From Bacillota bacterium (GTDB lineage Bacteria > Bacillota > Sulfobacillia > DUSP01 > JBFMCS01): DNA of 41,674 bases. Below are positions 1 through 41,674 of this stretch, one piece after another. The translations under genes were made by a program, and so were the position numbers. The notes beneath the pieces are model-generated. The model was not told the DNA's origin. It worked only from the letters and a program-made list of their open reading frames with translations, and made no database searches. The stretch lies in the NCBI GenBank assembly GCA_040754315.1, contig JBFMCS010000030.1, forward strand, positions 1 through 41,674, given 5' to 3'. Each line of letters opens with the position of its first letter. Position 1 is the first letter of the stretch.

Positions 1-1325
1 CTGATAGGGTTGGCCGAAGGCGATGCTGTGGGTTCTAGACCACCCAAGGTAAACCTAAGACGTAACGTCTTGATAATCTACGAGATAAGAAGTACCAGCC
101 TATCTAATCTCTAAAACCCGGAGATAGAGTACTTGGAGAAGATGCATGAACGGTACTGCAAGACCGGGAGTCAATCAGCCAAGACTGCCATGATCGACGA
201 AGTAGTGAATGTGCTTGGCTATCACAGAAAACACGCTATTCGGGTTCTCAACGGGATGCTCCCTGGCAAGCGGCCTTCGGTTAAGCGCAGAAGACAGGTC
301 AAGTATCTTGAGTCTCTCCCTGCCATCCAGTTAGTCTGGGAAGCTTTGGACTATCCATGTGCCGAAAGACTTCATCCGGTTTTGGCAAAAACCGCTCAGA
401 CACTGGCCTCTCATGGTGAGACCCACCTCACACCAAGTGTTTGCCAGCAACTTACCCAGATCAGTCGTTCCACCTTGGCAAGGCGGATATCAAAGTGGGA
501 CTGCCCGAAATTCCGTCATGCCCTAAACAAGAGACCCAATTCATCCGCAATGTCCCAAGTACCACTGGGGCGCTATGATTGGAATGAAACACGCCCCGGC
601 GCCCTAGGAGTAGACCTTGTGGAACACAACGGCGGCTCCTGCATCGGTCACTTTGCATACACATTGACCGGTAGTGGACACTGTCAGCGGTTATAGCCGC
701 CGCAGGGCCATCCTAGGGCGAGGTCAGGCCGGGGTCTTCGCCGAACTCACTAACATCCTCCAACATTGGCCCTTCAGACCCTGGGGCCTGCATTCAGATA
801 ATGGCTCGGAGTTCCTCAACAACCACATGGTACGCTTCTGCACGAAGATGAACCTTCAGTTCCACCGTAGCCGCCCTTACAAGAAGAATGACAACGCTCA
901 CGTGGAGCAGAAGAACCGCCAACTTGTCCGTGAAGTTGTAGGCTACGACCGCTTTGATACCATTGAACAAGTTGACTGGCTTAATCGAGTCTACGCTTGC
1001 CTTGACCCGTATGCTAACTTCTTCCTCCCCTTGCGCAAGGTAATCTCCAAAGAGCGCCTGGGTTGTCACGTCAGAAGGCACTATGACACGGCACGTACTC
1101 CGTTCCAGCGCCTCATTGAGGCTGGCGCCATGGACTCAGAAACCCAAGATACTATCGTCAGCCACATCAGTACCCTCAATCCCCTTGCCCTCAAACGTCA
1201 CCTTGATTCCCTTCTTCAACTTGACCCAAACTCTCTCAAAAACTGTATAATTCACGACTATCCATCCATCTTGCCGGTAACATTCCTAACTGAGTGTTCC
1301 ATCTCTCTTGGGTAACATTCTTAGA
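1..1325 (+). mobile_element. Decayed insertion element with integrase-core transposase
   Basis: The window opens inside an insertion element that carries one transposase gene broken into two frames (113-696 and 674-1315). The 3' end is marked by two direct copies of GGTAACATTC (1276-1285 and 1311-1320), the second overlapping the transposase stop codon. A 15-bp palindrome, AAGACGT-A-ACGTCTT, lies at 57-71 in the 5' non-coding part. No matching left inverted repeat was found, so the left end is either degenerate or outside the window. The right boundary is approximate because the next element starts immediately. Confidence 0.6.
115..1315 (+). pseudogene. Frameshifted integrase-core (DDE) transposase
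   Basis: This is a transposase with an N-terminal helix-turn-helix region (around GYHRKHAIRVLN) followed by an rve/DDE integrase core. The first catalytic Asp is seen in LGVDLVEHNGG, the second in SDNGSEF and the Glu in NAHVEQKN. The gene is split. Frame 1 runs to a stop at 694-696, and the rest continues in frame 2 from about 674. The two pieces join as TLT-VVDTVSGYS if one G of the GG at 670-671 is removed, so a single-base insertion explains the break. Family-like residues (EIEYLEKM) are also readable upstream of the first in-frame start at TTG 133, back to a TAA at 112-114, so the 5' end is damaged too. The exact IS family is unresolved. Confidence 0.8.
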
Positions 1326-2519
1326 TGGGTTGACACGGGACTAAGAAGTGTCAAAGACGGCCGGAAAACGCCTCATGTGCCGATTGAGTCGGTTCTGGCT
1401 AGTTTGATTGTGGGATTGGTTTGCCGGCTTCCGAGTCTGAACCAGATAGAGGGGCTGATACAAGCGGGAGCGTTTGACCGGTTGCTGGGTCGTTTGCCCA
1501 AGCCCAGTGCGGATACCTTAGCATATGCGCTTTCGAGGGTTGAAGTGGGGAGCCTAAAGAGGTACTTATGGCAGGTGGTCAATAAGGCACGCCTCAACAA
1601 GGTGCCGGTCGGAGATATCGAAGGCCACAGGGTGGCGGCGATAGACGGGTCTGAGGTATACTCCAGCAGCAGCGAGCGGATGAGTTGCGCGGAATGTAAG
1701 ACGAGGAGAGTGGGGGAAGGGATACAGTTCTACGAGCAGGCGGTAGTGGTGTCATATGTAGGAGATTTCCCGCTCTTGCTGGGACTAAGGAGGGTGGAAA
1801 GGGGTCAGGGTGAGGTTGCTGCTGGAGTGGAGTTGATAAACGAGCTTGGCCTAGAGCTCTTTCGATACTGTGACATCATAGTGGCCGACGCCCTGTATGC
1901 GCAGGCGCCCTTTATCAAGGCGGTGATGGCTCAGAACAAACATGTACTGGTGAAGGTAAAGCAGGAAAACCGGGAGATCATAGCGGATGCGGAAGGATTG
2001 TTTTCTGGAAGGGAACCGGACGTGGTGCTCAACGGTGCAAAGGTACACCCGGGAGCGGATGCGATCTATGATGCGAAGATATGGGATGAAGAAGGGTTCA
2101 TGAGTTGGTCAAGCCTTGGAGTTCCGGTAAGGTGCATCAAGGTGGAGGAGACGGTTACCCGAGTGGAAAAGGGCCAATTGGTCAAGAACACATACGTGGA
2201 GTACCTGGTCACAACATGCCCTAAGGCAACCACGCCGGCAAGGGTATTGTGGAGGATCATGCACCGGAGGTGGGACATAGAAAACAGCCTATTCCATAAT
2301 CTCAAAACATACTCCAGTTTTGAGCACTGTTTCTGTCACGATGAGAACGCCGTGCCCGCCATGTGGCTACTGATGGCGATAGCGTTCAACCTACTAAGAC
2401 TGTTTGCGCTGAGAAACCTGAGGGAGATCAGGGATTTCATGGGAATAGCGACGATGATACTGATCACTCTGCCCCAGATGATAGCCCCCATCTATGCACT
2501 CATCCCTGACCCTGGCTAA
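1308..2519 (+). CDS. IS4-like DDE transposase
   Basis: This gene encodes a cut-and-paste type transposase of about 400 residues. Visible DDE elements are AIDGSEVYSS (first Asp, about residue 110), a second Asp in IVADALYAQAPF (about residue 190), and a C-terminal RRWDIENSLFHNLK block (about residue 325) that resembles the Y-R-E-K region of IS4-type enzymes. The reading frame is open throughout. The first possible start (TTG 1308) lies in the 3' tail of the preceding element, so the true start may be downstream, for example GTG 1377. The last 68 codons are repeated as a remnant at 12641-12844. The enzyme could be active, but a missing left IS end would immobilise the element. Confidence 0.8.
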   Translation: MGNILRWVDTGLRSVKDGRKTPHVPIESVLASLIVGLVCRLPSLNQIEGLIQAGAFDRLLGRLPKPSADTLAYALSRVEVGSLKRYLWQVVNKARLNKVPVGDIEGHRVAAIDGSEVYSSSSERMSCAECKTRRVGEGIQFYEQAVVVSYVGDFPLLLGLRRVERGQGEVAAGVELINELGLELFRYCDIIVADALYAQAPFIKAVMAQNKHVLVKVKQENREIIADAEGLFSGREPDVVLNGAKVHPGADAIYDAKIWDEEGFMSWSSLGVPVRCIKVEETVTRVEKGQLVKNTYVEYLVTTCPKATTPARVLWRIMHRRWDIENSLFHNLKTYSSFEHCFCHDENAVPAMWLLMAIAFNLLRLFALRNLREIRDFMGIATMILITLPQMIAPIYALIPDPG

Positions 2520-2580
2520 ATGGGGCTCTCATCGTGGCCGGAGCTCAGGAACAGGAGGCAATACCATGAAATCCCCAGCT

Positions 2581-2652
2581 CATTGAGCAGACTATCTGCT
2601 GCACCCAATTTGGACTACTCCTTCCTGTAGGACCTGGAAACACCCAGGTCCT
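2581..2652. repeat. Repeat copy A with AGGACCTGG hairpin
   Basis: This stretch starts CATTGAGCAG and ends in a perfect 9-bp hairpin: AGGACCTGG (2629-2637), loop AAACAC, CCAGGTCCT (2644-2652). It lies in the right-end non-coding region of the IS4-like element. Similar sequences occur at 12908-12977 (copy C, hairpin kept with 8 bp) and 12558-12615 (copy B, hairpin partner lost). The stem is followed by TCAAAAAACC rather than a T-run, so it is not a standard intrinsic terminator on the plus strand. Confidence 0.6.
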
Positions 2653-2720
2653 TCAAAAAACCTAGGGTTTGCGGAACCTCTGGATCGCGATATCCGTGTC
2701 TATGCTACCCCGGGGAATTG

Positions 2721-2729
2721 TGGTATACT
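2721..2729 (+). promoter_or_regulatory. Extended -10 promoter for rpsB operon
   Basis: TGGTATACT is an extended -10 element (TGn plus TATACT), 114 bp upstream of the rpsB start. No good -35 hexamer sits 16-18 bp upstream. The 2730-2843 stretch would be the rpsB leader; it contains no convincing ORF. Confidence 0.5.
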
Positions 2730-2843
2730 ACCAATGGTCTGCTTAAGGCCAAATACACACGCCCTCTGACTTCAGCGGTGGTGCCCTGGTGGGTCCCTCT
2801 GAGGATGAAGAGGGCGGAGGACAAACCGAATGGAGGTAGTGCT

Positions 2844-3545
2844 ATGGCCGTTGTAACAATGAAGCAGCTCCTTGAGGCCGGGGTCCACTTCGGCCACCAG
2901 ACGAGGCGCTGGAACCCCAAGATGCGCCAGTACATCTTCACCGAGAGGAACGGCATCTACATCATTGACCTGCAGAAGACCGTCAAGCTGGTGGATCAGG
3001 CCTACTCCTTCGTCCGGGACCTGGCGTTCCAGGGTGGGCGCCTCATGTTCATCGGCACGAAGAAGCAGGCGCAGGAATCCATTGCAGAGGAGGCCGCCAG
3101 GTGCGGCCAGTTCTTCGTGAACGAGCGCTGGCTGGGCGGTATGCTCACCAACTTCCAGACAATAAAGGGTCGCGTCCAGCGCCTGGTTGAGTTGGATGAC
3201 TTCCTGGATCGTGACAAGAGCGGTGGCCTGCCCAAGAAGGAACTGGCCTCCCTGGGCCGGGAGAGGGCGAAACTGGCCAAGTACTTCTCGGGCATCAAGG
3301 GCATGAAGGACTTGCCCGACGCCGTCTTCGTGGTGGACCCCAGGAAAGAGAAGATTGCTGTGGCTGAGGCCCGGCGGCTCAAGATACCCATAATTGGAAT
3401 TGTCGACACCAACTGTGACCCCGACGAGATAGACTACATCATCCCGGGCAATGACGATGCGATTCGTGCAGTGCGCCTCCTCAGCGCCAAGATGGCCGAG
3501 GCCGTGCTGGAAGGCAGGCAGGGAGTGCAGGTCGCCCAGGAGTAG
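2844..3545 (+). CDS. rpsB: 30S ribosomal protein S2
   Basis: This gene encodes S2, a late-assembling protein of the small ribosomal subunit at the head-body junction that helps to bind S1. The 233-residue product has the typical N-terminus [20 protein letters not shown] and the signature region [12 protein letters not shown] near residue 95. The ATG at 2844 was chosen because GGAGGT (2832-2837) precedes it at good spacing and family homology starts there; the open frame extends further upstream only by chance. It is the first gene of the operon and is followed after 23 bp by tsf, the usual bacterial pair. Confidence 0.97.
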
Positions 3546-3568
3546 CGGTATAGGAGGGACCAATTTCG

Positions 3569-4165
3569 ATGGTAGACGCCAAGGCCGTCAAGGAATTGAG
3601 GGAGTTGTCCGGCGCTGGCATGATGGACTGCAAGAAGGCCTTGATCGAAACGGATGGTGACATGGCCAAGGCCGTGGAGTTCCTCAGAGAGAAGGGCCTC
3701 GCCCTAGCCGCGAAGAAGAGCGGCCGTAAGGCCCAGGAGGGCGTTGTTGAAGCCTACGTCCACGGAGGGGGGCGCATAGGGGTCCTGGTTGAGGTGAATT
3801 GCGAGACTGACTTCGTTGCCAGGACACCCGAGTTCAAGGAGCTCGCCCACGAGCTGGCCATGCAGGTGGCTGCCATGAACCCCAGCTATCTTGCCAGGGA
3901 GGATATTCCCCAGGAAGTCGTTGACAAGGAGAGAAGCATCCTGGTCGCCCAGGCCAGGGAAGAGGGCAAACCCGACAAGATCCTGGACAAAGTGGTGGAG
4001 GGACGGCTGGAGAAGTTCTTCGAGCAGGCCTGCCTTCTAGAGCAGCCCTACATGAGAGATGGGAGCAAGACTGTCCAGGCGCTAGTTAATGAGAGCATAG
4101 CACAGCTGGGAGAGAACATCATGGTGAGGCGGTTTGTGCGTTTCGAGACAGGCCAGGCAGACTGA
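3569..4165 (+). CDS. tsf: Translation elongation factor Ts
   Basis: EF-Ts is the guanine nucleotide exchange factor that regenerates EF-Tu-GTP. The product has 198 residues, the short form known from many Gram-positive and thermophilic bacteria rather than the longer E. coli type. The UBA-like N-terminus contains [14 protein letters not shown], and the core has the conserved [10 protein letters not shown] near residue 76. The ATG follows a good ribosome binding site (GGAGGG, 3553-3558). It lies 23 bp after rpsB and is clearly co-transcribed. The C-terminus ends in the usual [12 protein letters not shown] block, so the protein is complete. Confidence 0.97.
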
Positions 4166-4234
4166 CCGTAAAGGATTTACCCCCGTATCGTAGAATGGTT
4201 TCCCGCGAACCAAAGGAAACAAGGGGGGTAGCTC

Positions 4235-4993
4235 TTGAACCCATCTCCGGTGGAACGCCCGAGGTTCAGGCGGATCATCCTGAAGATATCGGGGGAGGCC
4301 CTCTCGGGCTCCCGAGGCTACGGGATAAGCCCAGAGACCGTGTCGAAGATAGCCTGCCAGGTTAAGGAAATAGCGGCTCTGGGGGTTCAGGCGGGCATTG
4401 TGGTTGGGGGCGGCAACATATGGAGGGGTGCTGTGGGAAGCGCCAAGGGGATGGACAGGGCCACCGCTGACTACATGGGCATGCTCGCTACCGTGATCAA
4501 TTCCATGGCTCTTCAGGATGCCCTGGAGAAACAGGGCGTAGACACAAGGCTGCAGACGGCCATAGAGATGAAAGAGATCGCTGAGCCCTACATACGGCGG
4601 CGAGCCATAAGGCACCTTGAGAAGGGACGCGTGGTGATCTTCGCTGCGGGAACGGGTAACCCATACTTCTCCACCGACACTACCGCAGCGCTCAGGGCTG
4701 CGGAGATAGAGGCTGAGGTAATCCTCATGGCCAAGAGGGGCACCGACGGCATCTACGATTCTGATCCCAACCTTAACCCTCAGGCTCGTCGTTTCCAGGA
4801 GCTAGAGTACCTTGACATCCTGAACATGGGCCTTACCGTTATGGATTCCACAGCCACTTCCCTGTGCATGGACAACGGGATACCCTTGATCGTTTTCGAC
4901 CTTGACGTCGAGGGCAATATCCGCAGGGCGGTCATGGGCGAGGCCATCGGCACCTTTGTGGGGGGGGATCTGTATGATAAGGGAGATCCTTGA
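4235..4993 (+). CDS. pyrH: Uridylate kinase (UMP kinase)
   Basis: PyrH is the bacterial amino-acid-kinase-fold UMP kinase, converting UMP plus ATP to UDP in pyrimidine nucleotide synthesis. Key motifs are KISGEAL (about residues 16-22), the glycine-rich GGGNIWRG (about residue 58), DTTAALRA (about 148) and [11 protein letters not shown] (about 168). The 252-residue length is normal. The start is a TTG at 4235, chosen because a purine-rich AAGGGGGG stretch lies just upstream; a GTG five codons later is possible. The last 20 bp overlap the start of frr in another frame, which suggests translational coupling. Confidence 0.95.
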
Positions 4994-5531
4994 GGACGTC
5001 GAGGAGAGGATGAAGAAGACGGTGGAGATATTCCGGAAGGACCTCGCGAGCACGAGGGCTGGCCGGGCGTCTCCATCACTTCTGGACAAGGTGTCAGTGG
5101 ACTACTATGGGGAGATGCTCCCGGTGACCCAGGTTGCCACGATATCCGTTCCCGAGCCGAGACTCCTGGTGATCCAGGTGTGGGACCACAACGCTGTCAA
5201 CAGCATTGAGAAGGCCATTCAGAAGTCGGAACTGGGTATGCCCCCCCAGAAGGATGGGAACATCATCCGCCTGGTGGTGCCCCAGCTCACCGAGGAGAGG
5301 CGGCTGGAACTGGTCAAGGTGTGCCGCAAGAAGGCCGAGGATGAAAAGGTCGCCATAAGGAACCTGCGAAGGGACGCCAACGACATGCTGAAGGACCTTG
5401 AGAAGGAGAGAGAGGTCTCCGAGGACGAAGCGCGGCGCGCCCTGGATGAGGTCCAGAAGCTCACAGACAAGTACATCCAGGCCATCGAGGGGGTTCTCAA
5501 GATCAAGGAAGAGGAGATAATGGAGGTCTAG
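4974..5531 (+). CDS. frr: Ribosome recycling factor
   Basis: RRF splits post-termination ribosomes together with EF-G. The 185-residue product has the expected all-helical pattern with the N-terminal block [14 protein letters not shown] and the conserved [13 protein letters not shown] region, and ends in a helix containing QKLTDKYIQ. The ATG at 4974 lies inside the 3' end of pyrH behind a GGGGGGG stretch. An upstream in-frame extension is only pyrH shadow. The stop codon at 5529-5531 is directly followed by a small PASTA-like ORF in the same frame. Confidence 0.97.
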
Positions 5532-5549
5532 GAGGAGTGCCTTCTGGAC

Positions 5550-5765
5550 GTGGTGGGGCTTACCCTGACCGAGGCCGAGGTTGTCCTGGAGGAGAGGGGC
5601 CTGTCCTGGCAAGTCAGAGTGACGGGGCCCCCGGGGAAGAACCCCTCCGGCCAGCTTCGTGTCATACAGACAAGGGTTATCGGGCCCGCCCAGGTTCTTC
5701 TGGTGTGTGCCCACCACGACGCGGGGAAAGGGGGTAGGGGACTTGGCGCTGAAGATCACCGATGA
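5550..5765 (+). CDS. Small PASTA-like protein
   Basis: This small ORF lies between frr and the ferredoxin gene. The translation contains VGLTLTEAEVVLEERGL followed by PGKNPSGQLRVIQTR and a VLLVCA strand. This is the pattern of a single PASTA-like domain (a helix starting GLTLTEAE, then two strands). From memory, similar small genes sit after frr in some clostridial genomes. The start is uncertain: GTG 5550, GTG 5553 or even CTG 5544 would serve, with GGAGG at 5531-5535. The frr stop is in the same frame just upstream. The 3' end overlaps the ferredoxin start by 23 bp. The function is unknown; PASTA domains usually bind cell-wall precursors, but this one has no visible membrane anchor. Confidence 0.55.
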   Translation: MVGLTLTEAEVVLEERGLSWQVRVTGPPGKNPSGQLRVIQTRVIGPAQVLLVCAHHDAGKGGRGLGAEDHR

Positions 5766-5913
5766 GTGCGCCGCCTGCGGCGCGTGCAAAGAGGAGTGCC
5801 CTGAGGAGGCCATTGAGGAAGGCGACATCTACGCAATCGATCAAGATAAGTGCACTGAATGCGGATCCTGTCAAGATGTCTGCCCCACGGATGCAATCAT
5901 AAAGGACCAGTAA
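5743..5913 (+). CDS. 2[4Fe-4S] ferredoxin
   Basis: This is a small bacterial-type ferredoxin of 56 residues, a soluble low-potential electron carrier typical of anaerobes. Two complete cluster motifs are visible, CAACGACKEECP near the N-terminus and CTECGSCQDVCP in the second half, each CxxCxxCxxxCP. The start TTG at 5743 is preceded by GGGGTAGGGG at suitable spacing and gives the standard length. It overlaps the preceding small ORF and is closed by a 12-bp hairpin at 5921-5949. Its position between frr and uppS is unusual. It could supply electrons to the Fe-S-dependent MEP pathway enzyme IspG downstream, but this is inference from the neighbourhood only. Confidence 0.93.
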   Translation: MALKITDECAACGACKEECPEEAIEEGDIYAIDQDKCTECGSCQDVCPTDAIIKDQ

Positions 5914-5920
5914 CACCAAG

Positions 5921-5949
5921 ACCGAGCCCCCTCAGAGAGGGGGCTCGGT
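5921..5949 (+). terminator. GC-rich 12-bp hairpin after ferredoxin
   Basis: ACCGAGCCCCCT (5921-5932), loop CAGAG, AGGGGGCTCGGT (5938-5949) forms a perfect 12-bp stem directly after the ferredoxin stop. It is followed by ATAAAGG instead of a T-run, so termination may be partial, or the stem may protect the upstream mRNA. Confidence 0.5.
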
Positions 5950-5990
5950 ATAAAGGAAGCGCAGGGCGGCTAGGCCGCAAGGAGGCCGAA

Positions 5991-6725
5991 GTGTCAAGGG
6001 GGCGGAACATCCCGCAACATATAGCAGTAATAATGGATGGCAACGGCAGGTGGGCCGCCAAGAAAGGGCTCCCACGGTTCATGGGACACCGTGCGGGGAT
6101 GACGGCCGTTCGCGAGGTTATCGAGGCCGCCGCCGACGCGGGAGTGAGATACCTGTCCCTGTTCGCCTTCTCCACGGAGAACTGGAAGAGACCTTCAGAC
6201 GAGATCAGCGCCTTGATGGCCCTCCTCGTGGAGTATCTTGACAGGGAGATCGTGGAACTGGTGAACCGGGGGGTGCGCATGACCATCATTGGCGACCGTT
6301 CCCGTCTCCCCCCGGAGGTAGCCCAGGCCGTGCAGGACGCTGAGGAGCGGACCCGCTCCAACGACAGGCTCCAGGTGAACATCGCCCTGAGCTATGGGGG
6401 GCGCTGGGACATTCTCCAGGCGGCAAGGAGCATTGCCCTCGAGGTCAAGGAGGGACTCCTGGACCCGGAGGACATGACTGAGGACATGGTCTCCCGGTAC
6501 CTGGCCACGGGTGGCGTGCCCGACCCCGACATGATAATCCGGGCAAGCGGTGAGCTGCGCCTGTCCAACTTCTACCTGTGGCAGGCCGCCTACTCGGAGA
6601 TCTGGTCCACACCTGTACTCTGGCCTGATTTCCGCCGACACCACTTCGAAGAGGCCCTCCAGGCCTTTTCCGTAAGGCAGAGGCGCTACGGAGAGGTATT
6701 TGGTGAGGAGCCTGATCCATGCTAA
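5991..6725 (+). CDS. uppS: Isoprenyl transferase (undecaprenyl diphosphate synthase)
   Basis: UppS is a cis-prenyltransferase that condenses isopentenyl diphosphate onto farnesyl diphosphate to give the C55 carrier lipid for wall synthesis. The catalytic Asp lies in IMDGNGRWA (about residue 16); FAFSTENWKRP (about 58) and a C-terminal RQRRYG block are also present. GTG 5991 was chosen because AAGGAGG (5979-5985) sits 5 bp upstream, giving 244 residues, a normal length. The longer open frame upstream runs through the terminator hairpin and is not coding. The gene overlaps cdsA by 7 bp. Confidence 0.95.
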   Translation: MSRGRNIPQHIAVIMDGNGRWAAKKGLPRFMGHRAGMTAVREVIEAAADAGVRYLSLFAFSTENWKRPSDEISALMALLVEYLDREIVELVNRGVRMTIIGDRSRLPPEVAQAVQDAEERTRSNDRLQVNIALSYGGRWDILQAARSIALEVKEGLLDPEDMTEDMVSRYLATGGVPDPDMIIRASGELRLSNFYLWQAAYSEIWSTPVLWPDFRRHHFEEALQAFSVRQRRYGEVFGEEPDPC

Positions 6726-7492
6726 GCAAGCGAGTGCTCGCGGCGCTCATTGGAGGGCCAGCCTTCCTGGGCCTGGCATACCTGGGCGGGTTTTCGTTCC
6801 TGGCTATGGTAGCGGTCCTAGGGGTGACGGGATACCTGGAGTATGCCGGGATGCTCAGGGTCAAGGGCCACAGGGTGATGGTGTTCCCCGGGATTGTCCT
6901 GGGGATATCCATCCTGTGGTGGATGTTGTTCCCGAAAGGATCCTGGGTGCTGGTGGTAGGTCTTATCCTTCCCGTGCTGGGGAGGTTGGCGGGCGGCACC
7001 AGGTATAGTATACTGGATTTGTGGATAAGTTTGGGCGGAAGCCTTTACATCTTCGGGCTCCTGGGTTTTGCGTTGAGGCTAAGGGGGCTCCAGGAGGGTT
7101 TCCAGGCTGTGTTCCTGCTGGTGGCTGTGGTGTGGACCCTGGACACCAGCGCCTACTTCGTGGGACGCGCCTGGGGACGGCGGAGGCTGTGGCCGAGGGT
7201 GAGCCCCAAGAAGACATGGGAGGGGGCCCTGGGTGGAACCCTGGCGGCCCTGGCTGCGGGTGTCCTGGTGGCATACCTCCTGGGGCACAGTGTCACAACG
7301 GGGTTCTGGGTGGCTCTAGCCGGCAGCATCGCGGGGCAAGCCGGAGACCTGGTGGAGTCCGCAGTGAAGAGGTACGCGGGGGTCAAGGATTCCGGGCATC
7401 TCATTCCCGGTCACGGGGGGATCCTGGATCGCTTTGACAGCCTGATGCTGGCTGCGCCCTGGGTGTACCTGGTGGTGAAGTTCCTGGGCTGA
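6719..7492 (+). CDS. cdsA: Phosphatidate cytidylyltransferase
   Basis: CdsA makes CDP-diacylglycerol from phosphatidic acid and CTP at the cytoplasmic membrane, the branch point for phospholipid synthesis. The 257-residue protein is strongly hydrophobic with several transmembrane segments. It ends in the complete family signature SAVKRYAGVKDSG...PGHGGILDRFD near residues 215-243, and the VSPKKTWEGALGG loop is also present. The ATG at 6719 overlaps the uppS stop, indicating translational coupling. The uppS-cdsA pair is the standard Bacillota arrangement. Confidence 0.95.
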   Translation: MLSKRVLAALIGGPAFLGLAYLGGFSFLAMVAVLGVTGYLEYAGMLRVKGHRVMVFPGIVLGISILWWMLFPKGSWVLVVGLILPVLGRLAGGTRYSILDLWISLGGSLYIFGLLGFALRLRGLQEGFQAVFLLVAVVWTLDTSAYFVGRAWGRRRLWPRVSPKKTWEGALGGTLAALAAGVLVAYLLGHSVTTGFWVALAGSIAGQAGDLVESAVKRYAGVKDSGHLIPGHGGILDRFDSLMLAAPWVYLVVKFLG

Positions 7493-7507
7493 TCGGAGGC
7501 GTGAGCG

Positions 7508-8545
7508 TTGTTAAGAAGACTGGAAGTCTACAGGCACTATCTCTACATGGCCCTGTTCTTCCTGGGCTCCTACGTGTTTTTCCGTTACCTCCTAGGCTAT
7601 TTAACGCCGTTTGTCTTCGCGGCAATACTAGCGTTCATCATGGATCCTGCCGTGAACTACCTGGAGAGGAAGGGCAGGTTCCCCCGGGGGCTTGCCGCAG
7701 GCGTGGTGCTCCTCTTTGTCATGGGGGTCCTCTTCTTCCTCCTGGTAAGCGTGTTCACCAATGTCATCCACGAGCTGGCGCTCCTTTCCCGGCACCTTCC
7801 CGGGTACTACAGCGTTATCATGGAACTGATTGAAGAGGTGTCAGAAAGGGCTGGCAGCCTCCCCATACCCCTGCGGACAATGGTGGAAAGCCAGGTTGTC
7901 AGGGGCTTAACCTACCTGCAGACCTTGGCCGAGACCATAGTCGTCAGCATCAGGGGAGTGCCCCACCTGGTGACCAGCACGGTAGTGGGTTTCCTCGCCG
8001 CCTTCTTCCTGTCCAAGGACCGGGATGTCATCGGTCGCTTCATCCTGGGGCTTCTTCCGGGCTCCTGGCGCCAGGCCTACATCAGGACCAAGAAGGACGT
8101 GGTGGTCTCCACGCTGGGGCTGGTGAAGGCGCAGGCCTTCCTGATACTGCTGAGCACCGCCATATCCATAGTTGGATTGGAGATTATCGGCGTGCCCTAC
8201 GCCCTGGTGATGGGGCTCATCATCGGCTTCGTGGACGTCTTGCCCATCCTGGGGCCCTCCGCTATCTACTGGCCCTGGATCATCATAAACCTCATCCTGC
8301 AGAACTACCTCTTTGCCCTGGCGCTCCTGGCGCTCTTCGGCATTGTGAGCCTCACCCGGAGCATCCTGGAGCCCAAGGTCATCGGCAGCCGCATCGGCGT
8401 TCACCCCTTGGCAACCCTCTTCTCGCTGTACGTGGGCTTCCGCGTGTTCGGGCTGGGTGGCTTCATAGTGGGACCCCTCGTGGCCATCCTCCTCAAGGCA
8501 TCGGTGCGCTCGGGCCTCCTGCCCTTTTCCACCGATGAAATGTGA
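7508..8545 (+). CDS. AI-2E family permease-like membrane protein
   Basis: This is a polytopic membrane protein of 345 residues from the PerM/YtvI (AI-2E transporter) family. It has hydrophobic segments at the N-terminus (ALFFLGSYVFFRYLLGYLTP), a long soluble-looking section around residues 100-130, and the family's C-terminal features, including VDVLPILGPSAIYWPW and LEPKVIGSRIGVHPL. Family members transport diverse and mostly unknown substrates; the AI-2 name is historical. The TTG start at 7508 follows GGAGG (7496-7500). Its position between cdsA and dxr is not found in B. subtilis. It may take part in lipid or isoprenoid traffic, but there is no direct evidence. Confidence 0.85.
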   Translation: MLRRLEVYRHYLYMALFFLGSYVFFRYLLGYLTPFVFAAILAFIMDPAVNYLERKGRFPRGLAAGVVLLFVMGVLFFLLVSVFTNVIHELALLSRHLPGYYSVIMELIEEVSERAGSLPIPLRTMVESQVVRGLTYLQTLAETIVVSIRGVPHLVTSTVVGFLAAFFLSKDRDVIGRFILGLLPGSWRQAYIRTKKDVVVSTLGLVKAQAFLILLSTAISIVGLEIIGVPYALVMGLIIGFVDVLPILGPSAIYWPWIIINLILQNYLFALALLALFGIVSLTRSILEPKVIGSRIGVHPLATLFSLYVGFRVFGLGGFIVGPLVAILLKASVRSGLLPFSTDEM

Positions 8546-8557
8546 GGAGGGCGCTCC

Positions 8558-9721
8558 ATGACCCTCAGAGTGTCAATCCTTGGCTCCACGGGATCCATAG
8601 GACGGCAGGCACTGGAGGTTGTGTCCCGGAATCCCGGCCGTCTTGAGGTGGTGGGCCTGGCCGCTGGTCAGAACCTGGACCTCCTCGCCCTCCAGGCCAG
8701 GGAACACGGGGTAAGGACCCTGTGCGTCCAGGATGGGCTGGGCGACGCCCTTGCTTCCCGGCTGGGAACCGGGGTGAAGGTATGGGAGGGGGATGAAGGC
8801 ATCTGCCATCTAGCATCGCTTGATGAGGCCGACATCATCCTGGTGGCCCTTGTGGGTTCACGGGCGATCCCACCGGTAATGGCGGCCCTGGAGGCGGGGA
8901 AGACACTAGCCCTGGCCAACAAGGAGTGCCTGGTGGCTGCGGGCCACCTGGTAATGGGCTTGGCAAAGAAGACATCCGCCGAGATTCACCCGGTGGATAG
9001 CGAGCACTCCGCAGTGTACCAGTGCCTCATGGGGCAGGACCGGGGAGCCCTTCACCGGATCACCCTGACAGCCTCAGGGGGGGCATTTCGCGACAGGAGC
9101 CTCAAGGATCTCGCCGGGTTAACCCCTGAGGAGGCCCTGAAGCACCCCACGTGGCGCATGGGACCCAAGGTCACCGTGGATTCAGCCACCCTTATGAACA
9201 AGGGGTTTGAGGTCATAGAGGCTAGGTGGCTCTTCGGCATGCCCCCTGGAGGCATTCACGTGCTCATGCACCCTCAGAGCCTGGTGCATGCCCTGGTCGA
9301 GTTCTCGGACGGGACAACCCTGGCACACGTGGGTCCCCCCGACATGCGCATCCCCATACAGTATGCCTTGAGCCATCCCCAGCGCCTGCCCGGGCCTCCC
9401 TCAGTGGATCTAGCCTCCGTGGGGAGCCTCGTATTTTTCCAGCCCGACACTGCCCGCTACCCATGCCTTCGCCTGGCCTACGAGGCCCTGGAGGCCGGGG
9501 GCACTCTGCCGGCGGTCATGAACGCCGCCAACGAGGTGGCGGTGGAGGCCTTCCTGGGGGGTGACTTGCCCTTCCTGGGCATACAGAGGATAATAGAAGA
9601 AGTCATGGAAGGGCATAGAATCGTGAGAGAGCCGGCTTTGGATGATATCATGATGGCTGATGCCTGGGGGCGCCGGGAAGCAAGGCGGCTCGCTCTCAAT
9701 CTAGGTGGTGGATTTGCGTGA
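8558..9721 (+). CDS. dxr: 1-deoxy-D-xylulose 5-phosphate reductoisomerase
   Basis: Dxr (IspC) converts DXP to 2-C-methyl-D-erythritol 4-phosphate with NADPH, the first committed step of the MEP isoprenoid pathway. Visible features are the N-terminal nucleotide-binding motif LGSTGSIGRQALE, the ANKECLVAAG region (about residue 121), the metal-binding PVDSEHSAVYQCL (about 146) and KVTVDSATLMNKGFEVIEA (about 205). The length of 387 is typical. GAGGAGGG precedes the ATG. The stop overlaps the GTG start of rseP (GTGA). It works with ispG two genes downstream. Confidence 0.97.
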   Translation: MTLRVSILGSTGSIGRQALEVVSRNPGRLEVVGLAAGQNLDLLALQAREHGVRTLCVQDGLGDALASRLGTGVKVWEGDEGICHLASLDEADIILVALVGSRAIPPVMAALEAGKTLALANKECLVAAGHLVMGLAKKTSAEIHPVDSEHSAVYQCLMGQDRGALHRITLTASGGAFRDRSLKDLAGLTPEEALKHPTWRMGPKVTVDSATLMNKGFEVIEARWLFGMPPGGIHVLMHPQSLVHALVEFSDGTTLAHVGPPDMRIPIQYALSHPQRLPGPPSVDLASVGSLVFFQPDTARYPCLRLAYEALEAGGTLPAVMNAANEVAVEAFLGGDLPFLGIQRIIEEVMEGHRIVREPALDDIMMADAWGRREARRLALNLGGGFA

Positions 9722-10743
9722 CGATTTTTATTGCCTTGGCTGTGCTGGGGCTCCTCATCTTCGTGCACGAGCTGGGCCACTTTATCGCGGCCAAGCGTGC
9801 GGGTATCCGGGTAGAGGAGTTCGCCCTGGGATTCGGGCCCAGGGTGTTCTCCGTAGTCAAGGGAGAGACCCGTTACTCCCTCCGGGCGTTGCCCATTGGG
9901 GGCTTCGTGAGGATGTCAGGAACCAGCGCCCTGGAGGGCCCAGTTGACCACAGGGGGTTCATCAACAAGGGGGTATGGCAAAGGCTAGGCGTGCTCCTTG
10001 CGGGTCCCGCCATGAACTTCACCCTAGCCATCTTGCTCTTCGCCATCATCTTCTCCGTTCTTGGCATCGAGACTCCCACACTGGAACTTTCTGATGTCCT
10101 AGAGGGACACGCTGCCGAGAGGTCCGGGTTCCTGGAAGGGGATCGCGTCATATCGGTGGACGGCGTTGAGGTGCAGGACTGGGTCCACCTGGTAACCCTG
10201 ATTAACGCCTCCCTGGGAGAAGAGGTCGTGGTTGTGGTAGAGAGAGGGGGCTTCCAGAGGATCCTCAGGGTTGTTCCTGAACCCAGGCCTGATGACCCTT
10301 CAAGGGGCTTCATAGGAATATCCCCGGACATCAACATCGTCCGCCAGGACCCCTTCTCGGCGCTGAGGGATGCCCTTGGGTACACCCTGGCAGTTTCTGT
10401 GCTGTGGATCAGGGGCCTTGTCCTCATGATCCTGGGGAGGGCTCCGGTTGATGTGGCCGGCCCGGTGGGCATAACCCAGCTCATCGGTGAGGCCTCCAGG
10501 ATGGGCCTGAGAAATCTCATGTACCTGTCCGCGGTGCTCTCAGCGAACCTGGGAATATTGAACCTCTTGCCCATTCCGGCCCTGGACGGGAGCCGCCTGG
10601 CCTTTCTGCTGGTGGAGGGGGTTCGGGGTAAGCCTGTGGACCCTGAGAAGGAGAACCTCATTCACTTCCTGGGCTTTGCCTTGCTCATGCTCATGGCAAT
10701 TGTGGTAACCTACCGAGACATCCTCCGCTGGGGGGCGTCCTAG
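9718..10743 (+). CDS. rseP: Site-2 intramembrane metalloprotease (RseP/RasP)
   Basis: This is a zinc metalloprotease that cuts transmembrane substrates, such as anti-sigma factors, within the membrane after a first site-1 cleavage. The catalytic HELGH is at residues 17-21 in the first transmembrane helix. A PDZ domain covers about residues 110-190 (VLEGHAAERSGFLEGD), and the third zinc ligand lies in NLLPIPALDGSRL near residue 280. The protein has 341 residues with one PDZ domain, the compact Bacillota/Clostridia form. It starts with a GTG overlapping the dxr stop and ends right at the start of ispG. Its true substrates cannot be told from the sequence. Confidence 0.95.
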   Translation: MTIFIALAVLGLLIFVHELGHFIAAKRAGIRVEEFALGFGPRVFSVVKGETRYSLRALPIGGFVRMSGTSALEGPVDHRGFINKGVWQRLGVLLAGPAMNFTLAILLFAIIFSVLGIETPTLELSDVLEGHAAERSGFLEGDRVISVDGVEVQDWVHLVTLINASLGEEVVVVVERGGFQRILRVVPEPRPDDPSRGFIGISPDINIVRQDPFSALRDALGYTLAVSVLWIRGLVLMILGRAPVDVAGPVGITQLIGEASRMGLRNLMYLSAVLSANLGILNLLPIPALDGSRLAFLLVEGVRGKPVDPEKENLIHFLGFALLMLMAIVVTYRDILRWGAS

Positions 10744-11823
10744 GTGAGAAGACTGTCCCGCAGGATGGTTGTGGGGGGGCTGGACCTCGGGGGCGGCGCC
10801 CCCGTGAGCGTCCAGGCCATGGCCAAGTCAGACCCTCGCGACCCTGACGCCCTCGCCCGCGAGATCGAAGCACTGAGGGCCGCTGGAGCCCAGATGGTAC
10901 GTCTTGCGGTACCTGACCAGGAGGCCGCCAGGGTCTTCGGCAACCTGAAGCGCATCTTCCCCAGCGTGCCTCTTGTGGCGGACGTTCACTTCAACGCCAG
11001 CGTCGCGCTGGCCTGCATTTACGAGGGGGCGGACAAGTTAAGGATCAACCCTGGCAACATAGGAGGCCCCCGGCGCCTTGAGGAGGTGGCCCTAGAGGCC
11101 AGCAGGGCGGGCGTGCCCATCCGGGTGGGCGTGAACTCCGGCTCGCTGGAGAGGGAGCTGCTGGAGAGGTACGGTGGCCCTGTTCCCCAAGCCCTGGCCG
11201 AGAGTGCCCTTAGGAACGCTCGCCTTGTGGAAGAGGCCGGGCAGCCCGACGTTGTGGTGTCCGTGAAGGCGTCCTCCGTGCCCAGCACCGTTGAGGCCTA
11301 CCGCCTGGTTGCCCAGGGATCGGACTACCCGCTGCACCTGGGGCTCACTGGAGCCGGACCCCCTTCAAGGGGGGCAGCCAAGAGCTGCCTGGCCCTAGGG
11401 ATCCTCCTATACCAGGGGATAGGGGACACCATCAGGGTGTCCCTGACTGCGGATGCCTGCGAAGAGGTGCGTCTGGGAAGGGCCATCCTGGAGGCCCTGG
11501 AACTGAGGCCCCCTGGGCCTGACCTGGTGTCATGCCCTACCTGCGGCCGGTGCCGGGTGGACCTTAAGGGGTTGGTGGCCCAGGTGGAACCCCTCCTGGT
11601 GGAAGTGGGGATACCCCTGAAGGTGGCGGTCATGGGCTGCGAGGTGAACGGCCCAGGCGAGGCCAGGGAGGCTGACGTGGGCCTTGCGGCAGGCAAGGGC
11701 CGCGGCGCCATCTTCCGGAAGGGCAGGATAGTCCGGACCGTACCCGAGGAGGAGTTCCTGCCGGCCCTCCGCCGGGAGATGGAAGCCCTTGCCCTGGAAA
11801 GAGGAGTCAGCCCACAGTCATAG
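10744..11823 (+). CDS. ispG: HMBPP synthase IspG
   Basis: IspG is the [4Fe-4S] enzyme that reduces MEcPP to HMBPP late in the MEP isoprenoid pathway, using flavodoxin or ferredoxin as donor. The cluster ligands are visible as CPTC in SCPTCGRCRVDL (about residues 264-267) and the Cys and Glu in GCEVNGPGEA (about 299-306). The N-terminal TIM-barrel contains VADVHFNASVALA and KLRINPGNIGG. The 359-residue length is normal. GTG 10744 directly follows the rseP stop. In related genomes proS and polC follow; here a glycosyltransferase and mobile-element debris come instead. Confidence 0.96.
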   Translation: MRRLSRRMVVGGLDLGGGAPVSVQAMAKSDPRDPDALAREIEALRAAGAQMVRLAVPDQEAARVFGNLKRIFPSVPLVADVHFNASVALACIYEGADKLRINPGNIGGPRRLEEVALEASRAGVPIRVGVNSGSLERELLERYGGPVPQALAESALRNARLVEEAGQPDVVVSVKASSVPSTVEAYRLVAQGSDYPLHLGLTGAGPPSRGAAKSCLALGILLYQGIGDTIRVSLTADACEEVRLGRAILEALELRPPGPDLVSCPTCGRCRVDLKGLVAQVEPLLVEVGIPLKVAVMGCEVNGPGEAREADVGLAAGKGRGAIFRKGRIVRTVPEEEFLPALRREMEALALERGVSPQS

Positions 11824-11869
11824 AATTATGTTCTTCGGTTAACATGAGTACCGAGGAGGAAGCCTCTAG

Positions 11870-12499
11870 ATGAAAGTGGCTGCGATAATACCAGCATATA
11901 ATGAAGAGAGGACCATAGGCCAGGTTGTGAGTACCCTCATGCACCACCCAGACGTGAGCAGTGTCATCGTGGTGGACGACGGTTCCCGGGATGCCACGGC
12001 GGAACTCGCAAGGCGCCATGGTGCCGAGGTTATTCGCCTGGAGCGGAACCATGGCAAGGGCGGGGCCATGAAGGCAGGCCTGAAGTGCACTGACGCTGAT
12101 GTGGTGCTCTTTGTCGACGCTGATCTCGTGGGCTTTCGCAGGTCCCATGTAGAGGAACTGCTAAGGCCCGTTCTCAATGGTGAGGCCAAGATGACGGTGG
12201 GCCGCTTCGCCGGGGGGCGCCCCGCCACCGACCTGGCCCAGACGGTGATGCCCTTTCTCTCAGGCCAGAGAGCAGTGTGCCGTGAGGTGCTGCTCTCCGC
12301 ACCTGACATGGAGATCAGCCGCTTCGGAGTGGAACTTGCCCTTACAAAGCATGTGAAGAAGAATTGCGTGTCCCACAAAGAGGTCATACTGAAGGAACTC
12401 AGCCACCTCACGAAGGAAGAGAAGATGGGGCTCTGGAAGGGCATTGCCGCCCGCGCACGCATGTACAGTGAGATTGTTGCCTCGGTGTTCCGGCCCTGA
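11870..12499 (+). CDS. Family 2 glycosyltransferase
   Basis: This is a small cytoplasmic GT-A fold glycosyltransferase of 209 residues. It has the N-terminal nucleotide-binding start AAIIPAYNEERTIGQVV, the VVDDGSRDAT loop (about residue 34) and a DxD-type metal site in FVDADLVGF (about 82-84). It resembles the catalytic domain of dolichol-phosphate-mannose-synthase-like and glucosyl-3-phosphoglycerate-synthase-like enzymes, but without transmembrane helices. The sugar donor and acceptor cannot be told. GAGGAGG (11854-11860) precedes the ATG. The stop codon lies in the loop of a hairpin (12490-12507). It fills the place where proS and polC are usually found. Confidence 0.85.
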   Translation: MKVAAIIPAYNEERTIGQVVSTLMHHPDVSSVIVVDDGSRDATAELARRHGAEVIRLERNHGKGGAMKAGLKCTDADVVLFVDADLVGFRRSHVEELLRPVLNGEAKMTVGRFAGGRPATDLAQTVMPFLSGQRAVCREVLLSAPDMEISRFGVELALTKHVKKNCVSHKEVILKELSHLTKEEKMGLWKGIAARARMYSEIVASVFRP

Positions 12500-12507
12500 A
12501 GGGCCGG
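12490..12507 (+). terminator. Hairpin spanning the glycosyltransferase stop codon
   Basis: CCGGCCC (12490-12496), loop TGAA, GGGCCGG (12501-12507) forms a perfect 7-bp stem. The TGA stop codon lies in the loop. No T-run follows, so termination activity is uncertain. Confidence 0.35.
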
Positions 12508-12557
12508 CTCCCGGAAGAGAAACACCCGTGGACCAGGGGTGCTTCACGAGGTGATCC

Positions 12558-12615
12558 CATTGAGCAGCAGGCTGCCCGCTGGCCCAATTAGGGGTCCCCT
12601 TCCTGAAGGACCTGG
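12558..12615. repeat. Repeat copy B (divergent)
   Basis: CATTGAGCAG, then a variable 30-odd bp containing CCCAATTAGGGG, then CCTTCCTGAAGGACCTGG. This matches the start and middle of copies A (2581-2652) and C (12908-12977), but the downstream hairpin half is missing. It lies just before the truncated IS4-like remnant, so it may be the tail of a third, older copy. Confidence 0.5.
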
Positions 12616-12640
12616 TGGAGGTGGGACGTAGATTCACAAC

Positions 12641-12844
12641 AGTTTTGAGCACTGTTTCTGTCACGATGAGAACGCCGTGCCTGCCATGTGGCTACTGATG
12701 GCTATAGCGTTCAACCTGCTAAGGCTGTTTGACCTAAGAAGCCCGAGGGAGATCAGGGATTTCCTGGGGAGAGCGGCGATGATAATAATTACTCTACCCC
12801 AGATAAAAGCCCCCATCTATGTACTCATCCCTGACCCAGGCTAA
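12641..12844 (+). pseudogene. Transposase C-terminal fragment
   Basis: The frame reads SFEHCFCHDENAVPAMWLL and ends IPDPG-stop, the same C-terminus as the transposase at 1308-2519 with a handful of substitutions (for example LRSPREIRDFLGRAAM in place of LRNLREIRDFMGIATM). There is no start codon or catalytic core, so it is a dead fragment. Confidence 0.88.
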
Positions 12845-12907
12845 ATGGGCACTCATTGTGGCCGGTGCTCACGACGACCTGGAGGCAATACCGCGAAACC
12901 TATAGCT

Positions 12908-12977
12908 CATTGAGCAGAGTACCGCTATACCCGATTGGGGCACCCATTCCTGTAGGACCTGTTAATGCCCAGGTCCT
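12908..12977. repeat. Repeat copy C with AGGACCTG hairpin
   Basis: Starts CATTGAGCAG as in copy A and ends with AGGACCTG (12954-12961), an 8-nt loop, and CAGGTCCT (12970-12977). The stem is kept although loop and flanks have diverged from copy A, consistent with a selected or recently shared structure. Confidence 0.6.
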
Positions 12978-13033
12978 ATAAAAAACCCAGGGTTTGCGGA
13001 ACCTCTGATGAGTGATTGTTAGAGTAAAGTAGA

Positions 13034-14640
13034 TCCGGGTAATTGGGGGGGTAGAGTAGAAGGGAGAGAGACCCACAACTGGGAATTGGGAGGTTAGAAC
13101 AACAACCCATTAACCCAGGGGGGGGTCTCTCAAGATGGAATTCAATTTAGATGAATTGGACTTGGGAAAACTGGAGGCGACGGCCTTTCGCATGGCCATG
13201 TTGATAGTTCGTGAAGCGCTAGGGGAAATCCTTGGGGCGATGGATGATTACTTGGCGACAGTGAGGGATAAGAAGCGGTACGAGATCAGGGAGTTGGAGG
13301 AGCGGGAGCTGGATACTCTTGTTGGGGTAGTGCGTTTCAAGCGTCGGAGTTACAGGGACCTTTTTACGGGTGAGATGGTGCATCTACTGGATCAGACATT
13401 GAAGATAAGGGAGTATCAGCGGATAAGTGAGGGAGTGGCGCGAGTGGCGGTTTCACTGGCGGCGTCCGGGCCATCGTATAGAAACGCCCGTGACAAGCTG
13501 GAGGAGATGTTGGGAGAGAGAGTAGTCAGCCATGAAGGGATCAGGCAGTTGCTTTTCAAGACGTCTGAGGTGATAGATAAGTCGAAGGAGCCGGAAGTCC
13601 CCAGAAGACGAGTGAAGGTATTGTTCATTGAAGCAGACGGGTTATGGACGGGGCGACAGGGGAAGAGACGGAAAGAGCAGACCAGGCATGCTGTGGTACA
13701 CGAGGGGTGGCGTGAGAGGTATCCTGGGAGCCGGGAATACGAGACGATACGTGAGATACGTTACATGCACCCTCAAGGTTGCAGGCAGGGTTTCTGGGAA
13801 AGGCTCCTTAGCCAGATAGAGCAGGTGTATGACCTGGAAGACACAATAGTGATAATCAACGGTGACGGGGCCAGTTGGATAAGAGAAGGGGTGGCGTACT
13901 TCCCCAATTGCATGTACCAGTACGATCGCTTCCACATCTCCCGTGACGTCAGGGGTGCGCTGTCAGACAGGGCCCTGAAGGCGAAGGCGGTTGAAGCCCT
14001 ACGTGATAACGACCTTGGGCAAACGGTGGAGGTCCTGGAGGCGGGGCTGAAGACAGCGACGGGGAAGGAATGCAAGAGGCTCAGGACAGTCAAGGACAAT
14101 CTCATGTCAAACTGGGAGTACATCTTGGACTACCGGTTGAGGCTTGAGGCGCTGGGATATGATTGCTCGGGTCTGAGGGGGCTGGGGAGCGGGGAATCGA
14201 ACATAGGGAAGTTCAAGAGCCGGGTGCGGGGCAGGGCCTGGTCACAAAAAGGGATATATGCTTTGGGTAACGTGCTGTTCAAGGTTATGGAGGGTTCCCT
14301 GGGGCTTTACACGAGGCAGGTCGTGAACTGCCTGGACGAGCAACTGAAAACAGTAGTGACCGCTGGGGCCGGGCTAGTCAAGAAGGCCGTACTCGGTGAA
14401 GAACCCGGCGTCAAGAGGGGGCATTTCCCCTGCCTTGACCGGGGAACTGAAGGGTATGCAGTCTTGTTCCGGAGGCTGCTAGAGGAGGGGTGCGCATTCT
14501 AAAGCACTGAACCAAGGCACCGCTGGGTCTGCCCGTTTTCCACAACGGGGATCCCTGGCTGCCTGTCTCGTTCGCTCAATTCCCAGTTCTCCCACGGGCC
14601 CCAATGGACAATCACCAATGGGAAGACCCTTTACCCGGGA
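13034..14640 (+). mobile_element. ISLre2-family insertion element
   Basis: This element carries one transposase gene (13135-14502). Imperfect inverted repeats flank it: TCCGGGTAA near 13035-13043 against TTACCCGGGA near 14631-14640, and further in AACTGGGAATTG (13077-13088) against CAATTCCCAGTT (14577-14588). No convincing direct repeat was seen outside the ends. It sits directly upstream of the rimP promoter. Boundaries are approximate. Confidence 0.7.
13135..14502 (+). CDS. ISLre2 family transposase
   Basis: This gene encodes an intact 455-residue transposase of the ISLre2 (UPF0236) type. Recognisable parts are the N-terminal helical region, the VVRFKRRSYRDLFTGE block (about residue 65), VKVLFIEADGLWTGRQGK with the first acidic catalytic position (about residue 162), VIINGDGASWIREG (about 240) and MYQYDRFHISRDV (about 260), followed by a C-terminal region with SGESNIGKFKSRVRGRAWS. 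The ATG lies 4 bp after GGTCTCTCAAG; a weak ribosome binding site is typical of transposases. The frame is undamaged, so the element may be mobile. It separates the ispG block from rimP-nusA. Confidence 0.92.
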   Translation: MEFNLDELDLGKLEATAFRMAMLIVREALGEILGAMDDYLATVRDKKRYEIRELEERELDTLVGVVRFKRRSYRDLFTGEMVHLLDQTLKIREYQRISEGVARVAVSLAASGPSYRNARDKLEEMLGERVVSHEGIRQLLFKTSEVIDKSKEPEVPRRRVKVLFIEADGLWTGRQGKRRKEQTRHAVVHEGWRERYPGSREYETIREIRYMHPQGCRQGFWERLLSQIEQVYDLEDTIVIINGDGASWIREGVAYFPNCMYQYDRFHISRDVRGALSDRALKAKAVEALRDNDLGQTVEVLEAGLKTATGKECKRLRTVKDNLMSNWEYILDYRLRLEALGYDCSGLRGLGSGESNIGKFKSRVRGRAWSQKGIYALGNVLFKVMEGSLGLYTRQVVNCLDEQLKTVVTAGAGLVKKAVLGEEPGVKRGHFPCLDRGTEGYAVLFRRLLEEGCAF

Positions 14641-14672
14641 CCTCTTGACACAGACTGAGTGATTGCGCTTTG

Positions 14673-14701
14673 TTGCGGCATATTCCGCTCTATGCTATAA
14701 T
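14673..14701 (+). promoter_or_regulatory. Extended -10 promoter for rimP-nusA-infB operon
   Basis: TTGCGG (14673-14678), 17-bp spacer, TATAAT (14696-14701) preceded by TGC, giving a perfect extended -10 element. It lies 100 bp upstream of the rimP start and just outside the ISLre2 element, so the operon keeps its own promoter. Confidence 0.75.
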
Positions 14702-14744
14702 CAGTGGTGGCAAGGCTGGCGGATCGGCAGTCCAGCAATGTGCG

Positions 14745-14765
14745 GAGTGGGTTACCAGCCCACTC
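14745..14765 (+). promoter_or_regulatory. Leader hairpin upstream of rimP
   Basis: GAGTGGG (14745-14751), 7-nt loop, CCCACTC (14759-14765) and then TTTGC. A stem of this kind in the rimP leader, downstream of the mapped promoter, could be a weak attenuator or a binding site for a regulatory protein. The short T-run makes efficient termination unlikely. Confidence 0.4.
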
Positions 14766-14801
14766 TTTGCAATTAGGGGCCCGGGAGGCGGTGGTCAAGC
14801 C

Positions 14802-15263
14802 TTGAAGCGCAAGGATGTAGAGAGCGCCGTAGAGCGGCTGGCCCACCCCCTGGCATCGACCAGGGGCCTGCAGCTCGTTGATGTGGAGTTTGTGAAGGAG
14901 GGGCCCTCCCTTCATCTCAGGGTCTACGTGGACAAACCTGGGGGCGTTGGCCTTGACGATTGCCAGGGACTCCACGAGGAACTAGGGAGGTTGGTGGATG
15001 AGGCAGTCCATACCGGGGATCCCTACTATCTTGAGGTGTCTTCTCCCGGACTAGACCGGCCTTTGAAGAAGGAAAGGGACTACGAGGTCTTCCGTGGGCG
15101 CGAGGTGAATGTGAAGACCTTTGGCCCCGTGGATGGAGGTAGGGAATTCCTGGGCACCCTGGTGGGGCTCGAGAACGGTGAAGTGGTATTGGACATCAAG
15201 GGGCATCTCGTAAGGATACCCCGGGAGAAGGTGGCCAGTGCGAGGCTGGCGTTGAAGCTTTAA
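14802..15263 (+). CDS. rimP: Ribosome maturation factor RimP
   Basis: RimP assists 30S subunit maturation. The 153-residue product has the typical two-domain layout: an N-terminal alpha/beta domain with LQLVDVEFVKEGPSLHLRVY and YLEVSSPGLDRPLKKERDY, and a C-terminal SH3-like barrel (GREFLGTLVG onward). TTG 14802 was chosen because homology begins there. The open frame continues upstream to 14670, but that part includes the promoter -10 box, so it cannot be translated from this promoter. The gene begins the rimP-nusA-rnpM-infB operon and is followed by nusA after 13 bp. Confidence 0.93.
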   Translation: MKRKDVESAVERLAHPLASTRGLQLVDVEFVKEGPSLHLRVYVDKPGGVGLDDCQGLHEELGRLVDEAVHTGDPYYLEVSSPGLDRPLKKERDYEVFRGREVNVKTFGPVDGGREFLGTLVGLENGEVVLDIKGHLVRIPREKVASARLALKL

Positions 15264-15276
15264 GGAGGCTGAGGCT

Positions 15277-16395
15277 GTGAACGGCGAGTTCATGATGGCG
15301 CTCAAGCAGATAGAGAGGGAAAAGGGTGTGGCCTTGGATGTGCTGGTTGAGGCCATTGAGGCCGCGCTCATCTCCGCCTATCGCCGCAACTTCGGCTCCG
15401 TCCAGAACGTCCGGGTTGAAGTGCACAGGGAGACCGGCGAGATCCGGGTATTTGCCAAGAAGACCGTAGTGGATGAGGTGCAGGACCCCCGCCAGGAAAT
15501 ATCCCTGGAACAGGCCCGCTTAAGGCGTCCGGATTACTCCCTGGACGACGAGATTGAGTTCGAGGTGACCCCTAAGGACTTTGGGCGGATCGCAGCCCAA
15601 ACCGCCAAGCAGGTTGTGGTGCAGCGCATCCGCGAAGCCGAGAGGGGTATCATCTACGAGGAGTACTCTAACAGGGAGGGCGACATCGTAACTGGAGTGG
15701 TGCACAGGATCGAGCACCGCAATGTCATGATAGAACTGGGAAAGGCCGAGGCCATTCTCTCCCCAGCTGAGCAGGTGCCGGGGGAGATGTACCGGCAGGG
15801 GGAGAGACTGAAGAGCTATGTCATAGAGGTCAAGAAGACCACTAAGGGCCCGGCCATCTACGTGTCCCGGACACACCCGGGCCTACTGAAGCGCCTCTTT
15901 GAACTGGAGGTGCCCGAGATCCATGATGGCATCGTGGAGATCAAGGCCATTGCCAGGGAGCCTGGTTCCCGGTCCAAGATAGCAGTATCATCCCGGGACC
16001 CCAACGTTGACCCCGTGGGCTCTTGTGTGGGACCCAAGGGGATGAGGGTCCAGACTGTTGTCAATGAACTCAGGGGAGAGAAGATAGACATAGTGCGGTG
16101 GGACAGCGAGGTCCCCAGATTTGTGGCTAACGCGCTCAGCCCGGCGAAGGTCCTGGTGGTTGAGCCCGAGGCGAATGACAAGGTGGCCCGGGTTACGGTG
16201 CCTGACTACCAGCTCTCCCTGGCCATAGGCAAGGAAGGACAGAATGCTCGCCTGGCTGCCAAGCTCACTGGGTGGAAGATCGACATCAAGAGCGAACAGC
16301 AGGTGAAGATGGCCGAGGAAGAAGCCCCGGAAGACGACGCTGGGGAGGATGAAGAGGTGACGGAGGGTGGCGCCATGGGGGAGGGTAAGTCATGA
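15277..16395 (+). CDS. nusA: Transcription termination/antitermination protein NusA
   Basis: NusA binds RNA polymerase and nascent RNA and modulates pausing, termination and antitermination. The 372-residue product has the N-terminal RNAP-binding domain ([20 protein letters not shown]), an S1 domain at about residues 130-200 ([20 protein letters not shown]) and two KH domains at about 225-345 ([16 protein letters not shown] and [19 protein letters not shown]). It ends in an acidic tail rather than the repeat domains of E. coli NusA, as usual in Bacillota. GTG 15277 follows AAGGAGG. The stop overlaps the rnpM ATG by 4 bp. Confidence 0.97.
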
Positions 16396-16688
16396 AGCCC
16401 CGGCGTGTGCCACTAAGAACCTGTATCGGCTGCGCGGAAACGCGACCCAAGAGGGAGATGCTGAGGATCGTCAGGACCCTCGAGGGCACTCTGGAGTTTG
16501 ACCCCACAGGGAAGCGTTCCGGTAGGGGAGCCTACATCTGTCCAGAGGCAGGGTGCCTGGAGAAGGCCGTGAAGGCAAAGAACCTGGAGCGAGCCATGAA
16601 GAATCCCGTTTCCACCATAGAGGTGCAAGACCTCAAGGACAACCTGAGGGCGGCGGTGGAGGAGGTCTCCCGCAGGCAAAGGGTATAG
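16392..16688 (+). CDS. rnpM: YlxR family RNA-binding protein (RnpM)
   Basis: This small basic protein of 98 residues belongs to the YlxR (DUF448) family. In B. subtilis the family member binds RNase P RNA and modulates its activity. The hallmark [19 protein letters not shown] is at about residues 8-26, followed by [21 protein letters not shown]. The ATG overlaps the nusA stop, the standard arrangement. The L7Ae-like gene ylxQ, usually next, is missing; infB begins 39 bp after this gene. Confidence 0.95.
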
Positions 16689-16727
16689 GCCAACGGAAAA
16701 CGGAAACAGGCATTTGGGGGTGAGTGG

Positions 16728-19055
16728 ATGACAGAGAAGATCAGGGTATATGAGCTGGCCAAGGAGATGCTGGTGGATAGCAAGGTCATAATCCGTGTCC
16801 TGGACCAGATGGATGTGCCCGTCAAGAACCACATGAGCACTATGGAGGCGGAGGTGGCAGACCAGGTCCGGGAGGTTCTCACCGGAAGGGCCAAGATGTC
16901 GCCTCCTCCGAAGAAGGAGATCAAGAAGACACCGAGGCCTCCGGTGCCTGCCGCTCGCCCAGGACCCATAAGACCAGTAGTCCAGCCTGGGCAGGCGGTC
17001 AGGCCCAAACCTGTGGGACCTGCCGTGCAAAAGGAACAGAGGCGCCAGCCATCCAGGCCCATTTCGCCCCCCCGGCCAGTACAGAAACCGCCGGGAGGCC
17101 GGCCCGGGGCGCCCCAGGCACGCCAGAGCCCGCACCAGCCCGGACGGGATGAACGGCGCCAGCCCGGGCAGAAGGGCGGCCGTTTCCGGCAAGACCAGGC
17201 TGAATTCGCTCGCAGGGGACGAGGGAAGAAGGCAGACTGGCGGAAGTCAAAGGGCACCACAGGGACCCAGGCTGCCGCCAAACCCAAGAAGCCCCAGAAG
17301 ATAGTGCTGGAGGGCTCCATCAGTGTGGCCAAGATGGCGGATAAGATGGGCCTGAAGGCAACGGATCTCATGAGACAGCTGGTATCTATGGGGGTCATGG
17401 TCTCCATCAACCAGGAAATCGACACGGAAACCGCTATGGTCATAGGACAGGAAATGGGGTACGAGGTAGAGGAGCGCCGCTCTGACCAAGCCATGGAGAA
17501 GGAGCACCTTCAAGAGGTCGAGGACAGCCCGGAAAACCTCAAGCCCAGGCCGCCGGTGGTCACAGTGATGGGGCACGTTGACCATGGAAAGACATCGCTC
17601 CTGGACGCCATCAGGCATGCCAATGTCACTGCCCAGGAAGCAGGGGGTATCACCCAGCATATAGGCGCCTACACCGTCGATGCCGGCGGGCGCGATGTAG
17701 TTTTCATTGACACGCCGGGTCATGAGGCCTTCACGGCCATGAGGGCCAGGGGGGCCAAAGTGACAGACCTGGCGGTGCTGGTGGTGGCCGCAGATGATGG
17801 TGTCATGCCCCAGACCATTGAAGCTATGAACCACGCGAAGGCCGCAGGGGTTCCCATCATCGTTGCCATCAACAAGATAGACAAGCCCAATACCAACGTG
17901 GACCGGGTGAAACAGCAGTTGTCTGAGCACGGCCTCATCCCTGAGGACTGGGGTGGAGACGTGGTGTGCGTACCGGTGAGCGCAAAGGAGAAGACCGGGC
18001 TGGACACCCTACTGGAAATGATCCTCCTGGTCTCCGAGATGCAGGACCTCAAGGCCAACCCGGAGCGTCGCGCCGCGGGGATTGTGGTAGAGGCCGAGCT
18101 GGACAAGGGGCGCGGCCCAGTGGCCACCGTTATCGTCCAGACGGGCACCCTGAAGGTAGGGGATGCCTTCGTGGCGGGGAGCGTGTGGGGCAAGGTCAGG
18201 GCCATGATGGACCACAGGGCGAGGCGGGTCAAGAAGGCAGGCCCCTCGATGCCGGTGGAGGTCATCGGCATGGCTGACGTCCCGGAGGCAGGGGACCCGT
18301 TCAATGTAGTTCAGGATGACAAGATCGCCCGGACCATAGCGGAGCACCGCATGGTTAGGCAGCGGGAGAAGGACCTCAGGGCAATCCACCGGCTAACCCT
18401 GGAAGACCTCTTTAGCCAGGCTGGGGAAGGGGAGATCAGGGAACTCAACCTCATCCTCAAGGCGGATGTGCAGGGTAGCGTTGAAGCGGTGAAGCATGCC
18501 CTGGAGAACGTGCAGCACACCGAGGTAAGGCTAGCAGTGATCCACACTGGCGTGGGTGCCATCACCGAATCCGACGTCATGCTAGCGGCTGCCTCCCAAG
18601 CCACCATCATTGGGTTCAACGTGCGCCCTGATGCCAATGCCCGGAAAGCGGCGGAGGGCGAGCACGTGGACATAAGGACGTATCGAGTGATATATGAGGC
18701 CATAGATGACATCAAGGCAGCGCTACAGGGGATGCTGAAGCCCAAGACCAGGGAGGTAGTCCTGGGACGGGCTGAGGTCAGGGCCACCTTCCGGGTTCCC
18801 AAGGCTGGGACCGTGGCCGGGTGCTACGTTACCGAGGGGAAGATGACCCGGCAGGGGAGGGTCAGGGTTATCAGGGATGGGGTGGTTGTGCACGAGGGGC
18901 GCATGGATTCCCTAAAGAGGTTCAAGGAGGACGTGCGGGAGGTCAGCGCCGACTACGAGTGCGGCATATCCCTGGAGGGGTTCAACGAGGTCAAGGAGGG
19001 AGACACCCTGGAGGTGTTCTCCACCGAGGAGATGAAACCCGAGGCCATGGCCTAG
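16728..19055 (+). CDS. infB: Translation initiation factor IF-2
   Basis: IF-2 is the GTPase that brings fMet-tRNA to the small subunit and promotes subunit joining. The 775-residue product has an IF2_N domain (IRVYELAKEMLVDSKVII), a long Pro/Arg/Gln-rich linker (about residues 60-190), a second IF2_N motif (about 200-250), and a G domain with GHVDHGKTSLLD (about 282), DTPGHEAFTAMRARG (about 328) and NKID (about 382). The C-terminal domains follow, with LKADVQGSVEAVKHAL. An ATG with GGGGGTG just upstream is a good start. It is the central gene of the operon and is followed directly by ylxP. Confidence 0.98.
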   Translation: MTEKIRVYELAKEMLVDSKVIIRVLDQMDVPVKNHMSTMEAEVADQVREVLTGRAKMSPPPKKEIKKTPRPPVPAARPGPIRPVVQPGQAVRPKPVGPAVQKEQRRQPSRPISPPRPVQKPPGGRPGAPQARQSPHQPGRDERRQPGQKGGRFRQDQAEFARRGRGKKADWRKSKGTTGTQAAAKPKKPQKIVLEGSISVAKMADKMGLKATDLMRQLVSMGVMVSINQEIDTETAMVIGQEMGYEVEERRSDQAMEKEHLQEVEDSPENLKPRPPVVTVMGHVDHGKTSLLDAIRHANVTAQEAGGITQHIGAYTVDAGGRDVVFIDTPGHEAFTAMRARGAKVTDLAVLVVAADDGVMPQTIEAMNHAKAAGVPIIVAINKIDKPNTNVDRVKQQLSEHGLIPEDWGGDVVCVPVSAKEKTGLDTLLEMILLVSEMQDLKANPERRAAGIVVEAELDKGRGPVATVIVQTGTLKVGDAFVAGSVWGKVRAMMDHRARRVKKAGPSMPVEVIGMADVPEAGDPFNVVQDDKIARTIAEHRMVRQREKDLRAIHRLTLEDLFSQAGEGEIRELNLILKADVQGSVEAVKHALENVQHTEVRLAVIHTGVGAITESDVMLAAASQATIIGFNVRPDANARKAAEGEHVDIRTYRVIYEAIDDIKAALQGMLKPKTREVVLGRAEVRATFRVPKAGTVAGCYVTEGKMTRQGRVRVIRDGVVVHEGRMDSLKRFKEDVREVSADYECGISLEGFNEVKEGDTLEVFSTEEMKPEAMA

Positions 19056-19073
19056 GTGAAGGAGGGCCCTGGC

Positions 19074-19367
19074 ATGTACGTGGCAGCCTGCAGGCTCGAT
19101 ATCCAGATCCCAGGGAGCCGGTCCTTGAAGGACCGGAGGCGGGTGGTCCAGAGCGCGGTAGACAGGCTCAGGCACCGCTATCACGTATCGGCTGCAGAGG
19201 TCTATTCCGGGGACCAGTGGCAGCGTTCCGCCATCGGGATGGCCTTTGTCAGCGGAGACCTCTCCCATGCCCAGCGGGTTGTGGGTGAGGCGGCACGGTG
19301 GCTCCGAGCCAACCTGGACGGAGATGTCCTAGACGAGGCGATGACGGCCATCGGCCCCACGTTTTGA
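19074..19367 (+). CDS. ylxP: DUF503 family protein YlxP
   Basis: This 97-residue protein of the YlxP/DUF503 family is always found beside infB and rbfA in Bacillota and is thought to be linked to ribosome function, though its role is not established. The N-terminus MYVAACRLDIQIPGSRSLK and the following KDRRRVVQSAVDRLRHRY are typical. ATG 19074 was chosen over the GTG at 19056 because AAGGAGGG (19059-19066) sits 7 bp upstream of it. The gene lies between infB and rbfA as in B. subtilis. Confidence 0.92.
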   Translation: MYVAACRLDIQIPGSRSLKDRRRVVQSAVDRLRHRYHVSAAEVYSGDQWQRSAIGMAFVSGDLSHAQRVVGEAARWLRANLDGDVLDEAMTAIGPTF

Positions 19368-19416
19368 CGGCCCGGCCTAGACCCTTGGCGTTTTCTCCGG
19401 CAAGGAGGGGATCAGC

Positions 19417-19785
19417 GTGGGACAGCGCAAGGTTGAACGGGCTCAGGAAGCCCTGCGGGAGGAGATAGGCTGTATCATCCACGACGAGATGAAAGACCCG
19501 AGGATAGGTTTCGCCAGCGTGGTCCGGGTAGAGGTATCCCCTGACATACGTCACGCCAGGGTGTTCGTGAGTGTCCTGGGCAGCGAGGAAGAGAAGGCTT
19601 GTACATTGCAGGGGTTGGAGGGGGCCAAGGGCTTTATCCGTTCTGAGCTGGGAAAACGGCTCAGGCTGAGGTTCACGCCTGAGATATCCTTCAGGTTGGA
19701 TGACTCTATCGAGCGGGGAGTCAGGATTGCCCGGCTTCTCGAGGAGATGGTTCCCGCCAAGGAGGAAGGGGCTGGGGACAAGTGA
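19417..19785 (+). CDS. rbfA: Ribosome-binding factor A
   Basis: RbfA is a KH-fold factor needed for late 30S maturation and 16S rRNA 5'-end processing. The 122-residue product contains the family blocks RAQEALREEIGCIIHDEMKDPR and SVVRVEVSPDIRHARVFVSV, and near the C-terminus FTPEISFRLDDSIERGVRI. The GTG start follows AAGGAGGGG at 19403-19411. The stop overlaps the GTG of nrnA by 4 bp. Confidence 0.96.
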   Translation: MGQRKVERAQEALREEIGCIIHDEMKDPRIGFASVVRVEVSPDIRHARVFVSVLGSEEEKACTLQGLEGAKGFIRSELGKRLRLRFTPEISFRLDDSIERGVRIARLLEEMVPAKEEGAGDK

Positions 19786-20801
19786 GAGCCGGGCCCCCAG
19801 AGGTCGCCGGTCTCCTGAAGGGGGCGGAGGCCCTTCTAATCACGTGCCACATCATGCCCGACGGGGACGCCCTCGGGTCCGCCCTGGCTCTGGCCCAGGG
19901 GCTCATGGCCCAGGGTAAGAGGGTTGAGGTGGTCTGCCAGGATCCCGTGCCGGAACTCTACTCGTTCCTCCCGGGGTCCTCTCTCGTGCTCACCCCGGAC
20001 CAGGCAAGAGGGCCTCACGAGGTGGCGGTGTTCCTGGACTGTACCGATGCGTCCCGGGTAGGCGAGGCCGCACTGGCCCTGGCCAATGGCGCGCGGGTGC
20101 GCCTTAATGTGGATCACCACGTGACCAACAGCTTCTTTGGGGACATGAACTACGTTGACCCCCAGCGGGCCGCCGTGGGAGAGCAGGTCTACCTGGTACT
20201 CCAGGCCATGGGTGTCAAGGTGGGAAAACCCACCGCTATGTGCCTCTACGTTGCCATCGCCACGGATACGGGCCAATTCTGCTACAGCAACACTACCGTG
20301 GAGACCCACAGGCTGGTGGCCAGCCTGCTGGAGGACGGGGCAAATCCCGCCCAGGTATCGGAGAGCCTCTATGAATCCCGCTCCCTCCCGAGCCTGAGAC
20401 TGCTGTCCCTTGCCCTGGGCGCGCTGCGTGTCAGCCCCTGCGGCCAGGTTGCCTGGGTATCACTGTCCCGTTCAATGCTCAAAGCGGCAGGAGCCCGGGA
20501 TGACGAGGCAGAGGGGCTCATCAACTACCCCCGCTCGCTCGAGGGTGTTGCCGTGGGCATCCTCTTGAAGGAGATAGATGAAGACCGGGTGAAGGTGAGT
20601 TTTCGTTCCAGAGATCGCGTTGACGTGAGTCGCTTGGCAGCATCCCTGGGGGGAGGGGGGCATCCCAGGGCTGCGGGGTGCCTGCTAGAGATGGGTCTCC
20701 AGGAGGCGGAGGATGCCGTGGTAAGGGTGGCTCTTGAGGCGGTGAGGGAGGATAGAGGGCTTCATCAATGTTCTCAAGCCCCCGGGACTGACCAGCCATG
20801 A
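19782..20801 (+). CDS. nrnA: NrnA-type DHH phosphoesterase (nanoRNase/pAp phosphatase)
   Basis: This DHH-DHHA1 family enzyme degrades very short RNA oligomers and dephosphorylates pAp. Metal-binding motifs are visible as MPDGDALGSA (about residues 24-33), VFLDCTDASR (about 83) and VDHHVTN (about 110), with the DHHA1 substrate motif GGGGHPRAAG near residue 290. The length is 339. The GTG start overlaps the rbfA stop. The last 20 or so codons (after EAVRE) run out of frame over the N-terminal coding region of truB, which is unusual; see the truB entry. nrnA between rbfA and truB is common in clostridia. Confidence 0.94.
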   Translation: MRAGPPEVAGLLKGAEALLITCHIMPDGDALGSALALAQGLMAQGKRVEVVCQDPVPELYSFLPGSSLVLTPDQARGPHEVAVFLDCTDASRVGEAALALANGARVRLNVDHHVTNSFFGDMNYVDPQRAAVGEQVYLVLQAMGVKVGKPTAMCLYVAIATDTGQFCYSNTTVETHRLVASLLEDGANPAQVSESLYESRSLPSLRLLSLALGALRVSPCGQVAWVSLSRSMLKAAGARDDEAEGLINYPRSLEGVAVGILLKEIDEDRVKVSFRSRDRVDVSRLAASLGGGGHPRAAGCLLEMGLQEAEDAVVRVALEAVREDRGLHQCSQAPGTDQP

Positions 20802-21669
20802 CGTGGTCCAGTACTTCCGGAGGCTCCTGGGCCAGAAGAGGGTGGGGCACACTGGTACCCTGGACCCGGGTGCCGCCGGGGTGCTTCCCCTGGCGGTGGG
20901 ACAGGCCACCCGTCTCGCCGAGTACCTGCTGCTCCTGGGCAAGTCCTACCGCTTTGAGATCACCCTGGGGGTGACCACGGACACCCTCGATGCCTCAGGC
21001 CGGGTGGTCTCCGAGGCCCTAGCCAGGGTGACCGCCAGGGATCTGGAGGGGATCCTCTCCGTATTCACCGGCAGGGTCCAGCAGGTGCCTCCCATGGTGT
21101 CTGCCGTGAGGCGCCAGGGGGTCAGGCTTCACACCCTGGCTCGGAGGGGTATGGAGGTAGAGAGGGAGCCCAGGGAGGTCCAGATCTACTCCCTGCACCT
21201 GGCCGCATTCTTCCCTGGTGAGCACCCCCGTGCCTTGCTGGACCTGGCCTGTTCGTCGGGTACCTACGTGAGGGTGCTGTGCCAGGACATGGGAGAGGCC
21301 CTGGGTTGCGGGGCACACATGTCCTTCCTGGTAAGGACCGTTTCCGGGCCTTTCATCCTGGGTGAAGCCCTCCTCTTGGAGGAAGCGGCGGGAATGGCCC
21401 GGGCCGGCAGGGCCCAGGACATGCTGGAACCCATGGAACGCGGGGTGGCTCACCTGCCCGAGGTCAAGGTGCCATGGGATGAGATAGGGATGGTAGCCAC
21501 GGGGCGGCCTCCCAGGCTGGCCTCACCGGATGGCTTGGTCCGCCTGGTGTCTCCCGGCGGAAGGCTCCTGGCCGTGGCCGAGGGAAGCCAAGGCGAAGCG
21601 AAGCCCCGGAAGGTGTTTGTTTCCAAACTGAGGGGAGAGCAGGATGAGGATCACCAGGAACGTGGATGA
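20752..21669 (+). CDS. truB: tRNA pseudouridine(55) synthase, non-standard start
   Basis: TruB makes pseudouridine 55 in the T-loop of tRNAs. The catalytic Asp lies in GHTGTLDPGAAGVLP (about residue 38). The conserved N-terminal block GFINVLKPPGLTSHDVV is encoded at 20758-20805 but is not preceded by any ATG, GTG or TTG. The frame opens after a TGA at 20743-20745 with GGG AGG ATA GAG GGC. The only codon matching the usual start of the family is ATA 20752, right behind GGGAGG. GTG 20803 is a legal start but removes the conserved KPPG segment. Possible explanations are a rare AUA start, coupling to nrnA with frame slippage, or a base error. The gene overlaps nrnA by 50 bp and ribF by 26 bp. Confidence 0.88.
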   Translation: MEGFINVLKPPGLTSHDVVQYFRRLLGQKRVGHTGTLDPGAAGVLPLAVGQATRLAEYLLLLGKSYRFEITLGVTTDTLDASGRVVSEALARVTARDLEGILSVFTGRVQQVPPMVSAVRRQGVRLHTLARRGMEVEREPREVQIYSLHLAAFFPGEHPRALLDLACSSGTYVRVLCQDMGEALGCGAHMSFLVRTVSGPFILGEALLLEEAAGMARAGRAQDMLEPMERGVAHLPEVKVPWDEIGMVATGRPPRLASPDGLVRLVSPGGRLLAVAEGSQGEAKPRKVFVSKLRGEQDEDHQERG

Positions 21670-22507
21670 CCTCGGGAACACGGGCAAGTGCGTGGCCATG
21701 GGCTTATTCGATGGGGTTCACATGGGACACCAGACCTTGGTGAAGAGGCTGGTTACAGCCGCCCGGGGTGCCGGGGGCAAGGCTGTGGTGCTTACCTTTG
21801 ACCCCCACCCGCTGGAGATACTAAACCCGGCTTTCGCGCCCCCGTACCTAACCAATCTTGAGGAGAAGGCCCTCCTTTTGGAAGCCCTGGGGGTCGATGA
21901 CCTGCTGGTGCTGGCCTTTGATGCCTCCTTCTCCAGGCTGAGCCCTGAGGCCTTTGCTGGGGGTGTCCTGGGCAGGATCAGACCATACCAGGTATTCATC
22001 GGCTATAACTTCACATTCGGCCACAAGGGACTCGGCACCGCCCATACCCTTGTGGAGATGGGGCGCAAGCACTCCTTTGAGGTTCAGGTGGTGGACCCGG
22101 TGAAGTACAAGGGTGCAGTAGTATCCAGCACCCTCATACGGGACAGTATAGGCCAGGGAAGAGTGGAACTGGCCAATGAGATGCTGGGCAGGGCCTACAC
22201 CCTCCCCGGGGTCCTCGGCAAGGAACCCCAGGGAGGCACCAGCCTTGGCTTCGGGCCGGGCCGGGCCCTGCCGGGCTCCGGTGTATACGCTGTCCGCTGC
22301 CAAGCCGGCAGAGCCCTTGACGGGGTCTGCCTGGTAAGATGGCCAGGTCCCCGGATCCTCGTGGATTCACTGGGTCCTGCCCTCCCCGAGGGGCCAGCCC
22401 GTGTTACCTTTCTGAAGCACTGGAGGGGTTGTCTTCCCCAAGCCCTGGAGGACCGTCACTGCATGTGGGCCCGCCGGGCGCTGGACGGCACGCCTTGGTG
22501 GGTCTGA
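21644..22507 (+). CDS. ribF: FAD synthetase/riboflavin kinase homologue with degenerate kinase domain
   Basis: RibF normally makes FMN from riboflavin (C-terminal kinase) and FAD from FMN (N-terminal adenylyltransferase). The N-terminal half looks functional: GLFDGVHMGHQTLVKRL (about residues 20-36), LTFDPHP (about 50), GYNFTFGHKGLGT (about 120) and VVSSTLIRDSIGQG (about 161). The kinase half is poor. Where a GFPTAN motif is expected, only SLGFGPGRALPGSGVYAV is seen, and the later acidic and DLYG-type segments are missing; the product is 287 residues, slightly short. It may be a monofunctional FAD synthetase, with the kinase encoded elsewhere. The ATG follows GGGGAGAGCAGG. Confidence 0.85.
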   Translation: MRITRNVDDLGNTGKCVAMGLFDGVHMGHQTLVKRLVTAARGAGGKAVVLTFDPHPLEILNPAFAPPYLTNLEEKALLLEALGVDDLLVLAFDASFSRLSPEAFAGGVLGRIRPYQVFIGYNFTFGHKGLGTAHTLVEMGRKHSFEVQVVDPVKYKGAVVSSTLIRDSIGQGRVELANEMLGRAYTLPGVLGKEPQGGTSLGFGPGRALPGSGVYAVRCQAGRALDGVCLVRWPGPRILVDSLGPALPEGPARVTFLKHWRGCLPQALEDRHCMWARRALDGTPWWV

Positions 22508-22537
22508 TTTACAAGGCGTCCAGCGTTATGGTAGAAT
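22508..22537 (+). promoter_or_regulatory. Promoter for rpsO-pnp
   Basis: TTTACA (22508-22513), 18-bp spacer, TAGAAT (22532-22537) preceded by TGG, an extended -10. It begins right after the ribF stop and drives the structured rpsO leader. Confidence 0.65.
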
Positions 22538-22546
22538 GACTTCAGC

Positions 22547-22648
22547 CCTCAAGCCCCTTGGGCCTGAGGTATGATGAACCCCGTTCTAGGAGTCATGTGT
22601 TCTCCGGCGGACCTCTTGGTCGGGGGGATCTGGAGAGAACAGGAGGTG
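22547..22648 (+). ncRNA. Structured rpsO 5' leader (candidate S15 autoregulatory RNA)
   Basis: The 110-nt untranslated region between promoter and rpsO can form two hairpins. The first (22547-22569) pairs CCTCA-A-GCCC with GGGC-C-TGAGG. The second pairs TGTTCTC (22598-22604) with GAGAACA (22635-22641), enclosing an inner GACC/GGTC stem. The base of the second stem abuts the Shine-Dalgarno GGAGGTG (22642-22648). S15 is known to repress its own mRNA through differing leader structures in several bacterial groups, so this is a candidate regulatory RNA. The pairing was found by eye. Confidence 0.5.
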
Positions 22649-22655
22649 AAGTAGG

Positions 22656-22925
22656 GTGTCACTGGACTCTGAGAAGAAGCGCGAGATAATTGACCAGCAC
22701 CGCATGCATGAGAAGGACACGGGGTCCCCGGAGGTACAGATAGCCATACTCACGGAGAAGATCAATTACCTCACGGAGCACCTCAAGGAGCACAAAAAGG
22801 ACCACCATTCCCGCAGGGGACTGCTTAAGATGGTTGGACAGCGAAGGGGGCTCCTCAACTACCTGAAGAACACCAACGTTGACAGGTACCGTGCCATTGT
22901 GGAGAAACTAGGCCTGAGGAGATAG
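22656..22925 (+). CDS. rpsO: 30S ribosomal protein S15
   Basis: S15 is a primary 16S rRNA binding protein of the central domain. The 89-residue product shows the typical [40 protein letters not shown] and [15 protein letters not shown] blocks. The GTG start at 22656 follows GGAGGTG (22642-22648). Its leader is structured (22547-22648), suggesting autoregulation. pnp follows after 43 bp, the conserved rpsO-pnp pair. Confidence 0.97.
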
Positions 22926-22968
22926 GCGGTTTCTCCTTGCGTTTTCTTAGGAAGGAGGAGGTAAGAAG

Positions 22969-25353
22969 GTGCAGGAACAGGGGGGTGCACCGAAGGGCCC
23001 AGTCGACACAGATGACCGAGGCTTTTTCGAACACCACAGGCGAGTGGAAATGGATCTGGGCGGACGGCCCATCTCACTGGAGACAGGCAAGATGGCCCGG
23101 CAGGCTGGCGGCTCTGTCATCGTCTCCTATGGTGGGACGGTGGTGCTGTCGGCGGCCACCGGTTCGGAAAGACCCAGGGAGGGCGTGGACTTCCTGCCCC
23201 TCACCGTTGACTACGAGGAACGCCTCTACGCGGTGGGTCGCATCCCTGGCAGCTGGACAAGGAGAGAGGGAAGGCCCCACGACAAGGCGATACTGGCGGC
23301 CCGCCTAGCCGACAGGGGACTCAGGCCTCTCTTTCCCGAGGGCCAAAAGCGTGACGTGCAGGTGGTCAACATGGTGCTCTCCGTGGAACAGGACAACGCC
23401 CCGGAGATATGCGCCATCAATGGCGCCTCAGCGGCGCTGATGCTCTCTGAGATACCCTTCATGGGACCCATTAGCGCCGTGGAGGTGGGGATGGTCGATG
23501 GCAGGCTCATCGTGAACCCCACCCATGAGGAGACCCAGAAGAGCCTCATGCGTCTCACCGTAGCTGGAACACGGGACGCGGTGCTCATGGTGGAGGCGGA
23601 GGCCAGGGAGGTTTCCGAGGATCAGATACTCAAGGCCATCGCCCTGGCTCACGATGTCATCAGGGACCTGTGTGATCTCCAGATGAGGCTGGTGCAGGAG
23701 GCAGGGCGAGGCAAGGTGGATGAGGAGGCTCCCGGAGCCCTCCAGTCCCAGGTGGAGTCCATGGTAAGAGCTTACCTGGCTGAACTCATAGAGACCCCCC
23801 AGGGGATACCGCCAGCTAAGAGCCTTGAGGATATAAGGGGCATCCTGGAGCCCCTCAGGAAGGAACACCCCGACGAAGACATCAACCAGGCCTTCAAAGA
23901 CGTCCTGGCATCGGAGATCAAGGCCCGGGTACCCTCCCTTGTCAGGGGCGTCCTGAGAGAAGGCATCCAGAAGGCCGTAGAGGTGTCCAGGTCAGGCAAG
24001 GCAGACGGCATATCCCTGAAGAAGGAACGGGAGGCCCGGCTGGACCGGGCGCAGGACGATGCCTGGAAGCGGCTGGCACCGCTCCTGCCCGGATGGGAAA
24101 AAGAGGTCAGGGGTGTGATCTACAAGACACTGAAGACCGTTGTCCGCCGGATGATGCTGGACGAGGAGGTCCGCATAGACGGGCGCTCCCCTACGGAGGT
24201 AAGACCCATCTGGTGCGGTGTGGGTGTTCTTCCCAGGACCCATGGCTCAGCCCTGTTTACCAGGGGTGAGACCCAGGTGCTCACCGTGGGTACCCTGGGG
24301 GCCGTGGGCGACGTCCAGATGCTGGATGACGTGGATGAAGAGGAATACCGCCGCTTCATGCACCACTACAACTTCCCTCCCTTCAGTGTGGGGGAGGCGC
24401 GTCCCATGAGGGGCCCCGGCCGCAGGGAGATCGGTCACGGAGCCCTGGCCTCCAAGGCCATTGAGGCGGTGCTGCCAGACGAGGAGTCATTCCCCTATAC
24501 CATCAGGCTGGTCTCCGAAGTGCTGGAGTCCAACGGCTCTACATCCATGGCCTCGGTTTGCGGGAGCTGCCTGTGCCTGATGGACGCAGGGGTCCCAATA
24601 AAGGCTCCGGTGGCGGGCGTTGCCATGGGCCTGGTCAAGGAAGATGACAGGGTCGTGGTGCTCACGGATATACAGGGCATCGAGGATGCCCTTGGGGACA
24701 TGGACTTCAAGGTGGCTGGAACCGATAAGGGCATAACGGCCCTGCAGATGGATGTGAAGAACACCGGTATAGGCCATGATGTGCTGGCCAAGGCGCTGGA
24801 GCAAGCCCGTGAGGGCCGGCTTCACATCCTTGCCCGGATGCTCAAGACCATCTCTGAACCTCGACAGGACCTGTCGCCCCACGCGCCCAGGATCATTTCC
24901 CTCAGGATAGACCCGGAGAGGATCCGCGACATCATTGGCCCGGGCGGCAAGGTCATACAGAAGCTCCAGGCGGACACCAACACAAAGATCGACGTGGAAC
25001 AGGACGGCCGCGTGTTCATCTCTGCCTCCGACCCCGAGGGTGGGGCCAGGGCGGAACAGGCCATCCGGGCGCTAACCGCAGAGGTTACCCCTGGCGAGAT
25101 CTACACCGGCAAGGTGACGCGGCTCATGAACTTCGGGGCCTTCGTGGAGATCCTCCCCAACAAGGAGGGCCTCGTCCACATCTCCGAGCTGGCCGAGGGT
25201 AGGGTTGGCAAGGTGGAGGACGTGGTGGCGGTGGGAGACGAAGTGGTTGTCAAGGTGCTGGAGATCGACCGGCTGGGAAGGGTCAACCTCTCCCGAAGGC
25301 AGGCCCTGAAGGGTTCCGACCGGGGTGACGGGTGTGGTTCAAGAAGGTCCTAG
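22969..25353 (+). CDS. pnp: Polyribonucleotide nucleotidyltransferase (PNPase)
   Basis: PNPase degrades RNA 3' to 5' by phosphorolysis and can add tails. The 794-residue product has a first RNase PH domain (from [20 protein letters not shown], about residue 38), a helical linker, a second RNase PH domain (from [18 protein letters not shown], about 402), a KH domain ([13 protein letters not shown], about 652) and an S1 domain ([17 protein letters not shown], about 710). It is longer than the usual 700-740 residues owing to an N-terminal extension of about 25 residues and a long linker. GTG 22969 has GAAGGAGGAGG just upstream. CTCCTT at 22933-22938 could pair with the AAGGAG in this binding site. 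Confidence 0.97.
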
Positions 25354-25382
25354 AGGGAGAGCCCCCGGCTCATCCTGCCCCA

Positions 25383-26243
25383 ATGCGAGGGATGCGTGAC
25401 GTGAGACTGGGGGCGCACGTGAGCATAGCCAAGGGCTTCGAGGGGATGGCCAGGGAGGCGTCCCGCCTGAACCTCGAGGCAGTGCAGGTGTTCTCTAGGA
25501 GCCCAAGAGGGGGAAAGCCCCGGGAGATCTCCTCCCAAGAGGCGGAGGCGGCACAGGCCATCCTCAAAGAGGCTGGAGTGCGGCCTCTCATCATTCACAC
25601 CCCCTACCTGGTGAACTTGGCTGCGGAGGACCCTGGGAAACGGGGTTACAGCCAGGAAGTCACGGCCCTGGACTTGGCGAGGGCGGACCTCCTGGGAGCC
25701 TCCCTGGTGGTGGTCCACGTTGGCAGGTACGAATCCTCCCTGGAGGAGGGCCTCAGGATCATCGCCCAATCCTTGGACGCTGTGATGGACGCGGCGGGCT
25801 CCAGGGCCCAGTTGTGCCTGGAGAACACCGCAGGACAGGGGAGGGAGGCGGGCTACAGGTTCTCGCACATAGGGCGGGTCATGGAACTCGCTGCCCGGGG
25901 CTCGGAGCTCCGCGTCTGCCTGGACACCTGTCATGCCTTCGCCGCAGGCTACGAGGTTTCAAGCCATGAAGGGTGGGAGGCTCTCCTTGAGGAGTTCGAC
26001 CTGGAGGTGGGCCTGGATAGGCTCAGCTGCATCCACTGCAACGACTGTGCCGGGTCCCGGGGTTCCAGGGTGGACAGGCACCGCCATATCGGAGAGGGAA
26101 AGATCGGTTTGGAGGGGTTTGGAGCCATGCTCAAGAGGCCCGAACTCCAGGGGCTTCCCTGCATACTGGAGACCCCGGTGAAGACCATGGATGACTACAG
26201 GAAGGACCTTGATGTGTTAGGGCGCTTGAGAAAGAGAGCATAG
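25383..26243 (+). CDS. nfo: Endonuclease IV (AP endonuclease, Nfo)
   Basis: Endonuclease IV cuts DNA at abasic sites and removes 3' blocking groups in base excision repair. The metal-ligand pattern of the TIM-barrel family is complete: LGAHVS, IIHTPYL, VVHVGRY, CLENTAGQG, CLDTCHAFAAG, IHCNDC, VDRHRHIGEG and ILETP. Length is about 286 residues. The start is uncertain. ATG 25383 and 25392 and GTG 25401 are in frame; GAGGG at 25387-25391 best serves GTG 25401, which matches the usual RLGAHVS N-terminus. A GTG at 25332 overlapping pnp is also open. It is not part of this locus in B. subtilis. Confidence 0.93.
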   Translation: MRGMRDVRLGAHVSIAKGFEGMAREASRLNLEAVQVFSRSPRGGKPREISSQEAEAAQAILKEAGVRPLIIHTPYLVNLAAEDPGKRGYSQEVTALDLARADLLGASLVVVHVGRYESSLEEGLRIIAQSLDAVMDAAGSRAQLCLENTAGQGREAGYRFSHIGRVMELAARGSELRVCLDTCHAFAAGYEVSSHEGWEALLEEFDLEVGLDRLSCIHCNDCAGSRGSRVDRHRHIGEGKIGLEGFGAMLKRPELQGLPCILETPVKTMDDYRKDLDVLGRLRKRA

Positions 26244-26296
26244 CAGGAACGGGGCGGAGAATATCCTCAACTAGGAGACTCGGGGAGGGTATCCCG

Positions 26297-27157
26297 TTGA
26301 GGCCGTATCTCCGCCTCTTGGCGACGGGGGTTGTGTTCCTGTGGCTAACCAGGGCTCCATGGCCAGCCGGGGCCCGGGAGCACGTGGACCGGTTGCTTTG
26401 CGGCGTGCATCCTGGCGTGCGCCTGGAGGGTGCCCTGGTTTCGGGCTATCTTGCCCCGGAGGTACAGGGGGTTCTGGGCCGCTGGGCACGGCTGAGGGAT
26501 CAGGACCCGGTGGACGCCACGATCCGCCAGGGGACCGGCGAGATCCTCCCGGAGAGACCCGGGCGAATCCTGGATATCCCTGCAACGCTTGAACAAGTCA
26601 TTGCTGCCAGGGAGTCCCAGGCGGTAACCGCTGTGGTGAGGCCTGTCAAACCGCGCTGGACGCGGGCGGACTTGGAGGCGATATCTCAAGTCATAGCGGA
26701 GTTTTCCACGTGGGTGGGAGGCTCTGAGGAGAGGGCAAGGAACGTGGCCCTGGCTGCGTCCATTCTTGGTCATACCCTGGTCTTGCCCGGGGAGGTGTTC
26801 TCCTTTAACGAGGCCCTGGGGCCAGCCACACTCGAGAGGGGCTTTCTCTCGGCCCCGGTCATGCTGGAGGACGAGCTAGTGATGGGCCCGGGGGGAGGAG
26901 TGTGCCAGGTGTCATCCACCCTCTACAACGCCGCCCTGCAGGCAGGGTTGACCGTCAGGGAGCGACACCCGCATACCCAGCGTGTAGGGTACGTGCCCGA
27001 GGGCCGTGATGCCGCCGTTGCCCGGGGCTACAAGGACCTGAAGATACAAAACCCGGGTCCTTACCCTGTAGTATTCATGCTGGAGGTGACCGGGCGAAAC
27101 CTTCGGGCCTGCATCCTGGGCCAGGCGCCCGGGGACTCGACGGCAAAGCGGAGGTAG
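26297..27157 (+). CDS. VanW family protein, exported
   Basis: This 286-residue protein has an N-terminal hydrophobic segment (YLRLLATGVVFLWLTRAPWP), probably a signal peptide or anchor. The C-terminal VanW domain is recognised by LPGEVFSFNEALGP (about residue 163), MGPGGGVCQVSSTLYNAALQ (about 196), ERHPHTQRVGYVPEGRDAA and KIQNPGPYPVVF. VanW proteins are common cell-surface proteins of clostridia; despite the name, most have no link to vancomycin resistance, and the biochemical role is not settled. The preceding region may correspond to the peptidoglycan-binding-like domain often found with VanW. TTG 26297 follows GGGGAGGG. It lies where a polysaccharide deacetylase (ylxY) is found in B. subtilis. 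Confidence 0.88.
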   Translation: MRPYLRLLATGVVFLWLTRAPWPAGAREHVDRLLCGVHPGVRLEGALVSGYLAPEVQGVLGRWARLRDQDPVDATIRQGTGEILPERPGRILDIPATLEQVIAARESQAVTAVVRPVKPRWTRADLEAISQVIAEFSTWVGGSEERARNVALAASILGHTLVLPGEVFSFNEALGPATLERGFLSAPVMLEDELVMGPGGGVCQVSSTLYNAALQAGLTVRERHPHTQRVGYVPEGRDAAVARGYKDLKIQNPGPYPVVFMLEVTGRNLRACILGQAPGDSTAKRR

Positions 27158-27162
27158 ATGAG

Positions 27163-28428
27163 TTGATCGAAAGCCACGACACAGGTTCTTCGGTGGTCCA
27201 AGAGACGCCCCTTGACAATGGTCTTTGGGTCCTCAGCCAGGATGTGCCCTACGTGCGCACGGTGTCCGTGGGTCTGTGGATGAGGACGGGTTCCCGGCAT
27301 GAGGGCCCCGGGGAGGCTGGAGCCAGTCACTTCATAGAGCACCTCCTCTTCAAGGGCACCAGGAAAAAGAGCGCCAAGGAGATCTCCGAGGAGATCGACC
27401 TCCTAGGGGGCTATATGAACGCCTTCACAGCCAAGGAGCACACCTGCCTCTACGCCAAGGTCCCCCGGGAGCACTTCAAATCCACGCTGGAGCTCATGGG
27501 GGAGATGCTCCTGGAACCCCTGTTCGACCCTGTAGACATAGACAGGGAAAGGCAGGTGGTAATGGAGGAGATCGCCACCTACGAGGATAACCCAGAGGGA
27601 GTGGTTCACGACCTGTTCTACAGTGCCCTCTGGCCGAGCCACCCCTTGGGCCGCCCCGTCTTGGGCGAGCCGGAGACCCTGCTTGGCCTGGGACGGGACA
27701 CTCTCCTGGACTTCTTCCACAGGCACTACACGCCCGGCAGGATGGTGCTCTCGGCGGTGGGACGCCTGGATCACGGGGAGGTCCTGGCAGAGACCAGCCG
27801 CATCCTGGGAGGAAAGGGCAGGGTGACGAGCCCGTGGGAGTTCTGCCCCCCCGCGGCGGCTTCATGCCAGACCCAGTGCTACAGGGATACGGAACAGGTC
27901 CACATCTGCATGGGGTTTCCCACGGTTCCCATGGAGCACCCTGATGTATACCCGCTGCTTCTCCTGGGGGAGATCATGGGCGGCAGCGCCAGCTCCCGGC
28001 TGTTCCAGAGGGTCAGGGAGGATCTGGGACTCGTCTACTCTATCTACTCCAGTGCCAGCCACTACTCGGATGGGGGCACCTTCCTGGCGTACGCCGGCTC
28101 GAGTCCCGGACGCTGGCATGAGGTGAGGGAACTCATCACCCAGGAGATATCGTCTATGAGACGTGAGGGGATTACCCCCCGGGAGCTCCGCCGGGCCAAG
28201 GCCCAGGTAATTGGCGGCCTGATGCTCAGCCTGGAGAGCACATCCTCCAGGATGGGAAGGATCGGGAAGACCAAACTGCTCCTGGGCAGGGTGGTGACCA
28301 CCGAGGAATCTGCCTCGCGGGTCGAGGCGGTAAGCCTGGAAGACGTCAACCGCGTGGCTGCCGAGGTGCTTTCGCCTGAGCATGAGGCCCTGGCTATACT
28401 CGGACCCATAGAGGGGACGGGGGGATAG
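27163..28428 (+). CDS. ymxG: M16 family zinc peptidase
   Basis: This is a single-domain-pair M16 (insulinase/mitochondrial processing peptidase-like) metalloprotease of 421 residues. The inverted zinc motif HFIEH is at about residues 57-61, with the third ligand Glu in MEEIATYEDNPEG (about 127-140). The C-terminal R/Y pair region is seen as ASSRLFQRVREDLGLVYSIY. TTG 27163 lies just after the VanW gene. It matches in position and type the B. subtilis gene ymxG (mlpA) downstream of pnp. The substrate is unknown. Confidence 0.93.
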   Translation: MIESHDTGSSVVQETPLDNGLWVLSQDVPYVRTVSVGLWMRTGSRHEGPGEAGASHFIEHLLFKGTRKKSAKEISEEIDLLGGYMNAFTAKEHTCLYAKVPREHFKSTLELMGEMLLEPLFDPVDIDRERQVVMEEIATYEDNPEGVVHDLFYSALWPSHPLGRPVLGEPETLLGLGRDTLLDFFHRHYTPGRMVLSAVGRLDHGEVLAETSRILGGKGRVTSPWEFCPPAAASCQTQCYRDTEQVHICMGFPTVPMEHPDVYPLLLLGEIMGGSASSRLFQRVREDLGLVYSIYSSASHYSDGGTFLAYAGSSPGRWHEVRELITQEISSMRREGITPRELRRAKAQVIGGLMLSLESTSSRMGRIGKTKLLLGRVVTTEESASRVEAVSLEDVNRVAAEVLSPEHEALAILGPIEGTGG

Positions 28429-28429
28429 C

Positions 28430-28783
28430 ATGGACAAGCTTGATGAGATCTTCTATCTGCAATCCAGGTTTGACCAGGATCTAGCCAGGAGAAGGAACTT
28501 GGACTATGATATGAGCACGTGGGTGCAGAAAGGGATCCTTGCCTTGGTCTCCGAGATGGCGGAGCTCCTGGATGAAGTGAACTTCAAGTGGTGGAAGAAC
28601 GCCAAGCCCGTTGATGTGGAGGCCATTCATGAGGAGCTCGCGGATATACTGCACTTCTACGTGAGCCTCTGCCTGAAGGTAGGGCTTGACGCTCCCGGGC
28701 TTCACAAGGCCTACGTGGCCAAGAACCGGGAGAACTTCCTCAGGCAACAGGGGCTGTCCGATAGGGCAGGTTACGAATCCTGA
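28430..28783 (+). CDS. dUTPase-2-like all-alpha NTP pyrophosphatase
   Basis: This 117-residue protein resembles the dimeric, all-alpha dUTPase/MazG superfamily. The metal-binding pattern is visible as EMAELLDEVNFKWWK (ExxE) and EELADILHFYVSL (ExxxD). Members hydrolyse dUTP or related nucleotides to the monophosphate, keeping uracil out of DNA or supplying dUMP for thymidylate. The ATG follows the M16 gene stop by 1 bp, so they are probably co-translated. A dUTPase is often found beside ymxG in clostridia. Exact substrate preference cannot be read from the sequence. Confidence 0.85.
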   Translation: MDKLDEIFYLQSRFDQDLARRRNLDYDMSTWVQKGILALVSEMAELLDEVNFKWWKNAKPVDVEAIHEELADILHFYVSLCLKVGLDAPGLHKAYVAKNRENFLRQQGLSDRAGYES

Positions 28784-28860
28784 TAACCCGGAAGGTGCGC
28801 ATAAGGCTTTTCCCCTCGTCATAATGTGTCCCTGGGAGGACTCAAGACGGGGGTGGGCAA

Positions 28861-29250
28861 GTGGTCGTTAAGGTGTTCCTGGCTCTGGTACTGGTGGTGC
28901 TGTGTGTGCTCTCGGTACGCCGGAGGGCACGGGTGAGAGCACTCCTGGCAGACCTGCCCATGGAGACGAAACCCTCCATTATATCCGCGGCCATCATGGA
29001 ACTCATAGCGGTGGCCGGGGGAGTATACATCGCGCTGACAGCGGTAACCTCTTTTCTTGCCGTGGAGGTTCCTGACCGGGTACTGTGGATGGGTCTCAGG
29101 TTCAACCCGCTCGCGGCCATCTCCATGTTGGTCGCAGTGGTGCTTCCCTTCACTCAACCCGAGCCCCAGGTCAGCCTCGGGCGGGCTCAGGAGACACTGA
29201 ATAGGCATCTCCCAGGGGGAAACACTAGGATGAGAAGAACTGGGAGGTGA
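28861..29250 (+). CDS. Small membrane protein of unknown function
   Basis: The gene encodes a 129-residue protein with three hydrophobic stretches: VVKVFLALVLVVLCVLSV at the N-terminus, AAIMELIAVAGGVYIALTAV in the middle and a third near AAISMLVAVVLPF. The C-terminus is polar. I do not recognise the family. The GTG start follows a G-rich stretch (GGGGGTGGG). The stop overlaps the GTG of the next gene by 4 bp, so the two are translated together and may act together at the membrane. Confidence 0.65.
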   Translation: MVVKVFLALVLVVLCVLSVRRRARVRALLADLPMETKPSIISAAIMELIAVAGGVYIALTAVTSFLAVEVPDRVLWMGLRFNPLAAISMLVAVVLPFTQPEPQVSLGRAQETLNRHLPGGNTRMRRTGR

Positions 29251-29747
29251 CTACATCATTGGATCGTAGCGTAGTTGGTGTATTCCGCTCAGAGGAACAG
29301 GCTGAAAGGGCAGTTTCTGAGCTTAGAGACAAGGGCTTTAGGGACAACGAGATCAACATTGTCGCCAAGGGTCGCAACAAGGGAGGCGGGCAAGAGCGCG
29401 GTCGCAGGGGTCAGTCCGGGGTGGAAGACGTCTCCGGCGGCGTTACTGCAGGGGGAGCCATTGGAGGCCTGGCAGGGCTCCTGGCCGGAGCCGGTGCCCT
29501 GGCCATACCGGGCGTTGGCCCCATAGTCGCGGCGGGTCCTATCGCCGCGGCACTGTCAGGGGCGGTGACTGGGGGAGTAGCCGGCGGTCTCCTGGACTTC
29601 GGCATACCCGAGGAGAAGGGGCGCCAGCTGGAGCGTGAGGTGAAGGAAGGCAAGATCCTGGCGCTGGTGAAGGCCAGGGAGGAAAAGGTGGATGAGGCGG
29701 CGGAGATATTCCGGCGTAACGGCGCGGTGGAAGTGGAAACCCACTAG
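29247..29747 (+). CDS. General stress protein 17M-like, glycine-rich membrane domain
   Basis: This 166-residue protein starts with VVGVFRSEEQAERAVSELRDKGF, typical of the ferredoxin-like YflT/GsiB-type general stress protein 17M domain. It continues with a Gly/Ala-rich hydrophobic segment (about residues 65-115, AGGAIGGLAGLLAGAGALA) that may insert in the membrane, and ends with a second charged half (REVKEGKILALVKAREEKV). Similar proteins are induced by stress in Bacillus, but the molecular function is unknown. It overlaps the preceding small membrane protein gene by 4 bp and is closed by a hairpin at 29761-29794. Confidence 0.75.
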   Translation: MTTSLDRSVVGVFRSEEQAERAVSELRDKGFRDNEINIVAKGRNKGGGQERGRRGQSGVEDVSGGVTAGGAIGGLAGLLAGAGALAIPGVGPIVAAGPIAAALSGAVTGGVAGGLLDFGIPEEKGRQLEREVKEGKILALVKAREEKVDEAAEIFRRNGAVEVETH

Positions 29748-29760
29748 AACCCGTAAAGAC

Positions 29761-29794
29761 AGAGCGCGGGGCGCCGGCAGGCGGCCCGCGCTCT
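29761..29794 (+). terminator. Strong GC hairpin before asd
   Basis: AGAGCGCGGG (29761-29770) pairs with CCCGCGCTCT (29785-29794), with a further GCGCC/GGCG pairing inside. The stem is at least 10 bp; no T-run follows. It separates the stress-protein pair from asd. Confidence 0.55.
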
Positions 29795-29867
29795 GCAATT
29801 ACAGGGACAGTGACAGGGGTCATACCATAAGATGATCAGGGGAGAAGAGACCGGAGGGGGGCCGAAC

Positions 29868-30878
29868 ATGCTAGGCAAAGTGGCTATTGTGGGTGTCACC
29901 GGGCTTGTCGGTGGCAAGGTGCTGGAGGTTCTCATGGACAAGAGGCTGGGCGTCCGTGAGCTGGTAGCCATGGCGAGCCATCGTTCCGTGGGGCAGTCTG
30001 TGTGCTTCCAGGGGTCCCAGGTCCCTGTGATCGAGGCTAGGCCAGAGGCCTTCCGCGGGGTGGACCTCGCCTTCTTTTGCGCGGGAACAGGCATTTCCAG
30101 GAGCCTTGCCCCTGAGGCTGTGAAGGCCGGAGCAGTGGTCGTCGACAAGTCCAATGCCTTCAGGATGGACCCGGCGGTCCCCCTGGTGGTACCCGAGGTA
30201 AACCCCGAGGCCATGATGAACCACAGGGGGATCATAGCCAGCCCGAACTGTTCCACCATCCAGATGGTGGTGGCGCTGAAGCCTCTGCATGATGCTGCGA
30301 CCCTGACGAGAGTTGTGGTGACTACCTTCCAGTCGGTATCGGGTACCGGCAAGGATGCCGTGGACGAACTGGTTATCCAAAGCAGGCAGGTCCTGGACGG
30401 CATGACGCCCAGCCCTTTGGTGTACCCCCACCAGATCGCCTTTAACCTGCTACCTCACATCGACAGCTTTGACCCCCAGGGGTATTCGGGAGAAGAGATG
30501 AAGATGGTGAAGGAGACACAGAAGATCCTGGGACTGCCTGGCTTGCCCATTGCCGCTACCTGCGTTCGAGTGCCGGTGGCAGTGAGCCACTCCGAGTCGG
30601 TGCTGGTGGAGACGGCCAGGCCCCTTGGCCCAGCGGAGGCCCGGCGAGTACTCTCAGGTTCCAAGTCTATTGTGGTCCTTGACGACCCCGCCAGCGGCAT
30701 CTACCCAATGCCGGTGGAGGCCGCGGGGAAGGATGAGGTGTTCGTGGGAAGGATCCGCCAAGACCTGTTCCAGGATAACGCACTGCACTTCTGGGTGGTC
30801 TCGGACAATCTGAGGAAGGGTGCGGCCACCAACGCGGTACAGATCGCCGAAGCGCTTTTGACTAAGGGATTGTTCTAG
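29868..30878 (+). CDS. asd: Aspartate-semialdehyde dehydrogenase
   Basis: Asd reduces aspartyl phosphate to aspartate semialdehyde, the branch point to lysine/DAP, threonine and methionine. The N-terminal nucleotide-binding motif is AIVGVTGLVGGKVLEVL. The catalytic Cys lies in ASPNCSTIQMVV (about residue 128), and the active-site His in VPVAVSHSES (about 241). ATG 29868 follows GGAGGGGG (29853-29860) at 7 bp; an upstream in-frame ATG at 29832 has no better site. The protein has 336 residues. It starts the asd-dapG-dapA group. Confidence 0.96.
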   Translation: MLGKVAIVGVTGLVGGKVLEVLMDKRLGVRELVAMASHRSVGQSVCFQGSQVPVIEARPEAFRGVDLAFFCAGTGISRSLAPEAVKAGAVVVDKSNAFRMDPAVPLVVPEVNPEAMMNHRGIIASPNCSTIQMVVALKPLHDAATLTRVVVTTFQSVSGTGKDAVDELVIQSRQVLDGMTPSPLVYPHQIAFNLLPHIDSFDPQGYSGEEMKMVKETQKILGLPGLPIAATCVRVPVAVSHSESVLVETARPLGPAEARRVLSGSKSIVVLDDPASGIYPMPVEAAGKDEVFVGRIRQDLFQDNALHFWVVSDNLRKGAATNAVQIAEALLTKGLF

Positions 30879-30893
30879 GGAGAGGGAAGAACA

Positions 30894-32126
30894 ATGAGGA
30901 TTATTGTACAGAAGTTCGGAGGGACATCGCTGTCCAGCCCCGAGCGAAGGGAAATGTCGGCCTCCAGGATTCTCGCCGCCATCGGCGAGGGATACAGTCC
31001 CGTAGTTGTGGTCTCTGCTATGGGAAGGGCAGGAGACCCGTATGCTACCGATACCCTCCTAGGCATCGTCAGGGAGATATCTAGCGAGATGGACCCCAGG
31101 GAAACGGATCTCCTGGTCTCCTGCGGGGAGATCATTTCCTCTGTGGTGATGGCGGCAACCTTGAGGGACAAGGGGCTGGCGCCCCGGGTGCTCACAGGGG
31201 GCCAGGCGGGGATCATCACGGACGGCGTCTACACCGATGCCAGGATAATCCGGGTGGAGCCATCCCTGATCCTCCGGTGGCTGAGGGATGGTACCACAGT
31301 GATAGTCGCCGGCTTTCAGGGCTTGGCGGAATCCGGGGACGTGACAACCTTGGGAAGAGGCGGCTCCGACATAACCGCCACGGCGCTGGGGGCGGCGCTT
31401 GATGCGGAACTGGTGGAGATCTACACTGATGTGGACGGCATTAAGACAGCGGACCCAAGGCTCGTTCCAGACGCCAGGACCATCGAGGTGCTGGCCTACG
31501 ATGAGATATGCCAGATGGCTCACGAAGGGGCGAAGGTGATCCACCCCAGGGCCGTGGAGATCGCTATGCAGAGGCGAGTACCTCTCAGGATCAAGTGCAC
31601 CTTCACGGAGACTCCGGGGACCCTGGTCACCTATTCTGTTGAGGGAACCCAGGCCTGGCCTGATGCCCGGCAGGTGATGCCGGTGACCGGTGTCACTCAC
31701 ATCATGGGTGTCGCCCAGGTGGCAATGACAGGGGAGGCCCAGGAGGGTGCCCCAGGTGACCTGGGTTTCTTCCGGCACCTGGCCGACGCGGGGATCAGCG
31801 TGGATATGATCAACGTTACCGGTGCCCTGAGGGCCTTCATAATCAGGGACGACCTGGCGGAGCGGGCTGCCCGTGTGCTGAAGGACCAGGGCTACCAAGC
31901 CAAGATTGACCGGAGACTCACCAAGGTGTCTGTGGTGGGCTATGGGATGCGGGGCATCCCCGGGGTCATGGCAGCGGTGGTGGAGGCCCTGGGGTATGCA
32001 GGCGTTGAGATACTTCAGACTGCCGACTCTCATGTAACAATATCCTGCCTGGTGAGAGAGGGCGACGCCGAGGTGGCGGTCCAGGCGCTCCATGCCAAGT
32101 TCGGCCTGGGAAAGCGGGAGGTGTGA
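30894..32126 (+). CDS. dapG: Aspartate kinase (DapG type)
   Basis: Aspartate kinase phosphorylates aspartate, the first step to DAP, lysine, threonine and methionine. The N-terminal kinase motif is VQKFGGTSLSSPE (about residues 5-17), and the substrate region includes GRGGSDITATALGAAL (about 157) and YTDVDGIKTADPR (about 181). The C-terminal third has two ACT domains (from VTHIMGVAQVAM, about 264, and from KVSVVGYGMRGIPGVMA, about 344) for feedback control. The 410-residue length and position between asd and dapA match B. subtilis DapG, the DAP-inhibited isozyme; inhibitor identity here is inferred only from this synteny. Confidence 0.94.
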   Translation: MRIIVQKFGGTSLSSPERREMSASRILAAIGEGYSPVVVVSAMGRAGDPYATDTLLGIVREISSEMDPRETDLLVSCGEIISSVVMAATLRDKGLAPRVLTGGQAGIITDGVYTDARIIRVEPSLILRWLRDGTTVIVAGFQGLAESGDVTTLGRGGSDITATALGAALDAELVEIYTDVDGIKTADPRLVPDARTIEVLAYDEICQMAHEGAKVIHPRAVEIAMQRRVPLRIKCTFTETPGTLVTYSVEGTQAWPDARQVMPVTGVTHIMGVAQVAMTGEAQEGAPGDLGFFRHLADAGISVDMINVTGALRAFIIRDDLAERAARVLKDQGYQAKIDRRLTKVSVVGYGMRGIPGVMAAVVEALGYAGVEILQTADSHVTISCLVREGDAEVAVQALHAKFGLGKREV

Positions 32127-33010
32127 GAGAGGTGGCCTTCGGAAGTCTCCTGACGGCCATGGTAACACCCTTCAATGAAGATGGGGAAGTCAACTACAAG
32201 AAGGCCGGGGCCCTTGCGGAGAAACTGGCCCGGGAGGGCAGCGATGCCATCGTTGTGGGGGGTACTACCGGTGAATCCCCCACACTAAGCCGGGAGGAAC
32301 GCTCCAGGCTCCTTGATGCTGTGCTGGAGGTGGTGGGGCATAGCTTGAGGGTGGTAGCGGGGACGGGCACCAACTGCACCAGGGATTCGGTGGAGCTGAG
32401 CAAGATGGCGGAAAGGGCAGGGGCGCATGGTCTCATGCTGGTCACGCCCTACTACAACAAGCCTCCTCAGGGAGCGCTAGTTAGCCACTTCAAGGCAGTG
32501 GCAGAGAGCACGGGGCTCCCTATCATGCTATATAACGTGCCCGGGCGCACAGGGGTGAATATGACCCCAGAGACGGTCCAGAAGGTTTCGGAGATACCCA
32601 ACATCATTGCCCTGAAGGAGGCGGCGGGCAGCCTGGACCAGGCCTCTGAGATAGCGCAGGGGATGCCGGAAACCTTTACCCTTTATAGCGGGGATGACAG
32701 CCTCACCCTGCCCATGCTTGCGGTGGGGGCATCCGGCGTGGTGAGCGTTGCCTCCCACGTGGCTGGCCTCGAGATAAAGGCTATGATCCAGGACTACCAG
32801 GCAGGTAGAGTAGCCCAGGCCCGGGAGCGCCACTTGAGGCTCTTTCCCCTCTTTAAGGCGCTCTTCATCACCACTAATCCCATACCCGTCAAGGCAGCCC
32901 TAGAGATTGCCGGGTTCAGGGCCGGGGGAGTGAGGCTGCCCCTGACCGCAGCCAGCGGCGAACAGCGGGAGACCATCCGCGGCGCCATGCTCAAGGCTGG
33001 TGTACTGTAG
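32123..33010 (+). CDS. dapA: 4-hydroxy-tetrahydrodipicolinate synthase
   Basis: DapA condenses pyruvate with aspartate semialdehyde, the first step specific to DAP/lysine. Visible active-site motifs are VVGGTTGESPTLS (about residues 44-56), MLVTPYYNKPPQGAL with the catalytic Tyr (about 133), and IIALKEAAGSLDQ with the Schiff-base Lys (about 163). The length is about 295 residues. GTG 32123 overlaps the dapG stop; GTG 32132 is better spaced from GGGAGG (32116-32121) and may be the real start. Dipicolinate synthase genes, which share this substrate line in spore-formers, are not found in the window. Confidence 0.95.
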   Translation: MREVAFGSLLTAMVTPFNEDGEVNYKKAGALAEKLAREGSDAIVVGGTTGESPTLSREERSRLLDAVLEVVGHSLRVVAGTGTNCTRDSVELSKMAERAGAHGLMLVTPYYNKPPQGALVSHFKAVAESTGLPIMLYNVPGRTGVNMTPETVQKVSEIPNIIALKEAAGSLDQASEIAQGMPETFTLYSGDDSLTLPMLAVGASGVVSVASHVAGLEIKAMIQDYQAGRVAQARERHLRLFPLFKALFITTNPIPVKAALEIAGFRAGGVRLPLTAASGEQRETIRGAMLKAGVL

Positions 33011-33084
33011 GGGCTTATGTCCCCTTGGATTTCCTATAGGTGTCTCGCCTTTGGGGCAGGTACCACGTGTTGCCTGGCTGCCGC

Positions 33085-33113
33085 TTGGCTTGGGGCACCT
33101 TTTTTGCTATGAT
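33085..33113 (+). promoter_or_regulatory. Promoter for rnj
   Basis: TTGGCT (33085-33090), 17-bp spacer, TATGAT (33108-33113) preceded by TGC, an extended -10. It lies in the 136-bp gap after dapA, which also contains a TTTTTT run at 33100-33105 that could end dapA transcripts behind a weak stem (GTG..GCC/GGGCAC). Confidence 0.65.
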
Positions 33114-33155
33114 TGAAAATAGCGTGGATTCTAAACTAGGTACGAGGTGGTATTG

Positions 33156-34817
33156 TTGAAGCCTTTGCAGGTAGTAGCCCTGGGCGGCCTGGGAGAGATA
33201 GGCAAGAACATGATGGCCGTGAGATACGGTGAGGAGATCCTGGTCGTAGATGCGGGGCTGGCCTTCCCGGAGGAGGAGATGCTGGGAATAGATCTGGTCA
33301 TTCCCGATACCAGTTACCTCATGGACAACCGGCACATGGTAAAGGCCATAGTGCTCACCCACGGTCATGAGGATCATGTAGGTGCCCTCCCATACATCCT
33401 AAGGGACCTGAATGTCCCCATCTGTGGTACCCGGCTTACCCTAGGCATGGTGAAGCGAAAGCTGGCGGAATTCGGGCTGGATACGAGGGCGAAAACCACG
33501 GAGATCTGGCCCCGCCAGGTGGTGAAGATTGGCTGCTTCAAGGTGGAGCCCTTTAGGGTGAACCACAGCGCCGGCGATTGTGTCGGCTTGGGCATACACA
33601 CACCCATGGGTCTTCTGGTCCACACGGGTGACTTCAAGTTTGACCAGACCCCCGTTGACGGTGAGGTAAGCGACTACCACAAGCTAGCTGAGTTCGGTGA
33701 CCAGGGGGTATTGCTCCTATTTTCGGATAGCACTAACGCGGACAGGCCTGGCTTCACCTCCTCAGAGAGGGTGGTTGGTGAGACCTTTGATGAGATCTTC
33801 GGGGCCTCCAAGGGGCGGATCCTGGTAACCAGCTTCGCCAGCAACGTCCCCAGGATCCAGCAGGTCATCAACTCTGCCGTGGCTCACCGGCGGAAGGTCG
33901 CCGTGGTGGGCCGCAGCATGGAAAACGTGGTGGAGGTTGCACTGGAGCTGGGATACCTCAAAGACCCCAGGGGAATCCTGGTGCCCCTGGAGGAGGTAAA
34001 CGGCTTGGCCCCTGACCGCTCGGTGATCCTGACCACCGGAAGCCAGGGTGAACCCATGAGCGCCCTGGCGCGCATTGCCGTGGGGGAGCACAAGCGGGTG
34101 GAGATCCTCCCCGGGGACAGGGTGATACTGGCCTCCACACCAGTGCCGGGCAACGAGAAGCTGGTAACCCGCACAATAGATAACCTCTTCCGCCAGGGGG
34201 CCGAGGTCATATACGAGCATGACACCCGTGTCCACGTCTCCGGTCATGCCAGCCAGGAGGAGCTCAAGCTCATGCTGAACCTGGTACGACCGAAGTTCTT
34301 CATGCCGGTGCACGGGGAGTACCGCCACCTTGTCAAGCACACCCAGATAGCAGGGGCCCTGGGCGTCCAGAGGGAGAATATTCTCCTGGGGGAGAACGGG
34401 TGGCTCTTCCGCCTGAGCTCCAACAGGGCACAGTGTACGGGTACCGTATCCGCGGGCAAGGTCCTGGTGGACGGGTTGGGAGTGGGCGACGTCGGCAACA
34501 TCGTCCTGAAGGACAGGAAGACCCTGGCCCAGGAGGGGATCCTCATCGTTGGGGTGGCCATGAACATGAAGGAGAAGGCAATTGTGGCGGGTCCAGACAT
34601 CATCTCCCGGGGTTTTGTGTATGTCAGGGAATCTGAGGAGCTGATGGAGGAGGCCAAGACCAAGATCCTCGCGGTGGTGAGCGAGTGCGAGAGGAACGGG
34701 GGGCTTGAATGGAACCCGCTGAAGGCGGGGATCAAGGAGGCCCTGGGACGCTTTCTCTTTGAGAAGACGGGCAGGAGACCCATGATACTTCCCATAGTCA
34801 TGGAGGTCAAGGCCTAG
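33156..34817 (+). CDS. rnj: Ribonuclease J
   Basis: RNase J is a metallo-beta-lactamase/beta-CASP nuclease with endo- and 5' to 3' exonuclease activity, central to mRNA turnover and rRNA maturation in Bacillota. The zinc motif HGHEDH (about residues 68-73) and downstream HTGDFKFD and SFASNVPRIQQ blocks are present; the beta-CASP part contains VHVSGHASQEELKLML (about 361). Length is about 554 residues. TTG 33156 follows GAGGTGG at 5 bp. Its place after dapA corresponds to B. subtilis rnjB (ymfA). It has its own promoter. Confidence 0.96.
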   Translation: MKPLQVVALGGLGEIGKNMMAVRYGEEILVVDAGLAFPEEEMLGIDLVIPDTSYLMDNRHMVKAIVLTHGHEDHVGALPYILRDLNVPICGTRLTLGMVKRKLAEFGLDTRAKTTEIWPRQVVKIGCFKVEPFRVNHSAGDCVGLGIHTPMGLLVHTGDFKFDQTPVDGEVSDYHKLAEFGDQGVLLLFSDSTNADRPGFTSSERVVGETFDEIFGASKGRILVTSFASNVPRIQQVINSAVAHRRKVAVVGRSMENVVEVALELGYLKDPRGILVPLEEVNGLAPDRSVILTTGSQGEPMSALARIAVGEHKRVEILPGDRVILASTPVPGNEKLVTRTIDNLFRQGAEVIYEHDTRVHVSGHASQEELKLMLNLVRPKFFMPVHGEYRHLVKHTQIAGALGVQRENILLGENGWLFRLSSNRAQCTGTVSAGKVLVDGLGVGDVGNIVLKDRKTLAQEGILIVGVAMNMKEKAIVAGPDIISRGFVYVRESEELMEEAKTKILAVVSECERNGGLEWNPLKAGIKEALGRFLFEKTGRRPMILPIVMEVKA

Positions 34818-34839
34818 GCCCATCAGGGGAGGGATCGAA

Positions 34840-35553
34840 TTGAGGCTGATCAGGAACATCGAACTGCCCTTTGATCAGAATGAACTCATCCTCCACCTTG
34901 GAGGCCAACTAGGAAAGGAGCCCAGTCCCCGTGTGCAAGAGGCTACAGCCCGGATGCTGTCTTTAGCCATGGAGCTGGCGGAGCCCGCCGGGCTCTTTGA
35001 GGTCTTCCCTGTTCTCAAGAGGGAGAAGAGGCGGATGTACCTTGATGAGAATACCTACTTCGAAAGCGCGTTGCTGGTGAAGTTCTCTGGCACTGCCGGC
35101 AGCTTGGCGGTGTGCATCTACACCCTGGGGAAGCGCTTGGAGGACCGGGCTGACGAGCTCATGAAACAGGGTCATCTCCTTGATGGGGCTCTCCTGGATA
35201 GCATTGGCACCGTGCTCTTGAGCAACACCGGGCTCAAGGTCTACGATGCCATCAAGGAAGAGGCCGAAAGCCTAGGGGTGGATGCTAGTGTGCCGGCGAG
35301 CCCTGGGCAGATTGACTGGTCGCTCAAGCAGCAGAAGACGGTGTTTGATCTCCTGGACGCCCAGCAGATAGGCGTCACGCTTACCCCCAGTTTCCTGATG
35401 ATCCCGAAGAAGTCGGCCTCCGTAGTTGTGGGCCTGGGCCATGGTGTGGTCAAGAAGGGGGAGGGGCGCTCCTGCGACTATTGCCCCCTAAGGGATACCT
35501 GTCCATCCCGGAAGGTTAGCGACTACCGCCTCAGGAAGGCGTCCCAAGGGTAG
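34840..35553 (+). CDS. Methionine synthase activation domain-like protein with C-terminal Cys cluster
   Basis: This 237-residue protein resembles the stand-alone vitamin B12-dependent methionine synthase activation-domain proteins of acetogens and related clostridia. Those proteins lack the other MetH domains and are thought to support corrinoid protein reactivation. The core includes AVCIYTLGKRLEDRADEL, DGALLDSIGTVLLSN and PASPGQIDWSLKQQKTVFDL, the last resembling the SAM-binding region of the activation domain. The C-terminus carries CDYCPLRDTCPSRK, a CxxCxxxxxC motif that could bind a metal or Fe-S cluster. TTG 34840 lies 22 bp after rnj. It ends opposite the cupin gene, with a GGGCCC hairpin in between. 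Confidence 0.8.
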   Translation: MRLIRNIELPFDQNELILHLGGQLGKEPSPRVQEATARMLSLAMELAEPAGLFEVFPVLKREKRRMYLDENTYFESALLVKFSGTAGSLAVCIYTLGKRLEDRADELMKQGHLLDGALLDSIGTVLLSNTGLKVYDAIKEEAESLGVDASVPASPGQIDWSLKQQKTVFDLLDAQQIGVTLTPSFLMIPKKSASVVVGLGHGVVKKGEGRSCDYCPLRDTCPSRKVSDYRLRKASQG

Positions 35554-35558
35554 TCCGG

Positions 35559-35577
35559 GGGCCCCCCTGGTGGGCCC
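35559..35577. terminator. Hairpin between convergent genes
   Basis: GGGCCC (35559-35564), 7-nt loop CCCTGGT, GGGCCC (35572-35577). It sits between the plus-strand methionine synthase-like gene and the minus-strand cupin gene and may serve both, though there is no T-run on either side. Confidence 0.4.
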
Positions 35578-35604
35578 GGGGAGCCCCCTTGGGTACTGGG
35601 CCTT

Positions 35605-35955
35605 TCAAGTGGCCGGCCTGTTCAGGGGGATGCAGCAGATGAACCTGAGGGTTGCAGCCCCAGAGTTCTCAACCTTATGCCAGTCATATGGTGCTACCCA
35701 GAGGACCGTGCCTGGCCCGATCTCCGTGGCCCCATTCTCGCCGACCACTCGCCCGGTGCCCTCCAGGATGTACATCTCCTGCTCGAACCAGTGTTCGTGG
35801 TAGGGGGTGCACCCCCCGGGCTCTACGTCGAAAAGGCGCATGGCGAAGGTAGGCGCCCCGGTCTTGTCGTTGATAAGCCACCGGAGCCTTACCCCCTTGG
35901 CCTCGGGGTCCGTCACCTCTTCCTGTGTAACCTCAGTGAAGTGAAACACCTTCAT
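35605..35955 (-). CDS. Small cupin-domain protein
   Basis: This is the only clear minus-strand gene. It encodes a 116-residue single-domain cupin. Motif 1 is visible as GGCTPYHEHWFEQEMYILEG (two His and Glu metal ligands), and motif 2 as APYDWHKVENSG (third His). Small cupins bind a metal ion and may act as isomerases, dioxygenases or sensors; the substrate cannot be told. ATG 35955 was chosen because GGAGGGA lies 5 bp upstream on the minus strand. It diverges from the transporter gene that begins at 36283. Confidence 0.85.
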   Translation of the reverse strand: MKVFHFTEVTQEEVTDPEAKGVRLRWLINDKTGAPTFAMRLFDVEPGGCTPYHEHWFEQEMYILEGTGRVVGENGATEIGPGTVLWVAPYDWHKVENSGAATLRFICCIPLNRPAT

Positions 35956-36282
35956 TCCTGTCCCTCCATTCTCTTCACACCGGGACAGGTTTCTCCTTGA
36001 GGGACCCGGATCCCTTGCGCCCAAGCAACCTAAGCGCACAGGTTTCCGGTCTTTGTGCCTTGCCCCGCAGGGACAAGCACTGGCCCTGGGGCCAAGTTCC
36101 AGGAAGCAGAAGGCATAAGGCGACAAAACCTTCAATGGTTTGCAGGAATTCCGACACCTGCGGCGAACCCCCTCATCAATGATGAGCGATGCGTGCCCTT
36201 GGGAAGGGGAGGTGGTGGCCTGGTTTAAGGGGCCTTACAGGATCCGGGTTGAGAGAAGCCTTAGAACAGGAGGGGGACCCTG
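35956..36282. other. Divergent intergenic region, no gene found
   Basis: This 327-bp gap separates the cupin gene (minus) and the transporter gene (plus). It must hold promoters for both, but I could not find a convincing -35/-10 pair. It contains an imperfect palindrome GGGACCCGGATCCC (36001-36014). AGGAGGGGG at 36269-36277 is the transporter ribosome binding site. Confidence 0.5.
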
Positions 36283-37677
36283 ATGACAGCAGCACATTGG
36301 TTGTACGTGCTGGGCGTGGTTGTGGTTCTCGTAGTCATGGGTTTCAGGCGCAACGTGGTCATTCCCTGCACGGTCTTCACCTTCCTGGTGGCACTGGCCT
36401 TTACCGGAAACTTCGTAGCCTCGGTCCAGGCGCTCTTCACAGCAATGCTTGTGGCGGCAACAGAGCTCTTCGGCATCTTCCTCATCATTTCCGTAATGGT
36501 AGCCATGCTCAAAGCCATGCAGGCCTCAGGAGCCGACAGCCTGATGGTGGCGCCTTTGAAGCGCCTGATGGTTTCCCCGCTGGTGAGTTACATAGTACTG
36601 GTTTTGGCCACCTTTGTCATTTCCATGTTCTTCTGGCCGACACCCTCAGTCCCGCTGGTGGGTGGGCTCCTTGTGCCTGCCGCGGTGGCCGTGGGACTCC
36701 CGCCTGTGATGGGAGCCGTGGCGGTCGCCCTGGCGGGCCAGGGCATGGCGCTGGCTGGTGACTTGATAATCCAGGGCGCACCCGGCCTAACTGCCTCCGC
36801 CGCCGGGGTGGACGTAGGCCTGGTAGTGGTAAAGGGAGGGATCCTGACCCTGATTACTGGGGCAGTGGCTATCCCCCTTGCCTACTACCTTTCCCGCAAC
36901 GAGATAAGAACCTTTGCCCAGCAGGTGCAAGAGGTGGGGGTCGCCGCCCTGGTAGGTGATTCCTATGTTGTGCGGGACAGTGCCCTCACAGCACCCCACA
37001 TGCGAGGCACGGCGGTGTTCCTGTCCAGGCTCACTCCAGCGCTGATGATCCTGGCCATCCTGGGAATGATTGGGTTTAACATCCTTGGGGGTGATGCCAC
37101 TGCATTGCTGGGTGGCACTGCTGTAGTCATCCTGGTGGTGGGTTCATTGATGACCCACAAGGCTAGCGGCCTTGATGAGATATCTGAGTATCTGGGTGAG
37201 GGTCTCACCTTCGCCTTCAGGGTCATGGGGCCCATCATCCCCATCGCGGGCTTCTTCTTCCTTGGAGGGCCAGACACGGTGGTAAGGGTACTGGGGGATA
37301 CGGCGCCGGGCTTCCTCTTTGACATCGGCGAGATGGTGTCCCAGTACATACCTGCCACGGGAGTCTTCGCTAAGTTTGGACTCCTTATTGTCGGGATAAT
37401 TACGGGCCTGGACGGTTCAGGCTTTTCCGGGCTGCCCCTGGTGGGCGGCCTGGCGGGCTCCCTGGCAGGCGGTTCTGCCCAGGCCGCTTCCACCTTGGGT
37501 GCGGTTGGACAGATAGGCGCTGTGTGGTGTGGAGGCGGCACCTTGGTTGCCTGGAGCACCCTGGTGGCCGTCGCAGGCATATGCGGTGTACCTGTCATGG
37601 ATGTTCTCAGGAAGAACGTGGTACCTGTGCTCGTGGGCCTCTTCGTGGCGACTCTTGTGGCTGCTATTGTGCTATAG
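36283..37677 (+). CDS. Multi-spanning transporter-like membrane protein
   Basis: This 464-residue protein is hydrophobic throughout, with about 11-12 transmembrane segments, such as LYVLGVVVVLVVMGF at the start and PVLVGLFVATLVAAIVL at the end. Two related glycine-rich motifs near prolines, FWPTPSVPLVGGLLVPAAVA (about residues 118-137) and DGSGFSGLPLVGGLAG (about 377), hint at an internal duplication as in ion-transporter superfamily carriers. No family name can be given with confidence; an organic-anion or sodium-coupled carrier is possible. The ATG follows AGGAGGGGG. It diverges from the cupin gene and is closed by a terminator at 37693-37724. Confidence 0.75.
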   Translation: MTAAHWLYVLGVVVVLVVMGFRRNVVIPCTVFTFLVALAFTGNFVASVQALFTAMLVAATELFGIFLIISVMVAMLKAMQASGADSLMVAPLKRLMVSPLVSYIVLVLATFVISMFFWPTPSVPLVGGLLVPAAVAVGLPPVMGAVAVALAGQGMALAGDLIIQGAPGLTASAAGVDVGLVVVKGGILTLITGAVAIPLAYYLSRNEIRTFAQQVQEVGVAALVGDSYVVRDSALTAPHMRGTAVFLSRLTPALMILAILGMIGFNILGGDATALLGGTAVVILVVGSLMTHKASGLDEISEYLGEGLTFAFRVMGPIIPIAGFFFLGGPDTVVRVLGDTAPGFLFDIGEMVSQYIPATGVFAKFGLLIVGIITGLDGSGFSGLPLVGGLAGSLAGGSAQAASTLGAVGQIGAVWCGGGTLVAWSTLVAVAGICGVPVMDVLRKNVVPVLVGLFVATLVAAIVL

Positions 37678-37692
37678 CCTCCCGGCCAGATC

Positions 37693-37724
37693 AGGAGGGG
37701 AGGGGCCTCATCCTCCCCTCCTTT
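37693..37724 (+). terminator. Terminator after transporter gene
   Basis: AGGAGGGGAGG (37693-37703), 8-nt loop, CCTCCCCTCCT (37712-37722), then TT and G. The stem is 11 bp and perfect; the T-run is short. Confidence 0.7.
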
Positions 37725-37782
37725 GTAATGGCAGCGCCCGGGACCTATAAGAGCCAGCACGAGCTTGGAAAGGTGGCTCACC

Positions 37783-38680
37783 ATGCTTCTTATGGACCTG
37801 CGGCTCTTCGCAGCTGGGGCCGCAGTCACCATCAAGGGTGCTGGCTGCTTTGCTGACGGTGCCAGCCACCTAGCAAGAAGCACCGGTGTCTCTTGGTGGT
37901 CATCGCGCCACTATAGTCAGCATCAGCACTACTTTGCTGGAGACTCGATTTCCTCATGCTGCCTATACCGGGCACAGCGGCTTGGCAACGGGAAATACAG
38001 TGGGCTCGGTCCTGGGAAACGGCGGTATCATCCTGGGTGGCAGGGTTCTCATGAGGAGCTGCTGCCGGATCAGCGCATCTTCCGCCATGAAGGCTTCTTC
38101 ATGGTTGTCTGTGGCTGCCTGGTCCTCATCTTAGCGCTGGACGGCACCATCTCCCGGCTCGAGGGGGTTCTCTTTCTGGGCTTGTGCGCGGTATACCTGG
38201 TCCTTCCGCTGTGGCGGCCGAAGGAGAGAGAGGCCCGGCATTCCGCACCAGCAAGCGAAGGGCGGACTGGTGCGCATGGGCTTCTTCGTCCTGGGCGGCC
38301 TGGTGGTGGGTGCCGGAAGCCGGATCCTTGTGGCCACGGGGGTCCGCCTGGCCACCCTGGGGGTCCCCTAGATCTTCGTGGGTCTCACCATGATGGCCTT
38401 GGGTACCACTGTTCCTGATATGGTATCCTGTACAACGGACACCAGGCGCTATCTGTGGACAACACACTGGGCACCCGCATCCTCAGTCTCACCTGGGCGG
38501 GATAGCGCGATAAGGGGCTTTCCCCGTCAGCGCCAATACGTTGGGGGTGGATCTGCCTGTTACGCTGGCAGTCCTCTTTCCTGGTTTCTTTGGCAGGACC
38601 AGGCAGAGGCTTGGCCGCTGTGAAGGTGCTGCGCTGTTGCTGGTCTATGCGGGTTATCTCTCCTACCGGGCTGGCACTCA
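37783..38680 (+). pseudogene. Decayed sodium/calcium exchanger (CaCA family) gene
   Basis: No single frame is open, but pieces of a YrbG-like K+-dependent Na+/Ca2+ exchanger can be read in order. AGAAVTIKGAGCFADGASHLAR is in frame 1 (from 37783), and TIVSISTTLLET with GHSGLATGNTVGSVLGNGG is in frame 2 (from about 37886). ILALDGTISRLEGVLFLG is in frame 1 (from about 38100), and VVGAGSRILVATGVRLATLG then FVGLTMMALGTTVPDM is in frame 2 with an in-frame TAG at 38369. DLPVTLAVLFPGFF and GAALLLVYAGYLSYRAG are in frame 3 (from 38541). These match the two homologous halves of the family, each with the acidic GTSxPE-type and GNxxGS-type motifs. At least four frame changes and one stop make it non-functional. 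Confidence 0.82.
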
Positions 38681-38880
38681 TGGTGTGGGGTTTCCGGGCA
38701 TGAGAATCTGCTTCATGGGCAGTACTGGGTACGTCCTATTCCTCCCGTAAGGCAAGGCGCGCGCCGGGGGCCCTCCACCCATATTTCCCTCCGGGTATGC
38801 AGCGTATTTGTCCCTGCACACCTCCAGCGTATTTTCTCCCCTTGGCCATTCAATACTACTGTGGGAGGGGAGGCTTTTCA

Positions 38881-39630
38881 TTGGGATCAGAACTAAGTCA
38901 AAAGCGGAGGACCAGGACCCTTAGGCCAGGCAGGGAGGGGCGGGACTCAACCCTGGAGTCCATCGAGAAGATGGGCTCCACTGGTGTGGTTTCGTCAAAG
39001 AGCCGCATTCACTGCCTTACCGTAATAGGGCAGGTGGAGGGTCACCTCTTCTTGCCCTCCCAGAACAAGACCACCCGCTATGAACATGTCATTCCCCAGC
39101 TGGTGGCCATTGAGCAAAGCCCTGATGTGGATGGCCTCCTGGTGGTCCTGAACACCGTCGGGGGAGACGTCGAGGCCGGGCTGGCCATTGCGGAGGTGGT
39201 AGCCAGCCTGTCAAAGCCCGTGGTCTCCCTCGTGCTAGGGGGCGGTCATAGCATCGGGGTGCCCGTGGCCGTGGCTGCCGACCACTCCTTCATAGCGCCC
39301 ACAGCCACAATGACCATTCACCCCATCAGGCTGACAGGCTACGTGATTGGAGTGCCCCAGACCTACGAGTACCTCGACAAGATGCAGGACCGGGTGGTAA
39401 GGTTCGTGGTGGATCACTCGCAGATCAGCGAGGAACGCTACCGTGAACTCATGTTCCGCACTGGTGAACTCGCCCGGGACATCGGCACGGTGCTGGTAGG
39501 GGAGGACGCGGTCCGGGAGGGCCTCATCGATGCCATCGGTGGGCTGGACGCGGCCCTGAAGCACCTGGAGGGCCTGGTTTACCGGAAGGAGCCTTCCCCC
39601 CAGCCGCCCATGGAGGAGGCGCCAGAGTGA
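38881..39630 (+). CDS. tepA: ClpP-like serine protease TepA (translocation-enhancing protein)
   Basis: This S14-clan protein of about 249 residues is related to ClpP and to B. subtilis TepA (YmfB), reported to assist protein export or degrade pro-signal peptides. The catalytic Ser lies in [16 protein letters not shown] (about residue 123), and the His in TMTIHPIRL (about 144). The N-terminal 60 residues are variable and charged. TTG 38881 follows GGGAGGGGAGG (38863-38873). The upstream in-frame extension to 38797 is not supported. It overlaps ylzJ by 4 bp, as in Bacillus. Confidence 0.92.
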
Positions 39631-39863
39631 TCCTCTACACACCCCTGCCCCTGGAGGTAGTGATGGGATCCAGGGATGAGCGTTCCTTCCTGGAGTTCCG
39701 GAGGGGCCCCATGGTGCTCCTGGTGGAACCACTGGATCACCGGCAGGGCAGGCTCATGGCGGTGGTGAGCACCGACCCGTCCCACTTTCTCCTTGAAGGC
39801 CTTCAGCCCGGGGACATCATATCCCTGGCCGAGGCCGGCACCCCCATCTCCCAAGCACCCTAG
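39627..39863 (+). CDS. ylzJ: YlzJ-like protein
   Basis: This 78-residue protein matches the small YlzJ family, always paired with tepA in Bacillota; its function is unknown. It begins [14 protein letters not shown], with [12 protein letters not shown] and a later [16 protein letters not shown], typical for the family. The GTG start overlaps the tepA stop (GTGA). In B. subtilis the next gene is spoIIIE; here a methyltransferase gene follows after about 250 bp. Confidence 0.88.
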
Positions 39864-40019
39864 GACCGGCAAAGCCTCGGCCCTCTCAGGCAACCACTGC
39901 TACGTGTGCAAGATGGAAGGGTGCAGGGCGAGCCAGAACATGCCGGTTGGCCCGGCGCTGGTCGTCGCTTCAACGTCATGGCATACTGCATGGCTCTCTG
40001 GCTTGCGCACTATATGCTA

Positions 40020-40028
40020 TGGTAGAAT
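40020..40028 (+). promoter_or_regulatory. Extended -10 element before methyltransferase gene
   Basis: TGGTAGAAT, the same extended -10 sequence as the rpsO promoter. A TTGCGC lies only 14 bp upstream (40003-40008), too close for an ideal -35. Confidence 0.5.
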
Positions 40029-40114
40029 GGAGGCCACAGTCTCCCGCTCGCAGGAATCACCCTCAGTGTCTCCGCTACTGGCCGGAGACCTCCAGGCAAC
40101 GACACACCGGGAGG

Positions 40115-40957
40115 ATGACCCAGTCTATGATCAACTGGACTTCAATGCTCAAGAAGCCCGAGTTTCCCAGATCCAGCAAGTACCACCCGGATTGGATACT
40201 CGAAAACCAAATGGGACCGAATGCGCTGTGGTTACTAGAGTGGTTATGCCAAACGCTGCCGTTCGAGGCGGGCATGAGGGTGCTGGACTTGGGATGCGGA
40301 AAGGCAATGACCAGCATCTTTCTGGCGCGGGAGTTCGGAGTACACGTCTGGGCTGCCGACCTCTGGATGAACCCAGACAACAACTGGCGGCGAATCGTCG
40401 AGGCTGGGGTTTCAGACTTGGTGTGTCCCATGAGGGCCGAGGGGCACAGCCTGCCGTTTGCCAAAGGGTTCTTCGATGCGGTGGTCTGCATTGACGCCTA
40501 CCACTACTTTGGGACCGATGAGCTGTACCTGGACTATCTCTCGCGCTTCATCCGGCAGGGCGGATCGGTCGGGGTAGTCGTTCCCGGGTGCATGCAGCAC
40601 ATAGGAGACCCACCGCCTGAGCACCTGACTCAACCTCAGGCCAACGGCAAGGTCTTCTGGGAGAGCTCTTGCCGGAGTTTCAAGACCGCAGGGTTCTGGC
40701 GTAAGTTGTGGGAACGCTGTCCAATGCTGGCCGATACTGTGGTCGACGCACAGCCTGACGGCTGGCGTCACTGGCGAGACTTCGAGCTGGCTGTTGAGGC
40801 GGCAGGGAAGGGCATCTTCCCCTCAGATGCCGAAGCGCTGGAAAAGGACCAGGGGCGATTCCTTGGGTTCCTCCGCCTAACGGCGAGACGTACCGAGACG
40901 GAGGCGGAGAACCTTTACGACCCGGGTCTGGGCATGATGGATGGACTGGATAGATAG
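40115..40957 (+). CDS. Class I SAM-dependent methyltransferase
   Basis: This cytoplasmic methyltransferase of about 280 residues has motif I MRVLDLGCGKAMTSIFL (about residues 53-69), the acidic end of strand 2 in VWAADLW (about 78) and motif IV FDAVVCIDAYHYFGTDELY (about 118). The methyl acceptor is unknown; a small-molecule acceptor is likely from the fold, but this is inference. The start is ATG 40115 or ATG 40127; GGGAGG at 40109-40114 fits the second better. The longer open frame back to 39947 overlaps the promoter element and is not coding. It is a stand-alone gene after ylzJ. Confidence 0.85.
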   Translation: MTQSMINWTSMLKKPEFPRSSKYHPDWILENQMGPNALWLLEWLCQTLPFEAGMRVLDLGCGKAMTSIFLAREFGVHVWAADLWMNPDNNWRRIVEAGVSDLVCPMRAEGHSLPFAKGFFDAVVCIDAYHYFGTDELYLDYLSRFIRQGGSVGVVVPGCMQHIGDPPPEHLTQPQANGKVFWESSCRSFKTAGFWRKLWERCPMLADTVVDAQPDGWRHWRDFELAVEAAGKGIFPSDAEALEKDQGRFLGFLRLTARRTETEAENLYDPGLGMMDGLDR

Positions 40958-41441
40958 GGAACAGGGCGTGCAAGGTCTTGCTCCAGAACCGCAGTGTCTC
41001 TAAGCCCTGGAATGCCTAGATCCTTGGACATGCGCTCGACAAGCCTGACCGGCAACTCTGTGGACCCTTTTACTTAAAGCCCGTCCCTCTTTCCACCCAT
41101 CGCCTCGACCACCAGGGCAAATCACATGGGGTCAGAAACCTTGTGCTCTTGTACCTCGGGCTTAGGACGTCTACCCCGGGATTCAAAAGAATGGTCCGGG
41201 GGTCAGGCTTGCGGCCCCAAGGCTGTTTCGTAGTCCAACCCCTGCATGGAAAACGGTCCCATATGTGCTAGCCCCGGCACAGGGCGTCCTATCAGCCTGG
41301 GGGTCCTACCAGTACAGGAGATGCCGGGCAGTTGTGTTTGCTTCCCGCATAGCCCTCTAGCAAGGAGAAATCCGGATCCCCAGGTAGGAATTCCCGGCGT
41401 ACCGCACGAACACTAGTCCCATGACCTTCCCAGTGGGGAGG
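40958..41441. other. Intergenic stretch without recognisable gene
   Basis: This 484-bp stretch has stops in all plus-strand frames. A short minus-strand frame around 41060-40970 reads ELPVRLVERMSKDLGIPG, which looks protein-like but is short and has no good start, so it may be a gene remnant. No RNA gene or inverted-repeat structure was recognised. Confidence 0.4.
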
Positions 41442-41674
41442 ATGAAACAGTACCGGATAACTGACTTTTCCTCTAGAAACCTGCCCGAAGCATTTGACAA
41501 GGAGGCAAGAATGATGTATACTATAGAGGAGATTGGTGAGGATTTCGTGGTGGTCAACGGTGAACGGATTGAAGTTGACCCGCCATTTGAGACCGTGCCA
41601 GACAAGCAAGAATATGAGATTTGGTTGAACGAGGTAATGCTGGATGCTGTTGAGACAATTGGAAGTAGAGAGAA
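41442..41674 (+). CDS. Unknown protein, 5' part only, cut by window end
   Basis: An open frame runs off the window edge. ATG 41442 gives MKQYRITDFSSRNLPEAFD, and in-frame ATGs at 41511 and 41514 follow a strong AAGGAGG (41499-41505). From there it reads MMYTIEEIGEDFVVVNGERI and onward in a hydrophilic, acidic pattern. No family was recognised. A consensus promoter (41494-41522) overlaps the 41511 start, so translation may even begin at GTG 41547. The base composition is AT-richer than the upstream genes. Confidence 0.55.
   Translation, partial: MKQYRITDFSSRNLPEAFDKEARMMYTIEEIGEDFVVVNGERIEVDPPFETVPDKQEYEIWLNEVMLDAVETIGSRE
41494..41522 (+). promoter_or_regulatory. Near-consensus sigma-70 promoter at the last ORF
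   Basis: TTGACA (41494-41499), exactly 17 bp, TATACT (41517-41522). This is the closest match to consensus in the window. It lies over the AAGGAGG and the ATG at 41511, so promoter use and the upstream start are mutually exclusive for one transcript. Confidence 0.55.

Follow-up and report, generated by a model that had tools for sequence, protein, structure and literature searches.

Among genes with non-canonical start codons, infC is the classic example; it starts with AUU, AUC, or AUA and is autoregulated by its product, IF3. IF3 discriminates against non-canonical starts in general. Such starts have rarely been proved outside infC. TruB, the subject of this analysis, is a tRNA-modifying enzyme made by nearly all bacteria. 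In Staphylococcus aureus, the AUA starts of infC and ccpN work at about 10-30% of AUG, and the ccpN start is conserved to Bacillus subtilis (PMC13009471). The sigR gene of Streptomyces, which is not an infC gene, has a GTC start repressed by IF3, and its IF3 dependence was tested (PMC5472188). In a literature search covering mostly papers readable without subscription, no report of a non-canonical truB start was found.

The truB gene analysed here has a probable AUA start and lies in a window of 41,674 nucleotides (the whole stretch of DNA under study). It shares with infC the AUA start, an in-frame TGA just upstream, an identical spacing with the infC of its own genome, and an extended Shine-Dalgarno sequence, although that of truB is weaker (-12.9 vs -17.0 kcal/mol, computed with the usual 16S tail, which may differ from the host's own tail). 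Unlike infC, truB encodes no IF3 and thus would exert no feedback on itself, and its start lies inside the upstream gene. The AUA start is also common to truB and S. aureus infC (PMC13009471). The ccpN gene of Staphylococcus and Bacillus resembles truB in being a non-infC gene of Bacillota with an AUA start and a good Shine-Dalgarno sequence (PMC13009471). However, ccpN encodes a transcription repressor and its start is conserved between genera, whereas the ATA of truB was seen in a single genome, others having CTG or ATT. As with truB, the sigR start is non-canonical, was missed by annotation, and belongs to an operon whose genes overlap (PMC5472188). In contrast, the sigR start is GTC with a tested IF3 dependence, while that of truB is ATA with a presumed one. 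Probably, truB is to be added to the genes already known for such starts (infC, sigR, and ccpN).

The start region of truB

A preliminary description of this DNA had claimed that truB lacks a standard start codon that would keep its conserved N-terminus, that ATA 20752 is the only codon matching the usual start of the family, and that nrnA runs about 50 bp into truB in another frame. The bases around the ATA were re-read and are as described there, and all of these observations hold (Table 1). In the truB frame, the TGA is followed by GGG AGG ATA GAG, and the next codons, GGC TTC ATC AAT GTT CTC AAG CCC CCG GGA CTG ACC AGC CAT GAC GTG GTC, encode the conserved block GFINVLKPPGLTSHDVV. No ATG, GTG, or TTG occurs in this frame between TGA 20743 and GTG 20803, which is therefore the first standard start codon and corresponds to the first Val of the DVV inside the block. 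Position 1 of the TIGR00431 (TruB) profile aligns at the ATA codon. The match extends over profile positions 1-208 of 210 and scores 226.7 bits against a curated cut-off of 151.45 (E 2.3e-67), making the product a full-length member of the TruB family. In alignments with solved TruB structures (E. coli, T. maritima, and M. tuberculosis-type), the query is covered from residue 2-3 onward. The gene is single-copy in the genome, and its operon also encodes NusA, IF2, and RbfA. The nrnA ORF overlaps the truB start by 50 nt (20752-20801), and its stop codon lies 47 nt past the ATA.

Table 1. Features of the truB start region (positions in the window).
Feature	Position	Strand	Evidence or remark
nrnA, overlapping the truB start in another frame	19782..20801	+	NF053633 match; open reading frame list
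Shine-Dalgarno match GAGGcGGTGA, 6 nt before ATA	20736..20745	+	duplex -12.9 kcal/mol with the usual 16S tail
In-frame TGA closing the truB frame upstream	20743..20745	+	rules out starts further upstream in frame
ATA, proposed truB start codon	20752..20754	+	sole codon at the family start position; TIGR00431 position 1
truB, tRNA pseudouridine(55) synthase, 305 codons + stop	20752..21669	+	TIGR00431; TruB structure alignments
Conserved N-terminal block GFINVLKPPGLTSHDVV	20758..20808	+	conserved in class and phylum relatives
GTG, first in-frame standard start, rejected as the main start	20803..20805	+	would lose most of the conserved block; weakest Shine-Dalgarno computed

It had also been pointed out that the ATA stands next to GGGAGG. 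The adjacency is real, while a role of GGGAGG as the Shine-Dalgarno sequence is ruled out, since a spacing of 0 nt is too close. The GAGGcGGTGA element, which sits inside the nrnA coding sequence, is better placed, at a proper spacing from the non-canonical codon. Its duplex has one unpaired C and is of only average strength, within the range of the other genes in the operon (-7.2 to -18.5 kcal/mol, with the same 16S tail). Local RNA structure around the truB start gave no signal (z -0.42 and 0.05). A resemblance of GGATAG to the nrnA stop of the same-order genome G002 was dropped, as the two, compared by eye, are not in register.

Some neighbouring genes have features of their own. The pnp gene (window 22969-25353) has 794 codons against a family model of 689 positions, which it matches in two stretches. 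It seems to carry an insertion near residues 260-345 as well as extra sequence at the N-terminus. The matches of RibF (window 21644-22507) to its families span only about residues 13-221; its C-terminal riboflavin kinase part goes unrecognised and may be lost or diverged. A short frame at window 674-1315 resembles the C-terminal part of IS3/IS481 transposases and is probably a fragment.

The infC gene of the same genome

The infC gene lies on the minus strand of contig C59 and reads GGGAGGTGA-CCGGCT-ATA AAA GAC CTG CGG GTT AAC GAG. An in-frame TGA is located 9 nt before the ATA, with no standard start between them. The truB gene reads GGCGGTGA-GGGAGG-ATA, likewise with an in-frame TGA 9 nt before the ATA, and thus has the same GGTGA-N6-ATA geometry. 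The pattern GGNGGTGAN6ATA was found to have 9 matches genome-wide, against 3 for a reversed control. Only two of the matches head a long frame, namely infC (169 codons) and truB (305 codons); the frames behind the other seven have 56 codons or fewer. Among the sampled class genomes, the infC starts that were read are ATT, ATC, or ATA, and thus the IF3 rule is general in the class.

truB starts in related genomes

Is a non-standard truB start found elsewhere? The closest relatives of this genome share only its order, at 47-49% identity, and both same-order genomes (G001 and G002) have a standard truB start available. The order is represented by three genomes, and a search for close relatives gave only 41-48% matches, from other phyla; the best match in a DNA search of the class had 75% identity over 229 bases. 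Most class members have a standard start at the family position of truB, at protein identities of 57% or less; at such distances these starts carry no decisive weight against the ATA.

The comparison covered 217 distinct start regions of truB, taken from the class and the phylum. In 98 of them the block is preceded by a standard start at a distance of two codons, the most frequent arrangement in the phylum, and in 38 the distance is three codons. Nine regions lack any standard start within 30 codons; of these, six (the present genome, G019, G099, G100, G260, and G183) are closed by a nearby in-frame stop codon. As the sole choice of a truB start, ATA was seen in the present genome only among the 217 regions.

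Other codons recur. In family f44, CTG GAC is invariant at the truB start in all seven genomes (L050, L184, L185, L186, L217, L220, and L295), while the codon preceding the CTG (-3) has six forms in the seven genomes and two genomes have a stop at codon -4. An invariant CTG with a sharp upstream boundary is what a true start codon would look like. The overlap of nrnA with the CTG amounts to about 25 nt in most of the seven genomes, and ordinary gene callers would put these starts in the wrong place. A CTG start of truB also appears in family f20. The block is preceded by TAG CCG AAA CTG GAC in G019 and by TGA ACG CTG GAC in G099 and G100. In two genomes of family f78 (G260 and G183; loci L233 and L257), an ATT lies between an in-frame TAA and the block, with no ATG, GTG, or TTG, and this ATT, 9 nt after AGGGGG, is likely the start in both. 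The third f78 genome (G224) has both GTG and ATA. Family f27 (L132, L128, and L003) is the closest group to the ATA-start truB on the tree (93/88 support). There, GGAGGTGTC precedes a CTGA that combines the CTG with the overlapping stop codon of nrnA (GGAGGTGTC..C-CTGA). The CTG of f27 is only a probable truB start, because two of the three genomes carry a GTG further on.

Control genes were counted only where the flanking DNA sufficed, and each had a standard start (ribF 65/65, nrnA 63/63, rpsO 32/32, and rbfA 49/49), giving 0 of 209 non-standard starts. Against this background, the missing standard start of truB goes beyond chance. On the tree, the four rows with a non-standard truB start need four changes and were grouped in 0 of 200 bootstrap trees, while the strongly supported branches alone force only two changes to a non-standard start. 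The f44 members sit on a long branch, and their placement is unsure.

Alternative explanations of the ATA codon

AUA (ATA 20752) is quite probably the start codon used by truB. The suggestion of a rare start codon in the preliminary description has gained support from the ATA geometry of the genome's own infC, from a Shine-Dalgarno sequence favouring ATA over GTG 20803, and from the recurrence of non-standard truB starts. The main rival, which the same description had raised and which I consider improbable, is a base error of the assembly or a minority variant at 20754, with ATG as the real sequence (GGGAGGATGGAGGGC) and an ordinary truB. A single transition would yield ATG, the genome is a 65-contig assembly, and ATG, GTG, or TTG is usual at this place in the class. 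However, such an error would need to strike one of very few bases, at a mid-contig site with no homopolymer. Moreover, infC shows that this organism uses ATA starts with the same spacing, and the conserved non-standard truB starts of other families cannot be errors.

It is very unlikely that truB starts instead at GTG 20803 by termination-reinitiation after the nrnA stop (TGA 20799-20801), giving a TruB without its first 17 residues. The distance from the nrnA stop to the GTG is 1 nt, as is common in coupled genes; a gene caller restricted to ATG, GTG, and TTG would pick this GTG, and the PF01509 match begins only downstream, at 20818. On the other hand, the missing residues include the conserved KPPGxTS block, which both the structures and TIGR00431 cover, and this block shows no damage, in keeping with its being translated. 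The Shine-Dalgarno duplex at the GTG is also the weakest of those computed, at -5.1 kcal/mol.

A +1 ribosomal shift from nrnA into truB within a 55-nt overlap, or an NrnA-TruB fusion split by an indel, is scarcely credible: nrnA is open through the overlap (20746-20801) with truB in its +1 frame, but no recognisable slippery site was seen by eye, and in the relatives read there is no fused frame, nrnA and truB being separate with an own start in all. Least plausible of all is a truB decaying after the loss of its start codon, an idea that fits the missing standard start but not the 305 intact codons, the profile score far above the cut-off, and the status of sole copy in the genome.

Discussion

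How might the AUA start of truB work? The 30S subunit would bind GAGGcGGTGA, 6 nt upstream of the ATA and inside the nrnA coding sequence. The initiator tRNA would then read AUA with a third-base mismatch, in a direct initiation of reduced yield. As IF3 discriminates against AUA, the output of TruB would be a fraction of the rate from AUG. When IF3 is scarce relative to ribosomes, more TruB would be made, in parallel with infC, whose start codon and spacing are identical. Translation initiation from AUA in vivo, its low yield, its IF3 dependence, and any benefit are all four inferred. That an IF3-linked regulation of truB is under selection is conceivable, and I propose it with some doubt.

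It had also been speculated that the rare start serves as a coupling device. A coupling of truB to nrnA by termination-reinitiation at the ATA is unlikely, because the ribosome would have to run 47 nt backwards from the nrnA stop. The CTGA junction of f27 would suit reinitiation, whereas the ATA case here does not, and thus the non-standard truB starts may have more than one cause.

The recurrence of non-standard truB starts across families is the more interesting part of the finding. It suggests that truB has repeatedly been held at low or regulated translation. A more speculative proposal, advanced with greater reserve than the regulation of this truB by IF3, is that truB is a second recurrent target of IF3 start-codon discrimination in Bacillota: several families would have taken AUA, CUG, or AUU independently, which would link TruB-dependent tRNA pseudouridylation and folding to the balance of IF3 and ribosomes, in an operon with IF2 and RbfA. 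Gene callers hide non-canonical starts; in this genome they would settle on GTG 20803, at the cost of 17 conserved residues of TruB. If truB genes repeatedly start with AUA, CUG, or AUU, the truB annotations in these families need correcting, and the gene would offer a comparative handle on non-infC genes under IF3 control.
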